Below, piece after piece: positions 1 through 64,000 of a stretch of 64,000 nucleotides of DNA (position 1 is its first letter; each line of letters begins with the position of its first letter). The stretch is from Pseudobutyrivibrio sp. Lineage in GTDB: Bacteria; Bacillota; Clostridia; Lachnospirales; Lachnospiraceae. The stretch covers positions 1-64,000 of the forward strand of contig NZ_JAFUSK010000023.1 of assembly GCF_017471675.1 (NCBI RefSeq). Direction: 5' to 3'. The position numbers and the translations under genes are program-made. The notes beneath the pieces are model-generated. The model was not told where the DNA came from. It saw nothing but the letters and a program-made list of their open reading frames with translations, and ran no database searches.

Positions 1-448
1 TGGTGGTGGTAGAAAACCTTGGAGACAGAAGGGAACAGGTCATGCAAGACAGGGTTCTACAAGATCTCCACAGTGGACAGGTGGTGGCGTAGTATTCGCT
101 CCAACACCAAGAGATTATACATTTAAGCTTAATAAGAAGGAAAAGAGAGCAGCTCTTAAGTCAGTTCTCACTTCTGCAGTTAACGAGAACAAGTTCATCG
201 TTGTTGACGAGCTTAAGTTAAACGAGATTAAGACAAAGGATTTTGCAAAGGTTCTTACAAACCTTAACGTTGAGAAGGCTCTTGTAGTTCTTGACACAAA
301 CGACAAGAACGTAGTTATGTCTGCAAAGAACATTCCTACAGTAAAGACAGCTCTTACAAACACAATCAACGTTTATGACATCCTTAAGTACAACACAGTA
401 GTTGTTACAAAGGCTGCTGTAGATCAGATTCAGGAGGTATATGCATAA
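1..448 (+). CDS. rplD: 50S ribosomal protein L4 (uL4), 3' part
   Basis: The open frame enters from outside the window (first full codon at base 2) and encodes the last 148 residues of L4. It includes the basic loop [19 protein letters not shown], which in L4 reaches into the 23S rRNA near the exit tunnel, followed by the globular domain. The stop codon overlaps the rplW ATG by one base (TAATG), so the two are translationally coupled. L4 is also a known autoregulator of S10 operons in some bacteria; the leader is outside this window. The 5' end is missing only because of the window edge. Confidence 0.95.
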
Positions 449-747
449 TGGCAAATGTACAATATTATGACGTAATCCTAAAGCCTGTAATCACAGAGAA
501 GTCAATGAACGCTATGGCTGAGAAGAAGTACACATTCTTAGTTCATCCAGAAGCTAACAAGACAATGATTAAGGAAGCTGTTGAGAAGATGTTCGACGGA
601 GTAAAGGTTGCTTCAGTTAACACAATGAATGCTGATGGCAAGACAAAGAGACGTGGAATGACTTACGGAAAGACAGCAAAGACAAAGAAGGCTATCGTAC
701 AGCTTACAGCTGATAGCAAAGATATCGAGATTTTCTCAGGTCTTTAA
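448..747 (+). CDS. rplW: 50S ribosomal protein L23 (uL23)
   Basis: A 99-residue protein of normal family length. It starts [12 protein letters not shown], the hallmark L23 N-terminus, and has the basic internal loop [19 protein letters not shown] that contacts 23S rRNA. L23 sits at the tunnel exit and docks trigger factor and SRP. The start is fixed by AGGAGG at 432-437 and one-base overlap with rplD. It sits in the usual S10 order between rplD and rplB; an 81-nt gap follows. Confidence 0.97.
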
Positions 748-828
748 GATTTAGCCTAAAGGCAAGAGTAAATTAATGTATGCGCAGTCGAGCGCGATAA
801 TAAACGAGTACATGAAAGGAGAACTAAA

Positions 829-1671
829 ATGGGAATTAAGACATATAACCCATATACACCTTCTAGAAGAAATATGACTGGTTCAGATTTCGCTGAGATC
901 ACAAAGACATCTCCAGAGAAGTCACTTGTTGTTTCTTTAAAGAAGCACGCTGGTCGTAACAATCAGGGTAAGATTACCGTTAGACATCACGGTGGCGGTA
1001 ACAGACAAAAATATAGACTTATCGATTTCAAGAGAAATAAGGATGGAATTCCTGCAAAGGTTATTGGTATCGAGTACGATCCAAACAGAACAGCTAACAT
1101 CGCTCTTATCTGCTACGCAGATGGTGAGAAGGCTTACATCCTTGCTCCAGCTGGTCTTACAGACGGCATGACAGTTATGAACGGTGCTGACGCTGAAGTT
1201 AGAGTTGGTAACTGCTTACCACTTGAGAAGATTCCAGTTGGTACTCTTATTCACAATATTGAGCTTTATCCAGGTCGTGGCGGACAGCTCGTTCGTTCAG
1301 CTGGTAACTCAGCTCAGCTCATGGCTAAAGAAGGAAAGTATGCAACACTTCGTCTTCCTTCAGGCGAAATGAGAATGGTACCTCTTAACTGCCGCGCATC
1401 TATCGGTGTTATCGGTAACGGTGATCACAACCTTGTTAAGATTGGTAAAGCTGGTCGTAAGAGACACATGGGTATCAGACCTACAGTTCGTGGTTCTGTT
1501 ATGAACCCTAATGACCATCCACATGGTGGTGGTGAGGGCCGCGCTCCTATCGGACGTCCAGGTCCATGTACACCTTGGGGCAAGCCTGCTCTTGGTCTCA
1601 AGACTAGAAAGAAACATAAGCAGTCTAACAAGCTCATCGTAAGAAGACGCGATGGTAGAGCAATCAAGTAA
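829..1671 (+). CDS. rplB: 50S ribosomal protein L2 (uL2)
   Basis: A 280-residue protein, normal for bacterial L2, starting [14 protein letters not shown]. The C-terminal signature around residues 225-237 ([17 protein letters not shown]) holds the conserved histidines near the peptidyl transferase centre. L2 is needed for subunit joining. AAAGGAG upstream supports the ATG. The 81-nt gap before it (748-828) has an AAAGGAG ribosome site and only weak GC stems; I see no gene there. Confidence 0.98.
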
Positions 1672-1682
1672 GGAGGATACAC

Positions 1683-1964
1683 ATGGCACGTTCATTAAAA
1701 AAAGGACCATTTGCTGATGCAAGCTTATTAAAGAAGGTTGATGCTATGAACGCAAACGGCGACAAGTCAGTTATCAAGACATGGTCACGTCGTTCTACAA
1801 TCTTCCCACAGATGGTTGGACATACAATTGCAGTACATGACGGAAGAAAGCACGTTCCAGTATATGTCACAGAAGACATGGTTGGACACAAGCTTGGTGA
1901 GTTCGTTGCTACAAGAACCTACAGAGGTCACGGCAAGGACGAGAAGAAGTCAAAGGTACGCTAA
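1683..1964 (+). CDS. rpsS: 30S ribosomal protein S19 (uS19)
   Basis: A 93-residue protein with the S19 start [12 protein letters not shown] and the C-terminal block [23 protein letters not shown]19 binds 16S rRNA in the small-subunit head with S13. An AAGGAGG ribosome site lies just upstream and the gap to rplB is only 11 nt, so it is part of the same transcript. Confidence 0.98.
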
Positions 1965-1986
1965 TTAACAGAAAGGAGTTTTTATC

Positions 1987-2376
1987 ATGGCTAAGGGACA
2001 TAGATCTCAAATTAAACGTGAGAGAAACGATGTAAAGGATACAAGACCTTCAGCAAAGTTATCTTATGCTAGAATGTCAGTTCAGAAGGCTTGTTTCGTA
2101 CTTGATGCCATTCGTGGTAAGGATGTTGATACAGCACTTGCTATCGTAATGTACAATCCAAGATACGCTTCAAGCGTAATAGAAAAATTACTTAAGTCTG
2201 CTATTGCAAACGCTGAGAACAATAACGGCTTAGATCGTAAGGACCTCGTAGTAGCTGAGTGCTATGCAAACAAGGGACCTACAATGAAGAGAATCAGACC
2301 AAGAGCACAGGGTAGAGCTTACAGAATCGAAAAGAGAATGAGCCACATCACAATCGTGCTTGATCAGAAAAATTAA
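1987..2376 (+). CDS. rplV: 50S ribosomal protein L22 (uL22)
   Basis: A 129-residue protein. It shows the L22 helical domain ([26 protein letters not shown]) and the C-terminal hairpin [18 protein letters not shown] that lines the nascent-chain tunnel, the segment where macrolide-resistance mutations fall in other species. An AAAGGAG ribosome site supports the start. Compact spacing to rpsS and rpsC places it in the S10 operon. Confidence 0.97.
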
Positions 2377-2387
2377 GGAGGCAAAAC

Positions 2388-3047
2388 ATGGGACAGAAAG
2401 TTAATCCTCATGGCTTAAGAGTCGGTGTTATTAAGGACTGGGATTCTAAGTGGTATGCTGAGGGCGAGAACTTCTCAGACTACTTAGTTGAAGACTATAA
2501 TATCAGAAAATTTCTTAAGAAGAAGCTTTATGCTGCAGGCGTTTCAAAGATTGAAATCGAGCGTGCTGCTGGTAGAGTTAAGGTTACAGTTTACACAGCA
2601 AAGCCTGGCGTAGTTATCGGTAAGGGCGGCGCTGAAATCGACAAGATTAAGACAGAGCTCCAGAAGCAGACAAGCGATAAGCTTGTTGTAGATATCAAGG
2701 AAATCAAGAGACCAGATCGTGATGCACAGCTTGTTGCTGAGAACATCGCTGGCCAGCTTGAGAACCGTGTATCTTTCCGTAGAGCAATGAAGTCTTGCAT
2801 GTCAAGAGCAATGAAGACTGGCATCAAGGGTATCAAGACAAGCTGTTCAGGTCGTCTTGGTGGTGCTGATATGGCACGTAGCGAGTCTTACAATGAAGGT
2901 ACTATTCCACTTCAGACACTCCGTGCTGATATTGATTATGGATTCGCTGAGGCTGACACTACTTATGGTAAGGTTGGCGTAAAGGTATGGATCTATAAGG
3001 GTGAAGTACTTCCAAAGAAGAAGAATGTGGAAGGAGGAGCCGAATAA
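2388..3047 (+). CDS. rpsC: 30S ribosomal protein S3 (uS3)
   Basis: A 219-residue protein starting [13 protein letters not shown]. The KH type II domain carries the GxxG loop in [14 protein letters not shown] (about residues 75-90), followed by the S3 C-terminal domain ([13 protein letters not shown]). S3 lines the mRNA entry channel and has helicase activity with S4 and S5. The ribosome site AAGGAGG is 5-6 nt upstream. Normal length and operon position. Confidence 0.98.
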
Positions 3048-3048
3048 T

Positions 3049-3477
3049 ATGTTAATGCCAAAGAGAGCGAAGCATAGAAAACAGTTCCGTGGAAACATGG
3101 CTGGTAAAGCTTCAAGAGGAAATAAGATTTCATACGGTGAGTATGGTATCGTTGCAATGGAGCCAGCTTGGATTAAGTCAAACCAGATCGAAGCAGCTCG
3201 TATCGCTATGACACGTTATATTAAGCGTGGTGGTAAAGTTTGGATTAAGATTTTCCCAGACAAGCCAGTTACTGCAAAGCCTGCTGAAACTCGAATGGGT
3301 TCAGGAAAGGGTACACTTGAATATTGGGTAGCTGTTGTTAAGCCGGGCCGTGTATTATTCGAGATCTCAGGAGTATCTGAGGAAGTTGCTAGAGAAGCAC
3401 TTCGTCTCGCTACACATAAACTTCCTTGCAAGTGCAAGATAGTTTCCCGTGAGGATTTAGAAGGCGGTGAAGCATAA
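3049..3477 (+). CDS. rplP: 50S ribosomal protein L16 (uL16)
   Basis: A 142-residue protein. I start it at 3049 ([15 protein letters not shown]) because AAGGAGGAG at 3031-3039 lies at the right distance and L16 begins MLxPKR in most bacteria; a longer frame starting at 3001 would overlap rpsC by 47 nt. Conserved blocks include [23 protein letters not shown]16 helps organise the A site and is assembled late. The stop overlaps the rpmC ATG by one base. Confidence 0.96.
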
Positions 3478-3683
3478 TGAAGAATACAAAGTACGTAGAA
3501 GATTTAAAGAACACTTCAGTAGCAGAGCTTAACGCTCAGCTCGTAGAAGCTAAGAAAGAACTTTTCAACTTAAGATTCCAGAATGCTACAAATCAGTTAG
3601 ACAATACAGCAAGAATCCGTGAGGTTCGTCGTAACATCGCTCGTATTCAGACTGTTATCACAGAAGCTGAGAAGAATGCATAA
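3477..3683 (+). CDS. rpmC: 50S ribosomal protein L29 (uL29)
   Basis: A 68-residue two-helix protein with the L29 signatures [19 protein letters not shown] and [14 protein letters not shown]. It binds near the tunnel exit next to L23. The start codon overlaps the rplP stop (TAATGA), which argues for translational coupling. A 100-nt gap with a long hairpin separates it from rpsQ. Confidence 0.96.
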
Positions 3684-3686
3684 AAG

Positions 3687-3726
3687 TGATATTAGAAATC
3701 GAACATAGTGAAGATTTCTAATGTCA
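3687..3726 (+). other. Long RNA hairpin between rpmC and rpsQ
   Basis: Perfect 10-bp stem ATTAGAAATC (3691-3700) with GATTTCTAAT (3713-3722), extended by TGAT/GTCA to about 14 bp, with a 12-nt loop. No T-tract follows, so it is not an intrinsic terminator. It may be a processing site or a translational control element inside the spc transcript; this is inference. Confidence 0.6.
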
Positions 3727-3783
3727 GGAGGCTTTAGCCGACGATAGAGTTGAATCTTAACTATTTGAAAGGAGAACAAAGAC

Positions 3784-4038
3784 GTGGAAAGAAACTTAAG
3801 AAAAACACGTACAGGTGTTGTTGTAAGCGATAAGATGGATAAGACAATCGTTGTTGCAATCCGCGACAATGTAAAGCATCCACTTTACAACAAGATCGTT
3901 AAGAAGACATATAAGCTTAAGGCTCACGATGAGAACGGCGACGCTCACATCGGAGATACTGTAAAGGTTATGGAGACTAGACCACTCTCTAAGGATAAGA
4001 GATGGAGACTTGTTGAAGTAATCGAGAGAGCAAAATAA
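3784..4038 (+). CDS. rpsQ: 30S ribosomal protein S17 (uS17)
   Basis: An 84-residue OB-fold protein starting at GTG ([21 protein letters not shown]). It has the S17 core [24 protein letters not shown] and the C-terminal [23 protein letters not shown] at 3769-3776 supports the GTG. S17 is a primary 16S rRNA binding protein. It follows an unusually long gap with a hairpin. Confidence 0.96.
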
Positions 4039-4056
4039 TTAAAGGAGGCTACTATA

Positions 4057-4425
4057 ATGGTACAACAGGAAAGTAGATTAAAGGTAGCCGATAATACAGG
4101 AGCAAAGGAAATCCTTGTTATCCGTGTTATGGGTGGATCTACAAGAAGATATGCCAATATCGGCGACGTAATTACTGCTACCGTTAAAGATGCAACACCA
4201 GGTGGCGTTGTAAAGAAGGGTGACGTTGTTAAGGCAGTAGTTGTTCGTTCAGTTAAAGGTGCCCGTCGTAAAGATGGTTCTTATATCAAGTTTGATGAAA
4301 ATGCTGCAGTCATCATTAAAGATGACAAGACTCCAAGAGGAACTCGTATTTTTGGACCTGTAGCTAGAGAGCTTCGTGAGAAGCAGTTCATGAAGATTGT
4401 TTCTCTCGCTCCAGAAGTATTGTAG
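4057..4425 (+). CDS. rplN: 50S ribosomal protein L14 (uL14)
   Basis: A 122-residue protein, the usual length, starting [18 protein letters not shown]. The family signature [33 protein letters not shown] is split here across the C-terminal third. L14 forms intersubunit bridges and is the docking site of the silencing factor RsfS. AAAGGAGG precedes the ATG. Confidence 0.98.
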
Positions 4426-4438
4426 GAGGAAGAGTAGA

Positions 4439-4750
4439 ATGGCAACTATGAAAATTAAAAAGGGCGATACAGTTCGTGTCATTGCTGGTGGCGATGTAAA
4501 CAACGAAGGTAAGGTTATCGCAGTAGATAAGAAGAATAACACCGTTACAGTTGAAGGTGTTAACATGGTTAAGCGTCATGTTAAGCCTAGCATGGCTAAC
4601 CAGGCAGGCGGTATCATCGAGCAGGAAGCTCCTATCGATGCTTCAAATGTTATGTTACTTCATAACGGTCAGCCTACACGCGTTGGCTTCAAGATGGACG
4701 GAGATAAGAAAGTCCGTTTCGCTAAGAAGACTGGCGAAGTGATTGACTAA
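4439..4750 (+). CDS. rplX: 50S ribosomal protein L24 (uL24)
   Basis: A 103-residue KOW-domain protein. I start at 4439 (MATMKIKKGDTVRVIAGG) behind AGGAGGAAG; a longer frame from 4397 would run through the end of rplN. The KOW motif is GDTVRVIAGGDVNNEGKVI. L24 is an assembly initiator protein of the large subunit. Confidence 0.96.
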   Translation: MATMKIKKGDTVRVIAGGDVNNEGKVIAVDKKNNTVTVEGVNMVKRHVKPSMANQAGGIIEQEAPIDASNVMLLHNGQPTRVGFKMDGDKKVRFAKKTGEVID

Positions 4751-4772
4751 TTGAAGAAAGGAGAACAGTTCG

Positions 4773-5318
4773 TTGAGTAGATTAAAAGATCAGTATCTTA
4801 ATGAGATCGTACCAGCAATGGTAGAGAAGTTCGGATACAAGAATATTATGGAAGTTCCTAAGATCGACAAGATCGTTGTCAACATGGGTGTTGGCGAAGC
4901 AAAGGACAATGCAAAGCTTCTTGAGTCTGCAGTCAAGGATATGGAAATGATTACAGGCCAGAAGGCAGTTACAACAAAGGCAAAGAACTCAGTTGCTAAC
5001 TTCAAGATTCGTGAAGGTATGGCAATTGGTTGCAAGACTACACTTCGTGGAGAAAAGATGTATGAGTTCGCAGATCGTCTCATCAACCTTGCACTCCCAC
5101 GTGTACGTGACTTTAGAGGTGTAAATCCTAATTCATTCGATGGTAGAGGTAACTACGCTCTTGGTATTAAGGAGCAGATTATCTTCCCTGAGATCGAGTA
5201 CGATAAGATTGACAAGACTCGTGGTATGGATATCATCTTCGTAACTACAGCTAAGACAGATGAAGAGGCTAGAGAATTACTTCGTTTATTCAACATGCCT
5301 TTCGCTAAGGAAGCATAG
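4773..5318 (+). CDS. rplE: 50S ribosomal protein L5 (uL5)
   Basis: A 181-residue protein starting at TTG ([12 protein letters not shown]) with AAAGGAG nearby at 4757-4763. It carries the L5 blocks [11 protein letters not shown] and [21 protein letters not shown]5 binds 5S rRNA and touches the P-site tRNA. TTG is unusual for an abundant ribosomal protein, but no better start aligns with the family N-terminus. Confidence 0.96.
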
Positions 5319-5328
5319 GAGGAAAGTT

Positions 5329-5514
5329 ATGGCAAAGAAGTCAATGAAAGTTAAGCAGCAGCGCAAAGCAAAGTTCTCTACACAAGAGTACAGTCGTTGC
5401 AAAATCTGCGGTCGTCCACATGCATACCTTAGAAAGTATGGTATTTGTAGAGTATGTTTCCGTGAATTAGCTTACAAGGGACAGATTCCTGGCGTTAAGA
5501 AAGCTTCATGGTAA
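5329..5514 (+). CDS. rpsN: 30S ribosomal protein S14 type Z (uS14), zinc-binding
   Basis: A 61-residue zinc form of S14. Cysteines C24, C27, C40 and C43 form two CxxC pairs. The N-terminus [13 protein letters not shown] and the tail [11 protein letters not shown] are typical. I start it at 5329 behind TAGGAGGAA; the longer frame from 5260 overlaps rplE. The short zinc type is the usual S14 of Firmicutes. Confidence 0.97.
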
Positions 5515-5554
5515 TTAAGCGAGCACAGATTGAAAATTAGGAGGAAATTGCATC

Positions 5555-5956
5555 ATGACAATGAGTGATCCAATAGCAGATATGCTTACAAGAATCCGTA
5601 ATGCAAATACTGCAAAACATGATACAGTAGATGTTCCTGCATCAAAGATGAAGGTTGCAATTGCAGACATTCTTGTAGATGAAGGATTTATCACAAAGTA
5701 TGACATCGTTGATAATGGTAACTTCAAGGATATCCGTGTTACATTAAAGTACGGTGCAAACAAGAACGAGAAGATTATTTCTGGTATTAAGAGAATTTCT
5801 AAGCCAGGTCTTCGTATTTACGCAGGTAAGGACGATATCCCATACGTTTTAGGTGGTCTTGGTATCGCTATCCTTTCAACAAACAAGGGCATCATCACAG
5901 ATAAGGAAGCTCGTAAGCTTCAGGTTGGTGGCGAAGTTCTTGCATACGTTTGGTAA
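5555..5956 (+). CDS. rpsH: 30S ribosomal protein S8 (uS8)
   Basis: A 133-residue protein starting [18 protein letters not shown], with the C-terminal signature [21 protein letters not shown]8 binds helix 21 of 16S rRNA and, in E. coli, represses the spc operon through rplE; whether this applies here is not visible. AGGAGG lies upstream. Confidence 0.97.
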
Positions 5957-6041
5957 TCATATCCAAACAAGTAACTAATTACCCAAAAGTATAACCCGAT
6001 TATTGAAGTCGGACATACTATTATTTAAAGGAGGTACGGGC

Positions 6042-6581
6042 ATGTCACGTATAGGAAGAATGCCAATCGCAGTTCCAGCTGGTGTTACAGTTGAGATTGC
6101 AGAAAATAATCATGTGACTGTAAAAGGTCCTAAGGGCACATTAGAGCGCACACTTCCATCAGAGATGGATATTAAGCTTGAGGGTGCAGAAGTTGTTGTT
6201 ACTAGACCTAATGATTTAAAGAAAATGAAGTCTTTACATGGTCTTACAAGAACACTTATCAACAACATGGTTGTTGGTGTTACAACAGGCTATGAGAAGA
6301 CTCTTGAAGTTAACGGTGTAGGTTACAGAGCATCTAAGGCTGGTAAGAAGCTTACTCTTAACCTTGGTTACTCACACCCAGTAGAGATGGAAGATCCAGA
6401 GGGTATTGAGTCAACAGTTGACGGAAATAAAATTATCATCAAGGGTATCGACAAGGAAAAGGTTGGCCAGTATGCAGCCAACATCAGAGATAAGAGAAGA
6501 CCTGAGCCATACAAGGGTAAGGGTATTAAGTACGCTGATGAAGTTATTAGACGTAAAGTCGGTAAGACCGGTAAGAAATAG
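6042..6581 (+). CDS. rplF: 50S ribosomal protein L6 (uL6)
   Basis: A 179-residue protein starting [15 protein letters not shown] behind AAAGGAGGT. I reject the upstream TTG frame from 6003. It has two L6 domains and the C-terminal signature [26 protein letters not shown]6 lies at the GTPase-associated region. The 85-nt gap before it contains a short hairpin (CCGA/TCGG) and the ribosome site only. Confidence 0.97.
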
Positions 6582-6599
6582 TAAAGGAGTGAATGTAAA

Positions 6600-6968
6600 A
6601 TGGTAAGTAAGAAATCTAGATCAGTAATTCGCCAGACAAAGCATAGAAGACTTCGTAACACTCTAGCCGGTACAGCAGAAAGACCACGTCTTGCAGTGTT
6701 CAGAAGTAACAATCACATGTATGTACAGGTAATTGATGATACATGTGGAAATACACTCGTTTCAGCATCTACTCTTGACGCTGACGTTAAGGCAGATCTT
6801 GCAAAGACAAATAACGTAGAAGCTGCTTCAAAGCTTGGTACAGTTATTGCAAAGAAGGCACAGGAAAAGGGAATCAAGGAAGTCGTTTTCGACAGAGGTG
6901 GTTACATTTATGCCGGCAAGGTTGCAGCTTTAGCAGATGCAGCTAGAGAAGCTGGATTAGAATTCTAG
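6600..6968 (+). CDS. rplR: 50S ribosomal protein L18 (uL18)
   Basis: A 122-residue protein with the L18 core [34 protein letters not shown] and the C-terminal [26 protein letters not shown]. It binds 5S rRNA with L5. AAAGGAG precedes the ATG and rpsE follows after 11 nt. Confidence 0.97.
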
Positions 6969-6979
6969 GAGGAGAACAC

Positions 6980-7489
6980 ATGAAACGTGAAATCATTGAC
7001 GCTAGCCAGTTAGAGTTAACTGAGCAGGTTGTAGAAATTAAGCGTGTAACAAAGGTTGTTAAGGGTGGACGTAACATGCGTTTCACAGCTCTTGTTGTAG
7101 TAGGCGATAAGAACGGACACGTTGGCGCTGGACTTGGCAAGGCAGCTGAAATTCCTGAAGCTATCCGCAAGGGTAAGGAAGATGCAATGAAGAAGCTTAT
7201 CACAGTTAAGCTTGACGACAACCACAGTATTACACATGACATTCAGGGTAAGCACACAGGCGCTTCTGTACTTCTTAAGAAGGCTCCAGAAGGTACTGGT
7301 ATCATCGCTGGTGGTCCAGCACGTGCTGTATGTGAGCTTGCAGGTATCGGAAATATCCGTACAAAGTCACTTGGATCATCAAATAAGCAGAACGTTGTTC
7401 TTGCTACTATCGAAGGACTTAAGCTTCTTAAGTCACCTGAAGAGGTAGCTAAGGCTCGTGGCAAGAAGGTTGAAGACATTCTTGCTTAA
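6980..7489 (+). CDS. rpsE: 30S ribosomal protein S5 (uS5)
   Basis: A 169-residue protein with the S5 double-stranded RNA-binding domain ([38 protein letters not shown]) and the C-terminal domain with [23 protein letters not shown]5 supports decoding accuracy at the mRNA entry site. GGAGGAG precedes the start. Confidence 0.98.
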
Positions 7490-7503
7490 GGAGGAAAGTT
7501 AAA

Positions 7504-7689
7504 ATGGCAGAGAAGAAGTTAAGAGTAACACTCGTAAAGTCTACAATCGGTGCTGTTCCTAAGAACAAGAAGACTGTAGAAGCACTTGGCCTTAGAAAGG
7601 TCAACAAGACTGTTGAGCTTCCTGACAACGACAGCGTTCGCGGAATGCTTAGAATGGTCAATCACTTAGTAAAAGTTGAAGAAATTTAA
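7504..7689 (+). CDS. rpmD: 50S ribosomal protein L30 (uL30)
   Basis: A 61-residue protein of usual length with the L30 motif [25 protein letters not shown] and the end [22 protein letters not shown] precedes the ATG. It lies between rpsE and rplO as in other spc operons. Confidence 0.97.
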
Positions 7690-7706
7690 TAGAAGGAGGT
7701 GCCATA

Positions 7707-8150
7707 ATGGATTTATCTAACTTACAGCCAGCAGAAGGCTCAAAGCATAGCGATAATTTCAGAAGAGGCCGTGGTCACGGTTCAGGTAATGGCAAGACTG
7801 CTGGTAAGGGTCATAAGGGACAGAAGGCTCGTTCAGGCGGAAGCATTAGACTTGGATTCGAAGGTGGACAGATGCCTTTATACAGACGTCTTCCTAAGCG
7901 TGGTTTCAAGAATAGAAATACAAAGGAAATCGTTGGTATCAATGTTTCTTATTTAGAGAGATTTGATAATGGTGCTACTGTAACAGTTGATACACTTATT
8001 GAGAGCGGTATCATTAAGAACCCTCGCGATGGCGTTAAAATTCTTGGCGGTGGCGAGCTTACTAAGAAGCTTAATGTTCAGGCAAACGCTTTTAGTGCTA
8101 GCGCAAAGGAGAAAATTGAAGCCTTAGGCGGAACAGTAGAGGTGATCTAA
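7707..8150 (+). CDS. rplO: 50S ribosomal protein L15 (uL15)
   Basis: A 147-residue protein starting [31 protein letters not shown], the glycine- and arginine-rich L15 N-terminal extension that threads into 23S rRNA. The globular part has [29 protein letters not shown] precedes it and the stop overlaps the secY ATG by one base. Confidence 0.97.
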
Positions 8151-9469
8151 TGTTTCAGACACTACGCGATGCTTTTAAAATTAAAGATTTAAGAAGAAGA
8201 ATTGGTTTTACATTTATAATGCTTATTGTTGTTAGGCTAGGAAGTTTACTTCCTGTGCCTGGCATCAATGGAAGTGCATTTGCTAGTTTATTTGAGAATA
8301 GCGACAGTGCATTGAATTTCTTTGATTCAATCACTGGTGGTTCATTCTCAGCTATGTCAGTATTTGCGCTTAATATTACACCATATATTACATCTTCTAT
8401 CATTATGCAGTTGCTTACTATTGCTTTCCCTAAGTTAGAGGAAATGCAGCGTGATGGTGAGCAGGGCAGAAAGAAGATGACGCAGATTACTCGTTATCTT
8501 ACAATAGCGTTAGCGTTAGGTGAATCAATTGCAATGGCAATTGGATTTGGTAGAAGCGGATACCTTGTATCTTATTCTGTTCCATACATTAATTATGTGC
8601 TTGTAGTAGCTTCTCTTACAGCAGGTTCTGCAGTATTAATGTGGATCGGTGAGAGAATCACTGAGAAGGGTATTGGTAATGGTATTTCAATAGTTCTTAC
8701 TATTAACATTATCAGCCGTATCCCAGCTGATTTAACAAAGCTTTATGAGCAGTACATGGCTGGAAAGACAATTCCAAAGGCTACACTTGCAGCAATTATT
8801 ATTGCAGCAATTATTGTTGCATTAGTCGTATTTGTAGTTATTCTTCAAAGCGCAGAAAGACGTATTCCAGTTCAGTATTCTAACAAGATTCAGGGAAGAA
8901 GACAGGTGGGTGGAAACTCATCAGTTATCCCAATGAAGGTAAATACAGCTGGTGTTATTCCAGTAATCTTTGCACAGTCATTACTTCAGACACCAATCAT
9001 GCTTGTTCAGTTATTTGACAAGGATGGTGTTCAAGGATTCTGGGGCAAGATTCTTAATGGAATGAATCAGTCAAACTGGTTCACACCATCAAATTGGATT
9101 TATACAATTGGTGCTCTTGTATACGTATTGCTTATCATTGGATTTGCATATTTCTATACAGAGATTACTTTCAATCCTTTGGAAATTGCAGAGAACTTAA
9201 AGCGTTCCGGAGGATTTATTCCAGGTATTAGACCTGGAAAGCCTACATCCGATTATCTTACAGCTATATTAAGACATGTAATATTTATTGGAGCAATAGG
9301 TCTTTCAATAGTGGCTTTACTTCCAATCATCTTTAATGGTTTACTTGGAGCAAGCGTTTCATTCGGTGGTACATCAATCATCATTATTGTTGGTGTTATC
9401 GTAGAGACACTTAAGCAAGTAGAATCACAGATGATGGTACGTAATTACAAAGGCTTTTTAAATGATTAA
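8150..9469 (+). CDS. secY: Preprotein translocase channel subunit SecY
   Basis: A 439-residue integral membrane protein with about ten hydrophobic segments. Motifs include RIGFTFIMLIVVRLGSLLPVPGI near the N-terminus, IVALVVFVVILQSAERRIPVQYS in the C5 cytosolic region and RPGKPTSDYL in the C-terminal half. SecY is the protein-conducting pore that works with SecE, SecG and SecA. It is coupled to rplO by a one-base overlap and is followed by a long hairpin before adk. Confidence 0.98.
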   Translation: MFQTLRDAFKIKDLRRRIGFTFIMLIVVRLGSLLPVPGINGSAFASLFENSDSALNFFDSITGGSFSAMSVFALNITPYITSSIIMQLLTIAFPKLEEMQRDGEQGRKKMTQITRYLTIALALGESIAMAIGFGRSGYLVSYSVPYINYVLVVASLTAGSAVLMWIGERITEKGIGNGISIVLTINIISRIPADLTKLYEQYMAGKTIPKATLAAIIIAAIIVALVVFVVILQSAERRIPVQYSNKIQGRRQVGGNSSVIPMKVNTAGVIPVIFAQSLLQTPIMLVQLFDKDGVQGFWGKILNGMNQSNWFTPSNWIYTIGALVYVLLIIGFAYFYTEITFNPLEIAENLKRSGGFIPGIRPGKPTSDYLTAILRHVIFIGAIGLSIVALLPIIFNGLLGASVSFGGTSIIIIVGVIVETLKQVESQMMVRNYKGFLND

Positions 9470-9474
9470 TAATC

Positions 9475-9526
9475 ATTAAACACTTAAGAGAGATACGCGT
9501 ATTGCGTATCTCTTAATGTGTTTAAT
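9475..9526 (+). other. Long hairpin between secY and adk
   Basis: Arms 9475-9498 and 9504-9526 pair over about 22 bp (outer ATTAAACAC, inner GAGATACGC) with one or two bulges and a 5-nt loop. The downstream sequence is ATATGAG rather than a T-run, so a typical terminator is not supported. It may be a processing site or 3' stabiliser for the spc mRNA. Confidence 0.6.
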
Positions 9527-9597
9527 ATGAGTAGATTAATGGATTTAATCACTTATTTAATATTAGTTTTCAACTAAACATGCAGGAGGGTTTGTTT

Positions 9598-10242
9598 ATG
9601 AAGATTATTATGTTAGGTGCACCTGGTGCAGGCAAAGGAACACAGGCAAAGCAAATTGCAAATAAGTATTCTATTCCTCACATTTCTACAGGTGATATAT
9701 TCCGCGCTAACATTAAAAACGGTACAGAACTTGGCAAGAAAGCAAAGGAATACATGGATCAAGGTTTGCTTGTTCCAGATGAACTTACATGTGATCTTGT
9801 AATGGACCGCATTGCACAGGATGATGCAAAAAATGGATTTGTATTAGATGGGTTCCCAAGAACAATTCCACAGGCAGAGGCTCTTGATGCAGCTCTTACA
9901 AAGATTGGCCAGGCTATGGATTATGCTATTGATGTAGATGTTCCTGATGAGAATATCATTAACAGAATGTCAGGTCGTAGAGCTTGCCTAAATTGTGGCG
10001 CTACATATCATATCGTATCTATTCCTCCTAAGAAGGAAGGCGTTTGTGATACATGTGGTAGCAATCTTGTGTTAAGAGATGATGATAAGCCAGAAACAGT
10101 TAAGAAGAGACTTGATGTTTATCATGATCAGACACAGCCATTAATTGAGTACTACAGCAAGAAGGGCATTCTTAAATCTGTTGATGGTACACAGCCTATG
10201 GAAAAAGTATTTGAGGATATCACTTCTATATTAGGAGCTTAA
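9598..10242 (+). CDS. adk: Adenylate kinase, zinc-binding long form
   Basis: A 214-residue kinase converting AMP and ATP to two ADP. I start at 9598 ([19 protein letters not shown]) behind AGGAGGG; an ATG 18 nt earlier overlaps that ribosome site. P-loop GAPGAGKGT lies at residues 7-15. The LID region has two CxxC pairs (CLNCGATYH and CDTCGS), the zinc finger of Gram-positive long Adks. Conserved DGFPRT is the AMP-binding segment. Operon order secY-adk-map is classic. Confidence 0.97.
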
Positions 10243-10243
10243 G

Positions 10244-11044
10244 ATGTCAGAAGTTATTACTATTAAAACTGAAGAAGAAATTCAATTAATGAGAGAAGCT
10301 GGCAAGATTCTGGCTCAGGTTCACGAAACATTAGCTAAAGAGATTCATGAAGGAATGTCTACTTTAGATGTAGATAAGCTTGGTGAAGAAGTTATTAGAA
10401 GCTTTGGATGTGAACCTAATTTTAAGGGGCTATATGGTTATCCAGCAAGTGTATGTGTTTCTGTTAACGATGAGGTTGTTCATGGAATACCTACAGATGA
10501 TCGCATATTAGTAAATGGTGATATAGTAAGCCTTGATACTGGAGTGTTATATAAGGGGTATCATTCAGATGCCGCAAGAACTGTTCCAGTTGGTGAAATT
10601 AGCGAAGAGGCAAGACTTCTTATAGAAAGAACTCGCCAATCATTTTTCCAGGGTATGAAATATGCCAAGGCAGGAAATCATCTATATGATATTTCAGGAG
10701 CTATTGGAAGCTATGCTGAAAGCTTTGGATATGGTGTAGTAAGAGATTTAGTTGGTCATGGAATTGGCACTAGTCTTCATGAGGCACCTGAAATTCCAAA
10801 CTTTAAGCGTCCATTCAGAAGAGGACCAAAGCTTAGAGCGGGAATGACATTAGCAGTTGAACCAATGATAAATGCAGGTTCTCCTGATGTTGCATGGATG
10901 GATGATGAGTGGACAGTAGTTACAATGGATGAGTCATTATCAGCTCATTATGAAAACACTATTGTTATTACTGATGGAAATCCTGAAATATTAACTCTTA
11001 CACCATCTGAGCTTGCTAATCCGGAGGGTAACAAATGGATTTAA
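10244..11044 (+). CDS. map: Methionine aminopeptidase type I
   Basis: A 266-residue cytosolic metalloprotease that removes the initiator methionine. The metal ligands are visible: aspartates in VSLDTGVLYKGYHSDAART, histidine in VGHGIGTSLHE, and glutamates in MTLAVEPMINAG and YENTIVIT. The length is slightly above the typical 250. It follows adk by one base and its stop lies inside the start of the next gene. Confidence 0.97.
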   Translation: MSEVITIKTEEEIQLMREAGKILAQVHETLAKEIHEGMSTLDVDKLGEEVIRSFGCEPNFKGLYGYPASVCVSVNDEVVHGIPTDDRILVNGDIVSLDTGVLYKGYHSDAARTVPVGEISEEARLLIERTRQSFFQGMKYAKAGNHLYDISGAIGSYAESFGYGVVRDLVGHGIGTSLHEAPEIPNFKRPFRRGPKLRAGMTLAVEPMINAGSPDVAWMDDEWTVVTMDESLSAHYENTIVITDGNPEILTLTPSELANPEGNKWI

Positions 11045-11301
11045 TGCTTGCCAAATCAAAAGCTGGACATGATATAAAAAAGGTGTATGTGGTAGTGAGA
11101 GAGGAAGATGAATATCTTTACTTAGCAAATGGAACCACAAAGCTTTTATCAAATCCTAAGAAGAAAAAGAAAATTCATTTACAGCTTATAAAAAATATTC
11201 CATCTGAGGTGCTTGATGAAATCAAAGATGTCAGTGCACTGGATGATGTTAAAATTAAAAGAATTCTTAAAAGTTATAATAGGAGGAACGAAGATGTCTA
11301 A
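11035..11301 (+). CDS. Small KOW-domain RNA-binding protein
   Basis: An 88-residue basic protein ([27 protein letters not shown]). It resembles the L14e/KOW-type proteins found in Firmicutes between map and infA. The N-terminal half looks like an SH3-like KOW strand; the lysine run KKKKK is mid-protein. GGAGGG at 11023-11028 favours the ATG at 11035 over the one at 11044. It overlaps map at one end and infA by 8 nt at the other, so it is tightly coupled to translation genes. Its exact function is unknown. Confidence 0.85.
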
Positions 11302-11512
11302 GGCAGATGTTATTGAGGTTGAAGGAGTAGTTGTTGAGAAGCTTCCTAACGCAATGTTTAAGGTTGAGCTTGAAAATGGTCATCAGATTCTTGCTCATAT
11401 CAGTGGAAAGCTTAGACAAAACTACATCAGAATATTACCTGGTGATAAGGTAACAATCGAAATGAGTCCTTATGATCTTTCTAAGGGAAGAATTATTTGG
11501 AGAGATAAATAA
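11294..11512 (+). CDS. infA: Translation initiation factor IF-1
   Basis: A 72-residue OB-fold protein, standard length, starting [22 protein letters not shown] and ending [13 protein letters not shown]-1 occupies the A site during initiation. The ribosome site AGGAGG at 11281-11286 lies within the preceding gene. I reject a longer frame from 11213 that would overlap it by 89 nt. Confidence 0.98.
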
Positions 11513-11519
11513 AAAATTG

Positions 11520-11548
11520 TTGACATATATATAAACGGCCGCTATACT
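11520..11548 (+). promoter_or_regulatory. Consensus sigma-A promoter upstream of rpmJ
   Basis: TTGACA (11520-11525), 17-bp spacer, TATACT (11543-11548). This near-perfect promoter lies in the gap after infA and should give independent transcription of rpmJ, rpsM, rpsK, rpsD, rpoA and rplQ. A small inverted repeat (ATTAAA/TTTAAT) follows in the untranslated leader. Confidence 0.85.
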
Positions 11549-11627
11549 ATTAAACGGACGTTTTTAATGTCCAATTTATAGATTGACCACAACCTTTGAA
11601 TAAAAGGGCATGGAAAGGAGGAACATC

Positions 11628-11741
11628 GTGAAAGTAAGATCTTCTGTTAAGCCTATGTGCGAGAAGTGCAAGGTCATCAAAAGAAAGGGTAGCATTCGTA
11701 TTATTTGCGAGAACCCTAAGCATAAGCAGCGTCAGGGTTAA
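11628..11741 (+). CDS. rpmJ: 50S ribosomal protein L36 (bL36), zinc form
   Basis: A 37-residue protein too short for most ORF callers, starting at [23 protein letters not shown]. Zinc ligands are C11, C14, C27 and H32. GGAAAGGAGG just upstream supports the start. The CxxC form, as opposed to the cysteine-free paralogue used under zinc limitation, is the only copy in this window. Confidence 0.96.
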
Positions 11742-11946
11742 TCTGACATAGTTTGTGTAGCATTTTATTATGTGCGGCTGCAGTCTAAAGTGTATCTAAT
11801 TTAGGCTGTTCATAATAAATAGGCCTATCATACCGAGGCCACATTGTTCCAGATGCGGGGATGCACACATTTCAGGCCGAGTAATCGGAGCTGCATTACT
11901 TGTATCGTTATTAATTAAGTAGAATTTTATGGAGGTGTAAACACAC
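11742..11946 (+). promoter_or_regulatory. Structured leader between rpmJ and rpsM
   Basis: A 205-nt gap, long for this operon, with no open frame I can support. It can fold into a 9-bp stem CAGTCTAAA (11781-11789) with TTTAGGCTG (11800-11808), a GGCCT/AGGCC stem (11822-11826 with 11836-11840) and a CCGA/TCGG stem (11877-11888) capped by a GTAA (GNRA-type) tetraloop. It ends with GGAGGTG before rpsM. Possibly a binding site for autoregulation by a ribosomal protein; this is inference. Confidence 0.5.
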
Positions 11947-12315
11947 ATGGCTCGTATTGCAGGTGTAGATTTACCAAGAGACAAGAGAATTGAAATTGGT
12001 TTAACTTACATATACGGAATTGGTAGAGTAAGCTCAAACAAGGTTCTTGAGGCAGCTGGTGTAGATCCTAACACTCGTGTTAAGGATTTAACTGACGATG
12101 AAGTAAAGAAAATCAGCACAGTTATCGATGAGACAATGACTGTAGAAGGTGATCTTAGAAGAGAAGTTGCCCTTGATATCAAGAGACTTCAGGAAATCGG
12201 ATGCTATAGAGGAATCCGTCATAGAAAGGGTCTTCCTGTTCGTGGACAGAAGACTAAGACAAACGCTCGTACTCGTAAGGGTCCAAAGCGTACAGTAGCA
12301 AATAAGAAGAAGTAA
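11947..12315 (+). CDS. rpsM: 30S ribosomal protein S13 (uS13)
   Basis: A 122-residue protein starting [26 protein letters not shown], with the helix-two-turn-helix RNA-binding core and the basic tail [23 protein letters not shown]. It sits in the small-subunit head and bridges to the large subunit. GGAGGTG lies 8-10 nt upstream. First gene of the alpha operon segment after the structured leader. Confidence 0.98.
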
Positions 12316-12350
12316 TTATATTCATAGAAAGAAAGTAGGTTAGTTTAATT

Positions 12351-12743
12351 ATGGCTAAAGTTGCAAAGAAGACAACAAAAAAGCGTGTAAAGAAAAACGT
12401 TGAACACGGACAGGTACATGTTCAGGCATCTTTCAATAACACTATCGTTACTATTACTGATGCTCAGGGCAATGCTCTTTCATGGGCAAGTGCTGGTGGT
12501 CTAGGATTTAGAGGTTCAAGGAAATCTACTCCTTATGCTGCTCAGATGGCAGCTGAGACTGCAGTTAAGGCTGCATTAGTTCACGGTTTAAAGAGTGTAG
12601 ATGTATTCGTAAAGGGACCAGGTTCAGGACGTGAAGCTGCAATCAGAGCAATCGATGCAAACGGCGTTCAGGTTCTTACAATTAAGGATGTTACACCAGT
12701 TCCACATAACGGATGTCGTCCACCAAAGCGTAGAAGAGTCTAA
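12351..12743 (+). CDS. rpsK: 30S ribosomal protein S11 (uS11)
   Basis: A 130-residue protein with [37 protein letters not shown] and the C-terminal [14 protein letters not shown]11 lines the platform near the E-site mRNA. Its ribosome site (AAGTAGG) is weaker than those of its neighbours. Confidence 0.98.
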
Positions 12744-12759
12744 TTAGGAGGGAAATCTA

Positions 12760-13353
12760 ATGGCAGTTAATAAGACACCAGTTCTTAAAAGATGTAGATC
12801 TCTTGATTTAGATCCTACATTTTTAGGATATGATAAGAAGTCACACAGACAGAAAAATAGAGGAAGAGGAAAGAAGTCAGAGTACGCTCTTCAGCTTCAG
12901 GAGAAGCAGAAGGCTAAGTTCATCTATGGCGTACTTGAGAAGCCTTTCCGTAATTATTATGAGAAGGCTGACCGTATGAAGGGCATGACAGGTGAAAACC
13001 TTATGACAATCCTTGAGAGCCGTCTTGATAACGTAGTATTCCGTATGGGATTTGCTCGTACAAGAAGAGAAGCTCGTCAGGTTGTAGATCACAAGATGTT
13101 CCTTGTAAATGGTAAGCCAGTAAATATTCCTTCATATCTTGTTAAGGCAGGAGATGTTATCGAAGTTCGCGAGAAGTCAAAGAGCCTTCAGAGATTTAAG
13201 GATATTACAGAGGTAACAGCTGGTAGAACAACTCCTGAGTGGGTTGACGTTAATGCTGAGAGCCTTAAGGGTACAGTTAAAGAGCTTCCTAATAGAGAGC
13301 AGATTGATGTTCCTGTAGACGAGATGCTTATCGTCGAGTTATATTCAAAATAA
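12760..13353 (+). CDS. rpsD: 30S ribosomal protein S4 (uS4)
   Basis: A 197-residue protein with an N-terminal rRNA-binding region, [32 protein letters not shown] and the S4 domain ([20 protein letters not shown]). S4 is a primary assembly protein and an autoregulator in several bacteria. It is followed by two strong hairpins before rpoA. Confidence 0.97.
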
Positions 13354-13379
13354 TAAATTTTAGTGAATGTTTACAAAAA

Positions 13380-13409
13380 GCACTTATACAAGCTTGCTTG
13401 TATAAGTGC
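13380..13409 (+). other. Perfect 14-bp hairpin downstream of rpsD
   Basis: GCACTTATACAAGC (13380-13393) pairs perfectly with GCTTGTATAAGTGC (13396-13409), leaving a 2-nt centre (4-nt loop in practice). The tail GATTTGTTAC is only moderately T-rich. It precedes a second hairpin with a real T-run and could act as a leaky terminator, anti-processing stem or attenuator. Confidence 0.65.
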
Positions 13410-13448
13410 GATTTGTTACAATTTTACTATGCGGCAGTAAGCGATGAT

Positions 13449-13477
13449 ACAGAATATTATTTAATATTCTGTTTTTT
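13449..13477 (+). terminator. Intrinsic-type terminator/attenuator before rpoA
   Basis: ACAGAATATT (13449-13458), loop ATTT, AATATTCTGT (13463-13472), then a T-run to 13477. The stem is AT-rich but perfect. It sits inside the alpha operon only 33 nt before the rpoA start, so it probably attenuates rather than ends transcription. Confidence 0.65.
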
Positions 13478-13509
13478 AGAGTCTATTAATTATTTAAGGA
13501 GGCAATGTA

Positions 13510-14469
13510 GTGTTAAATTTTGAAAACCCAAATATTGAAATCGCAGAGATTTCTGAGGACAAAAAATACGGCAGATTCGTTGTTGAACCTCTTGAGAGAG
13601 GATACGGTATAACACTTGGTAATTCACTTCGTAGAATTATGCTTTCGTCTCTGCCAGGTGCTGCAGTTAGCCAGATAAAGATTGAAGGCGTCCTTCATGA
13701 GTTCAGTGCTATTCCTGGTGTTAAGGAAGATGTTACTGAAATTGTTATGAACATTAAGGAATTGGCTATCAGAAACAATAGCTCTTCTGATGAGCCTAAG
13801 ACAGCATATATTGAGTTCGAGGGTGAAGGCGTAGTTACAGCAGCTGATATTCAGGTTGATTCTGATATTGAAATCATTAATCCTGATCTTGTTATAGCTC
13901 ACCTTAATGGTGGTAATGACTGCAAGCTTTACATGGAGCTTACAATCACAAAGAATCGTGGATACATTTCTGCTGATAAGAATAAGACACCTGATACACC
14001 AATCGGCAAGATTGCTGTAGATTCTATCTATACACCAATTGAGCGTGTAAACATGACTGTTGAAGACACTCGTGTTGGTCAGGTTACTGATTACGATAAG
14101 CTCACACTTGATGTATATACAAATGGTACAATGGGTCCTGATGAAGCTGTTTCTATGGCTGCAAAGGTACTCAGCGAGCATTTAAATCTTTTTGTAAATC
14201 TTTCAGATGCTGCACAGGATCTTAGCGTTATCGCTGACAAGCCTGATGATACAACAGGTAAGACTCTTGAAATGAGCATTGATGAGCTTGAGCTTTCAGT
14301 TCGTTCATACAACTGCTTAAAGAGAGCTGGTATCAACACTGTAGCAGAACTTTGCGATAAGTCCCCAGAGGATATGATGAAGGTTCGTAACCTTGGTCGC
14401 AAGTCTATGGAAGAAGTAGAGCAGAAACTTAGTGAACTTGGTCTTTCACTCAAAATGTTAGAAGACTAG
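13510..14469 (+). CDS. rpoA: RNA polymerase alpha subunit
   Basis: A 319-residue protein starting at GTG ([23 protein letters not shown]) behind AAGGAGG. The N-terminal dimerisation domain has [23 protein letters not shown]. The C-terminal domain (from about residue 250) carries the helix-hairpin-helix region [20 protein letters not shown] and [13 protein letters not shown] that binds UP elements and regulators. The length is typical. Confidence 0.98.
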
Positions 14470-14497
14470 TTTTTAAGTTATAACCAGGAAATAATGC

Positions 14498-14580
14498 ATG
14501 GAAGATAAGACCGATGAGCACATCCGTGTATACTTTCCATCACTTAAGTTGCGGGGTAAGACCGATGAGCACCTGCGGCA
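14498..14580 (+). repeat. Two copies of a 16-nt motif in paired hairpins, rpoA-rplQ gap
   Basis: TAAGACCGATGAGCAC occurs at 14506-14521 and again at 14557-14572. Each copy lies inside a separate potential stem with different flank sequence: ATGGAA/TTCCAT (14498-14503 with 14535-14540) around copy 1, and GGGGT with ACCTGCGGC around copy 2. Identical inner sequence with different but pairing flanks suggests a tandem RNA element, perhaps a protein-binding leader for rplQ. I could not assign it to a known family. Confidence 0.6.
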
Positions 14581-14602
14581 TGTTATTTAGGAGGAAAGCA
14601 AA

Positions 14603-15127
14603 ATGGCAAAGTACAGAAAATTAAGCAGAACATCATCACAGAGAAAGGCTCTTTTAAGAAATCAGGTAACTGAGCTTCTTTACCACGGCAAGATTGTTAC
14701 AACTGAAGCTAAGGCTAAGGAAGTAAGAAAGCTTGCAGAGCACATCATTACACTTGGCGTTAAGGAAAAGGATAACTTCGAAGAAGTTACAGTTCAGGCT
14801 AAGGTTGCTCGTAAGGACAAAGATGGTAAGAGAGTAAAGGAAGTTGTTGATGGCAAGAAGGTTACTGTATATGATACAGTAGATAAGAAGATTAAGAAGG
14901 ATGCTCCTTCAAGACTTCACGCTCGTCGTCAGATGATGCAGGTTCTTTACACACCTACAGCTAAGGGTGTTAAGAAGAGCGAAACACACAAGGTTGACAT
15001 GGCAAACTTCGTATTTGATGAGATCGCTCCAAAGTATGTTGATCGCAAGGGTGGTTACACACGTATCGTTAAGATCGGACCACGTAAGGGTGATGCAGCT
15101 ATGGAAGTAGTTCTTGAGCTTGTTTAA
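14603..15127 (+). CDS. rplQ: 50S ribosomal protein L17 (bL17) with internal insertion
   Basis: A 174-residue protein against a usual 115-130. The N-terminus MAKYRKLSRTSSQRKALLRNQ and the C-terminus GGYTRIVKIGPRKGDAAMEVVLELV are canonical. Between ITLG and LHARRQ, about residues 52-96, lies an extra lysine-rich segment of about 42 residues (including DKDGKRVKEVVDGKKVTVYD). L17 sits at the tunnel exit side of the large subunit. AGGAGGAAA supports the start. A strong terminator follows. Confidence 0.96.
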   Translation: MAKYRKLSRTSSQRKALLRNQVTELLYHGKIVTTEAKAKEVRKLAEHIITLGVKEKDNFEEVTVQAKVARKDKDGKRVKEVVDGKKVTVYDTVDKKIKKDAPSRLHARRQMMQVLYTPTAKGVKKSETHKVDMANFVFDEIAPKYVDRKGGYTRIVKIGPRKGDAAMEVVLELV

Positions 15128-15140
15128 TATGTTTAACATG

Positions 15141-15170
15141 GGCTAGGACATTTGTCCTAGCTCTTTTTTT
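15141..15170 (+). terminator. Terminator of the ribosomal supercluster
   Basis: GCTAGGAC (15142-15149), loop ATTT, GTCCTAGC (15154-15161), followed by TCTTTTTTT. Strong intrinsic terminator after rplQ. The 128 nt from here to the next gene are AT-rich, with no gene and no clear promoter. Confidence 0.9.
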
Positions 15171-15298
15171 ATTTCATACAATATATTTTACATATTATCT
15201 AAAATACTTTACAAAAATCTAAAAAACTAATGCTATTATTAATCAAAAAACTGTTGTAATATAAAAATAGTGATACTAATAAACAATGAGGATAAAAT

Positions 15299-16663
15299 AT
15301 GGCAGCTGATTCAACAAAGAAAATGACAGAGGGAAATCCACTTGGACTTATATTAGGATTTTCAATACCTATGCTTGCAGGATTATTATTCCAGCAAATG
15401 TACAATCTGGTTGATACGATTATAGTAGGCCAAACATTAGGCGATAGTGCCTTGGCGGCTGTTGGCTCTACAGGTTCTATAAATTTCTTAATTAATGGAT
15501 TTTGTATGGGTATATGTTCAGGCTTTGCGATTCCTGTGGCTCAAAGATTTGGTGCAGAGTCTTATGATTCAATGCGCAAGTTTGTAGGAAATTCAATAAT
15601 TCTTTCAGCCATTTTTGCAATTGTAATAACCACATTCGTAAGTATATTTTGCTTTCAGATACTGGAGATAATGCAAACTCCTGAAGATATTATTGAACTG
15701 GCATATTCATATATTTCAATTATTTTCTTTGGAATACCAGTTACATTTTTATATAATCTTACAGCTGGTATTATGCGCTCCTTAGGAGATAGTAAGACAC
15801 CTACCTATTTCCTTATTATGGCAGCAGGTATAAATATAGTATTAGATATTGTCTTTATACTTGTTTTAGGAATGAGTGTTGATGGACCTGCATTAGCTAC
15901 TGTTATATCCCAGTTAATTGCGGGACTTAGCTGCTTGATTTACATGAAGAAAAAATTCCCAATCTTAAAGCTAAAGAGAAGTGATTTGAAGCTAGGTCCT
16001 CACCATAGTCAGGTTTTGATTTCTATGGGTATACCATTTGGCCTTCAATACTCAATTACGGCTGTAGGGTCAGTAATCCTTCAAACAGCGGTAAACGGAC
16101 TGGGAACAATCGCGGTTGCATCTATGACAGCAGGTGCTAAGGTGTCCATGTTTGTAGTATGTCCTTTTGATGCATTAGGTGGAACTATGGCTACATACGC
16201 AGGTCAAAATGTAGGCGCAAAGAACATTCCTAGAGTAAAGAAGGGAGTATGGACAGCCCAATTGCTTGGAACTATATATTCAGTATTTATATTTATTGTA
16301 TTGTATTTTGCAGGAAGATATATTTTACGATTATTTACATCTACAGATATTGTAATAGAACAGGCAATGATGTTCTTGCTTGCTAACGGAATAACATATA
16401 CATTACTGGCAGCTGTTAATATATTTAGATTTGCTATTCAAGGAATGGGCTTCTCAACATTTGCCATATATTCAGGCGTAATGGAAATGATTGCAAGAAT
16501 TCTAGTAGCATTTACCTTTGTTCCAATGATAGGATTTTCTGGAGCAATTTGGGCTAGTCCTGTTGCATGGCTTTTTGCGGTAATATTCTTAGTTCCGGGA
16601 TTATATTATTGCTGTCGAAAGTTAGAGGTTAAATTTAACGGTGAATATACCCATCATCTATAA
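15299..16663 (+). CDS. MATE family multidrug/organic cation exporter
   Basis: A 454-residue membrane protein with about twelve hydrophobic segments. Typical MATE features are the N-terminal PMLAGLLFQQMYNLVDTIIVG and the internal repeat starting MGIPFGLQYSITAVGSVILQ. Such proteins export drugs or metabolites using Na+ or H+ gradients; the substrate cannot be told from sequence. The start has a modest GAGGA site. It is transcribed alone between two terminators. Confidence 0.9.
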   Translation: MAADSTKKMTEGNPLGLILGFSIPMLAGLLFQQMYNLVDTIIVGQTLGDSALAAVGSTGSINFLINGFCMGICSGFAIPVAQRFGAESYDSMRKFVGNSIILSAIFAIVITTFVSIFCFQILEIMQTPEDIIELAYSYISIIFFGIPVTFLYNLTAGIMRSLGDSKTPTYFLIMAAGINIVLDIVFILVLGMSVDGPALATVISQLIAGLSCLIYMKKKFPILKLKRSDLKLGPHHSQVLISMGIPFGLQYSITAVGSVILQTAVNGLGTIAVASMTAGAKVSMFVVCPFDALGGTMATYAGQNVGAKNIPRVKKGVWTAQLLGTIYSVFIFIVLYFAGRYILRLFTSTDIVIEQAMMFLLANGITYTLLAAVNIFRFAIQGMGFSTFAIYSGVMEMIARILVAFTFVPMIGFSGAIWASPVAWLFAVIFLVPGLYYCCRKLEVKFNGEYTHHL

Positions 16664-16678
16664 TTAAATATTAATTTA

Positions 16679-16706
16679 AAAAGGAGTCTTCGGACTCCTT
16701 TTATAA
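16679..16706 (+). terminator. Terminator after the MATE gene
   Basis: AAGGAGTC (16681-16688), UUCG-type tetraloop TTCG, GACTCCTT (16693-16700), then TTTT. A-tract on the 5' side. Confidence 0.9.
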
Positions 16707-16712
16707 ATCACA

Positions 16713-16741
16713 TTGACTTTAGTAGATAAAAGTGCTAAAGT
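16713..16741 (+). promoter_or_regulatory. Sigma-A promoter of the ABC transporter operon
   Basis: TTGACT (16713-16718), 17-bp spacer, TAAAGT (16736-16741), 33 nt before the ATG of the lipoprotein gene. Confidence 0.75.
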
Positions 16742-16774
16742 GAACACATTATAAATAAACTAGGAGGGGTTGCT

Positions 16775-17812
16775 ATGAAAAAAATAGTTAGCACTTTACT
16801 TGCTCTTTCACTTGCAATGTCGCTTGTTGCTTGTGGAACAGATGCAGCTAAGGAAAAAGAATCAGCTACCGCAGCAACAGAAAAGACAGAAACAGCAGAT
16901 AAGGCAGCAGATGATTCAAAAACATACAATGTAGGTGTTATTCAGCTTGTACAGCATCCAGCACTTGATGCTGCCACAGAGGGCTTTTCGGCTGCTCTTA
17001 AGGAAAAACTTGGCGAAAATGTAGAGGTTAATGTGCAGAATGCATCAGGTGATACAGCCACATGCGCTACAATTGCAAATTCATTTGTTTCAGACAATGT
17101 GGATTTGATTATGGCAAATGCGACACCAGCTATGCAGGCTAGCTCAACAGCTACAAACAGTATTCCAATCGTTGCTACATCTATCACAGATTATGGCACT
17201 GCACTTGGAATTAAGGATTGGACAGGTACAACGGGAATCAATGTAACTGGTACATCTGATTTAGCTCCACTTGATGGTCAGGCAGAAATGTTAAATGAGC
17301 TTTTCCCAGATGCAAAGGAAGTTGGTATCATCTATTGCTCAGGTGAGGATAACTCTTTATTCCAGGCTAATCAGATTACAGAATATCTTAAGGAATATGG
17401 ATACAATGTAACAGCTTACACATTCTCTGATTCAGCAGATGTAGCTACAGTAGTTCAGACAGCATGCGGAGAAAGTGATGTTATCTATGTACCTACTGAT
17501 AATGTTGCAGCCAGCTGCGCAGAGACAATCAATAACGTAGCAGTTACAGCAGGGGTTCCAATCATTGCTGGCGAGGAAGGAATCTGCAAGGGCTGTGGTA
17601 TCGCAACACTTTCAATTTCATACTATGACATCGGATACGCTGCAGGTCTTATGGCTTACGAAATCCTTGTTAATGGAAAGGATCCAGCTTCATACGAGAT
17701 TCAGTATGCTACAGAATTTACAAAGGAATATAATCCTGTAATAGCAGAGAAGTTAGGAATCAATCTTCCAGATGACTATGTTGCAATAGAAATGGAAGAT
17801 TCTGAAGAATAA
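16775..17812 (+). CDS. ABC transporter substrate-binding lipoprotein, TrpX-like
   Basis: A 345-residue exported protein of the ABC_sub_bind (PF04392) type. The signal peptide ends in a lipobox LVAC with the lipidated Cys at position 20, followed by an Ala/Glu/Thr/Lys-rich linker. The mature domain starts YNVGVIQLVQHPALDAATEGF, the family hallmark. Relatives in streptococci bind aromatic amino acids (TrpX), but the ligand here is inferred only by family. AGGAGGGG precedes the start. A partial terminator separates it from the permease, which fits making more binding protein than channel. Confidence 0.88.
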   Translation: MKKIVSTLLALSLAMSLVACGTDAAKEKESATAATEKTETADKAADDSKTYNVGVIQLVQHPALDAATEGFSAALKEKLGENVEVNVQNASGDTATCATIANSFVSDNVDLIMANATPAMQASSTATNSIPIVATSITDYGTALGIKDWTGTTGINVTGTSDLAPLDGQAEMLNELFPDAKEVGIIYCSGEDNSLFQANQITEYLKEYGYNVTAYTFSDSADVATVVQTACGESDVIYVPTDNVAASCAETINNVAVTAGVPIIAGEEGICKGCGIATLSISYYDIGYAAGLMAYEILVNGKDPASYEIQYATEFTKEYNPVIAEKLGINLPDDYVAIEMEDSEE

Positions 17813-17842
17813 GATTTGCAATAAAATAAAAAATATTAGTGG

Positions 17843-17866
17843 GCAAGGTCAGTGTTTTGACCTTGC
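17843..17866 (+). terminator. Attenuator hairpin between binding protein and permease genes
   Basis: GCAAGGTCA (17843-17851) pairs with TGACCTTGC (17858-17866), loop of 6 nt, tail TCTTTGG. The T-tail is weak, so read-through to the permease is expected. Confidence 0.7.
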
Positions 17867-17882
17867 TCTTTGGAGTTAAAAA

Positions 17883-18812
17883 ATGGGAATTGAAACATTA
17901 ATAGCAGGAATGCCTGGTACCGTAGCACAGGGAATTATCTACGGAATCATGGCACTTGGAATTTACATTACATTCAAATTATTAAATTTTGCAGATTTGT
18001 CAGTAGACGGTTCTTTCGCCACAGGCGGAGCTGTTGCTGCAATGGTTATTATATCAGGTCACTCTTGGGTGCTTGCGCTCGTGCTTGCATTTATAGCTGG
18101 TGCCCTTGCAGGATTTATCACTGGTATGCTTCACACAGTATTTGGAATACCAGATATTTTGGCAGGTATCCTTACACAACTGGCGCTTTATTCAATAAAC
18201 CTAAGAATAGCAAAGAATCAGCCAAACACACCAATCTCTGTAGATAAGTATAACCTGGCTGTTTCACTTAGATATAAGAATGATGCTCTTATTACAGTTT
18301 TTGTTATAGCTGTAATCATCATCGCTGTAATGTACTGGTATTTCGGAACAGAAATGGGTTCAGCACTTCGTGCCACAGGTACAAACCCTGCCATGGCTAA
18401 GGCACAGGGAATCAGTGTTAATGTAATGAAGGCATTTGGTCTTGTTATCTCTAATGCCATTGTTGCTTTTGCGGGAGCATTATTTGCCCAGTTTAACGGA
18501 AACGCAGATGTTAATATGGGTCGTGGTGCAATCGTAATAGGATTGGCATCAATCATTATAGGTGATGTGCTTTGCCAGGCATTGTTTAAGAAGAAATCAA
18601 ATTTTGCTCTTTCACTTGCCTTTGTAGTAATGGGTGGAATTCTTTATTATATTTTTATTGCAATAGTTCTTTGGCTAAAGATGCCAGCAAACGATATGAA
18701 GTTATTTACAGCAATTATAGTGGCAATTTTCCTTGCAGTGCCATATCTCAAGAATAAGGCAAATAGCTCATTTTCTAAAGCTGCAAAGAGAGGAGGAAAG
18801 GTAAATGCTTAA
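17883..18812 (+). CDS. ABC transporter permease, TrpY-like
   Basis: A 309-residue integral membrane protein of the BPD_transp_2 type with about eight hydrophobic segments. Motifs such as GIYITFKLLNFADLSVDGSF and GSALRATGTNPAMAKAQGISV (split by the conserved EAA-like loop) match permeases paired with PF04392 binding proteins. It overlaps the ATPase gene by 8 nt. Cytoplasmic membrane. Confidence 0.88.
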   Translation: MGIETLIAGMPGTVAQGIIYGIMALGIYITFKLLNFADLSVDGSFATGGAVAAMVIISGHSWVLALVLAFIAGALAGFITGMLHTVFGIPDILAGILTQLALYSINLRIAKNQPNTPISVDKYNLAVSLRYKNDALITVFVIAVIIIAVMYWYFGTEMGSALRATGTNPAMAKAQGISVNVMKAFGLVISNAIVAFAGALFAQFNGNADVNMGRGAIVIGLASIIIGDVLCQALFKKKSNFALSLAFVVMGGILYYIFIAIVLWLKMPANDMKLFTAIIVAIFLAVPYLKNKANSSFSKAAKRGGKVNA

Positions 18813-19602
18813 TGCTTTCAACTTACAAAAGACCTTTAATCCAGGCACAATAAACGAAAAGGTAGCTTTGAATGGAGCCACACTTTATCTTGAAGAGGGA
18901 GAGTTCTGTACAGTAATTGGTGGAAATGGTGCAGGAAAATCCACATTTCTTAACGCTGTAGCTGGCGTGTGGCCAGTAGACGGTGGCAAGATTGAAATAG
19001 ACGGTATAGATGTTACTGGACTTCCAGAGCACAAGCGTGCTAAGTACTTAGGCCGCGTATTTCAAGATCCAATGACTGGGACAGCTGCCAACATGCAAAT
19101 AGATGAGAACATGGCTTTAGCAGCCCGTAGAGGCAAAATAAGAGGCCTTGGCTGGGGTGTAACCAAGAGTGAGAGGGCTAAGTACCATTCTATGCTTAAA
19201 GAACTGGATTTGGGCCTTGAGGACAGACTAACAGCAAAGGTTGGCTTGCTTTCAGGTGGACAGCGCCAGGCTCTTACACTTCTTATGGCCACTATCCAAA
19301 AGCCAAAGCTCCTTCTTTTGGATGAGCACACAGCCGCTCTTGATCCAAAGACAGCATCTAAGGTACTTGAAATCACAGATATGCTTATTAAGGAGCATAA
19401 TCTTACAGCGATGATGGTAACTCACAACATGCGCGATGCCATTAATTACGGTAATCGCCTTATCATGATGAATGAGGGAAGAGTTATCCTAAACATCAGC
19501 GGTGAGGAAAAGAAAAACCTCACAATAGAAGACTTGTTACACAAATTTGAAGAGGTTTCAGGTACAGAATTTACTAACGATACAGAAATATTATCAAAGT
19601 AA
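18805..19602 (+). CDS. ABC transporter ATP-binding protein, TrpZ-like
   Basis: A 265-residue ATPase. Walker A GGNGAGKST (about residues 39-47), signature LSGGQRQAL, Walker B LLLLDEHTAALDP. The H in DEHTAALDP replaces the usual P of DEPT, which I recall as normal in this subfamily. GAGGAGGAAAGG upstream supports the ATG. It completes the binding protein-permease-ATPase trio. Confidence 0.9.
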   Translation: MLNAFNLQKTFNPGTINEKVALNGATLYLEEGEFCTVIGGNGAGKSTFLNAVAGVWPVDGGKIEIDGIDVTGLPEHKRAKYLGRVFQDPMTGTAANMQIDENMALAARRGKIRGLGWGVTKSERAKYHSMLKELDLGLEDRLTAKVGLLSGGQRQALTLLMATIQKPKLLLLDEHTAALDPKTASKVLEITDMLIKEHNLTAMMVTHNMRDAINYGNRLIMMNEGRVILNISGEEKKNLTIEDLLHKFEEVSGTEFTNDTEILSK

Positions 19603-19614
19603 ATAACTTAGCTT

Positions 19615-19657
19615 TTAAATAGATTCCTGTTTTTACCGAAGCGGGAATCTATTTATA
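19615..19657 (+). terminator. Terminator of the ABC operon
   Basis: TAGATTCC (19620-19627) pairs with GGAATCTA (19644-19651), with further G-C/T-G pairs inside, followed by TTTATAT. The T-tail is short. Confidence 0.65.
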
Positions 19658-19743
19658 TGTATAAAATTTTTATTAAAACCATTACTTTTTCACCCATTTA
19701 TGATAAATTAGAAGATGAAATTCTAGTTTAATCGGAGGCAGAT

Positions 19744-21765
19744 GTGAACGAAAATAATAACAACCAAAACGGTGGAGATAAAAAGAATAATCGTCAGCCT
19801 TTTTATACATTAGGAATATTAGTACTGATAGCTTTGTTTTTTACCAGTATGATGTATAAGGGGGCCAGCGCCACCACTAACCAGGAAATCTCTTATACAG
19901 AGTTTATAACACTTGTAGAAGAGGATAAGGTTGCTGAGGTCAACTTTAAGGATGATGTGATTAATATCACCTTAAAGGAAGGCGAGACTTATGAGTCGGA
20001 AGATGAAGAGACAAAGAAGATTAATCAGCTCTACGAGAGTGCAGGTCAGACTGTGCAGACTAAGCTATATACAGCTTACCTCAGGGATGATGAGCTACTT
20101 CCATTACTTAAGGTTCATGGTGTAGATATAAAGGGTACTATTGCTGATTCCACAGCAGCCATCATTTATAACATCCTTTCATTCATCCTTCCACTTGTAC
20201 TTCTATGGGTACTTTTAGGCTTCTTCATGAAGAAGATGGGTGGCGGTCCTATGGGCGTTGGTAAATCCAATGCCAAGCTTTACAACATGGAGCGCGCTAC
20301 GGGCATCACATTCAAGGATGTTGCAGGCCAGGATGAGGCTAAGGAATCTGTGCAGGAGATGGTAGATTTCCTTCACAATCCTAAGAAGTACACCGAAATC
20401 GGTGCTAAGCTTCCTAAGGGTGCACTTTTAGTAGGCCCTCCAGGAACAGGTAAGACACTTCTTGCCAAAGCAGTTGCAGGTGAGGCAGGAGTTCCATTCT
20501 TCTCTCTTGCAGGTTCAGATTTTGTAGAGATGTTCGTTGGTGTAGGTGCTTCACGTGTTCGTGACCTTTTTAAGGAGGCACAGAAGGTTGCACCTTGTAT
20601 CGTATTCATAGATGAGATTGATGCCATCGGTAAGAGCCGTGATGCTCATTACGGCGGTGGCAATGACGAGCGTGAGCAGACACTTAACCAGCTCCTTTCA
20701 GAGATGGATGGATTCGATTCTAACAAGGGTCTACTGATACTTGCTGCTACCAACAGACCAGAGGTACTTGATAAGGCTCTTCTTAGACCAGGCCGTTTTG
20801 ACAGACGTATCATCGTTGACAGACCTGACCAGAAGGGACGTCTTGAAATCCTCAAGGTTCATGCCAAGGATGTTAAGATGGACGAATCTGTTGATTTGGA
20901 TGCACTTGCACTTGCATCAGTTGGTCTTGTAGGTTCTGACCTTGCCAATATCATTAACGAAGCAGCTATCCTTGCTGTTAAGGCTAAGAGAAAATACGTT
21001 ACACAGAAGGATTTATTCGAAGCATTCGAGCTAGTTGCCGTTGGTGGTAAAGAAAAGAAGGACAGAGCTATGAATGAAAAGGAACGCAAGATTGTTTCTT
21101 ATCATGAGGTTGGGCACGCTCTTGTTTCAGCACTTCAGAAGGATGCTGAGCCAGTTCAAAAGATTACAATTGTTCCACGTACTATGGGAGCACTTGGATA
21201 CACTCTTCAGACACCTGAGGAGGAGAAGTTCCTTGAGACTAAAGATGAGCTTATTGCCAAGATTGTTACTTACATGGGTGGTCGTGCTGCAGAGGATATC
21301 AAGTTTGGCACATACACATCAGGCGCCGCTAACGATATCGAGCAGGCTACCAAGATAGCAAGAGCTATGGTAACACGCTTTGGTATGTCAGATAAGTTTG
21401 GAATGATGGGTCTTGCTACAGTAGAAAGCCAGTATCTTGATGGCAGAGCATCACTTATTTGTGGTGAGAATACAGCAGCTCAGATTGATGACGAAGTCCT
21501 TTCTATGATTACAGATGCATACGCAAAGGCTAAGGAGCTTCTTACTGATAATATGGAGAGCTTAGATAAGATTTCCGAATATCTATTTGAACATGAAACA
21601 ATTACAGGTAAGGAATTCATGAAGATTTTCAGAGAGATTAAGGGGATTCCTGAGCCTGAGGAAAAGAAGGATGAAAAGAACAGTTTCTTTGAATCAAGTG
21701 ATTCACCAAAGGAAATTGTAGATGATCCTAATAACTTAGTAACAGATAATATTTTTGATGAGTAA
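19744..21765 (+). CDS. ftsH: ATP-dependent zinc metalloprotease FtsH
   Basis: A 673-residue membrane AAA+ protease starting at GTG. After a polar Asn-rich N-terminus comes a first membrane segment (about 23-40), an extracytoplasmic region, and a second (about 140-160). Walker A GPPGTGKT is at 231-238, Walker [12 protein letters not shown] follows, and the zinc site HEVGH is at 454-458. It degrades misfolded membrane proteins and regulators. CGGAGG precedes the start. uvrC begins 4 nt after the stop, so the two are likely cotranscribed. Confidence 0.97.
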
Positions 21766-21768
21766 TTT

Positions 21769-23640
21769 ATGGTAACTGAAGAAGACCTTAGTAAACTCCC
21801 GGACCAACCGGGAGTTTATCTAATGCATGGGAAAAATGACGAAATCATATACGTAGGTAAGGCACTGTCGTTGCGTCACAGGGTGCGACAGTACTTTCAG
21901 CCTAGCCATGATGAGGGGCTCAAGAAAAAGCAGATGGTGGCAAATATTGATTATTTCGAATTCATTGTCACAGATTCTGAGCTTGAGGCTCTTATTTTAG
22001 AATGCAATCTTATAAAAGAATATCGTCCAAAGTACAACACCATGCTTAGGGATGATAAGACATATCCTTATATCGAAGTTACTCTCCAGGAGGCTTATCC
22101 TAGGGTATTGTTTTCCCGCAGGATGAAAAAGAACGGTAGCAAATTCTTTGGACCATTCACATCTGCTGGGGCAGTTCACGATACAATAGATTTGGTTCAA
22201 AAGCTGTATAAGATAAGAACCTGCAATCAAAAGCTTCCTGAGAATTTTGGAAAGAATAGACCTTGTCTTAATTATCATATTGGTCAATGCTTAGGCCCAT
22301 GCCAGGGCAACGTGCCAGAAGAAGAGTATCGTAAAAACGTAGATAAGGTTATCGATTTTTTAAATGGTGATTATTTTGACACCATAAAAGACCTTAAGGC
22401 AAAGATGCTAAAGGCATCTGAGGAAATGGATTTTGAGAAGGCTGCCATTTACAGGGATTTAATCGAATCTGTAAAGGCCTGTGCCGGCAGACAAAAGGCT
22501 ACCCAGCTTGATGGTGAGGACAGAGATATTATTGCCATGGCTAAGGGACAGGAGGATGCTGTAGTTCAGGTATTCTTTATCAGAGGCGGCAAGATGATAG
22601 GCAGGGAGCATTTCTTTATAAATGTCAGAGTGGATGACACAGATGAGGATTTGTTGGAATATTTCCTTAAGGATTATTATACAGGCACCCCTTTTATTCC
22701 TAAGGAGATATTCGTCCAGATTGAGATGGAAGAAGCAGGTCTAATAGAAACATGGCTTACTAATAAAAAAGGTGCAAGAGTATATCTTAAGACACCAAAG
22801 GCAGGAACCAAGCATAAGCTTGTGGAGCTCGCAGCCAAGAATGCTCAGATGGTTCTAGATCAGGATAGAGAAAAAATCAAAAAGGAAGAAGGCCGTACAA
22901 TTGGGGCAATGAAAGAAATTGCAGACATACTTAATCTTCCAGGCGCAAGCCGCATGGAGGCTTATGATATTTCTAATATTTCCGGCTTTCAATCAGTTGG
23001 TTCCATGGTGGTGTTTGAAAAAGGCAAGCCTAAACGCTCAGATTACCGCAAATTCAAGATTAAAACCGTTGAGGGACCAAATGATTACGCCTCAATGCAC
23101 GAAGTCCTTACAAGGCGTTTTTCACACGGTATAGAGGAGTTAGAAGAAAACGGTGGAGTAATAGAAGGCAGCTTTACTAAATTCCCGGATATCATTATGA
23201 TGGATGGTGGTAAAGGCCAGGTGCATATAGCAGAGCAGGTTATGGCTGAGCTTGGTCTTCATATTCCAATTGCAGGTATGGTAAAGGACGACCACCATAG
23301 AACCAGAGGCCTTTATTATAAGGACATGGAGCTTCCAATCGACACTCATTCAGAAGGCTTTCAGCTTATTACCAGGCTTCAGGACGAAGCCCATAGATTT
23401 GCCATCGAGTATCATAGAAGCTTGCGTAGCAAAGGTCAGGTTCACAGCTTCTTAGATGACATAGATGGCATCGGTCCTAAGCGAAGAAAAGCACTTATGA
23501 AAAAGTATGTGTCAGCAGAAAAAATGGCAGAGGCTTCTGTGGAGGATTTAATGGATACAGAATCCATGTCAAAAGAAGCAGCAGAAAATGTATACAATTA
23601 CTTTCACCCTATTAATTCAAGCAAAAATGAGCTACAATAG
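21769..23640 (+). CDS. uvrC: Excinuclease ABC subunit C
   Basis: A 623-residue nucleotide excision repair nuclease. GIY-YIG domain at the N-terminus ([20 protein letters not shown]), cysteine cluster with [17 protein letters not shown] motif around residue 205-240 ([13 protein letters not shown]), an RNase H-like nuclease domain with [10 protein letters not shown], and a C-terminal helix-hairpin-helix ([12 protein letters not shown]). It lies directly after ftsH without a clear ribosome site of its own beyond GAGTAAT, suggesting coupling. A perfect hairpin lies within its first codons. Confidence 0.97.
21792..21818 (+). other. Perfect 11-bp hairpin inside the start of uvrC
   Basis: TAAACTCCCGG (21792-21802), loop ACCAA, CCGGGAGTTTA (21808-21818). 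It covers codons 8-17 ([12 protein letters not shown] region). No T-run follows. It may slow translation or limit read-through from ftsH. Confidence 0.7.
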
Positions 23641-23671
23641 GTTAAGATTTTAATTGTGAACGGAGGTTTTT

Positions 23672-24601
23672 ATGGCAAATAATAAATTTGTTACAGTTGC
23701 TACTGTTATGGAAAGATTTAATCTTACCAACTACACACCAGAATTGAATTTGGAAGAGGCTAAGGTTACAGTTGCCGATGTTAACAGACCAGCGCTACAG
23801 CTTCATGGCTTTTACGAGCATTTCGAACCTAGCCGTATCCAGGTTATCGGTAATGTAGAAACTGCATATTTATCAAAGAAAACAGACGAGGAGAAGGCAG
23901 AAAGCTTTGCAAAGCTTTTCTCTTATGATATCCCTTGCGTGATTTATTGTAGGGATGAAAAGCCAGAAGAGGTTATTCTTAAGGAAGCCAACAAGGCAAA
24001 GATTCCAGTGCTTGGTACAGACCGTGCTACATCAGAATTTATGTCTGCTCTTATCTTTTCTCTTAACATGGATTTTGCTCCATACACCACTATTCACGGT
24101 GTACTTGTAGATGTTTACGGTGAAGGACTTCTTATCACAGGTGAGTCTGGAATCGGTAAATCAGAGGCTGCATTGGAGCTGATTCGTAGAGGTCACAGAC
24201 TTGTTTCTGATGATGTTGTAGAAATCCGTCGTCCTAACAACGAAAGATTATATGGTAGAGCACCTTCAATCACTCAGTACCTCATTGAGCTTAGAGGTAT
24301 TGGTATTATCGATGTTAAATCACTTTACGGTGTTGAGGCTGTTAAGGATGAGCAGCGCATCGATTTAGTTATCAAACTTGAGGATTGGTCAAAGGAAAAG
24401 GAATATGACCGCCTTGGAATGACAGATGAGTACATGAATATCTTGGGTATTGATGTAACATGCCATTCACTTCCAATCAGACCAGGTCGAAATCTCGCTA
24501 TTATATGTGAAGCTGCAGCAGTTAACCATCGACAGAAGAAGATGGGATATAACGCAGCAGAGGAACTATATAGACGAGTTCAAAATAATATAAATGGTTA
24601 A
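23672..24601 (+). CDS. hprK: HPr kinase/phosphorylase
   Basis: A 309-residue bifunctional enzyme that phosphorylates and dephosphorylates HPr and Crh on the regulatory serine, controlling carbon catabolite repression. P-loop GESGIGKS at about 157-164, followed by RRGHRLVSDDVVEI and the C-terminal LPIRPGRNLAIICEAAA. A Crh-like substrate is encoded at 28687. CGGAGG precedes the start. Confidence 0.97.
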   Translation: MANNKFVTVATVMERFNLTNYTPELNLEEAKVTVADVNRPALQLHGFYEHFEPSRIQVIGNVETAYLSKKTDEEKAESFAKLFSYDIPCVIYCRDEKPEEVILKEANKAKIPVLGTDRATSEFMSALIFSLNMDFAPYTTIHGVLVDVYGEGLLITGESGIGKSEAALELIRRGHRLVSDDVVEIRRPNNERLYGRAPSITQYLIELRGIGIIDVKSLYGVEAVKDEQRIDLVIKLEDWSKEKEYDRLGMTDEYMNILGIDVTCHSLPIRPGRNLAIICEAAAVNHRQKKMGYNAAEELYRRVQNNING

Positions 24602-24619
24602 CAGGAGATTTTTAGTATT

Positions 24620-26017
24620 ATGGAACGCAAAAACGCATGGAGTAAGTATACATCTGAAAAAGATGTAAAAAAAGTTATGGAATTTGGTGAGGAATACAGA
24701 CAGTTCCTTTCAGCATGTAAGACTGAAAGAGAGTGTGTTGCATTCTTCGTTGAGAAGGCTAAGGAAGCTGGTTATTTAGACTTAAACGATGTTATAGCAA
24801 ATGGCAAGAAGCTTAAGGCTGGAGATAGAGTATATGCTGTAAATAAGGGCAAGATGCTTGCTATGTTCAACATCGGTACAGAGCCACTTGAAAATGGTCT
24901 TAACATCCTTGGTGCCCACATTGATAGCCCAAGAATGGATTTAAAGCAGAATCCACTTTACGAGGATACAGATATCGCACTTCTTGATACACATTATTAT
25001 GGTGGAATTAAGAAGTATCAGTGGGTTACTATTCCACTTGCACTTCATGGTGTTCTTGTTAAAAAGACAGGTGAGGTAGTTAACGTAAATGTTGGTGAAG
25101 ACCCATCTGACCCAGTATTTGGTATTTCAGATTTACTTATTCATCTTGCTGCAGACCAGATGGATAAGAAGGGTGCTAAGGTTGTAGAAGGTGAAGACCT
25201 TAACGTAATCGTTGGCAGCATCCCAGGCTTCGATAAGAAGGGTGAGAAGGAAAAGGAATCTGTTAAGAAGAATATTCTTAAGCTTCTCAAGGATAAATAT
25301 GATATCGAAGAAGAGGATTTCATCTCTGCAGAAATCGAAGTTGTTCCTGCTGGTGAGGCTAGAGACTTTGGTTTTGACCGTTCTATGATTTTAGGTTACG
25401 GTCATGACGATAGAGTATGTGCATATCCTTCATTTATGGCACTTGCTAACACAACTAAGAAGCTTAATAAGACAGCTTGCGCACTTCTTGTTGATAAGGA
25501 AGAAATCGGTTCAGTTGGTGCTACAGGTATGCAGTCTAAGTTCTTTGAGAACACTTTAGCAGAACTTTACAATTGTGTAGGAGAATATTCTGAGCTTAAG
25601 CTTCGTCGTGCTCTTACAAATTCAAAGGTTCTTTCATCAGATGTATCTGCAGCTCTTGATCCAAACTATGCATCAGCATTTGAGAAGAACAACGCAGCTT
25701 ACCTTGGACGTGGTCTTGTATTCAACAAATACACAGGCGCTAGAGGAAAGAGCGGTTCTAACGATGCATGTGCTGAGTATGTTGGCGAGGTACGCGCTAT
25801 CATGGATAAGGATAATGTATGTTGGCAGACAGCCGAGCTTGGTAAGGTAGACCAGGGCGGCGGCGGAACAATCGCTTACATTATGGGTAACTATAACATG
25901 CAGGTTATTGATTCAGGTGTAGCAGTTCTTTCTATGCATGCACCATGTGAAATCATTTCAAAGGTTGATTTGTACGAAGCATTATTAGGATACGAGGCGT
26001 TTATTAAGTATGCTTAA
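24620..26017 (+). CDS. M18 family zinc aminopeptidase
   Basis: A 465-residue cytosolic aminopeptidase of the M18 (aspartyl aminopeptidase/ApeA) family. Metal-site motifs are visible: GAHIDSPRMDLKQNP, VDKEEIGSVGATG, GYGHDDRVCAYPS and a C-terminal SMHAPCEIISK. It trims N-terminal residues from peptides. It overlaps murB by 8 nt, hence probable cotranscription, although the functions are unrelated. Confidence 0.93.
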   Translation: MERKNAWSKYTSEKDVKKVMEFGEEYRQFLSACKTERECVAFFVEKAKEAGYLDLNDVIANGKKLKAGDRVYAVNKGKMLAMFNIGTEPLENGLNILGAHIDSPRMDLKQNPLYEDTDIALLDTHYYGGIKKYQWVTIPLALHGVLVKKTGEVVNVNVGEDPSDPVFGISDLLIHLAADQMDKKGAKVVEGEDLNVIVGSIPGFDKKGEKEKESVKKNILKLLKDKYDIEEEDFISAEIEVVPAGEARDFGFDRSMILGYGHDDRVCAYPSFMALANTTKKLNKTACALLVDKEEIGSVGATGMQSKFFENTLAELYNCVGEYSELKLRRALTNSKVLSSDVSAALDPNYASAFEKNNAAYLGRGLVFNKYTGARGKSGSNDACAEYVGEVRAIMDKDNVCWQTAELGKVDQGGGGTIAYIMGNYNMQVIDSGVAVLSMHAPCEIISKVDLYEALLGYEAFIKYA

Positions 26018-26936
26018 TGAGAAATATACGAGCCTGGCCAAGAAATTGGCCGAGGCTTTTGTAAACTCCACAGTACTTACTGAGGAGCCAATGAAGGCGC
26101 ATACCACCTTTAGAATTGGCGGCCCTGCAGATATATATGTGGAGCCGGCTTATAGTGACATAGCGGACATTCTTCTCTTTTTAAAGGGGGAGAATGTGCC
26201 TTTTACTGTAATTGGTAATGGCAGTAATCTTTTAGTTTCCGATGCTGGAATCGAGGGCGTTGTTATTGCACTTGGAAAGAAATCATCAGCAATCACTATC
26301 AGTGGTGACACTATTGTAGCTGAGGCCGGTGCTCTTTTATCTACTGTAGCAAATGCAGCAGCCGATGCAGGCCTTACAGGGTTAGAGTTTGCATCTGGCA
26401 TTCCAGGTTCCTTAGGTGGGGCAGTATATATGAATGCTGGCGCCTACGGTGGCGAGATAAAGGATGTGCTTGAATCTGTCACAGTAATTAATACAGATTT
26501 AGAGAAACAAATTTTTACCCCTGAAGATTTAGATTTGTCTTACAGACATTCTATTCTTATGGAAAAGGGTGGATTTGTTACAGACGTAACAATCAAGCTT
26601 GCCCAGGGTAATACGGATGAAATCAAGGGTAGAATTGAGGAAATTAGAAATCAGCGTGTTTCTAAGCAACCTCTAAATTATCCAAGTGCTGGTTCAACAT
26701 TTAAGCGCCCAGAAGGATATTTTGCAGGAAAACTTATTGACGATGCGGGACTTAGAGGCTATAGTGTAGGCGGGGCACAGGTTTCCGAAAAGCACTGTGG
26801 CTTTGTTATCAACAAGGATAATGCTACAGCTTCTGATGTACTTAAGCTTATGCATAATGTTGATGATATAGTCTATAATAAATTCGGTGTTCATTTGACA
26901 CCAGAGGTACGAATCATAGGGAGGGACATCAATTGA
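26010..26936 (+). CDS. murB: UDP-N-acetylenolpyruvoylglucosamine reductase
   Basis: A 308-residue FAD enzyme that reduces enolpyruvyl-UDP-GlcNAc to UDP-MurNAc in peptidoglycan synthesis. Motifs: TTFRIGGPADIYVEP, GNGSNLLVSDAG, ASGIPGSLGGAVYMNAGAYGGE (in two blocks), and YPSAGSTFKRP with the catalytic serine. It overlaps both neighbours, and the stop overlaps the rapZ TTG start. murB-rapZ-whiA order is common in Firmicutes. Confidence 0.96.
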   Translation: MLNEKYTSLAKKLAEAFVNSTVLTEEPMKAHTTFRIGGPADIYVEPAYSDIADILLFLKGENVPFTVIGNGSNLLVSDAGIEGVVIALGKKSSAITISGDTIVAEAGALLSTVANAAADAGLTGLEFASGIPGSLGGAVYMNAGAYGGEIKDVLESVTVINTDLEKQIFTPEDLDLSYRHSILMEKGGFVTDVTIKLAQGNTDEIKGRIEEIRNQRVSKQPLNYPSAGSTFKRPEGYFAGKLIDDAGLRGYSVGGAQVSEKHCGFVINKDNATASDVLKLMHNVDDIVYNKFGVHLTPEVRIIGRDIN

Positions 26937-27805
26937 AGCTATTAATTCTCACAGGAATGTCAGGAGCAGGTAAAAGTACAGCCTTTAAAATGCTAGAAGA
27001 TATGGGATATTACTGTGTGGATAATTTGCCTATACAATTACTCAAGAGTGTAGTGGAATTGGCTGAAAATGGCGCGTTCGACGAGAAAATTGTAGTAGGG
27101 ATTGATGTTCGTAACGGCAGGGCGATGAAGCTTTTGCCGGATATTCTGCAAGAATTAGACAACGATAACAAGCAATTTTCTATACTTTTCTTGGATGCTG
27201 AGGATGATGTCCTTATAAAAAGATACAAAGAAACCAGACGTAACCATCCATTGTCAGGTAGAGAAAGAATTGCGGCAGGTATTGTTAAGGAACGAGAATC
27301 AATTGGCTTCTTAAGAGATGAGGCTGATTATGTAATTGATACTACACATCTTCTTACAAGAGAATTAAAAGCAGAGCTTGAAAAAATCTTTGTTGATGAT
27401 GTAGATTATAAGAGCTTATTTATTACAATTGTTTCCTTCGGATTCAAATACGGTATACCAGAGGATGCTGATTTGGTATTCGATGTAAGGTTCTTGCCGA
27501 ACCCTTATTATGATACAGAGCTTAGGCCTTTTACAGGAAATGACCAGCCTATTAAGGATTTTGTCCTTAAATATGATGAGGCTCAGACCTTCCTGGAAAA
27601 GACTACAGATTTAATCAAGTTTTTAATACCTAATTATATAAAAGAAGGAAAGAATCAGCTGGTTATTGCAGTTGGCTGTACAGGCGGTAAGCACAGAAGC
27701 GTATGCCTTGCTGATGAAATCTTTAATGCACTTAACAGTGACGAGTCTTACGGACTTAAAATAGAGCATCGTGATATTGGAAAAGATGCTTTGAGAGGAA
27801 AGTAA
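26933..27805 (+). CDS. rapZ: RNase adapter/nucleotide-binding protein RapZ (YvcJ)
   Basis: A 290-residue P-loop protein starting at TTG (MKLLILTGMSGAGKSTAF). Walker A is GMSGAGKS. The C-terminal domain has FDVRFLPNPYYDTELRP and GCTGGKHRSV. In E. coli RapZ controls glmS sRNAs; the Bacillus YvcJ role is less clear. GGGAGGGA precedes the TTG. whiA starts at the very next base, with no yvcK/mgfK gene between, unlike Bacillus. Confidence 0.95.
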   Translation: MKLLILTGMSGAGKSTAFKMLEDMGYYCVDNLPIQLLKSVVELAENGAFDEKIVVGIDVRNGRAMKLLPDILQELDNDNKQFSILFLDAEDDVLIKRYKETRRNHPLSGRERIAAGIVKERESIGFLRDEADYVIDTTHLLTRELKAELEKIFVDDVDYKSLFITIVSFGFKYGIPEDADLVFDVRFLPNPYYDTELRPFTGNDQPIKDFVLKYDEAQTFLEKTTDLIKFLIPNYIKEGKNQLVIAVGCTGGKHRSVCLADEIFNALNSDESYGLKIEHRDIGKDALRGK

Positions 27806-28651
27806 TTGTCGTTTTCAAAAGACGTAAAAGAAGAGCTTTTTTCTATAATCCCAAAGAGCAGACATTGCATAGTTGCAGAGCTTGCTGGGATTTTTCTAAT
27901 GCATGGAATAGATATACACAAAAGTATGTCAGATGATGCATTACAAAGAAAAGTCTTTACTTTATTAAATAAAACACGTAATATAGGAAAAGATGTCACG
28001 GTACTTTCAGAGGATGTCTATTTAGAGACCATAAAAATGGTTAAGCTAAAGGATGATTGCTCTATGGTTGACGAATTAATTATTCAACAGCCATGCTGTA
28101 AGCGTTCATTCATAAGAGGGGCATTCCTTGCCGCAGGCTCTATTTCTGACCCTAATAAGGGATATCATTTCGAAATAGTATGCAACTATGAATCACAGGC
28201 TATACAGCTTGTTAAGGCTATGAATGTATTCGATGTTGAGGCTAAATATGTTAGCCGCAATGGTAAATATGTAGCCTACCTTAAGGAAGGGGCACAAATT
28301 GTCGAAATACTTAGGGTAATGGAAGCAGCCCATTCGGTTATGGAATTGGAAAATATTAGGGTTGTTAAGGAAGTACGAGGCACTATTAATCGCAAGGTTA
28401 ATTGCGAAACCGCCAATATAGGAAAGACTGTCAGCACTGCAGTTAGGCAGATAGAAGATATTAATCTTATTGATAAGTATCTCGGATTAGAGAATCTACC
28501 GCCTCAGCTACAGGAGATAGCCGCAGTCAGATTGGAATATCCAGATACACCATTAGGTTCGCTGGGCCAGTATTTGGATCCGCCTATTGGAAAATCAGGT
28601 GTTAATCACCGATTGAAAAAATTGGCGAAAATAGCAGAAGAGTTTAGATAA
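27806..28651 (+). CDS. whiA: WhiA family DNA-binding protein
   Basis: A 281-residue protein starting at TTG (MSFSKDVKEELFSIIPKSRHC) behind AGAGGAAAG. It has an N-terminal LAGLIDADG-like domain (AELAGIFLMHG, RSFIRGAFLAAGSISDPNKGYH) and a C-terminal helix-turn-helix (LGSLGQYLDPPIGKSGVNHRL). Known to affect cell division and sporulation genes. It lies in the rapZ-whiA-Crh neighbourhood typical of Firmicutes. Confidence 0.95.
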   Translation: MSFSKDVKEELFSIIPKSRHCIVAELAGIFLMHGIDIHKSMSDDALQRKVFTLLNKTRNIGKDVTVLSEDVYLETIKMVKLKDDCSMVDELIIQQPCCKRSFIRGAFLAAGSISDPNKGYHFEIVCNYESQAIQLVKAMNVFDVEAKYVSRNGKYVAYLKEGAQIVEILRVMEAAHSVMELENIRVVKEVRGTINRKVNCETANIGKTVSTAVRQIEDINLIDKYLGLENLPPQLQEIAAVRLEYPDTPLGSLGQYLDPPIGKSGVNHRLKKLAKIAEEFR

Positions 28652-28686
28652 TCCAGCGTAGGTATTTAGTTTTTCAGGAGGAAGTA

Positions 28687-28935
28687 ATGCAAAAACAAGT
28701 TACAATCCAGATGTCAAATTCAATGGAAGCCACACCTATTGCACATTTGGTGCAGTTAGCTAATCAGTTCGCAAGTTCAATCTATTTTGAGATGGACGAG
28801 AAAAAGGTAAATGCTAAGAGTATCATGGGAATGATGAGTTTAGTTTTAGCTTCAGGACAGACAGTAGTTATCGATGCAAGTGGTGATGATGAAGAAAAGG
28901 CAGTAGCTGAGCTTTCTAATTTCCTTACAAAATAA
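28687..28935 (+). CDS. HPr-family protein, Crh-like, without the active-site histidine
   Basis: An 82-residue HPr fold. Aligning by hand with HPr, the canonical IHARPA becomes MEATPI, so the phosphocarrier His is Glu14 and the Arg is Thr16. The regulatory serine is kept at S45 in AKSIMGMMSL. This matches a Crh-type catabolite co-effector that HprK could phosphorylate on serine but that cannot carry phosphate for sugar uptake. Bacillus Crh has Gln at the same site. TCAGGAGGAAG supports the start. It is encoded right after whiA, as crh is in Bacillus. Confidence 0.88.
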   Translation: MQKQVTIQMSNSMEATPIAHLVQLANQFASSIYFEMDEKKVNAKSIMGMMSLVLASGQTVVIDASGDDEEKAVAELSNFLTK

Positions 28936-28952
28936 TTAATAAAGAGGATTAT

Positions 28953-29846
28953 ATGTCAAAGAGATTATTATTTATAGTAAATCCCCGTTCAGGTAAGGGA
29001 CAAATAAAGGAACATCTTGCTGACATCCTAGACATTATGATTAAGGCAGGCTATCAGGTTAGTGTTCATGTTACACAATCTGGTGGTGATGCTACTACAC
29101 AGACAATTGAAAGAGCTAAGGAATTTGATAGAATCGTTTGCTCTGGTGGTGACGGCACCTTGGATGAGGTGGTTACTGGAATGATGCAGCTTGCTGTATC
29201 TGACAGAAAGCCTATAGGCTATATCCCAGCAGGCTCCACTAACGATTTTGGCAATTCCCTTGGTATAGATAAGAATATGTTGAATGCAGCGCGTATCAGT
29301 GTATCCGATAATCTATTTCCATGTGATATAGGAAACTTTAATTCGGATTCTTTTGTATATGTAGCTGCATTTGGTATTTTTACCGAAGTTTCTTATGCTA
29401 CACCACAGGATATGAAAAATGTTCTAGGACACGCAGCTTATATTATAGAGGGTGCTAAGCAACTGAGGGATATTCCTTCCTTCAGAATGCAGGTAGAATA
29501 CGATGGCAATGTTGTCTACGAAGAATTCATCTATGGAATGATTACCAACTCTAAATCAGTTGGTGGCTTCCAGGGAATCATCAGAGGAGATATTGGCCTA
29601 AACGATGGAGTGTTTGAAGCTACACTTATCAAGATGCCTAAAAACCCAATGGAGTTAAACGAAATATTAGGCTTCATGACAGGCATCATCCCTGATTCAG
29701 ACATGGTATATTCTTTCCAGACATCACAGATAAAACTTACCTGTAGCGAAGAAGTACCATGGACATTAGATGGCGAATTTGGAGGAAATCATAAGTCTGT
29801 AACCATCATAGATGAAAAGGGTGCCTTAGAAATTGCTATTGAATAG
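28953..29846 (+). CDS. Diacylglycerol/lipid kinase family protein
   Basis: A 297-residue LCB5/DagK-type kinase. The nucleotide-binding motif is VCSGGDGTLDEVV, preceded by FIVNPRSGKGQ and followed by IGYIPAGSTNDFGNSLGI. Likely phosphorylates diacylglycerol or a related lipid at the membrane. It follows the HPr-like gene by 17 nt with AGAGGA as a ribosome site. The exact substrate is not determinable. Confidence 0.9.
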   Translation: MSKRLLFIVNPRSGKGQIKEHLADILDIMIKAGYQVSVHVTQSGGDATTQTIERAKEFDRIVCSGGDGTLDEVVTGMMQLAVSDRKPIGYIPAGSTNDFGNSLGIDKNMLNAARISVSDNLFPCDIGNFNSDSFVYVAAFGIFTEVSYATPQDMKNVLGHAAYIIEGAKQLRDIPSFRMQVEYDGNVVYEEFIYGMITNSKSVGGFQGIIRGDIGLNDGVFEATLIKMPKNPMELNEILGFMTGIIPDSDMVYSFQTSQIKLTCSEEVPWTLDGEFGGNHKSVTIIDEKGALEIAIE

Positions 29847-29925
29847 AAATATTCATTATGGTAGAATTTCGGTTAGATAGGGTTCTAATTAAGAATCCAA
29901 ATACGCATATATGGAGGAATAATTT

Positions 29926-30789
29926 ATGTTAGTTTCTGCAAAAGAAATGCTTGATAAAGCAAAAGCAGGCCACTATGCAGTTGGTCAGTTTAACATTAAC
30001 AACCTTGAGTGGACAAAGGCCATTCTTCTTACAGCTCAGGAGCTTAACTCTCCTGTAATCCTTGGTGTATCTGAGGGTGCTGGTAAGTACATGACAGGCT
30101 TTGGCACAGTTGCTGCTATGGTTCGCGCTATGGATGAGGAACTTGGTATTACAGTTCCTGTAGCACTTCACCTTGATCACGGTACATACGAAGGATGCTA
30201 CAAGTGTATTAAGGCTGGTTTCACATCTATCATGTTTGATGGTTCACACTATCCATTCGAGGAGAACCTTGCTAAGTCTACAGAGCTTGTTAACGTAGCT
30301 CATGGTCTTGGTCTTTCTATCGAGTGTGAAGTTGGTTCAATCGGTGGTGAAGAAGATGGTGTCGTTGGTATGGGCGAGTGCGCTGATCCTAACGAGTGCA
30401 AGACAATCGCTGACCTTGGCGTAGATATGCTTGCTGCTGGTATTGGTAATATCCACGGTAAGTACCCAGAGAACTGGCAGGGTCTTTCATTTGAGACACT
30501 TGATGCTATTCAGCAGAAGACAGGTGCTATGCCACTCGTACTTCACGGTGGTACAGGTATCCCAGCTGATATGATTAAGAAAGCTATCGAGCTTGGTGTT
30601 TCAAAGATTAACGTTAATACAGAGTGCCAGCTTTCATTTGCTGACGCTACACGTAAGTACATTGAAGCAGGTAAGGATCTTGAAGGTAAGGGATTTGACC
30701 CACGTAAGCTTCTTGCTCCTGGTACAGATGCTATCAAGGCTACAGTTAAAGAAAAGATGGAACTTTTTGGTTCAGTTGGAAAGGCCTAA
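29926..30789 (+). CDS. fba: Class II fructose-bisphosphate aldolase
   Basis: A 287-residue zinc aldolase of glycolysis and gluconeogenesis. Zinc and catalytic motifs: ALHLDHGTYEGC, IECEVGSIGGEEDGVVG, GNIHGKYPENW and LHGGTGIPADM. Strong codon bias toward preferred codons suggests high expression. TGGAGG precedes the ATG. A terminator-like hairpin follows. Confidence 0.96.
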   Translation: MLVSAKEMLDKAKAGHYAVGQFNINNLEWTKAILLTAQELNSPVILGVSEGAGKYMTGFGTVAAMVRAMDEELGITVPVALHLDHGTYEGCYKCIKAGFTSIMFDGSHYPFEENLAKSTELVNVAHGLGLSIECEVGSIGGEEDGVVGMGECADPNECKTIADLGVDMLAAGIGNIHGKYPENWQGLSFETLDAIQQKTGAMPLVLHGGTGIPADMIKKAIELGVSKINVNTECQLSFADATRKYIEAGKDLEGKGFDPRKLLAPGTDAIKATVKEKMELFGSVGKA

Positions 30790-30824
30790 GCTGCATTGTC
30801 AGTTTAGCTTTTAGTTGAACTATT

Positions 30825-30866
30825 GAAAGACAATCGGTGGGGAATCTTGCTGATTGTCTTTCTTTA
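30825..30866 (+). terminator. Terminator-like hairpin after fba
   Basis: GAAAGACAATC (30825-30835) pairs perfectly with GATTGTCTTTC (30852-30862), loop 16 nt, then TTTATA. Read-through into glnN is possible. Confidence 0.7.
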
Positions 30867-30895
30867 TATATGTTATGGGAAAGGATACTTTATAC

Positions 30896-33016
30896 ATGGA
30901 AGAATATTTTAATGTGGCAGACATCTTTGGTGAGAACGTATTTAATGATAGCGTAATGCAGGAGCGCCTCCCAAAGAAGACTTATCAGAAACTGAAGCAG
31001 ACCATTCTTGCAGGAGAAGAGTTAGATTTAGAGACTGCTGATGTTATTGCACACGAGATGAAGGAGTGGGCTATTGAAAAGGGAGCAACCCACTACACAC
31101 ACTGGTTCCAGCCACTTACAGGAATTACTGCTGAAAAGCATGATTCATTTATTTCTGCACCTCTTCCAAGCGGAAAGGTGTTAATGAGCTTTTCAGGTAA
31201 AGAGCTTATAAAGGGCGAGCCAGATGCTTCTTCATTCCCTTCAGGCGGACTTAGAGCCACATTTGAGGCTAGAGGCTACACAGCTTGGGACCCTACTTCA
31301 CCTGCCTTTGTTAGACAGGATGCAGCAGGCGCAACACTATGCATTCCAACAGCCTTCTGTTCATACACCGGCGAAGCACTTGACCAGAAGACACCATTAC
31401 TTCGTTCAATGGAGGTTCTATCTGAGCAGGCACTTCGTTTACTTAGATTATTTGGAAATACCACTTCAAAGCGAGTAACACCTTCAGTCGGTGCAGAGCA
31501 GGAATACTTCCTGATTGACCGCGAAATGTATCTTGCCAGAAAAGATTTGATGTACACAGGACGCACATTATTTGGCGCTATGCCACCTAAGGGTCAGGAG
31601 ATGGATGACCATTACTTCGGTGCTATTCCAGAGCGTATTGAGGCCTATATGCGTGACGTAAACATAGAGCTTTGGAAGCTTGGTGTATCATCAAAGACAC
31701 AGCACAACGAGGTTGCACCAGCTCAGCACGAGCTTGCTCCAATCTACGCACAGTGCAACGTGGCAGTTGATCATAACCAGATTATTATGGAAACTCTTAG
31801 AAAGGTAGCTAACCGTCATGGTCTACAGTGCTTACTTCATGAGAAGCCATTTAACGGCGTTAATGGTTCTGGTAAGCATGATAACTGGTCACTTGTTACA
31901 GATGATGGAATCAACCTTTTTGAGCCAGGCAAATCACCACATGAGAACATTCAGTTCTTGCTGATTCTTTGCCTTGTGCTTAAGGCAGTAGACCGCCATG
32001 CAGACCTTCTTAGAGAATCTGCAGCAGATGTTGGTAACGACCAGCGTCTTGGAGGTAACGAAGCACCTCCAGTTATTATTTCTGTTTACCTTGGAGAACA
32101 GCTTCAGGATGTTTTAACACAGCTTATCTCTACAGGTACAGCTACCAAGTCTAAAAAGGGAGGAAAGCTTGAAACAGGTGTTAGAGCCCTTCCTGATTTT
32201 AGAAAAGATGCTACAGATAGAAACCGTACATCTCCATTTGCTTTCACTGGAAACAAGTTCGAATTCAGAATGGTTGGCTCACAGGATTCTGTTGGCGAAC
32301 CAAATGTAGTTCTTAATACAATTATGGCTGAGGCTCTTTGCGAGGCATGTGATGAGCTTGAGAAGGCTAAGGATTTTGATGGCGCAGTACATGATATGAT
32401 TAAGAAGCTTGCTACAGACCATCAGCGTATCGTATTCAATGGAAACGGCTACGGTGACGAATGGATTGAGGAAGCTAAGAGAAGAGGCTTACCTAGCATT
32501 AATTCATTTGTAGATGCTATTCCAGCTCTCACAACAGATGCTACAGTATCTATGTTTGAGAAGTTCAAGGTATTCTCAAAGGTAGAGCTTGAATCTCGTG
32601 CAGAGATTGAATATGAGCAGTATATCAAGTCTATCAACATTGAAGCTAGAACAATGATAGACATGGCTTCTAAGCAGATTATTCCAGCTGTAATCAGCTA
32701 TGCAACAGAGCTTGGCCTTTCTATCGGCACAATCACAGATGCGTGCCCTGAGGCCGATGTAAGCACTCAGAAGGAGCTTTTAATTAAGGTATCTAACTAT
32801 CTTAAGGAAACAAAGGAAGCTCTTGTAAATCTTAGAGAAACAAACGATAAGGCATACACTATGAAAGCCTCTAGCTGCGAGAAAGCTAACTACTATCACG
32901 ACGAAGTAGTCAAGGCCATGGACGCCCTTCGCGCCCCTGTAGATGCCCTGGAAATGATTGTAGACAAAGATTCTTGGCCAATGCCAAGCTACGGCGATAT
33001 GATATTTGAAGTTTAA
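30896..33016 (+). CDS. glnN: Glutamine synthetase type III
   Basis: A 706-residue GSIII making glutamine from glutamate, ammonia and ATP. The size (far above the 440-470 of type I) and motifs [47 protein letters not shown] and [11 protein letters not shown] define the type. I start at 30896 ([11 protein letters not shown]) with AAAGGA upstream; earlier ATGs lie in the preceding hairpin and lack a ribosome site. Confidence 0.96.
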
Positions 33017-33077
33017 TAACAAGGAAGGCAGCACCCATTATGATTGCCTGCGGCAAAGAGGGTGCGCCGTGGCAAAC

Positions 33078-33106
33078 AAAAAAGAGCTCAATTTGAGCTC
33101 TTTTTT
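33078..33106. terminator. Bidirectional terminator between glnN and the PBP gene
   Basis: AAAAAAGAGCTCA (33078-33090), loop ATT, TGAGCTCTTTTTT (33094-33106). It works in both directions and also encodes the last residues and stop of the minus-strand PBP gene. The gap 33017-33077 also holds GCACCC/GGGTGC with an inner TTGCC/GGCAA stem and no gene. Confidence 0.9.
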
Positions 33107-35685
33107 ATATGCATATTATTCACCCCAACAACTTCAATCTTCCCTTCCCCTTCCGGCGCAACCTCGCCTCCGCCAATCTGGCCTGAGTTAGGAAGTGGCT
33201 CTCCAGGATGGAGTGGGCAATACTGTCCAAATGTGGCTGCATTAACTGAGAATGGTTCATCGGCAGAACCTGGTGCGCCATCTACTATAAATACTCCGCC
33301 ATAGTTAGGACAGGTAGAATTTGCAAACATGTGTGACTGTGTACATACATAACCTACATAGTGCTTGTCACAGGTTTCTGTAGGCTCTGTGCCCTTTTCA
33401 AAATATTCTGTATAAATCATTGAACCACGTGGGTCGTGGTCGCATGTACCAGGAATTGCAAGCTTTCCTGATTTTTTACAAACCTGAACAGCAACAATGT
33501 CATCAGGCATAGTAAAGTCTTTATAAGCAAGTCCTGAGTGAATTCTGCTCATTACAGCCTTCCATATTACCTTAGAGTATGTGGTGTAGCTTTGCGGTGT
33601 ATTATCGTCAAATCCACCCCAAATAACACCAGTATAATAAGGTGTAAATCCAGCAAAAACGGTATCCTTGTTCTTTGTAGTTGTACCGGATTTTCCGGCC
33701 ACAGCAACACCTTCAAAGTTAGCAGCAGTACCTGTTCCAGATGTCATAACATCCTTCATAGCGCTGGTAAGAAGCCATGCTGTAGTAGCCTTTAATACAC
33801 GCTTAGAAGCGTTTTCTCTGTTATCAAGGATTATGTTTCCCTGATGATCAACAACTGTTGTGTAGAAGATTGGCTTGTTGTATTCACCACCATTTGCGAT
33901 AGTAGCATAAGCAGCAGTCAAATCCAGGTTTGTAACACCCTGGGTAATACCACCCAGCGCAATGGCTGCGTTGTTATCCTTATCTGAAAGAGTAGTGATA
34001 CCTAAATCCTTAGCGTACTGATAGCCAAGGCTTGTACCAATATCCTGAATAACCTCGACAGTAACAACATTAATAGAATTAGTAATGGCTGTTCTTATGT
34101 TAGTCCAACCAAGATATTTGTTGTTGTAATTCTTAAGTGATGTGCCATCTGCGTAGGTAGTAGGCATATCGTTTTCTACAGAAGCAAGTGTCATACCACC
34201 TGCATCTAGTGCAGCTGCGTAGCAGGCAATAATCTTAAATGTAGAACCAGGCTGTCTGGTAATACCTGTAGCACGGTTAAGTGTTTTAGCAGCGGTCTTG
34301 TCGCCACGTCCACCTACCATTGCAACCACGTGTCCTGTGGTTTGGTCGATGATTGTCATTGCAGCCTGAGGCTGAAGTGTATATGTAACAGATTCGCCGG
34401 CAACCTCGTCGCCTTCCTCCATTACAGCAGCCTTGTATTCTTCAATGGCAGCGGCAGCTTCTTCCTCGCTATCATACTCCAGATTGCTTCTGGAGCTGCT
34501 GGCCTTAATATAATTAAGCATTGTAATATCGGAATAGTTAGCAGTTGTACCATCGGCCTTGTTAATGGTTAATCTATAAGAAAAAGAAACCTTTTCTATA
34601 TTGTTGTAGTTAGCAGTATTATTAATCTCTTCCTGAACGATATCCTGAATAGCAGAATCCTGTGTAGAATAGATTGATAAACCACCTGAATACAGAAGCG
34701 AATATGCCTCTGATTCTGTATATCCTAAGTTTTCCTGCAAATCAGTTACAATTTCATCTGTAAGAGCATCAACAAAGTATGATGTAGATGTTGTGGCAAG
34801 CTCGGTATTTAACACCTGTATTCTTTCGTAAACATCATCAGCTAGAGCTTCCTCATACTCAGATTCTGTGATGTAGCCCTGCTTTAGCATATCTCCAAGA
34901 ACCTTCTTGCGACGCTTCGCGTTATCCTCTGGATGAGTGATAGGATTATACTTTGAAGGATTCTGTGTAATACCAGCAATAACAGCACTTTCTGAAAGTG
35001 TCAAGTCAGAAACAGGCTTGTTGAAATATCTTTCGGCAGCTGCCTCAACACCTAAGGTGTTCTGTCCTAAGTTAATACTGTTAAGATAGTTTTCTAATAT
35101 AGTAGATTTAGGAACAATCTTTTCCAACTGAACAGCCAAGTACTGCTCTTGAATCTTTCTATTGATACTATCAAGCTTAGTGCGTTCAGATGTCCATGTG
35201 GTGAAATAGTTATTCTTTAATAACTGTTGCGTAAGTGTACTGGCACCCTGTGAAAAATGAAAGCCATTTAGAATACCAGTCATAGCGGCTCTTACAATAC
35301 CCTGTGGGTCGATGCCGTTATGTTCATAAAAACGAGAATCTTCGATTGCAACAAAAGCATGTTGTAAATCCTCTGGAATCTCTTCTAAAGTTACATAGGT
35401 TCTATTAGCACCTGTTGAAGCCAATGTTTCGATTTCATTTCCATCTGAATCGAAAACAGTACTCATATAACCAGTTGGTGAAATATCTATAGTAGAAACA
35501 TCCGGTAACTGGTCAATCAAGTTCTTTGCGTAGAGGTAAGCAATTATTCCGCCGGCAAGCACCACCGAAATGATGCAGATTAGAGATAGACGAATAATTG
35601 CAAGTCCTACGCTATGGCGTTTACGTCTCTTTCTCCCCGACAGCTTAGCGGATTGCTTAGCTGCATTTTCTTTTCCGTAATTCAT
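33088..35685 (-). CDS. Class A penicillin-binding protein (transglycosylase/transpeptidase)
   Basis: An 865-residue PBP1A-type enzyme that polymerises and cross-links peptidoglycan. After a basic cytosolic start (SGRKRRKRHS) comes one membrane anchor, then the glycosyltransferase domain (VAIEDSRFYEHNGIDPQGI, GASTLTQQLLKN, AKRRKKVLGDML), then the transpeptidase domain with active-site STFK (RQPGSTFKIIACY), SINVV (SxN) and KSGTT. The C-terminus has a small Cys/His-rich tail (CDHDPRGS, CDKHYVGYVC). I start at 35685 because GGAGG sits at 35695-35691; the upstream ATG at 35709 lacks one. Confidence 0.94.
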   Translation of the reverse strand: MNYGKENAAKQSAKLSGRKRRKRHSVGLAIIRLSLICIISVVLAGGIIAYLYAKNLIDQLPDVSTIDISPTGYMSTVFDSDGNEIETLASTGANRTYVTLEEIPEDLQHAFVAIEDSRFYEHNGIDPQGIVRAAMTGILNGFHFSQGASTLTQQLLKNNYFTTWTSERTKLDSINRKIQEQYLAVQLEKIVPKSTILENYLNSINLGQNTLGVEAAAERYFNKPVSDLTLSESAVIAGITQNPSKYNPITHPEDNAKRRKKVLGDMLKQGYITESEYEEALADDVYERIQVLNTELATTSTSYFVDALTDEIVTDLQENLGYTESEAYSLLYSGGLSIYSTQDSAIQDIVQEEINNTANYNNIEKVSFSYRLTINKADGTTANYSDITMLNYIKASSSRSNLEYDSEEEAAAAIEEYKAAVMEEGDEVAGESVTYTLQPQAAMTIIDQTTGHVVAMVGGRGDKTAAKTLNRATGITRQPGSTFKIIACYAAALDAGGMTLASVENDMPTTYADGTSLKNYNNKYLGWTNIRTAITNSINVVTVEVIQDIGTSLGYQYAKDLGITTLSDKDNNAAIALGGITQGVTNLDLTAAYATIANGGEYNKPIFYTTVVDHQGNIILDNRENASKRVLKATTAWLLTSAMKDVMTSGTGTAANFEGVAVAGKSGTTTKNKDTVFAGFTPYYTGVIWGGFDDNTPQSYTTYSKVIWKAVMSRIHSGLAYKDFTMPDDIVAVQVCKKSGKLAIPGTCDHDPRGSMIYTEYFEKGTEPTETCDKHYVGYVCTQSHMFANSTCPNYGGVFIVDGAPGSADEPFSVNAATFGQYCPLHPGEPLPNSGQIGGGEVAPEGEGKIEVVGVNNMHIKKSSN

Positions 35686-35707
35686 AATAACCTCCAATTT
35701 AGACTTC

Positions 35708-35740
35708 ATTATACCAAAATTATCAATTATAATAAACCTA
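35708..35740. promoter_or_regulatory. Divergent overlapping promoters of the PBP and YigZ genes
   Basis: Minus strand: extended -10 TGGTATAAT, with the hexamer at 35713-35708 and a poor -35 TTTATT 17 bp upstream, serving the PBP gene. Plus strand: TATAAT at 35728-35733, whose +1 (7 nt after the hexamer) falls on the A of the YigZ ATG at 35740. The two -10 boxes are only 14 bp apart on opposite strands, so polymerases should exclude each other. Confidence 0.7.
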
Positions 35741-36393
35741 TGGAAAATAAGAGCTTTAAAATTATTTATGAAGGTGGAGTAGGTGAGCTAGAAGAAAAGA
35801 AATCCAGATTTATCGCCCACATTTCCCCTGTGAAAACTGAACAGGAGGCAATCGATTACATTGCTTCTAAAAAGAAAGAATACTGGGACGCCAGACATAA
35901 CTGCGCAGCATTTGTAATAGGAGACAATAACGAGATAACCAGATGCAATGATGATGGTGAGCCTGCCGGTACTGCTGGAAGGCCTATGCTTGATGTACTC
36001 CTTAGAGAGAATATTCATAATTGCGTGGTTGTTGTTACCAGATACTTTGGTGGTGTGTTACTTGGGACAGGCGGATTAGTAAGAGCCTATCAGGGTGCAG
36101 TCATAGAAGGTCTTAAGGCATGCAATATAGTTGAGCCTAAGGAAGGCAGACCATGTGCCATTGCCACCGATTACAATGGCTATGGCAAGATAGAATATGT
36201 TTTAAGAGAAAGCAATCTTTCAATTTTGAACACAGATTTTGGTGCCGATGTGGTTATTTCTACAGTAGTACCTGTTGAAGATATAGATGCAATCACAAAA
36301 AAGATTGCAGACAAGACTGCTGGCACTGCAAATATCACTTGGGAAAACCCCGTAAAATACGGCATTATCGACGGTCAACTAATAAAATTTTAA
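35740..36393 (+). CDS. YigZ/IMPACT family protein
   Basis: A 217-residue protein of the UPF0029/IMPACT family. The family core is visible: ARHNCAAFVIGDNNEITRCNDDGEPAGTAG (in two blocks), VVVTRYFGGVLLGTGGLVRAYQGA. The eukaryotic relative IMPACT affects translation control; bacterial function is not settled. The start at 35740 (MENKSFKIIYEGG) has no Shine-Dalgarno sequence and lies at the predicted transcription start, so the mRNA is probably leaderless. A longer frame from 35614 would run antisense over the PBP gene and is rejected. Confidence 0.9.
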   Translation: MENKSFKIIYEGGVGELEEKKSRFIAHISPVKTEQEAIDYIASKKKEYWDARHNCAAFVIGDNNEITRCNDDGEPAGTAGRPMLDVLLRENIHNCVVVVTRYFGGVLLGTGGLVRAYQGAVIEGLKACNIVEPKEGRPCAIATDYNGYGKIEYVLRESNLSILNTDFGADVVISTVVPVEDIDAITKKIADKTAGTANITWENPVKYGIIDGQLIKF

Positions 36394-36421
36394 AAAAGTG
36401 AAAAAAATATGAAAAAAATGC

Positions 36422-36450
36422 TTGCGTTTTTTAAAAGTAGGCCTTATAAT
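36422..36450 (+). promoter_or_regulatory. Promoter of tRNA-Gln
   Basis: TTGCGT (36422-36427), 17-bp spacer, TATAAT (36445-36450). The predicted start is about 34 nt before the mature tRNA. Confidence 0.8.
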
Positions 36451-36490
36451 AACATTCGTTGACGCGGCAAAGCGGAAACGAAAAACACAT

Positions 36491-36562
36491 TGGCCCATCG
36501 CCAAATGGTAAGGCAACGGACTCTGACTCCGTCATTTCAAGGTTCGAATCCTTGTGGGCCAG
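36491..36562 (+). tRNA. tRNA-Gln (anticodon CTG)
   Basis: 72 nt. Acceptor TGGCCCA (36491-36497) pairs with TGGGCCA (36555-36561), discriminator G36562, no encoded CCA. The anticodon stem ACGGA/TCCGT encloses loop CTCTGAC, anticodon CTG reading CAG. T arm has GGTTCGAATCC. Own promoter and terminator. Confidence 0.95.
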
Positions 36563-36564
36563 CT

Positions 36565-36597
36565 AGACCTAAGCACTTCATTGCTTAGGTCTTTTTT
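36565..36597 (+). terminator. Terminator of tRNA-Gln
   Basis: AGACCTAAGC (36565-36574), 8-nt loop, GCTTAGGTCT (36583-36592), then TTTTT. Confidence 0.9.
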
Positions 36598-36627
36598 GTT
36601 ATAGTAATGTAGTATTAAGGAGATAGT

Positions 36628-37326
36628 ATGTACAAGTACAGTGACAGAGTCAGCTACAGCGAAGTAGACTCAAACCTCAATTTAACATATTTTGCATTGG
36701 TCAATTACATGCAGGATTGCAGCTGTTTCCATTCAGATGATGTGGGAGTTGGTGTTAATTATCTTAATCCTATTGATAGAGGTTGGTTCGTTACAAGCTA
36801 CGAGATACATATTAATCGTCTACCTAAATATCTGGAGAGAATCACAATAGCCACATATCCATATCAGGTTAGAGGCATGGTGGCCAGACGTGTGTACACA
36901 ATATGTGATGAAGCTGGTGAAGTTTTGATATACGCAGATTCCCTTTGGGTTCTTATGGATATCAAGAATTTGCGTCCTGCCAGAATCAACGAGCAGATTG
37001 CAGCAGCATATCCAGAGGATAAGGATAGACCTCAGTTTGATTTTAAACGTCCTAAGCTTCATTATAATGAAGAAGGACAGAAGGTAGGTTCATTTACAGT
37101 TACTGAGAATTACATCGATACCAATGGGCACATGAACAATTCCTTCTATATAGATGTTACACGTAGATTTTTACCAGAAGAGGGATTTTCTAGTATAGAT
37201 ATTAGCTATAAAAAAGCAGCTTTATTATTTGATGAATTAGATGTATATTTGGTAAAATTAAATTCAGGTTATCAGGTAGTCCTTAAGAAGGACGAAGAAG
37301 TATATACAATAGTGGAGTATAAATAA
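36628..37326 (+). CDS. Acyl-ACP thioesterase
   Basis: A 232-residue double hot-dog protein of the acyl-ACP thioesterase family (PF01643). It starts YSDRVSYSEVDSNLNLTYFALVNYMQDC and has the second hot-dog catalytic block NYIDTNGHMNNSFYIDVT, with the conserved Asn/His pair. It releases fatty acids from acyl carrier protein in the cytosol. AAGGAGA precedes the ATG; the stop overlaps the next ATG region by one base. Confidence 0.92.
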   Translation: MYKYSDRVSYSEVDSNLNLTYFALVNYMQDCSCFHSDDVGVGVNYLNPIDRGWFVTSYEIHINRLPKYLERITIATYPYQVRGMVARRVYTICDEAGEVLIYADSLWVLMDIKNLRPARINEQIAAAYPEDKDRPQFDFKRPKLHYNEEGQKVGSFTVTENYIDTNGHMNNSFYIDVTRRFLPEEGFSSIDISYKKAALLFDELDVYLVKLNSGYQVVLKKDEEVYTIVEYK

Positions 37327-38150
37327 TGAAATTAGGTGAAATTCAAAAGCTTAAAATACAAAAGAAGGTAGAGTTTGGCGTATACCTTACAGATGGTGAA
37401 GAGCGAGTATTGCTTCCTAAGAAGCAGGTTCCAGAAAACGCTGCCATCTCAGATGAGCTTAGTGTATTTGTATATAAGGATTCCAAGGATAGGCTTATAG
37501 CTACTACAACAGAACCTCTTCTTACACTTGGGCAGATGGGAGTTCTTACAGTTAGCCAGGTTAATAAGGTTGGTGCCTTTTTAGATTGGGGTCTTGAGAA
37601 GGATCTTCTGCTTCCATTTAAGGAGATGACTAAGCAGCCATCTGAAGGTGATGAAATCCTTGTCAGAGTTTATATCGATAAAAGTCAGAGATTGTGCGCC
37701 AGCATGAAGGGCATATATGATATGCTTTCCAAGAATCCACCATACCAGGTGGGGGATGAAGTAGAAGCTAGAATCTATGAGTTTGGACATGATTTTGGTA
37801 CCTTCGTAGCATTGGAGGATAAATATTCTGCAATGATACCTAGACATGAGGATGTTAGTAAGTTTAAAATTGGAGATGTCCTTATGGTAAGGATTACTGG
37901 TATCAAAGAAGATGGTAAATGTGATGTTACCATCAGAGATAAGGCATACATTCAGATGGAGGATGATGCCAAAGCAATCCTTGATTTAATTGATAGCTAT
38001 GCTGGAGTTTTGCCATTTTCAGAAAAGGCTTCTCCAGAGGTTATAAAAAGAGAAACTGGTCTCTCTAAGGCTGCATTTAAGCGTGCCATTGGAAGACTAT
38101 ACAAGGAACGTTTGATTACTCTTGACGAGGGTAAGATACGTAAGGCATGA
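37326..38150 (+). CDS. cvfB: S1-domain RNA-binding protein, CvfB family
   Basis: A 274-residue protein with tandem S1-like domains: QMGVLTVSQVNKVGAFLDWGLEKDLLLPFKEM is the clearest, and a third lies around GDVLMVRITGIKEDGKCDVTIRDKA. A C-terminal winged helix follows (SPEVIKRETGLSKAAFKRAIGRLYKERLI). CvfB affects virulence genes in staphylococci through RNA binding; its role here is inferred from family. Start overlaps the preceding stop (TAATG). Confidence 0.92.
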   Translation: MKLGEIQKLKIQKKVEFGVYLTDGEERVLLPKKQVPENAAISDELSVFVYKDSKDRLIATTTEPLLTLGQMGVLTVSQVNKVGAFLDWGLEKDLLLPFKEMTKQPSEGDEILVRVYIDKSQRLCASMKGIYDMLSKNPPYQVGDEVEARIYEFGHDFGTFVALEDKYSAMIPRHEDVSKFKIGDVLMVRITGIKEDGKCDVTIRDKAYIQMEDDAKAILDLIDSYAGVLPFSEKASPEVIKRETGLSKAAFKRAIGRLYKERLITLDEGKIRKA

Positions 38151-38194
38151 GAATAGCTAGTGAGTAACTGGCAAGCAAAAGGAGGATTAATGTA

Positions 38195-38569
38195 ATGAAA
38201 AATGTTATCTCAACCACATCAGCACCAGCCGCTATCGGCCCATATTCACAGGCAATCGAAGTTAACGGCATGGTTTACACATCTGGAATCATCCCAGTTG
38301 ATCCTGCTACAGGGGAAATCCCAACAGGTGCAGCAGCTCAGGCAGACCGTGTATTTAAGAGCATGAGCGCACTTTTAGAGGCAGCAGGCACATCAATGTC
38401 TAATGTTGTTAAGACAACAGTCTTTATCAAAAACATGAATGATTTTGCAGCTATTAACGAAGTTTATGCAAAGTATTTTCCTGAGCCATTCCCAGCACGC
38501 TCATGCATCGAGGTAGCTCGTATACCTAAGGATGTATTGCTTGAAGCTGAAGCAATAGCAATTAAGTAA
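38195..38569 (+). CDS. ridA: RidA family reactive intermediate deaminase
   Basis: A 124-residue protein, standard length, starting NVISTTSAPAAIGPYSQAI. The signature is PFPARSCIEVARIPKD with the conserved Arg (R in PARS) of active RidA enzymes. It hydrolyses enamine/imine intermediates from PLP enzymes such as threonine dehydratase. AAAGGAGG precedes the start. Confidence 0.95.
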   Translation: MKNVISTTSAPAAIGPYSQAIEVNGMVYTSGIIPVDPATGEIPTGAAAQADRVFKSMSALLEAAGTSMSNVVKTTVFIKNMNDFAAINEVYAKYFPEPFPARSCIEVARIPKDVLLEAEAIAIK

Positions 38570-38586
38570 TCTAGCGGAGAATAATA

Positions 38587-39498
38587 ATGATTTATGATGT
38601 AATAATAATTGGGGCAGGGCCAGCTGGTCTTGCTGCGGGCATTTATGGCAAAAGAGCTGGTTTTGACATTCTGATACTTGATACTAGTTCAATCAGTGGC
38701 GGACAGATACTTAACACCTACGAAATAGATAATTATCCAGGCTTCCCAGGCTCCTCTGGTCAAGAGGTTGCCGATGCAATGAGACAGCACTGTGATAAGC
38801 TTGGTGTGGAGTTCGCCAGAGGACGAGTTACTTCTATTATAGATAATGGTGCAACCAAGGATTTAGTTACCAAGAAGAATACATATACAGCAAAGTCTAT
38901 TATTATCGCCACAGGGGCATCTAATAAAAAGCTTGGTTGCCCAGGAGAGGAAGAGCTTTCTGGAATGGGAGTTTCTTACTGTGCTACCTGTGATGGTGCT
39001 TTCTTCAAGGAAAAGCAGGTGGCAGTTGTAGGCGGCGGAGATGTTGCTTTAGAGGATGCTATTTATCTTTCTAGATTCTGTACTAAGGTATATCTAATAC
39101 ATAGAAGAGATGAGTTTAGAGGAGCAAAGGTTTTACAAGATCAGGTTAAATCTACAGATAATATAGAAATAATATATGACACTGTGGTTAATTCTATTAA
39201 TGGAACACAGTCTGTAGAATCTATCACTGTGCAGAATACTAAGACAGATGCCAGCTCAGAATTAAAGGTTGACGGTATATTTATTGCAGTTGGAACAGTT
39301 CCTAATACACAGATACTGTCAGGCTTAGTGCAGATGGATGATAAGGGCTATGTTATAGCTGATGAAACCTGTAAAACCTCTTGTCCTGGGGTATTTGTAG
39401 CAGGTGATGTTAGAACAAAACCTTTAAGACAAGTGCTTACAGCTACTGCTGATGGGGCCAATGCTATTACATCTATTCAGAAATATTTTAGTGAATAA
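38587..39498 (+). CDS. trxB: Thioredoxin reductase
   Basis: A 303-residue FAD/NADPH flavoenzyme. N-terminal FAD motif IIGAGPAGLAAGIYG, redox motif CATC at C132 and C135, NADPH motif VVGGGDVALEDA, and C-terminal GVFVAGDVRTKPLRQV. It reduces thioredoxin in the cytosol. GCGGAGAATA precedes the ATG, and it closes the ridA-trxB pair. Confidence 0.95.
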   Translation: MIYDVIIIGAGPAGLAAGIYGKRAGFDILILDTSSISGGQILNTYEIDNYPGFPGSSGQEVADAMRQHCDKLGVEFARGRVTSIIDNGATKDLVTKKNTYTAKSIIIATGASNKKLGCPGEEELSGMGVSYCATCDGAFFKEKQVAVVGGGDVALEDAIYLSRFCTKVYLIHRRDEFRGAKVLQDQVKSTDNIEIIYDTVVNSINGTQSVESITVQNTKTDASSELKVDGIFIAVGTVPNTQILSGLVQMDDKGYVIADETCKTSCPGVFVAGDVRTKPLRQVLTATADGANAITSIQKYFSE

Positions 39499-39566
39499 TT
39501 AATTTACAAAATAATTACAAACCTACTTCACAACAATCCCTTTTAAAAGTCACTGTAAAGTGAGAC

Positions 39567-39610
39567 TTGACATATAGGATGTTAACCTATATAATTACAA
39601 CAGTTGTAAT
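39567..39610 (+). promoter_or_regulatory. Consensus promoter with two palindromes, NlpC/P60 gene
   Basis: TTGACA (39567-39572), 17-bp spacer, TATAAT (39590-39595): full consensus. The spacer holds an inverted repeat ATATAGG/CCTATAT, and a perfect 8-1-8 palindrome ATTACAAC-A-GTTGTAAT (39594-39610) covers the start site. Both look like operators. Confidence 0.8.
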
Positions 39611-39643
39611 AAGTTTGTAATAAATTCGGAGGTTTTTTACAAA

Positions 39644-40855
39644 ATGAATTCAAAGTTTACAAAGACTGTTAGCTACACACTTGCCGCTTGCGTGGTTGCA
39701 TCTAGCATTTCACTTTGTTCTGATGCTGCAAGCGCTACATCAGGTGTTAGTGCTCTTTCTAGTGCTACTGGTGTTCTTGAGACAACCAACTTCACAGCAT
39801 TTGCAGGCGCACAGCTTTCAGTTAACGATATGCTTGCTAACGCTACTGCTATTGGTGCAGAAACACAGTTAGCAGAGAACGAATCAGAGTGGGTTGCTAC
39901 AGCAGAGAATCCTTATGCTAACATAGCAATCGCTCAGGTTGATAATTATGTATATATTCGTAAGAGCCCATCAGCTGACAGCGAATACGTAGGAAAGCTT
40001 TATAACAAATCTGCTGGTACAGTTTCAGAGACAGTTGAGGCAGAGGATGGTACATGGGTTTGCATCACATCTGGTGATGTAACAGGATATGTTAAGAGCG
40101 AATTCGTAGTTCAGGGTAACGAAGAATTAGCTAAGGAAATGTCACGAAGAGTTGCTACAGTTAATACTCAGACATTATATGTCAGATCAGAAGCCAGCAC
40201 AGATTCTTCTGTAATGGATTTACTTCCACTTGGTGATGAGCTTACAATCATTGATGAGTCTATGGAAGATTCTGGTTGGGTTAAGGTTACATGTGATGCT
40301 GGTGATGGTTATGTTAGCACAGACTATATTAATATTTCTACAGAGTTTACCGTTGCAGAGTCTAAGGCTCATGAGGAAGCTCGTATAGCTAAGGAAGAGG
40401 CTGATAAGAAGGCAGCTAGAGAAGCAGCTGAAAAGGCTACAGCATCTGCTAAGTCATCTTCATCTTCTTCTAAGTCATCATCTTCAGGTAAGAGCTATTC
40501 AGCTCCATCTGGTTCAAGCGGAAACTCAGTTGTTAACTATGGTTCACAGTTCGTTGGTAACCCATATGTTTACGGTGGCACATCACTTACAGGTGGTACA
40601 GACTGCTCTGGATTCGTAATGAGTGTTTATTCAGCATTTGGTGTAGGTCTTCCACATTCATCAAAAGAAATGCGTAGTGTAGGTTACGGTGTATCTTACG
40701 ATGAGATGCAGCCTGGTGATATCGTATGTTACTCAGGCCATGTTGGTATCTACGCTGGTAACGGAACATTACTTCACGCTTCAAATGCAAGAACAGGTAT
40801 TACATACTCAGATGTTAACTACAGGGACATTGTTGCAATCAGAAGAATCTTCTAA
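39644..40855 (+). CDS. Secreted cell-wall hydrolase with SH3b repeats and NlpC/P60 domain
   Basis: A 403-residue exported protein. It has an N-terminal signal peptide (to about residue 28), then SH3b domain 1 (VYIRKSPSADSEYVGKLY), SH3b domain 2 (LYVRSEASTDSSVMDLL), an Ala/Glu/Lys helix and a Ser/Lys-rich linker, then NlpC/P60. The catalytic Cys is C321 in TDCSGFVMSVY and His is H366 in SGHVGIYAGNG. It likely cuts D-Glu-diamino acid bonds in peptidoglycan stems. Strong promoter and CGGAGG site suggest high expression. Confidence 0.93.
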   Translation: MNSKFTKTVSYTLAACVVASSISLCSDAASATSGVSALSSATGVLETTNFTAFAGAQLSVNDMLANATAIGAETQLAENESEWVATAENPYANIAIAQVDNYVYIRKSPSADSEYVGKLYNKSAGTVSETVEAEDGTWVCITSGDVTGYVKSEFVVQGNEELAKEMSRRVATVNTQTLYVRSEASTDSSVMDLLPLGDELTIIDESMEDSGWVKVTCDAGDGYVSTDYINISTEFTVAESKAHEEARIAKEEADKKAAREAAEKATASAKSSSSSSKSSSSGKSYSAPSGSSGNSVVNYGSQFVGNPYVYGGTSLTGGTDCSGFVMSVYSAFGVGLPHSSKEMRSVGYGVSYDEMQPGDIVCYSGHVGIYAGNGTLLHASNARTGITYSDVNYRDIVAIRRIF

Positions 40856-40869
40856 TAATGATTATTATT

Positions 40870-40897
40870 ATGGCGTCGCTAATGCGGCGCCATTTTT
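40870..40897 (+). terminator. Terminator of the NlpC/P60 gene
   Basis: ATGGCGTCGC (40870-40879), loop TAAT, GCGGCGCCAT (40884-40893) with one T-G pair, then TTTTT. Confidence 0.9.
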
Positions 40898-41162
40898 ATG
40901 GTAGAAACGATATAGTCAACACATTCCTACGAAACGTTACGAAAATACTGATAGCTAGAACAGCTTGGAATTAAATAATATCTAATATAAAGTATGAACA
41001 ATTGTCTGAAAATAACATTAAATAGTTTCTCTGGATTTTAAGAAAAAGTGCACAAAAAAGTTGTTAGTTAAAATGTAATATAATTTATCAAAGTGTGGAA
41101 ATGAAATTATTTTTCAACAATAGTTTATAAAAAATGTGCGCAAAATCGGACTTGTAAACCGT

Positions 41163-41213
41163 TTATCCACTTTATCCACAATAATTGTGAAGACTAAGCC
41201 GAAGTTATCCACA
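41163..41213 (+). promoter_or_regulatory. Cluster of three DnaA boxes in a 632-nt AT-rich gap
   Basis: TTATCCACT (41163-41171), TTATCCACA (41172-41180, exact consensus, adjacent) and TTATCCACA (41205-41213, exact). All are in the same orientation. The rest of the gap (40898-41529) is AT-rich with no gene I can support; it has a GCACTT/AAGTGC repeat (41271-41290) and a TATAAT at 41313-41318. Not obviously oriC, since dnaA, dnaN and rpmH are absent. Confidence 0.7.
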
Positions 41214-41529
41214 ATTTGCAAAAACAAACGTTTTGTTCCAAATCGACAAAAGTTGTCAAATTGCTAAAAGCACTTGACTTTAGAAGTGCAGTACACCAAT
41301 CTGAAAATTAGGTATAATATCAGACAACTTATCAAATTTAATCCTATTTCACAAAAGCTTCATAAATATATAAATATATTGAGACTTGTGATTTTGCATA
41401 AATAAATGTAAGTTTGCTATTTCTTTTTTTGGTTATTTATATTAAAATGGGCATAGGTTATGTGAATTTGTATGCAAAATATCATTTGGTCATTGTTAAT
41501 ATTGCATATATAATCGGGAGGTAATCCAT

Positions 41530-42618
41530 ATGATTTCTAATCAAATCATGCAAAACACAATAGAAGGCTTGCATCAGCTTACTAAAATAGATTTGGCTGT
41601 AACAGATTCTGATGGGGTGGTTTGCGCATCTACGTTTAACGATACAGCGCAGATTTCTGACGCTGTAGCAGTTTTTGCAGCTTCAGAGGCTGACAGTCAG
41701 GTGGCTTTAGGTTATCATTTCTTCAAGGTATTTGATGACACCCAGCTAGAGTTTGTTATATTGGCTCATGGTGATGATGAGGAAGCATCTACAGTTGGAA
41801 AGATAGCTGCTCTTCACATCCAAGAGTTAATGATTGCCTACAAGGAAAGATTTGATAAGGATAACTTTATAAAAAACCTTCTGTTAGACAATCTGTTGCT
41901 TGTTGATATCTATAATCGCTCTAAGAAGCTTCATATAGATATTAATGCCAGAAGAGTAGTTATGATAGTTGAGGTTGGCCCTGACAAGGATGGGGACGAG
42001 CTTGACAGAGTTCGCTCAGTATTTGGTGGCAAGAATAAAGACTTCGTTACCGCTGTTGATGAGCACAACATTATTGTTGTTAAAGAATTAGGTGAAAATG
42101 ATACCTATGATGAAATCGAAAAGATTGCAGCTGTTATTATTGATGCATTCCACGATAAGGATTCTAAGAATATCCGTGTATCATACGGTACAGTTGTAGG
42201 AGAGATTAAAGAAGTATCTCGTTCTTATAAGGAAGCTAACATGGCAATGGATGTTGGTAAGATTTTCTTCAGTGAGAAGAGAATCATTGCATATTCAGCA
42301 CTTGGTATTGGACGACTTATTTACCAGTTACCTATTCCTCTATGTAAGATGTTTATTTCAGAGATATTTGACAACAAATCTCCTGATGATTTCGACGAAG
42401 AGACACTTACAACAATTGATAAGTTCTTTGAGAACAGTCTTAATGTATCAGAAACATCTAGACAGCTTTACATACATCGTAACACTTTAGTTTATCGCTT
42501 GGATAAGCTTGAGAAGAGCACAGGCCTTGATTTAAGAGTTTTTGAGGACGCTATCACATTTAAGATTGCCCTCATGGTTGTTAAGTACATGAAATATATG
42601 GAGGATGAGAAGTTTTAA
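41530..42618 (+). CDS. PucR/CdaR-type transcriptional regulator
   Basis: A 362-residue protein. The C-terminus has the PucR helix-turn-helix of the CdaR family (NVSETSRQLYIHRNTLVYRLDKLEKSTGLDLR). A central degenerate GGDEF-like region and an N-terminal sensing segment (IDLAVTDSDGVVCAS) precede it. Relatives sense sugar acids or other small ligands; the ligand here is unknown. GGGAGG supports the start. The stop overlaps ftsE by one base (TTTTAATG), placing a metabolic-type regulator in an ftsEX operon. Confidence 0.88.
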   Translation: MISNQIMQNTIEGLHQLTKIDLAVTDSDGVVCASTFNDTAQISDAVAVFAASEADSQVALGYHFFKVFDDTQLEFVILAHGDDEEASTVGKIAALHIQELMIAYKERFDKDNFIKNLLLDNLLLVDIYNRSKKLHIDINARRVVMIVEVGPDKDGDELDRVRSVFGGKNKDFVTAVDEHNIIVVKELGENDTYDEIEKIAAVIIDAFHDKDSKNIRVSYGTVVGEIKEVSRSYKEANMAMDVGKIFFSEKRIIAYSALGIGRLIYQLPIPLCKMFISEIFDNKSPDDFDEETLTTIDKFFENSLNVSETSRQLYIHRNTLVYRLDKLEKSTGLDLRVFEDAITFKIALMVVKYMKYMEDEKF

Positions 42619-43298
42619 TGATACGATTAGATCACGTTAGCAAGTCATACGAGGTTGGCAAGCCAGCCTTAGAAGATGTGACTATTCATATTGATCCCGG
42701 TGAATTTGTTTTTATAGTTGGTGATAGTGGTTCTGGTAAGTCTACACTTATTAGACTATTACTTAAGGAATTAGAGCCTACAAAAGGCAAGATTTATATA
42801 AACGGACAGGATTTAAAGAAGGTTACACACAAAAAGGTTCCTATGTACCGCAGAAATGTGGGAGTTGTGTTCCAGAATTTCCGTCTTCTTCCTGACCGTA
42901 ATGTTTATGAGAATGTAGCATTTGCGATGAAGGTTGTAGAATCATCTAACAGAGATATCAAAAAGAAGGTACCTAACATCCTATCTCTTGTTGGACTGGC
43001 TGCTAAATACAAATCTCGTCCAAGTCAGTTATCTGGTGGAGAGCAGCAGCGTGTGGCTATTGCAAGAGCTCTTATTAATGAGCCAAAGATAATCCTTGCA
43101 GACGAGCCTACAGGTAATCTTGATAGTGATAACACATGGGAAATCATGAAGCTTCTTGATGAGATTAATCAAAGAGGTACCACAGTATTAGTTGTTACTC
43201 ACAATATGGAAATAGTCAGAGCTATGAATAAGCGAGTTATCACCATTAAAAAAGGCGTGGTTGTAAGCGATGTTGGAGGTGATAACTATGAAGATTAG
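42618..43298 (+). CDS. ftsE: Cell division ATP-binding protein FtsE
   Basis: A 226-residue ABC ATPase. Walker [10 protein letters not shown], signature [15 protein letters not shown], Walker [13 protein letters not shown]. With FtsX it gates peptidoglycan hydrolases such as CwlO or PcsB types during division and growth. An NlpC/P60 hydrolase at 39644 is a plausible but unproven client. It overlaps ftsX by 11 nt. Confidence 0.96.
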
Positions 43299-44196
43299 TA
43301 CACATATCTACAATATCGGACAAGGCCTTAAGAATGTATGGCGAAATAAAATGTTCTCACTTGCATCTATTGCAACTATGACAGCGTGTATATTCTTGTT
43401 TGGTATTTTTTATTCCTTGGGAGCAAACTTCCAGTCCATGGTTAAGACTGCGGAAGAAGGTGTTGCTGTTACAGTGTTCTTCAACGAAGGCACATCGAAG
43501 GCCCGCATTGAGGAAATAGGTAAGGAAATCTCTAAGAGACCTGAGGTTGCCAGCTATGATTTTATTTCGGCAGAACAGGCCTGGGCGGATTATCAAGAGG
43601 AATACTTCGGAGATAATCCAGCTTTGGCAGCAGGATTTGCAGATGACAATCCCCTTGCTAATTCAGCCAACTACGAGATTTATCTTAGTGATGTATCTAT
43701 GCAGTCTACACTTGTTTCCTTCTTAGAGGGATTAGATGGCGTTAGACAGGTTAATAAATCAGAGGTTGCCGCAAAGACACTTACAGATATTAATAGAGCC
43801 ATCACTATAGTATCAATGGCTATTGTAATTATTCTTCTTGCTGTATCTGTTTTCTTGATTAGCAATACAGTAATGGTTGGTATATCAGTCAGAAGAGAAG
43901 AAATAGCCATCATGAAATTAATCGGAGCTAAGGATGCTTTCGTAAGACAGCCATTCGTGGTAGAAGGTATATTTATTGGTCTGATTGGTTCAGCCATACC
44001 TTTGATTCTTCTATATTTTATCTATGGAAGAGTTATCGGATACGCAGCTGACGAGTTCAACTTCCTTAGCAATATGGTAACATTCATTCCAGTTGAAACA
44101 ATATTTAGGACACTTGTTCCAATCTCACTTATTCTTGGTATAGGAATCGGCTGGGTGGGCTCAAGAGTCACATTACATAAACACCTTAGAGTGTAG
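43288..44196 (+). CDS. ftsX: Cell division permease FtsX
   Basis: A 302-residue membrane protein with four hydrophobic segments: one near the N-terminus (MFSLASIATMTACIFLFGIF), an external loop of about 110 residues, then three C-terminal segments. GGAGGTG at 43276 supports the start at 43288 ([14 protein letters not shown]) rather than an upstream ATG at 43270. Works with FtsE. Confidence 0.95.
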   Translation: MKISTHIYNIGQGLKNVWRNKMFSLASIATMTACIFLFGIFYSLGANFQSMVKTAEEGVAVTVFFNEGTSKARIEEIGKEISKRPEVASYDFISAEQAWADYQEEYFGDNPALAAGFADDNPLANSANYEIYLSDVSMQSTLVSFLEGLDGVRQVNKSEVAAKTLTDINRAITIVSMAIVIILLAVSVFLISNTVMVGISVRREEIAIMKLIGAKDAFVRQPFVVEGIFIGLIGSAIPLILLYFIYGRVIGYAADEFNFLSNMVTFIPVETIFRTLVPISLILGIGIGWVGSRVTLHKHLRV

Positions 44197-44243
44197 TTTT
44201 CATTGTTTGTTACACAAAAGTTTTTAGTAAATATATCTATTAT

Positions 44244-44271
44244 AAGTGCCTTGGCGTAAGCTTTGGCACTT
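44244..44271 (+). terminator. Hairpin after ftsX, weak terminator
   Basis: AAGTGCC (44244-44250) with GGCACTT (44265-44271) and a small inner GGC/GCT stem. Only a short T tail (TTGTC), so termination is uncertain. Confidence 0.5.
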
Positions 44272-44304
44272 TGTCAATATTATGGATAATTAGAAAGGCA
44301 CAAA

Positions 44305-45594
44305 ATGAATACAGAAATAGAATCCACTTTAGAACAGGAAATTCAGCCTAAACCAAAGAAATGGCCAATAGTTCTTAGCCTGATTATCGGTCTTGCTTTA
44401 GGTGTAGTCATTACCTATGTAGGTCTTCTTAGGATTGCATATAATAACAGGTCTAAGATAGAAGAGGCATCCTCAGATGTAATTGAATCTCTCAATAATG
44501 ATAAGATTACAGGAAACCAGGGAATGTTATCAAAGGTTTCTGCTAGTAAGCTAGAAACTATAATCTATATATTAGAAAACTACTATTATAAGGATATTGA
44601 TAAGGAGGCTATGGTAGACGGTGTGTATAAGGGCATTGTAGGCAGCCTCGATGATCCTTATTCTGATTATTACACAGAGGATGAATACAATGATTTGATG
44701 CAGACTCTTACTGGTAACTATGCAGGTATAGGAGCTCTTCTTCAAAAGGACGTTAAGACCGGGGAGGTTACCATTACTAAGGTGTATGATAATACCCCAG
44801 CAGAAAAGGAAGGCTTGCTTGCTGGAGATAGCATAGTATCTGCTGATGGTAATTTGGCAGTGGATGAGGATTTGGATATTTTTGTTCAGCATATCAGAGG
44901 TGAGGCTGGAACAGATGTAAAACTTGTAATCAACCGTGATGGAGAGAAGCTAGATATTAAATGTACAAGAGCTTCTATTGCAACTCCAACGGTTGAGCAT
45001 CAGATGCTTAAGGGCAATGTTGGATACATAGCCGTTTCTCAGTTCACTGAGCACACCTATGATGATTTTGTAGCAGCCTACGAGGATTTGGAAAGCCAAG
45101 GCATGGAAGCTATCGTATTTGATATGAGAAATAACGGTGGAGGACTTGTGGATTCCGTTGTAGATATATTAGATTATATCCTGCCAGAGGGCACAGTTGT
45201 GTACACAATGGATAAGGCAGGCAACCGTGAGGATTACACATCCAAGGCATCAAGCTACAAATCAATTCCAATTACTGTTCTTGTAAACGAAAACACTGCA
45301 TCTGCAGCGGAGATTTTCACAGGAGCAATCAGGGATTTTGATTATGGTACAATAATCGGTACAACCACATTTGGTAAGGGTATTGTTCAATCTACAATTC
45401 CTCTTGAAGATGGTTCAGCCTTAAAGCTTACAACTCAGACCTATTACACACCAAGTGGCGACTCCATCCAAGGCAAAGGAATTGACCCAGACGTGGAACT
45501 TGAGTACGAGTTCCTAGGTTCTAAGGACGCCGAATACGACGTAACCCTAGACAACCAAATCCAAAAAGCCCTAGAGGTCTTATCCTCTAAATAA
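44305..45594 (+). CDS. S41 family carboxy-terminal processing peptidase
   Basis: A 429-residue protease of the CtpA/CtpB type. One membrane anchor near residues 18-42 (WPIVLSLIIGLALGVVITY), then a helical region, a PDZ domain (GIGALLQKDVKTGEVTITKV, EGLLAGDSIVSADG) and the S41 domain. The catalytic serine lies in VNENTASAAEIFTGA and the lysine in TTFGKGIVQS. Active outside the membrane, often near division proteins such as FtsEX; substrate unknown. Confidence 0.93.
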   Translation: MNTEIESTLEQEIQPKPKKWPIVLSLIIGLALGVVITYVGLLRIAYNNRSKIEEASSDVIESLNNDKITGNQGMLSKVSASKLETIIYILENYYYKDIDKEAMVDGVYKGIVGSLDDPYSDYYTEDEYNDLMQTLTGNYAGIGALLQKDVKTGEVTITKVYDNTPAEKEGLLAGDSIVSADGNLAVDEDLDIFVQHIRGEAGTDVKLVINRDGEKLDIKCTRASIATPTVEHQMLKGNVGYIAVSQFTEHTYDDFVAAYEDLESQGMEAIVFDMRNNGGGLVDSVVDILDYILPEGTVVYTMDKAGNREDYTSKASSYKSIPITVLVNENTASAAEIFTGAIRDFDYGTIIGTTTFGKGIVQSTIPLEDGSALKLTTQTYYTPSGDSIQGKGIDPDVELEYEFLGSKDAEYDVTLDNQIQKALEVLSSK

Positions 45595-45601
45595 CGTGTT
45601 T

Positions 45602-45790
45602 TTGACAAGCTACCAAGCATGAATGCATATAGATAGCAAGTAGCTATCAAGCGTGAACACCTATAAATAGCAAGTAGCTATCAAAAATGAGAAATACAAA
45701 GTGAGACATCCCGTCGAGCGTGTATTTCTCATGTTTGAGAGCGTAACTTGCGAGGGTAGAAGTAAAGTGCTTGAGAGCGTAACTTGCGAG
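45602..45790 (+). repeat. Two tandem repeats and a hairpin in the prfB leader
   Basis: ATAGCAAGTAGCTATCAA occurs at 45633-45650 and 45667-45684 (period 34), each an internal GATAGC/GCTATC-type stem, with a decayed earlier unit. Next, GAGAAATACA pairs with TGTATTTCTC (45689-45698 with 45721-45730). Then TTGAGAGCGTAACTTGCGAG occurs at 45735-45754 and 45771-45790 (period 36). The second 20-mer abuts the prfB ribosome site. No gene is supported here. Confidence 0.8.
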
Positions 45791-45807
45791 AGAAAGAGGT
45801 GATTTTC

Positions 45808-46945
45808 GTGATAGAACTAGATCAGTTCAAGCAGCGACTAGCGTCGCAAAAAAATTCTATGACGGAAGTGAGGGATTCACTTTGACGTCGCAGCTAAGAA
45901 AGCTCGCATAGAAGAGCTAGAGCGTGAGATGGAGGCTCCAGATTTTTGGACAGATGCAAGCACATCTACCATGAAGATGAAACAGCTTAAGTCTATGAAG
46001 GATGATGTAGCTGTAATAGATAAGATAGAAGATTTATATACGGAAATAGAAGATTATATTGAGCTTGGCAATGAAGAAGAGGACCAGGAGATTGTAGATA
46101 CTGTTGCAGTTTTAATAGAAGAGTTTGAAGAATCTCTTGAAAAGCTAAGGATGAAGACTTTGCTTTCTGGCGAATATGATGGAAATAACGCCATCGTTAC
46201 ACTTCATTCAGGAGCCGGTGGAGTAGAGGCCTGCGACTGGGTACAGATGCTTTATAGAATGTATAGCCGCTGGGCTTCAGATGAAGGCTTCGAGGTAGAA
46301 GAATTAGATTATCTTGAAGGTGATGAGGCTGGAATCAAATCCGTTACCTTCCAGGTAAATGGCGAGAATGCCTACGGATTTTTAAAATCTGAAAAGGGTA
46401 TTCATAGATTGGTTAGAATCTCCCCATTCAATGCACAGGGTAAAAGGCAGACATCCTTTGCTTCATGCGATGTTATGCCAGAAATCAATGAAGATGTTGA
46501 TGTAGAGATAAAGGATGAGGATATCAGAATAGATACCTATCGTTCTTCAGGTGCAGGTGGTCAGCATATTAATAAGACCAGCTCGGCTATACGTATCACA
46601 CATTTTCCAACAGGAATAGTGGTTACATGCCAGAACGAGCGAAGCCAGCATCAGAATAAGGATAAGGCTATGCAGATGTTAAAGACTAAGCTTCTTCTTT
46701 TGAAGCAGGAAGAAAATGCTGCCAAGGCCAGTGGCATCAGAGGAGAGGTTTCTGAGATAGGCTGGGGTAATCAGATTCGTTCCTATGTGCTTCAACCATA
46801 TACTATGGTTAAGGATTTAAGAACAGGTGAAGAAACTGGAAATGCAGATGCTGTTTTAGATGGAAAAGTAACTCCATTTATGAATGCTTATCTTAAGTGG
46901 CTTTCGCTTGGATGTCCAGATAGAGGAAATTTAGATACAGATTAA
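45808..46945 (+). CDS. prfB: Peptide chain release factor 2 with programmed +1 frameshift
   Basis: RF2 terminates translation at UGA and UAA. The frame opens at GTG 45808 (VIELDQFKQRLASQ) behind AAGAGG, and reaches CTT TGA C at 45880-45886. The UGA (45883-45885) is codon 26, the classical autoregulatory site; slipping by +1 after CTT continues as DVAAKKARIEELE and gives about 378 residues. A GAGGG upstream can serve as the stimulatory Shine-Dalgarno. The main part has SPF (VRISPFN), the stop-codon recognition motif, and GGQ (SGAGGQHINKT). Starting at 45929 would truncate the protein. Confidence 0.96.
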
Positions 46946-46946
46946 C

Positions 46947-47002
46947 TTGCTTTATAGATTAATTAATGTTATTATCTTCTGAACGAATACAAATGTATTC
47001 GT
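46947..47002 (+). promoter_or_regulatory. Promoter with start-site palindrome, threonine cluster
   Basis: TTGCTT (46947-46952), 17-bp spacer, TATTAT (46970-46975). The predicted start (about 46982) coincides with a perfect repeat ACGAATACA-AA-TGTATTCGT (46983-47002). This could be an operator for the ACT regulator just downstream or a 5' hairpin. Confidence 0.65.
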
Positions 47003-47026
47003 GGGAAAGACACCTACGGAGGGATT

Positions 47027-47467
47027 ATGTCGGAGAAAACTACCTATTATGTTTTAAAAGAGAAGGCTGTACCTGATGTATTACTTAAGGTTGTTGCAGC
47101 AAAAAAGCTTATAGAAGAGAAAAAATGCTCTGTCCAGGAAGCTACAGAAATAATAGGAATCAGTCGTAGTTCTTTTTATAAGTACAAAGACGACATTAAT
47201 CCATTCCATGAGGACACCAAAGGTAAGACGGTTAATGTGGTTATTCAGCTTTTGGATGAGCCTGGTATTTTATCTCGAGTGCTTGATGAAATTGCGCATT
47301 TCAAGGTTAATATCTTGACCATACATCAAAGTGTCCCTGTTGGAGGCTCCGCTTCACTCACTCTTTCTGTCAAGATTCCAGAAACAGGTGTTGATTACGC
47401 CGATTTGGTTTCTGCCATAGAGAACGTGGAAGGTGTTCATTACGTAAAAATTTTAGCAAGGGAGTGA
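47027..47467 (+). CDS. ACT domain regulator (UPF0735, ThrR/PheB-like)
   Basis: A 146-residue protein. The N-terminal third has a helix-turn-helix-like region (CSVQEATEIIGISRSSFYKYKDDI). The C-terminal half is an ACT domain (VNVVIQLLDEPGILSRVLDEIAHF) that binds amino acids. The Bacillus relative ThrR represses threonine biosynthesis genes. It precedes hom by 4 nt, which supports an autoregulated threonine-branch operon. Confidence 0.88.
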   Translation: MSEKTTYYVLKEKAVPDVLLKVVAAKKLIEEKKCSVQEATEIIGISRSSFYKYKDDINPFHEDTKGKTVNVVIQLLDEPGILSRVLDEIAHFKVNILTIHQSVPVGGSASLTLSVKIPETGVDYADLVSAIENVEGVHYVKILARE

Positions 47468-47471
47468 CAAC

Positions 47472-48668
47472 ATGAAAGTAGCAATTATGGGATATGGAAC
47501 CATCGGTTCTGGTGAGGCAAAAGTATTGTATACTAACAAAGACATAATTACTGAGAGATTAGGCGAATCGTTGGATTTAAAATACATCCTTGATTTAAGA
47601 GATTTCCCTGATGACCCACACAAAGATTGTTTTGTTAAGGACTACAAGGACATTGTCAAAGACAAAGAGGTAAAGCTTGTAGTTGAGACCATGGGTGGCG
47701 TTGAGCCTGCATTTACATTTGTAAAGGCGATGCTTGAATCAGGTAAATCAGTTACCACCTCCAACAAGGCTTTGGTTGCCGACAAGGGCGCAGAGCTCAT
47801 GAAGATTGCCAAAGACAATGGAACGAATTTTGTTTTTGAAGCTGCTGTTGGCGGAGGAATTCCAATTATTCGTACTCTTACAGCATGTCTGACTGGTGAT
47901 GTTATTGAAGAGATTGCTGCTATATGTAATGGCACAACCAATTATATGCTTTCTAATATGGAACAGTTTGGAAGTGACTACGACCAGATTCTTTCCGAGG
48001 CACAGTCTTTAGGCTATGCTGAAAAGGACCCTACAGCAGATGTAGAAGGTCACGATAGCTGCCGCAAGATTGCAATCCTTACATCTATAATTGCTGGCAA
48101 GAATGTTGACTATAAGGAAATTCCTACAGAAGGTATCAGCAAGATTTCTGCAACAGATTTTAAGTATGCTAAATCTATGGGATATAGCATCAAGCTTGTT
48201 GCAAGAGCTGTTAAGAAGGGTGATACATATTCATGTAGAGTAGCCCCATATTTAGTAAAGCCAGATCAGATGCTTTATCATGTTTCTGGTGTTATGAATG
48301 CAGTTGCAGTAGTTGGCAATATGCTTGGAGAATCTCTATACTATGGCGCTGGCGCAGGTGCACTTCCTACAGCATCAGCAGTAGTAGGCGATTTAGTATT
48401 CCTTGCAAGAAATACAGACAAGCACGTTCGAATCGGCTGGGCTAACGAGCACTTACAGCTTGCTGATTCAAACGAGCAGCGCTTCAAATACTTTGTTCGT
48501 ACATCAGCATTGCAGTCTAATATCGAAAACGAATTCGGCAAAGTTCGCTACACCGATTTAGACTTAGATGACGAAACAGCCTTCATCACCGAAGAAATGA
48601 CCGAAGCCGAATTCGCCGAGCGCAAAGCCGCATTAGGCGGCGTCATCAGCGTGATACGTTTCTTCTAG
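47472..48668 (+). CDS. hom: Homoserine dehydrogenase
   Basis: A 398-residue NAD(P)-dependent enzyme reducing aspartate semialdehyde to homoserine. NAD motif MGYGTIGSGEAKVL, catalytic core SNKALVADKG, FEAAVGGGIPIIRTL and GTTNYMLSNM. It ends at about residue 398 with no evident C-terminal ACT domain, which many homologues of about 430 residues have. The separate ACT protein next door may supply regulation instead; this is inference. Confidence 0.95.
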   Translation: MKVAIMGYGTIGSGEAKVLYTNKDIITERLGESLDLKYILDLRDFPDDPHKDCFVKDYKDIVKDKEVKLVVETMGGVEPAFTFVKAMLESGKSVTTSNKALVADKGAELMKIAKDNGTNFVFEAAVGGGIPIIRTLTACLTGDVIEEIAAICNGTTNYMLSNMEQFGSDYDQILSEAQSLGYAEKDPTADVEGHDSCRKIAILTSIIAGKNVDYKEIPTEGISKISATDFKYAKSMGYSIKLVARAVKKGDTYSCRVAPYLVKPDQMLYHVSGVMNAVAVVGNMLGESLYYGAGAGALPTASAVVGDLVFLARNTDKHVRIGWANEHLQLADSNEQRFKYFVRTSALQSNIENEFGKVRYTDLDLDDETAFITEEMTEAEFAERKAALGGVISVIRFF

Positions 48669-48702
48669 GAAATATTTTGGTAACTGTAAAATTTAGATGA
48701 GC

Positions 48703-48789
48703 ATTAATAGTAGACAATTATTATTTTACTAAAGCGAATCATGTTAGATGAGCGTAGTGAAATAATGATTGTCTACGTAATTAATGCGG
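48703..48789. repeat. Long imperfect inverted repeat between hom and thrH
   Basis: Arms 48703-48733 and 48757-48789 are nearly complementary over about 30 bp (shared blocks GCATTAAT, GTAGACAAT, ATTATTT, ACTA), with a 23-nt loop. No T-run follows. Could be a MITE/REP-like remnant or an RNA stem for processing. Confidence 0.75.
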
Positions 48790-48802
48790 ACTTGGAGATA
48801 TT

Positions 48803-49405
48803 ATGTATATTACTTGTTTAGATTTAGAGGGCGTTTTAGTTCCAGAAATATGGATAGAATTTGCCGAAGCCTCAGGCATTCCAGAATTAAAGAAGACAAC
48901 AAGGGATGAGCCAGATTACGATAAGCTTATGCGATATCGTATTGATATTTTAAATGAGCATGGCCTCGGTCTTAAAGAGATTCAGGATACAATTTCTACA
49001 ATTGATCCACTTCCAGGCGCTAAGGAATTCTTGGATAAGCTAAGAGCTAATGGCCAGGCAATTATTGTTAGTGATACATTTTCACAGTTTGCCATGCCGC
49101 TTATGAAAAAGCTCGGCTACCCAACAATCTTTTGCAACGAGCTTGTAGTTTCAGAAGATGGTAAGATTACAGGCTATAAGATGCGCTGCGAAAACACTAA
49201 ATACACTACAGTTAAGGCTCTTCAGTCTTGCGGATTTGAAACTATTGCCAGCGGCGATAGCTATAACGATTTGGGAATGATAGAGAATTCTGCTGCAGGC
49301 TTCTTATTCAGAAGCACAGAAGAAATCAAAAAGTCTCACCCAGATATTCCTGCATTCGAGGAATATGATGATTTATATAATGCTATTATGGCAGCACAGA
49401 AGTAA
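48803..49405 (+). CDS. thrH: ThrH: phosphoserine phosphatase/homoserine phosphotransferase
   Basis: A 200-residue HAD-family protein. Motif I is CLDLEGVLVPEIW, the ThrH variant of DxDxT; motif II IIVSDTFSQF; motif IV SGDSYNDLGMIE. ThrH can move phosphate from phosphoserine to homoserine, linking serine and threonine synthesis, which fits its place after hom. CTTGGAGA precedes the ATG. No thrB or thrC is visible in the window. Confidence 0.9.
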   Translation: MYITCLDLEGVLVPEIWIEFAEASGIPELKKTTRDEPDYDKLMRYRIDILNEHGLGLKEIQDTISTIDPLPGAKEFLDKLRANGQAIIVSDTFSQFAMPLMKKLGYPTIFCNELVVSEDGKITGYKMRCENTKYTTVKALQSCGFETIASGDSYNDLGMIENSAAGFLFRSTEEIKKSHPDIPAFEEYDDLYNAIMAAQK

Positions 49406-49440
49406 AAGCAAGAAGTCATATAAAAATTAAACTTAAATCA

Positions 49441-49475
49441 TAAAGCAATCAAGAATTATCTTGGTTGCTTTTTTA
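49441..49475 (+). terminator. Terminator after thrH
   Basis: AAGCAATCAAG (49443-49453), 6-nt loop, CTTGGTTGCTT (49460-49470) with one T-G pair, then TTTTT. Confidence 0.9.
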
Positions 49476-49528
49476 GATGTAATATTTGTAAATTGAATTT
49501 TAAAAACAAGGAATGATTGAAAATCTTA

Positions 49529-49537
49529 TGATATACT
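49529..49537 (+). promoter_or_regulatory. Probable extended -10 promoter of hsdM
   Basis: TGATATACT, an extended -10 element (hexamer TATACT at 49532-49537), about 60 nt before the hsdM ATG. The -35 region is poor. Confidence 0.5.
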
Positions 49538-49596
49538 AATAACTGGGCGAGTTATGACATTAAATTATATATTTCAACAATTCGGAGGAAGCTAAA

Positions 49597-51105
49597 ATGG
49601 CAGATAAGACCAATGCTAATATTGGATTTGAAAAACAACTGTGGGATGCAGCTTGTGTTCTTTGGGGACATATTCCTGCAGCAGAATATAGAAAGGTTAT
49701 AATTGGGCTTATTTTCCTTAGATATATTTCTGCAGCTTTTGATAAGCGCTATCAGGAGCTTGTAGATGAAGGTGATGGTTTTGAGGATGACATGGATGCC
49801 TACATCATGGAAAATGTTTTCTTTGTACCAGAGGAAGCTAGATGGAGTACTATATCAGCTGCTGCTCATACACCTGAGATTGGTACAGTTATTGACAATG
49901 CTATGCGTGCAATCGAAGCTGACAATAAGGTTCTTAAGAATGTATTACCTAAGAATTACGCCAGTCCAGATCTTGATAAGAGAGTTCTTGGTGAAGTTGT
50001 AGATATATTTACTAATAATATTGATATGAGTGACACTGAGGCAAGTGAAGATTTGCTCGGACGTACTTACGAATACTGTATCGCGCAGTTTGCAGAAAAG
50101 GAAGGTGTAGGTGGAGGAGAATTCTATACACCATCAAGTGTAGTTAAGACATTAGTTTCCATACTTAGACCATTTGAAAACTGCCGTGTGTATGATTGCT
50201 GCTGTGGTTCGGGCGGTATGTTTGTCCAGAGTGCAAAGTTTATAGAGGCTCATTCTGGCAATAGAGGCTCTATCTCTGTGTATGGTCAGGAAGCAAATGC
50301 TGATACTTGGAAGATGGCTAAGATTAATATGGCAATCCGTGGTATTGATGCAGATTTTGGGCCTTATCAGGCTGATACATTTACAAATGATTTGCATCCT
50401 ACACTTAAGGCTGATTTCATTCTTGCTAATCCACCATTTAATTATCATCCTTGGAATCAGGAAAAACTTCTTGAGGATGTTAGATGGAAATACGGACTAC
50501 CTCCAGCAGGAAATGCCAACTATGCATGGATTCAGCATATGATTCATCACTTAGCTCCTAATGGAAAGATTGGTTTGGTACTTGCGAATGGAGCTTTATC
50601 TACACAGACAAGTGGTGAAGGAGAGATTAGAAAAAACATAATAGAGGATGATTTGATTGAAGGTATTATTGCAATGCCTACTCAGTTATTCTATAGCGTT
50701 ACTATTCCGGTAACACTTTGGTTTATTTCTAAAAATAAACAGCAGAAGGGAAAAACACTGTTTATAGATGCCAGAAATATGGGCCATATGGTTGATCGTA
50801 AGCATCGTGATTTTGATGATGAAGATATCCAGAAGCTTGCGGATACATTTGAAGCTTTTCAGAATGGAACACTTGAAGATGTTAAAGGCTTCTGTAAGGT
50901 CGCAACTACAGAAGAGATTGAGAAGCAGGATTATATTCTTACTCCAGGTAGATATGTAGGCATTGAAGAGCAGGAAGATGACGGTGAGCCATTTGAAGAA
51001 AAGATGGATAGATTAACATCTGAGCTTTCTGATATGTTTGCAAAATCTCATGAGCTCGAAGACGAGATTAGAAGAAAGTTGGGGGCTATTGGATATGAAA
51101 TCTAA
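49597..51105 (+). CDS. hsdM: Type I restriction-modification methyltransferase subunit HsdM
   Basis: A 502-residue N6-adenine methyltransferase. N-terminal HsdM helical domain (FEKQLWDAACVLWGHIPAAEYRKVIIGLIFLRYIS), SAM motif VYDCCCGSGGMFVQS, catalytic NPPF in ADFILANPPFNYHPW. With HsdS it methylates target sites; with HsdR it restricts. CGGAGGAAG supports the start. It overlaps hsdS by 11 nt, so the S subunit is translationally coupled. Codon use is like its neighbours. Confidence 0.96.
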   Translation: MADKTNANIGFEKQLWDAACVLWGHIPAAEYRKVIIGLIFLRYISAAFDKRYQELVDEGDGFEDDMDAYIMENVFFVPEEARWSTISAAAHTPEIGTVIDNAMRAIEADNKVLKNVLPKNYASPDLDKRVLGEVVDIFTNNIDMSDTEASEDLLGRTYEYCIAQFAEKEGVGGGEFYTPSSVVKTLVSILRPFENCRVYDCCCGSGGMFVQSAKFIEAHSGNRGSISVYGQEANADTWKMAKINMAIRGIDADFGPYQADTFTNDLHPTLKADFILANPPFNYHPWNQEKLLEDVRWKYGLPPAGNANYAWIQHMIHHLAPNGKIGLVLANGALSTQTSGEGEIRKNIIEDDLIEGIIAMPTQLFYSVTIPVTLWFISKNKQQKGKTLFIDARNMGHMVDRKHRDFDDEDIQKLADTFEAFQNGTLEDVKGFCKVATTEEIEKQDYILTPGRYVGIEEQEDDGEPFEEKMDRLTSELSDMFAKSHELEDEIRRKLGAIGYEI

Positions 51106-51631
51106 TTGGACAATAAAAAAATTATCAGATATTGCTGAGTTCAATCCTAAGGAACGACTTTCTAAAGGAACAGTTGCAAAAAAAATAGCAATGGATAAGC
51201 TTCAGCCTTTTTGTAGGGATGTTCCAGAATACGAAAACGTAGCATTTACAGGAGGTTCTAAGTTTCGTAATGGGGATACTATTATGGCTAGAATTACTCC
51301 ATGTCTTGAGAATGGTAAAACAGCTAAGGTAGCTATTCTTGACGATGGTGAAGTGGGATTTGGATCAACTGAATACATTGTATTTAGAGCAAAGTAAGAA
51401 GTTGATGAAGATTATTTATATTATTTAGTATGTAGTCCAGAGGTAAGAGAGCCTTCAATAAAATCAATGGTGGGTTCATCTGGAAGGCAGAGGGTTCAGA
51501 CAGATGTTGTTCAGAATTTGGAAATTTTGGTTCCTACGTACGCTGAGCAAAAAGCTATTGGAGCAACATTAAAATTATTAGATGACAAAATAGCTTTAAA
51601 CAATAAAATAAACGATAATTTAGCGGCTTAA
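51095..51631 (+). pseudogene. hsdS: HsdS N-terminal half with in-frame stop, joined at inversion site
   Basis: Specificity subunit, first target-recognition domain. It starts MKSNWTIKKLSDIAEFNPKERL and runs with one TAA at 51395-51397 (after IVFRAK); the same frame then continues as EVDEDYLYYLVCSPEVREPS, clear HsdS sequence, through EQKAIGATLKLLDDKIALNN. It ends NDNLAA-stop at 51631 exactly where the repeat site (51608-51627) interrupts it. A complete HsdS needs a second half, found inverted at 51628-52313. As it stands, translation yields about 100 residues. The TAA could be a real nonsense mutation, a suppressed codon or a sequencing error. Confidence 0.85.
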
Positions 51632-52313
51632 ATATCTAGTTCGGTGACATCAATTTCACCGGACATCAAACGTGGCAAAAGTATATCCCTTAAGGCTGAT
51701 AATCGTTCATTTTCTGAACGATTATTAAGGTATTCTTGAATCATTGGCTGAACTTGCTTTTTCCATTGCAATTGCCTATCTATTGGCGGACATTGAAATG
51801 GAATCTTTTTAAGGTTGGTTGCAGGTTGAGCAATTGATGGTACACCTGTTTGATTAGCATAAGAAAGTAACTCATGCTGTCCAATTGCGCTGTGAAAAAA
51901 CATAAGTAGGAATTCAGGAACAACTTTTGTTTCATCACATCGTAAATAGAATTGACGCTGTGATAGTACATAATAATCATATTTAGAACCATCAGGAATC
52001 ATTGATACTTGTCCAATATTCCCAGCATGAGTAAATATGAGATCATGAGGGTACACAATTGAATTTTTCAAACGTTCAGCATGTTCTTCTGTTATGTAGT
52101 TGAATTCTGGTTCTTCCAAGAAATACCCTCGCAGATGGTTTCCACTAATAATAGGCACACCTTCTGGAACGAAAGTAGATACTTTAATGTTTGAACCAAA
52201 AGGACCCATGGCCACTTTCTCTGCTACATCAAGAATAGTTGCTGTTGGCCAATTATTATCCTGAATAAGGTGTCCATATAAAGCTATTACTTGCTGAAGT
52301 AAATTATCGTTTA
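51608..52313. repeat. Invertible hsdS segment bounded by inverted sites A and B
   Basis: Site A: 51608-51627 plus strand, ATAAACGATAATTTAGCGGC. Site B: 52300-52313 minus strand, sharing 14 of 14 bases TAAACGATAATTTA. Both encode NDNL in the hsdS frame, so inversion between them keeps the reading frame and would fuse the 176-codon N-half to 223 residues of the inverted half (about 399 in all). Confidence 0.85.
51628..52313 (-). pseudogene. Silent HsdS second-half cassette, inverted
   Basis: On the minus strand the frame reads NDNLLQQVIALYGHLIQDN from site B, then VAEKVAMGPFGSNIKVSTFVPEGVPIISG, a second target-recognition domain, then the C-terminal helix and the canonical end LRDILLPRLMSGEIDVTELDI. 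It has no own start with a ribosome site (the first internal start is GTG at 52215) and no promoter, so it is expressed only if inverted onto the hsdS N-half. Its stop overlaps the end of that half, tail to tail. Confidence 0.85.
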
Positions 52314-52344
52314 GTGCATGAAAATGATTGAAAGGATTTGTTTT

Positions 52345-53433
52345 ATGAATGATTTAATAAAATATACAAATACAAATGATATTATGAATGATGCGTGTAA
52401 TATCATTGAAAGTGCACAGCGAGTGGCGATTCAATCAGCTAATATTTCTTTGGTATTAAGAAATTGGCTTTTAGGAAAGCGTATTTCTGAGGAGGAATTA
52501 AAAGGCGAGGATAGGGCTGAATATGGCTTGGAAGTTGTAAAAAGACTTTCTGATTCACTTACTGAAAAGTATGGAAAGGGTTTTAGTAAGAGAACGATTT
52601 ATAAGTTTTTACAATTCTATAAGACATTTCCAAAGATTGTGCCGACAGTGTCGGCACAATCAGTAGAGAATGGAATTGTGCCAACACTGTCGGCACAATT
52701 GCTGTCATGGTCTCATTATGAGCGTTTACTACAGGTTGAGGATAAGGATGCTCGCGAATGGTATGCAAAGGAAGCGTATGAGCAGACTTGGAGTATCAGA
52801 ACTTTGAGCAGAAATATTTCAACTCAGTATTATTATCGATTGTTGAAATCACAGGATAAAACTGGTGTTGAAAATGAAATGATAGAACTGACAAGACCAT
52901 TACAGGACAAACTTGAATTCATTAAGAATCCTGTTATAGCTGAATTTCTTGGGATGCAAGAAAACACATCTTACTATGAGTCAGATTTAGAACAGTGCAT
53001 TATTGATAATCTACAGAAATTCCTTATGGAACTTGGAAAAGGATATGCGTTTGTTGCAAGGCAGCAGCATATACATACCGATAAGGAAGATTATTATATT
53101 GATTTAGTGTTTTATAACTATCTTTTAAAGTGCTTTGTTCTAGTGGATTTAAAAACTGACAAAATAACACATCAGGATGTTGGGCAGATGGATATGTATA
53201 TCCGAATGTATGATGAGTTGAAAAAAGCTCCAGATGATAATCCAACTTTGGGTATTGTATTATGCTCGGAGACGGACGAAGATATTGCGAAGTATTCCGT
53301 ACTTCATGAAAATGAACAACTATTTGCTTCAAAGTATAAATTATATCTTCCAACTGAAGAAGAACTAAGGGCAGAAATAGAAACGCAGAAACAATTTTAC
53401 TATTTGCAGAGAAAAGATAAGGAAAAAGAGTAA
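52345..53433 (+). CDS. DUF1016/YhcG-type PDDEXK nuclease-domain protein
   Basis: A 362-residue protein. The N-terminal DUF1016 domain (residues 1-170; LRNWLLGKRISEEELKGEDRAEYG, SWSHYERLLQVED) is followed by a PD-(D/E)xK nuclease-like domain with YYIDLVFYNYLLKCFVLVDLKT holding the Asp and D-x-K residues. Such genes recur in type I RM loci, but their role is not established. AAAGGA supports the start at 52345, not the ATG at 52318 just behind site B. It contains an in-frame duplication IVPTVSAQ/IVPTLSAQ, each copy a palindrome in DNA. Confidence 0.87.
   Translation: MNDLIKYTNTNDIMNDACNIIESAQRVAIQSANISLVLRNWLLGKRISEEELKGEDRAEYGLEVVKRLSDSLTEKYGKGFSKRTIYKFLQFYKTFPKIVPTVSAQSVENGIVPTLSAQLLSWSHYERLLQVEDKDAREWYAKEAYEQTWSIRTLSRNISTQYYYRLLKSQDKTGVENEMIELTRPLQDKLEFIKNPVIAEFLGMQENTSYYESDLEQCIIDNLQKFLMELGKGYAFVARQQHIHTDKEDYYIDLVFYNYLLKCFVLVDLKTDKITHQDVGQMDMYIRMYDELKKAPDDNPTLGIVLCSETDEDIAKYSVLHENEQLFASKYKLYLPTEEELRAEIETQKQFYYLQRKDKEKE
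52636..52699. repeat. Duplicated 25-bp palindrome inside the DUF1016 gene
   Basis: Copy 1 at 52636-52660 is a perfect palindrome (12-nt arm ATTGTGCCGACA, 1-nt centre). Copy 2 at 52675-52699 differs at two positions. Period 39 bp (13 codons), encoding the IVPTxSAQ repeat. Confidence 0.9.
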
Positions 53434-53481
53434 ATAAAACTCTCATAGGCGGCGGGAGTAAAAATACGGAACTGCCGCCCG

Positions 53482-53511
53482 TATCGTTCTTATATATAAG
53501 GAGTAACGATA
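53482..53511 (+). promoter_or_regulatory. Hairpin over the recombinase ribosome site
   Basis: TATCGTT (53482-53488) pairs with AACGATA (53505-53511), inner CTTATA/TATAAG. The stem spans the AAGGAG site (53498-53503) and the A of the ATG, so it could limit recombinase translation. Upstream, GGCGGC/GCCGCC (53455-53480 area) can form another stem. Confidence 0.55.
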
Positions 53512-54497
53512 TGAGAGATGAATTAATTGCTGAAGTAGTCCAGAGAATGTTGCCATACCTTGATAACAAGCAATTGGTAAATTTGCAAAACAATTTAAAT
53601 CAAGTTTTTCAAAGATATGATGTGGAACTTATTAAGGATAGCAACTCAGAAAATGATAACCAAGAATTAGTTAAAAAATTTATTTCAGCAAAAAGAGTAG
53701 AAGGTTGTTCTGAAAAGACGCTGAAATATTATTTGGCAACAATTGAAGCCATGAATAGCAGTTTGGAGAAAGATGTAAGAATAATCAAAACAGAGGATTT
53801 AAGAAAATATCTTACAGATTATCAGATTCAAAATGGCTCAAGTAAGGTAACTATTGATAATATACGAAGAATTTTATCAAGTTTTTTTGCGTGGCTGGAG
53901 GACGAAGATTACATCATAAAAAGCCCTGTTAGGCGTATTCATAAAGTTAAGACAGTAAGTAATATAAAAGAAACTTATACAGATGAAGAACTTGAAGTGA
54001 TGCGTGACAATTGTGAAGAATTAAGAGATTTGGCAATTATAGACATGCTTGCATCAACAGGCATGCGTGTGGGCGAGATGGTTTTATTGAACCGCGCTGA
54101 TTTGAATTTTAATGAGCGTGAATGTATTGTTTTTGGTAAAGGTAGTAAAGAGAGAATAGTATACTTTGATGCTAGGGCAAAATTGCATTTGCAAGAATAT
54201 TTGAAAAGTAGAGTAGATGAAAATCCTGCATTGTTTGTGACATTAAGAGCACCATATAAAAGGATACAAATTGGTGGAATTGAGAATAGATTGCGAGAAC
54301 TTGGAAAAAGTCTAGAGATAAGTAGGGTTCATCCGCATAAATTCAGAAGAACATTAGCGACAATGGCTATAGATAAAGGAATGCCTATAGAACAATTACA
54401 AAGATTGCTCGGGCATCAGAGGATAGATACGACCTTGCAGTATGCAATGGTTAAACAGAGTAACGTGAAGATTGCTCATAAAAAATATATAGGATAG
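53511..54497 (+). CDS. Tyrosine recombinase (XerC/D-like DNA invertase)
   Basis: A 328-residue integrase. N-terminal SAM-like core-binding domain (VKKFISAKRVEGCSEKTLKYYLATI) and a catalytic domain with Arg in STGMRVGEMVLLNR, Lys in FGKGSKERIVYF, HxxR in VHPHKFRRTLATM, His in LLGHQRIDTTLQ and the nucleophile Tyr in TTLQYAMV. It sits between the inverted hsdS pieces, so the inference is that it recombines the AAACGATAAT sites. Its start may be masked by a hairpin. Confidence 0.92.
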   Translation: MRDELIAEVVQRMLPYLDNKQLVNLQNNLNQVFQRYDVELIKDSNSENDNQELVKKFISAKRVEGCSEKTLKYYLATIEAMNSSLEKDVRIIKTEDLRKYLTDYQIQNGSSKVTIDNIRRILSSFFAWLEDEDYIIKSPVRRIHKVKTVSNIKETYTDEELEVMRDNCEELRDLAIIDMLASTGMRVGEMVLLNRADLNFNERECIVFGKGSKERIVYFDARAKLHLQEYLKSRVDENPALFVTLRAPYKRIQIGGIENRLRELGKSLEISRVHPHKFRRTLATMAIDKGMPIEQLQRLLGHQRIDTTLQYAMVKQSNVKIAHKKYIG

Positions 54498-54509
54498 AAA
54501 GGCAAATAG

Positions 54510-55118
54510 ATGAGTAAATGGAAAACTTGTACCATTGGTGATATAGGTACGGTAGTTGGTGGAGCGACACCTCCTACGAAAAAAGAAGAAAACTATTTAG
54601 ATGGAACAATATCATGGATTACTCCGAAGGATTTAGCTGGATTTTCTGGTAGATATATATCTAGAGGAGAAAGAAATATAACAGAAATAGGTTTAAATAG
54701 CTGTTCCACACAGTTGATGCCAGCGCATACTGTCCTTTTTTCTTCAAGAGCACCGATTGGTTATGTGGCAATTGCAGAAAATGAAGTATGCACAAATCAG
54801 GGATTTAAAAGCGTTATTCCAAATACAGATACTGATTATATGTTTCTATATTATTTGCTTAAATATAATAAAAATAAGATAGAGAATCTTGGTAGTGGCA
54901 CTACATTTAAGGAAGTTTCAGGATCCACAATGCGTAATGTTGAAATTAAGGTACCTGAAACTATAGAAGAACAGAGAAAGGTAGCATCTATATTATCCGC
55001 AATTGATGACAAAATAGAAAATAATAATGCAATAAACGATAATCTTGCCAATTTAAGAGATGCCTTATTACCTAAGCTTATGTCTGGTGAATTAGATGTC
55101 TCTGAACTCGACATCTAA
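54510..55118 (+). CDS. Half-length HsdS specificity protein
   Basis: A 202-residue half-HsdS with its own start (MSKWKTCTIGDIGTVVGGATPP; weak AGAAAGG site). One target-recognition domain, the conserved helix EEQRKVASILSAIDDKIENNN, then NDNL at site C and the canonical ending LRDALLPKLMSGELDVSELDI. Half-size S proteins can dimerise to give a palindromic specificity, so this could be the currently active S subunit; that is inference. Site D lies directly after its stop. Confidence 0.88.
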   Translation: MSKWKTCTIGDIGTVVGGATPPTKKEENYLDGTISWITPKDLAGFSGRYISRGERNITEIGLNSCSTQLMPAHTVLFSSRAPIGYVAIAENEVCTNQGFKSVIPNTDTDYMFLYYLLKYNKNKIENLGSGTTFKEVSGSTMRNVEIKVPETIEEQRKVASILSAIDDKIENNNAINDNLANLRDALLPKLMSGELDVSELDI

Positions 55119-55138
55119 GCTGCTAAATTATCGTTTAT
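55032..55138. repeat. Inverted sites C and D around the end of the half-HsdS gene
   Basis: Site C: 55032-55043 plus strand, ATAAACGATAAT, then diverges. Site D: 55119-55138 minus strand, matching site A at 19 of 20 bases. The 107-bp C-D interval carries only the C-terminal tail. Sites A and D together are inverted repeats spanning 3.5 kb with the DUF1016 and recombinase genes inside. Confidence 0.85.
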
Positions 55139-55152
55139 CAGAGGAACTCAAT

Positions 55153-56028
55153 ATGACTAAACAACATACAGCAAAACAACATTTTGTCCCTCGATTTTTG
55201 TTAAAACATTTTTCTTGTGATGAGAATCATGTGTTTGTTTTAAACAGGATGATTGACAAAATCTATAGAACGACAGTTGATAGTATCTGCTATGAGAATG
55301 ATATTTACGATGAAAAGTGGAAAGATGTTATCGAGGAATTAGGCAAATATGTTTTAGATAATCAAATAGAAGAGTATTTTGCTGATTTAGAATCCAAAAC
55401 ATCACCTTTAGTTAAGCATATAATAGCATTGATTAAATCTGGAACGCATAATGTTAAATTATCAAAAGAAGAACATGACATTATATCAGAGTTTATAACA
55501 ACGTTGTATTTAAGGAATCCTTATACGTTGAAATCTATTATAGATTATTATGACGGTGTTGAAGATGAGCCAGATTGTGAAGCAATGATGTACGTTGTAG
55601 ATTACCTTTTCTCTACAGCTAAATGGGGTAGTCCAATGTCATTACTAGTTTATTCTAAGAAGGCTGGAATATTTAGTAAGGAAATCGAAGGAAGTCCATA
55701 TAACGTAGAGTATGAAAAGATAAGTAATATGAAGTACATATTCTGGTATGCAAAAGAAGGAGGTATTATTACATCATCGTTTCCGCTGCATATCATGTCT
55801 GCCGATGGTGAACGTGCAGAGCGTATCATATGTCCGCTTTCAAATGAAGTTGCACTAGTATTATTTGATTCAATGCCATATCCTATGAAAGAGGGGATGG
55901 TTATAGAGATTGATGAAGATAATCTCAAATGGAATATGAACTTTTTTTATAGAACGTATTCAAAAGAAATGGCGAGATTATTTATAGCAAAAGACGAGGA
56001 AACACTTAATCGAATCAAAAAGAATTGA
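55153..56028 (+). CDS. DUF4238 domain-containing protein
   Basis: A 291-residue protein starting MTKQHTAKQHFVPRFLLKHFSCDENHVFVLNR, which is the DUF4238 N-terminal pattern (H-x-VP-x-F-L-x-F). The later EFITTLYLRNPYTLKSIIDYY and a predicted beta-rich end are unassigned. The family is often near restriction or other accessory genes; its function is unknown. GAGGAAC after site D supports the start at 55153; a longer frame from 55096 overlaps the half-HsdS gene. hsdR follows after 10 nt. Confidence 0.8.
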   Translation: MTKQHTAKQHFVPRFLLKHFSCDENHVFVLNRMIDKIYRTTVDSICYENDIYDEKWKDVIEELGKYVLDNQIEEYFADLESKTSPLVKHIIALIKSGTHNVKLSKEEHDIISEFITTLYLRNPYTLKSIIDYYDGVEDEPDCEAMMYVVDYLFSTAKWGSPMSLLVYSKKAGIFSKEIEGSPYNVEYEKISNMKYIFWYAKEGGIITSSFPLHIMSADGERAERIICPLSNEVALVLFDSMPYPMKEGMVIEIDEDNLKWNMNFFYRTYSKEMARLFIAKDEETLNRIKKN

Positions 56029-56038
56029 GGGGTTTATT

Positions 56039-59000
56039 ATGACAGCATTTTACACAGAAGCTGATTACGAAAATTCAATAATTGAGCTTTTTCAAAACAT
56101 GGGATACAGATATCTATATGGTCCTGATGTGGAAAGAGATTTTAACAGCCCTATTTATGAACCAGAACTAGTGGAAGCGTTAAATAGGATTAATCCAGAT
56201 ATGCCCTCTGATGCAATTAATGATGCGCTGTTTAAGCTTAAAAATTTCGAGAATGCTGAACTTGTTCAAAAGAACGAGCTGTTTATGGATTATCTTCAGC
56301 ATGGAGTAGAAGTACGTTATACAGCTAAGGGTGAAGAACGCTCAGGCTTAGTGTATCTTGTTGATTATAATAATCCTTCAAATAATTCTTTTATAGTGGC
56401 TAATCAGTGGACATTTGTTGAAAATAGCAACAAACGTCCTGATGTTTTATTATTCTTAAATGGTCTTCCTATTGTTTTAATTGAATTAAAATCCCCATCT
56501 CGTGAAGAAACCAATGCATCAGAAGCATATCTCCAAATTCGTAATTACATACATGAGATTCCATCTATGTTTATATATAATTGTATTTGCGTCATGAGTG
56601 ACCAGCTTACATCCAAGGCTGGTACTATTACATCAGGTGAAGATAGGTACATGGAGTGGAAGACCAAGGATGGTAATTACGAGAACACTCAGTATGCACA
56701 GTTTGACACGTTCTTTGAGGGTATGTTTGAGAAAGAACGTTTACTTGATATTATTAAGAATTTTATATGTTTCTCAAGTGATGGTATAAAACGTGCAAAG
56801 ATTTTAGCTGGATATCATCAGTATTTTGCTGTAAACAAGGCTGTTCAGTCTACAAAGCATGCAACATTAACAGATGGAAAAGGTGGTGTTTTCTGGCATA
56901 CACAAGGTAGTGGTAAATCATTATCCATGGTTTTCTACGCTCATCTTTTACAGGAAGCACTGGATAGTCCTACAGTTGTTGTTCTTACAGATAGAAATGA
57001 TTTGGATAATCAGCTCTATGGACAGTTTGCAAAGTGTAAGGATTTCTTGCGCCAAGAACCAGTTCAGGCTGAAAGTAGGGAGCATCTAAAGAGATTATTA
57101 GATGGTCGCAAGGCTAATGGCATCATTTTTACCACTATGCAAAAATTTGAAGAATCTGATGAGCCTCTATCAGAACGTAGAAACATTGTAGTAATGGCGG
57201 ATGAGGCCCATCGTGGACAATATGGCCTTAGCGAAAAGGTAGATGCTGAAACAGGAAAAATAAAAATTGGTACCGCTAGAGTTATTAGAAACAGCCTGCC
57301 AAATGCAACATATATTGGCTTCACAGGTACACCTATTTCTTTAAAAGATAGAAGTACTAGAGAGGTATTTGGAGATTACATCGATATATATGATATGACA
57401 CAAGCTGTTGAGGATGGTGCAACTCGCCCTGTCTATTATGAAAGCCGTGTAATAAAGCTTAAACTTGATCCAGAAACCATAAAGCTTATTGATTCTGAAT
57501 ATGATATCATGGCAAATAATGCAGACCCAGAGGTTATAGAAAAGAGCAAGCGTGAGCTTGGTCAGATGGAAGCAATTCTTGGAAATGATGAAACAATAAC
57601 ATCACTTGTGAAGGATATATTACATCACTATGAGAACTATAGAGAAAACTTATTGACAGGTAAAGCTATGATAGTAGCATATTCTCGTCCAATTGCTTTA
57701 AAGATATATAAGCGAATATTAGAGCTAAGACCTGACTGGACCAAAAAGGTTGCTGTCGTAATGACAGATAGTAATAAGGATTCAGAAGAATGGAAATCTA
57801 TTATTGGAAATAAACGTCATAGAGATGAACTTGCAAAAGAATTTAAGGATAATAAAAGTGAACTGAAGATAGCAATAGTTGTAGATATGTGGCTAACTGG
57901 ATTTGATGTTCCATCATTGGCAACCATGTATGTTTATAAGCCAATGCTGGGTTATAATCTAATGCAGGCAATTGCCAGAGTAAATCGTGTATTTGGCGAT
58001 AAAGAAGGTGGTCTTGTAGTTGATTATGTAGGTATTGCATCTGCATTGAAGGCTGCTATGAATGATTATACTGCTCGTGATAAGAAAAATTATGGTGATA
58101 CAGATGTAGCTACTGTTGCTTATCCTAAGTTTTTGGAAAAGCTTTCAATATGTCGCGATATATTCCATGGATATGATTATTCGGGCTTCCTTTCAGGTTC
58201 TGACTTAGATAGGTCTAAAGCTATCAGTGGTGCTGTAAACTTTATTGTTGCGCCAGCAAAGGAAGAGGAACGTAACACATTTCAAAAGGAATCGTTGCTA
58301 CTTAGACAAGCGCTTTCCTTGTGTTCATCATTAGTAGAAGAACAATTGAGAATAGAGGCGGCATTTTTTGAGTCTGTCAGAGTACTTATAATGCGACTTA
58401 TGAATCAGGGAGAGGGAAGGAAGATATCTTTACCTGAAATGAATGAGCGAATTAATGCACTACTTAGTCAGAGTATAAAGAGTAATGGTGTTATTAATCT
58501 TTTCTCTGATGTTAACGGTGATTTTTCTTCATTTGATCCTAAGTTTTTGGAAGAGATTTCAAAGATGAAAGAAAAGAACTTAGCTGTTGAACTTTTAAAG
58601 AAATTGATAGCTGAACAGGTTATTATTTATAAGCGGACCAATGTAGTAAAATCGGAAAAATTTAGTGAGATTATTCAACAGGCTATGAATAGATATCTTA
58701 ATGGAATGCTTACAAACGAGCAAGTTATCGAGGAATTATTAAATCTAGCTAAACAGATTCAAACTGCTCAAAAGGAGGGAGAAAAGCTGGGACTTACACC
58801 AGACGAATTGGCATTTTATGACGCCCTTACCAAGCCTCAAGCCATTAAAGATTTCTATGAGAACGAGGAACTTATCGCGTTAACTAAAGAGCTAGCTGAT
58901 GCTCTTCGTAAGAACAAGACTATAGATTGGCAAAAGAGAGATTCTGCAAGAGCCAAAATGAGAATGATGATAAAGAAACTTTTGAAGAAGCATAAATATC

Positions 59001-59143
59001 CACCCGAGGGAATGGATGATGCAGTGCAGACTGTTATGAATCAGTGTGAGCTCTGGACAGACAATAACGATATGAGTGATGAGCGCGTTGATAATTATTC
59101 TAAGAGATTAGAACAATATGTTGATGAGGTAATGAATTTCTAG
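56039..59143 (+). CDS. hsdR: Type I restriction endonuclease subunit HsdR
   Basis: A 1034-residue motor and nuclease. N-terminal nuclease domain with RPDVLLFLNGLPIVLIELKS (PD...E-x-K). Translocase motifs: Walker A WHTQGSGKSLSM, motif II MADEAHRGQYG, motif III GFTGTPI, motif VI QAIARVNRVFGD. A C-terminal helical domain binds the HsdM/HsdS core. Full length with no interruption. It is unusually separated from hsdM by the invertible segment and accessory genes. GAGGGG lies just upstream. Confidence 0.96.
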   Translation: MTAFYTEADYENSIIELFQNMGYRYLYGPDVERDFNSPIYEPELVEALNRINPDMPSDAINDALFKLKNFENAELVQKNELFMDYLQHGVEVRYTAKGEERSGLVYLVDYNNPSNNSFIVANQWTFVENSNKRPDVLLFLNGLPIVLIELKSPSREETNASEAYLQIRNYIHEIPSMFIYNCICVMSDQLTSKAGTITSGEDRYMEWKTKDGNYENTQYAQFDTFFEGMFEKERLLDIIKNFICFSSDGIKRAKILAGYHQYFAVNKAVQSTKHATLTDGKGGVFWHTQGSGKSLSMVFYAHLLQEALDSPTVVVLTDRNDLDNQLYGQFAKCKDFLRQEPVQAESREHLKRLLDGRKANGIIFTTMQKFEESDEPLSERRNIVVMADEAHRGQYGLSEKVDAETGKIKIGTARVIRNSLPNATYIGFTGTPISLKDRSTREVFGDYIDIYDMTQAVEDGATRPVYYESRVIKLKLDPETIKLIDSEYDIMANNADPEVIEKSKRELGQMEAILGNDETITSLVKDILHHYENYRENLLTGKAMIVAYSRPIALKIYKRILELRPDWTKKVAVVMTDSNKDSEEWKSIIGNKRHRDELAKEFKDNKSELKIAIVVDMWLTGFDVPSLATMYVYKPMLGYNLMQAIARVNRVFGDKEGGLVVDYVGIASALKAAMNDYTARDKKNYGDTDVATVAYPKFLEKLSICRDIFHGYDYSGFLSGSDLDRSKAISGAVNFIVAPAKEEERNTFQKESLLLRQALSLCSSLVEEQLRIEAAFFESVRVLIMRLMNQGEGRKISLPEMNERINALLSQSIKSNGVINLFSDVNGDFSSFDPKFLEEISKMKEKNLAVELLKKLIAEQVIIYKRTNVVKSEKFSEIIQQAMNRYLNGMLTNEQVIEELLNLAKQIQTAQKEGEKLGLTPDELAFYDALTKPQAIKDFYENEELIALTKELADALRKNKTIDWQKRDSARAKMRMMIKKLLKKHKYPPEGMDDAVQTVMNQCELWTDNNDMSDERVDNYSKRLEQYVDEVMNF

Positions 59144-59765
59144 GAATTCAAAATCGTGACAATTGTATATGTAGGGATATATGATAAGTGTTTTTAGAGA
59201 GTAAGAAAAAACACTTATAAAATGTAAGTGTAAATCTTGGTAAGACAAAAGTCGCTTACTCGGACGGAGAAAAAGTTAAGTGGATTCTGCCTTTATCTTT
59301 TAAAAGCTTACTAATTTGGCATTCAGTTAAGTGTATTAAGACAAGATGCTGTTTCCACTTATAAATTTTATAAGTGTTTTGTAGCGTTCTTTCAATTACG
59401 CTTATTTTACATGTAAAATAGTGCGTTTTTAGCTGATTGGGTCTGAATCCACTTAACTATTTTTTGAAGGACGTAGGTGTATATTTTCAAGGACGAAAAA
59501 ACACTTAATTATTGTCACAAAGGTATGTGGAACTTAAAGAATCTAAAAAAATTATAAGAAAGAAGATACTGCCACTTACTGTATAAGTCTGTAGGATATG
59601 GATTATTTTATGTAGGTGCTATAATATGCAGCATGGGTTGAGTGAAGGTGTTCAGAAAAAGAGGTTTTTTGTGCAATCTGTATTTATTCCGGACCTCGGA
59701 TTTATTGAATGGTCACAAAAATAGTAAATATGTACAGAAAACGTCTAAATTGTGAAAATAATATG
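59144..59765. other. Gene-free region rich in CACTTA repeats and nested inverted repeats
   Basis: No supported gene. Features: ATAAGTGTTTTT (59184-59195) with AAAAACACTTAT (59207-59218), a likely bidirectional terminator of hsdR; a distant perfect pair AGTTAAGTGGATTC (59274-59287) with GAATCCACTTAACT (59445-59458), followed by TTTTTT; inside it CACTTATAAA/TTTATAAGTG (59356-59376) and an 18-bp palindrome around ACATGT (59403-59420). About ten CACTTA/TAAGTG hexamers occur in about 400 bp. Confidence 0.65.
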
Positions 59766-59933
59766 TTGATATTTACCCAAATGTGAGTTATTATGTATTT
59801 ACAAAAGTTAATAAACGCCCGTGAGAGAAGAGAATGTGGCTGTGAAAAAGAGATGAGCTCTTTGGTTCTATAGGCATGTTCTTTTTTTGTGCCTAAAAGG
59901 ATGAAAAATAAGGGTATTTAAGGAGTATAAATT
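59766..59933 (+). promoter_or_regulatory. Promoter and leader of the glycerol operon
   Basis: TTGATA (59766-59771), 17-bp spacer, TATTAT (59789-59794). The leader can fold AAAGAG/CTCTTT (59847-59863) and TAGGCA/TGCCTA (59871-59895) with a T-rich loop. GlpP acts as an antiterminator on such leaders in Bacillus, so this is a candidate target; binding is inferred. AAGGAG precedes glpP. Confidence 0.65.
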
Positions 59934-60512
59934 ATGCATAGAGCTTTCATCGAAAAACTGGAGGCAAATCCAGTTATAGCAGCCATAAAGGACGACAAGG
60001 GATTGACAAAGGCTGTTGAAACCGATTGTGAAATAATCTTTATATTATATGGGGATGTTTGTACGATTCCTGGAATTGTACAGCAAATTAAGGATTCAGG
60101 CAAAATCGCAATGGTTCACCTAGACCTTATAACAGGTCTTAACAACACCAAAGAAATCTCAGTTGACTTTATCAAGAATAATACTAAGGCGGATGGTATT
60201 ATCACCACCAAGGGTAATCTTATCTCAAGGGCAAAGGAGTTAGGTTTGTACACAGTGCTTAGATATTTCGTGATTGATAGCATGGCTCTTGTGAATATTG
60301 AAAAGCAAGATCGTCACGGAGTATCTCAGCCGGATGTCATCGAAATCCTGCCTGGTATAGTACTTCCTAAGATAATCAAAAAGGTGAACGCTGTTAGCCG
60401 TGTTCCCGTTTTGGCAGGAGGACTTATCAGCGATAGGGATGATGTAATGAACGCGCTAAATAATGGGGTGCTTGCTGTATCTACCACTAACGAGGCGGTA
60501 TGGCAGCTTTAG
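59934..60512 (+). CDS. glpP: Glycerol-3-phosphate responsive antiterminator GlpP
   Basis: A 192-residue protein with the GlpP family fold (TIM-barrel-like): EANPVIAAIKDDKGLTKAV, VHLDLITGLNN, DGIITTKGNLISRAKELGL and LPGIVLPKIIKKV, VPVLAGGLISDRDDV. It binds glycerol-3-phosphate and lets polymerase read through leader terminators of glp genes. First gene of the operon, 62 nt before glpK. Confidence 0.93.
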   Translation: MHRAFIEKLEANPVIAAIKDDKGLTKAVETDCEIIFILYGDVCTIPGIVQQIKDSGKIAMVHLDLITGLNNTKEISVDFIKNNTKADGIITTKGNLISRAKELGLYTVLRYFVIDSMALVNIEKQDRHGVSQPDVIEILPGIVLPKIIKKVNAVSRVPVLAGGLISDRDDVMNALNNGVLAVSTTNEAVWQL

Positions 60513-60535
60513 ATGCGTTCCCTTTCTCCTGATAA

Positions 60536-62074
<1,539 letters not shown>

Positions 62075-62075
62075 T

Positions 62076-62124
62076 AGGCTTCCCCCTTTGGGGGAAGCTG
62101 TCACCGAAGGTGACTGATGAGGGC
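62076..62124. repeat. Double palindromic intergenic repeat between glpK and glpF
   Basis: GCTTCCCCC-TTT-GGGGGAAGC (62078-62098) followed by GTCACC-GAA-GGTGAC (62100-62114) and TGATGAGGG. I recall this two-stem, REP-like pattern as frequent in gut Firmicutes intergenic regions, but cannot check copy number here. Confidence 0.75.
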
Positions 62125-62165
62125 GCGTAGTTAATATAAAAACTAAATATTAGGGGGTAATGTAT

Positions 62166-62894
62166 ATGTCAGTATATTTGGGAGAATTTATTGGTACAAT
62201 TATTCTTGTTTTACTCGGCGATGGAGTTTGCTGCAATGTAAACCTGGAAAAATCAGGTTTCAAAGGCGGCGGTGCAGTCCATATCCTTATTGGTTGGGGA
62301 ATGGCGGTTATGGTTCCAGCCTTTGCAATGAGTAGTTTTACAGGCTGTCCATCAGCATTCAACCCAGCAGTTACAATTGGCATTGCACTTAGAACTGGGG
62401 ACTGGAGCACGGTTCCTGGACAGATTGTTGCACAGCTTCTTGGCGGTTTTGTAGGAGCAGCAATTCTTATCCTTCTATATCATGATCACATCAATGCAAC
62501 AGGTCATGATGATACAGTTAGAGGATGCTTCTGTACAGCACCTTCTATCCCAAACCCAGTACTTAACTTCCTTTCTGAGTTTGTAGCAACATTTGTACTT
62601 GTATTCACACTTGCTCTTATTCCAGGAGCAGCTGGCGAGTCAAATGTTTCATGGGTACTTGTTTATGGTGTAATCGTAGCTTGCGGTGCTTCATTCGGCG
62701 GTCTTACAGGATACGCAATGAACGCAGCAAGAGATTCAGCTCCACGTTTGGCATATCAGCTTCTTGCACCAAACTTTGGTAAGAAGAATGCTAACTGGGG
62801 ATATGGCTGGATTCCACTAGTAGCACCTATCTGTGGCGGTGTTGTAGCTTCACTTCTTTACAACGCACTTGCAGCAGCTCAGATGTTTGGCTAA
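62166..62894 (+). CDS. glpF: Glycerol uptake facilitator (aquaglyceroporin)
   Basis: A 242-residue channel with six membrane segments and two half-helices. The first pore motif is NPA (SAFNPAVTIG); the second is NAA (YAMNAARDSAPRL) instead of NPA, keeping the selectivity Arg. I start at 62166 (MSVYLGEFIGTI) because AGGGGG at 62152-62157 is too close to the ATG at 62160. It feeds glycerol to GlpK. Confidence 0.93.
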   Translation: MSVYLGEFIGTIILVLLGDGVCCNVNLEKSGFKGGGAVHILIGWGMAVMVPAFAMSSFTGCPSAFNPAVTIGIALRTGDWSTVPGQIVAQLLGGFVGAAILILLYHDHINATGHDDTVRGCFCTAPSIPNPVLNFLSEFVATFVLVFTLALIPGAAGESNVSWVLVYGVIVACGASFGGLTGYAMNAARDSAPRLAYQLLAPNFGKKNANWGYGWIPLVAPICGGVVASLLYNALAAAQMFG

Positions 62895-62988
62895 AAAGTT
62901 AACCATTTTTTATCAACCTATATAAGTATTTCAGTATTCAATACTGGAACCATTTTTAAAAACTGAACTATTGTATACACTGAGGATT

Positions 62989-63039
62989 GGAGTCGGTATT
63001 GAACGCATGATGAGATGCGTCTAATTGCCGACTCCTTCT
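62989..63039 (+). promoter_or_regulatory. Two-tier hairpin before the GlpA-like gene
   Basis: GGAGTCGG (62989-62996) pairs with CCGACTCC (63028-63035), enclosing ACGCAT/ATGCGT (63003-63008 with 63015-63020); tail TTCTTTAG. It resembles an attenuator and could be a GlpP target. The gap 62895-63076 also has AGTATT/AATACT and no gene. Confidence 0.65.
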
Positions 63040-63076
63040 TTAGTTGTAAAAACTAATTAAGTTAGGAGATTAAATT

Positions 63077-64000
63077 ATGTTGTATGATGTCATAATCATA
63101 GGCGCAGGCGTTTCTGGCAGCGCAATTGCGAGGGAACTTTCAAGATACGAAGCAAATGTCTGTGTTCTAGAAAAATGTGAGGATGTTTGCGAAGGAACAT
63201 CAAAGGCCAATTCAGCAATTGTACATGCAGGATTCGATGCAGCTGCAGGCTCATTAATGGCTAAATTAAATGTACGTGGAAATGAAATGATGGACGACCT
63301 CTGCCGAGATTTGGATATCCCGTTCAAGAGAAATGGTTCCATGGTTGTGTGTATCCACAAGGAAGCTTTGGGAGGACTTCAGGACCTTTACGATAGAGGT
63401 ATCAAAAACGGCGTTAAGGATATGAAAATCCTAACTCGCGAAGAGGCTTTGGAGCTTGAACCAAATCTTTCTGATAATGTTGAAGGAGCTTTGCTTGCAC
63501 CAACAGGTGGCATCATCTGTCCATTCAAGCTCAACATTGCAATGGCAGAGAACGCTAACGTGAATGGTGTTGATTTCAGATTTAACACTAAGGTGGAAGA
63601 CATTAAAAAGGATGAAGAAGGATTATGGCATATTCGCACTAACAATGGCGAGTATGTAACAAAATATGTTGTTAATGCAGCAGGTGTTTATTCAGGCGTA
63701 ATCCACAATATGGTAAGCAAGGATGATGACAAGATTGAAATCATCCCAAGGCGAGGAGATTACTGCTTGCTTGATAAGGAAGTTGGTACTCACGTATCAC
63801 ATACAATCTTCCCTCAGCCAACAAATCTTGGTAAGGGCGTGCTTGTATCACCTACTGTTCATGGCAATCTTATTGTTGGCCCAACTGCTATTGATATCGA
63901 TGATAAAGAAGGAACAAATACAACAGCAGAAGGCATTGGTGATTTAATTGCAAAGGCAAATGATCATGTTAAGAATCTTCCTATGAGAAAGGTTATTACA
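63077..64000 (+). CDS. GlpA-type FAD-dependent glycerol-3-phosphate dehydrogenase, 5' part
   Basis: 308 residues to the window edge with no stop. It begins MLYDVIIIGAGVSGSAIARE, a Rossmann FAD motif, then GTSKANSAIVHAGFDAAAGS, typical of GlpA/DAO-family oxidoreductases, and IIPRRGDYCLLDKEVG. The position after glpP, glpK and glpF supports a glycerol-3-phosphate dehydrogenase that makes dihydroxyacetone phosphate. GTTAGGAGA precedes the ATG. The C-terminal part, often Cys-rich in this family, lies outside. Confidence 0.88.
   Translation, partial: MLYDVIIIGAGVSGSAIARELSRYEANVCVLEKCEDVCEGTSKANSAIVHAGFDAAAGSLMAKLNVRGNEMMDDLCRDLDIPFKRNGSMVVCIHKEALGGLQDLYDRGIKNGVKDMKILTREEALELEPNLSDNVEGALLAPTGGIICPFKLNIAMAENANVNGVDFRFNTKVEDIKKDEEGLWHIRTNNGEYVTKYVVNAAGVYSGVIHNMVSKDDDKIEIIPRRGDYCLLDKEVGTHVSHTIFPQPTNLGKGVLVSPTVHGNLIVGPTAIDIDDKEGTNTTAEGIGDLIAKANDHVKNLPMRKVIT

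Follow-up and report, generated by a model that had tools for sequence, protein, structure and literature searches.

A proposed inverting type I restriction-modification locus of Pseudobutyrivibrio sp. that probably holds one specificity subunit at a time, here reduced to a half-size HsdS

Based on Pfam and NCBIfam matches, the 64,000-nucleotide stretch of Pseudobutyrivibrio sp. DNA analysed here (the window) contains hsdM, hsdS and hsdR at a single locus (Table 1). The hsdM product is 98% identical to the copy in another genome of the genus (G028). The hsdS gene is present in several parts. The first N-terminal half (N1) overlaps the end of hsdM, and the cassette that follows it carries a C-half on the strand opposite to hsdM. 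The second N-half (N2) has its own start, with its ATG 12 nt past the recombinase stop. A Methylase_S scan of the whole genome (98.23% complete, 0.34% contaminated) matched only the two N-halves of this locus; the weakly matching C-half was unreported there. For the YhcG and DUF4238 genes, the start positions were picked by eye.

Table 1. Features of the hsd locus, in positions of the window.
Feature	Position	Strand	Evidence or remark
hsdM, type I DNA adenine methylase subunit, 502 aa	49597..51105	+	Pfam N6_Mtase 7.8e-108, HsdM_N 8e-24
hsdS N-half 1 (N1), overlaps hsdM end	51095..51631	+	Methylase_S 58 bits, one TAA inside
N1 in-frame TAA	51395-51397	+	
Site A, TAAA-CGATAA-TTTA	51609..51622	+	exact 14-mer TAAACGATAATTTA
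N1 off-state stop, after NDNLAA	51629-51631	+	
Invertible cassette 1: hsdS C-half (second target recognition domain, TRD, and C-terminal repeat), off orientation	51628..52311	-	Methylase_S 3.1e-05
Site B	52300..52313	-	exact 14-mer
YhcG/DUF1016 family PDDEXK nuclease gene	52345..53433	+	YhcG_C 7.8e-53, DUF1016_N 7.7e-39
Tyrosine recombinase, XerA-like, 328 aa	53511..54497	+	NCBIfam NF040815 228.7 bits, cut-off 220
hsdS unit 2: N-half 2 (N2) and C-terminal repeat, 202 aa	54510..55118	+	Methylase_S 1.2e-36
Site C, right arm decayed	55033..55046	+	TAAACGATAATCTT; two bases off, both in the right arm
Site D	55124..55137	-	exact 14-mer
DUF4238 gene, passenger between site D and hsdR	55153..56028	+	DUF4238 2.9e-33
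hsdR, type I restriction subunit, 1034 aa	56039..59143	+	NCBIfam hsdR TIGR00348 1.7e-184

The hsdS parts share inverted repeats, three exact and one decayed. An earlier note on this DNA had named the inverted pair formed by sites A and B, which is present as described, and had overlooked the third exact copy (site D), the decayed fourth (site C) and the second hsdS unit behind the recombinase, so that it delimited only part of the switch. In 100 shuffles of the window, exact matches to the 14-mer had a mean of 0.00, against the three copies seen, which rules out chance for the exact copies; with two mismatches allowed, 4 sites stand against 1.11 expected and 5 of the 100 shuffles reach 4, which is a weak excess.

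At site A, the N1 frame ends with NDNLAA and a stop, and the C-half on the minus strand begins with the same NDNL codons, both as previously claimed. N1 had also been taken to be open up to the site. This is not the case, as the in-frame TAA at codon 101 leaves only 100 aa. The inverted product predicted from N1 and the C-half does have the proposed length of 399 codons, but it reads as 100 aa, a stop and 298 aa rather than as an intact HsdS. Inversion between sites A and B (A x B) would thus not restore a working HsdS because N1 carries the nonsense codon, and this candidate was rejected. In the computed A x D inversion N1 stays broken, and in C x D inversion N2 becomes a 181-aa frame ending in NDNLAA. 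A two-domain S is absent in the present order and would need B x C inversion, which uses the decayed site C and joins N2 to the C-half of cassette 1, giving an open S of 402 aa on the minus strand. We infer that switching would change the methylome. Beside the site, two stops on opposite strands overlap, the off-state one of the N-half and the true one of the C-half (in the window at 51623-51631).

The TAA of N1 looks recent when the sequence is set beside its relatives. The nine closest N-halves (68-77% identity) have a sense residue at the codon-101 position. Furthermore, the divergence from three relatives that align without gaps, all of which lack a stop at this position, is 0.14-0.25 at codon positions 1 and 2 and 0.51-0.60 at position 3 on both sides of the stop. 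This conservation, with changes mostly in third positions, and the sense residues of the relatives would also be seen if the TAA were a sequencing or assembly error or were read through, leaving an ordinary switch in the off orientation. However, a recent true nonsense change would give the same picture, the completeness and contamination values of the genome speak against an error, and real decay is suggested because unit 2 has been altered separately, with its second TRD absent and site C decayed. We therefore regard an error or readthrough as quite unlikely.

Unit 2 is the only complete S frame of this genome's locus, N1 being interrupted by its nonsense codon and cassette 1 being off, and the frame is half-size because unit 2 is without a second TRD. 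The second recognition domain is missing in register, leaving one domain in 202 aa. N2 is 83% identical to the N2 of a related locus (L013) over residues 1-179 and then passes directly into the C-terminal repeat. Additionally, the half-S aligns end to end with the C-halves of relatives, and its tail is in register with their ends. Among the loci examined by residue pattern, unit 2 is the only short frame in which the C-terminal repeat directly follows NxNL; the remaining short frames found in this way were read as C-half cassettes. In a sequence search, half-S residues 3-197 match residues 227-423 of 1yf2, the second half of a solved two-domain S subunit. An AlphaFold2 monomer model built from 17 sequences (mean pLDDT 89.5, pTM 0.82; five models from 51.8 to 89.5) shows a single complete domain, with an unbroken 41-residue helix (residues 152-192) across the junction. 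Collectively, sequence, alignment and monomer model point to a half-S with one TRD and a complete predicted dimerisation helix.

Half-size S subunits have precedents. According to the accessible part of PMC3874165, those of EcoR124I, EcoDXXI and NgoAV are homodimers with palindromic specificity, and the accessible part of PMC6158711 describes an engineered half-S as active. The window half-S resembles EcoR124I delta-50, EcoDXXI::Tn5 and NgoAV in having a single-TRD S, which forms a homodimer there; these precedents are type IC in the accessible text of PMC3874165, which may not be the family of the window system. Unlike them, the predicted half-S lies at a site of a recombinase locus, with the C-terminal repeat fused in register there. 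By analogy with these cases, the half-S would be a working subunit, and N2 is presumably expressed. The system had earlier been called off. This holds for cassette 1 and is doubtful for the whole system, because N2 is open with its predicted helix and loci of this type mostly have one joined and one unjoined unit.

Separate lesions in both S units are also what a dead locus would show, with N1 broken, unit 2 truncated, the half-S non-working and hsdM and hsdR idle remnants. In the same direction, M-S-R loci with no recombinase found occur in the same-genus genome G019 and in one Ligilactobacillus salivarius plasmid strain, so the shuffling module can be absent. Nevertheless, no frame is interrupted in hsdM, hsdR, the recombinase or the half-S, and the in-register truncation keeps the whole predicted dimerisation helix, which would be a rare outcome of random decay. 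We consider a dead locus unlikely.

The tyrosine recombinase reported nearby by the earlier note is an intact XerA-like gene within the locus. R186, K210, H276, R279, H302 and Y311, which we take to be its catalytic residues, are all intact and are invariant in 81 of 81 aligned sequences (the window and the best 80 related loci). No close solved relative of the recombinase was found, the best match being 4a8e at 81.7 bits. In a survey of the genus, recombinases at E 1e-60 or better occur in 4 of 29 genomes, the window genome included, and only the one in G028 exceeds 63% identity. The recombinase is probably active in this genome. Tyrosine recombinases exchange strands inside their site; the arms are recognised, and the spacers must match.

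To describe the locus type, we used the best 80 of 553 confirmed recombinase-relative loci (69-91% identity) and G028, 81 loci in all. Sites of the form TAAA-N6-TTTA are common to these loci, as are a pair of N-halves that each have a start and a pair of invertible C-half cassettes. In 59 of the 81, there are exactly four sites of a single type; the remaining 22 include two loci with none (L016, L040) and the three-unit loci L081 and L084. Across the 59 four-site loci, the arms are TAAA and TTTA in 224 of 236 sites, the other 12 differ only at the first base, and ten different 6-bp spacers occur; this uniformity of the arms, and of the spacer inside any one locus, is in part a product of the method, because sites were picked with at most 3 mismatches to the window site and 13-base identity within the locus. 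In L018 and L011, the spacer of the first site pair differs from that of the second unit. The sites encode N-x-N-L in the S frame. Their flanks on the non-coding side show almost no conservation, and the effective site is thus about 14 bp. In most loci, an unjoined N-half terminates six codons beyond the first codon that lies in the site.

Cassettes were identified from frame and site, and Pfam was run on five pieces outside the window, of which four matched Methylase_S. The piece without a match is the second C-half from G028, which nonetheless has the usual C-terminal repeat at its end. G028 itself has four exact sites and cassettes unlike those of the window; its unit 1 is joined, giving a 379-aa S, and its unit 2 is unjoined.

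Of the 55 four-site loci in normal order, 51 have exactly one unit in the joined orientation. Neither unit is joined in L060 and L078, and both are in L072 and L068, the latter at contig edges. The 51 include L012 and L075, in which N1 is cut off or broken and the cassette orientation clear, as well as L042, L047 and L076, which have unusual ends. Independent flipping would give one half (binomial p about 2e-11, treating the loci as independent). When 54 of the 55 loci (G028 left out) were grouped at 95, 90, 85 and 80% recombinase identity, only one-joined loci were found in 37 of 41, 23 of 27, 17 of 20 and 13 of 15 groups, respectively, and both joined positions occur inside the larger groups; the pattern thus survives grouping. 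The two commonest classes are about equally common, with N2 joined and N1 unjoined in 24 loci versus the reverse in 21.

A replicate set of 20 loci came from other genomes of the family, after three already in the first set were left out. In 12 of them (recombinases 54-60% identical), the search used gave no site pair, and these were left out; among the eight with the site type, seven have one unit joined (L145 by three sites) and one has none. Among plasmid records, such sites are present in six of seven loci (all except L113, left out), and five of these six have one unit joined, including L110, whose unit 2 is without a cassette, and one has none. The states differ among strains for the L. 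salivarius plasmids. In L081 and L084, three units stand in a row, two of them joined and one unjoined, so that both loci break a strict rule of one S. In L084, two N-halves are equally identical to the window N2.

In L038, L044, L069 and L074 (4 of 59), the middle segment that carries the recombinase runs opposite to hsdM, as it partly does in L017 and L082. The reversed loci are one-joined because geometry forces it, as both N-halves face one cassette. In L151, two sites lie 12 bp apart at about 4956-4995 in recombinase orientation, cassette 1 is empty, an extra site follows further on, and no full-length S was seen.

Inversion itself can be traced in one pair of related loci, L054 and L055. 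Here, the N1 and N2 stretches are 100% identical over 540 bases, and 2 of 2037 and 2 of 1592 flanking bases differ. The first cassette differs at 629 of 879 bases when compared directly and at 2 of 878 when inverted, and it therefore lies in opposite orientations. The breakpoints fall exactly at the site limits, with differences starting at the first base outside each 14-bp site. The anatomy of the window locus is that of an inverting hsdS locus with its own tyrosine recombinase, in support of the earlier note, and this related pair shows one cassette in both orientations. The second cassettes of L054 and L055 have no mutual match at 85% or more. In another pair, L067 and L079, whose N1 stretches are 99.6% identical, a cassette of 95% identity is joined to N1 in L067 and to N2 in L079; their other cassettes likewise have no mutual match at 85% or more.

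The one-joined pattern could arise from the rules of recombination, for example through linked inversions or an excision followed by reintegration, and selection for one S would then not be its cause. In the model, four sites give 16 states, 8 of them with a reversed middle. From a one-joined start, B x C inversion, A x D inversion and excision-reintegration (A x C, then B x D) keep the pattern, and the cassette shared by L067 and L079, joined to different N-halves, is what such rules would produce. In contrast, single-cassette flips break the pattern in the model, and the in-place flip of cassette 1 between L054 and L055 does so unless unit 2 changes, as it did there. Nor is there a clean swap in L067 and L079, as their other cassettes are unmatched. 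Recombination is also not free among all states, because half of the model states have a reversed middle versus 4 of 59 loci. We hold recombination rules to be a real contender, at somewhat less than even odds.

The usual description of phase-variable type I systems has a single expressed S gene that is supplied by silent donors, and the published inverting loci are presented in this way in the accessible part of PMC7394358. Applied to this locus, hsdS beside hsdM would be the expressed gene and N2 only a silent donor. Against this, among the 45 loci that make up the two commonest classes, 24 have N1 unjoined and N2 joined. Moreover, N2 starts -20 to +40 nt from the recombinase stop in 66 of 74 loci, and it thus looks translated behind the recombinase. 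A single expressed gene beside hsdM is very unlikely here.

Collectively, the sequence evidence favours an inverting type I locus that probably carries one S at a time and has here decayed to a half-S. In the proposed mechanism, two C-half cassettes would serve two expression sites, with N1 following hsdM and N2 following the recombinase. Strand exchange by the recombinase would take place within the 14-bp sites, with the arms recognised and matching spacers required. The flip of a cassette would join or unjoin an N-half and a C-half, larger rearrangements could swap cassettes, and usually exactly one full-length S would be assembled at any time. The window would represent the state with unit 2 joined, in which unit 2 has been shortened to the half-S and unit 1 is broken and unjoined, and the half-size HsdS would work as a homodimer at a split palindrome. 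The present state may be locked by the decayed site C, and the window copy may shuffle poorly or uselessly because the right arm of site C is lost and N1 is broken. More tentatively, a widespread recombinase family may hold one full-length HsdS across two expression sites and two cassettes, with a palindromic half-size HsdS filling the rule here and B x C inversion still able to give a two-domain S; we put this wider reading at a little under an even chance.

Inverting systems make up 3.9% of type I systems in the accessible part of PMC7394358, and specific inverting or shuffling type I loci are described in the accessible parts of PMC4948785, PMC7096588, PMC4783014 and PMC6265443. Pneumococcal cod/ivr (SpnIII, PsrA), compared by locus description and not by PsrA sequence, is likewise a type I system with hsdS parts exchanged by inversion and a recombinase in the locus, and PsrA uses a short repeat, the 15-bp IR1 (PMC7096588 and PMC4948785, in part). 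It differs in having three hsdS genes, with three repeat pairs changing the hsdS-A allele, whereas the present locus type has a single repeat type and two C-half cassettes common to two N-halves, each with a start, and usually one is joined. The Listeria monocytogenes ST8 hsd locus also has hsdR, hsdM and two hsdS genes flanking an integrase, with four inversion variants, but its repeats are 16 and 29 nt, its hsdS genes are opposed, and both N and C domains are exchanged (PMC4783014, in part). In pneumococcal tvr (SpnIV, TvrR), hsdS parts are again shuffled by a recombinase in the locus, but through direct repeats and circular intermediates, with the type I coding sequences on one strand (PMC6265443, in part). 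A literature search, not phrased in these terms and with few subscription papers in it, found in the accessible text no account of paired expression sites with a single unit joined, which is weak evidence of novelty.

If two expression sites were held with only one of them complete, the cell would in effect count specificities. The basis of such counting might be the wiring of recombination or the cost of two or no specificities, which would be self-cutting of unmethylated DNA or absent defence, respectively. A half-S arising in such a locus would also offer a natural path by which split asymmetric recognition becomes palindromic.

Passenger genes occupy two slots, one from site B to the recombinase and the other from site D to hsdR. 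The first slot carries YhcG in the window, G028 and L031, and some short genes in L018, L026, L033, L042, L047, L057 and L058, of which some resemble, by eye, Fic, nucleotidyltransferase/HEPN, RhuM-like and zeta-like proteins. Within the YhcG gene of the window, a 25-bp palindrome-like repeat occurs twice (52636-52660 and 52675-52699), with starts 39 bp apart and the second copy 92% identical.
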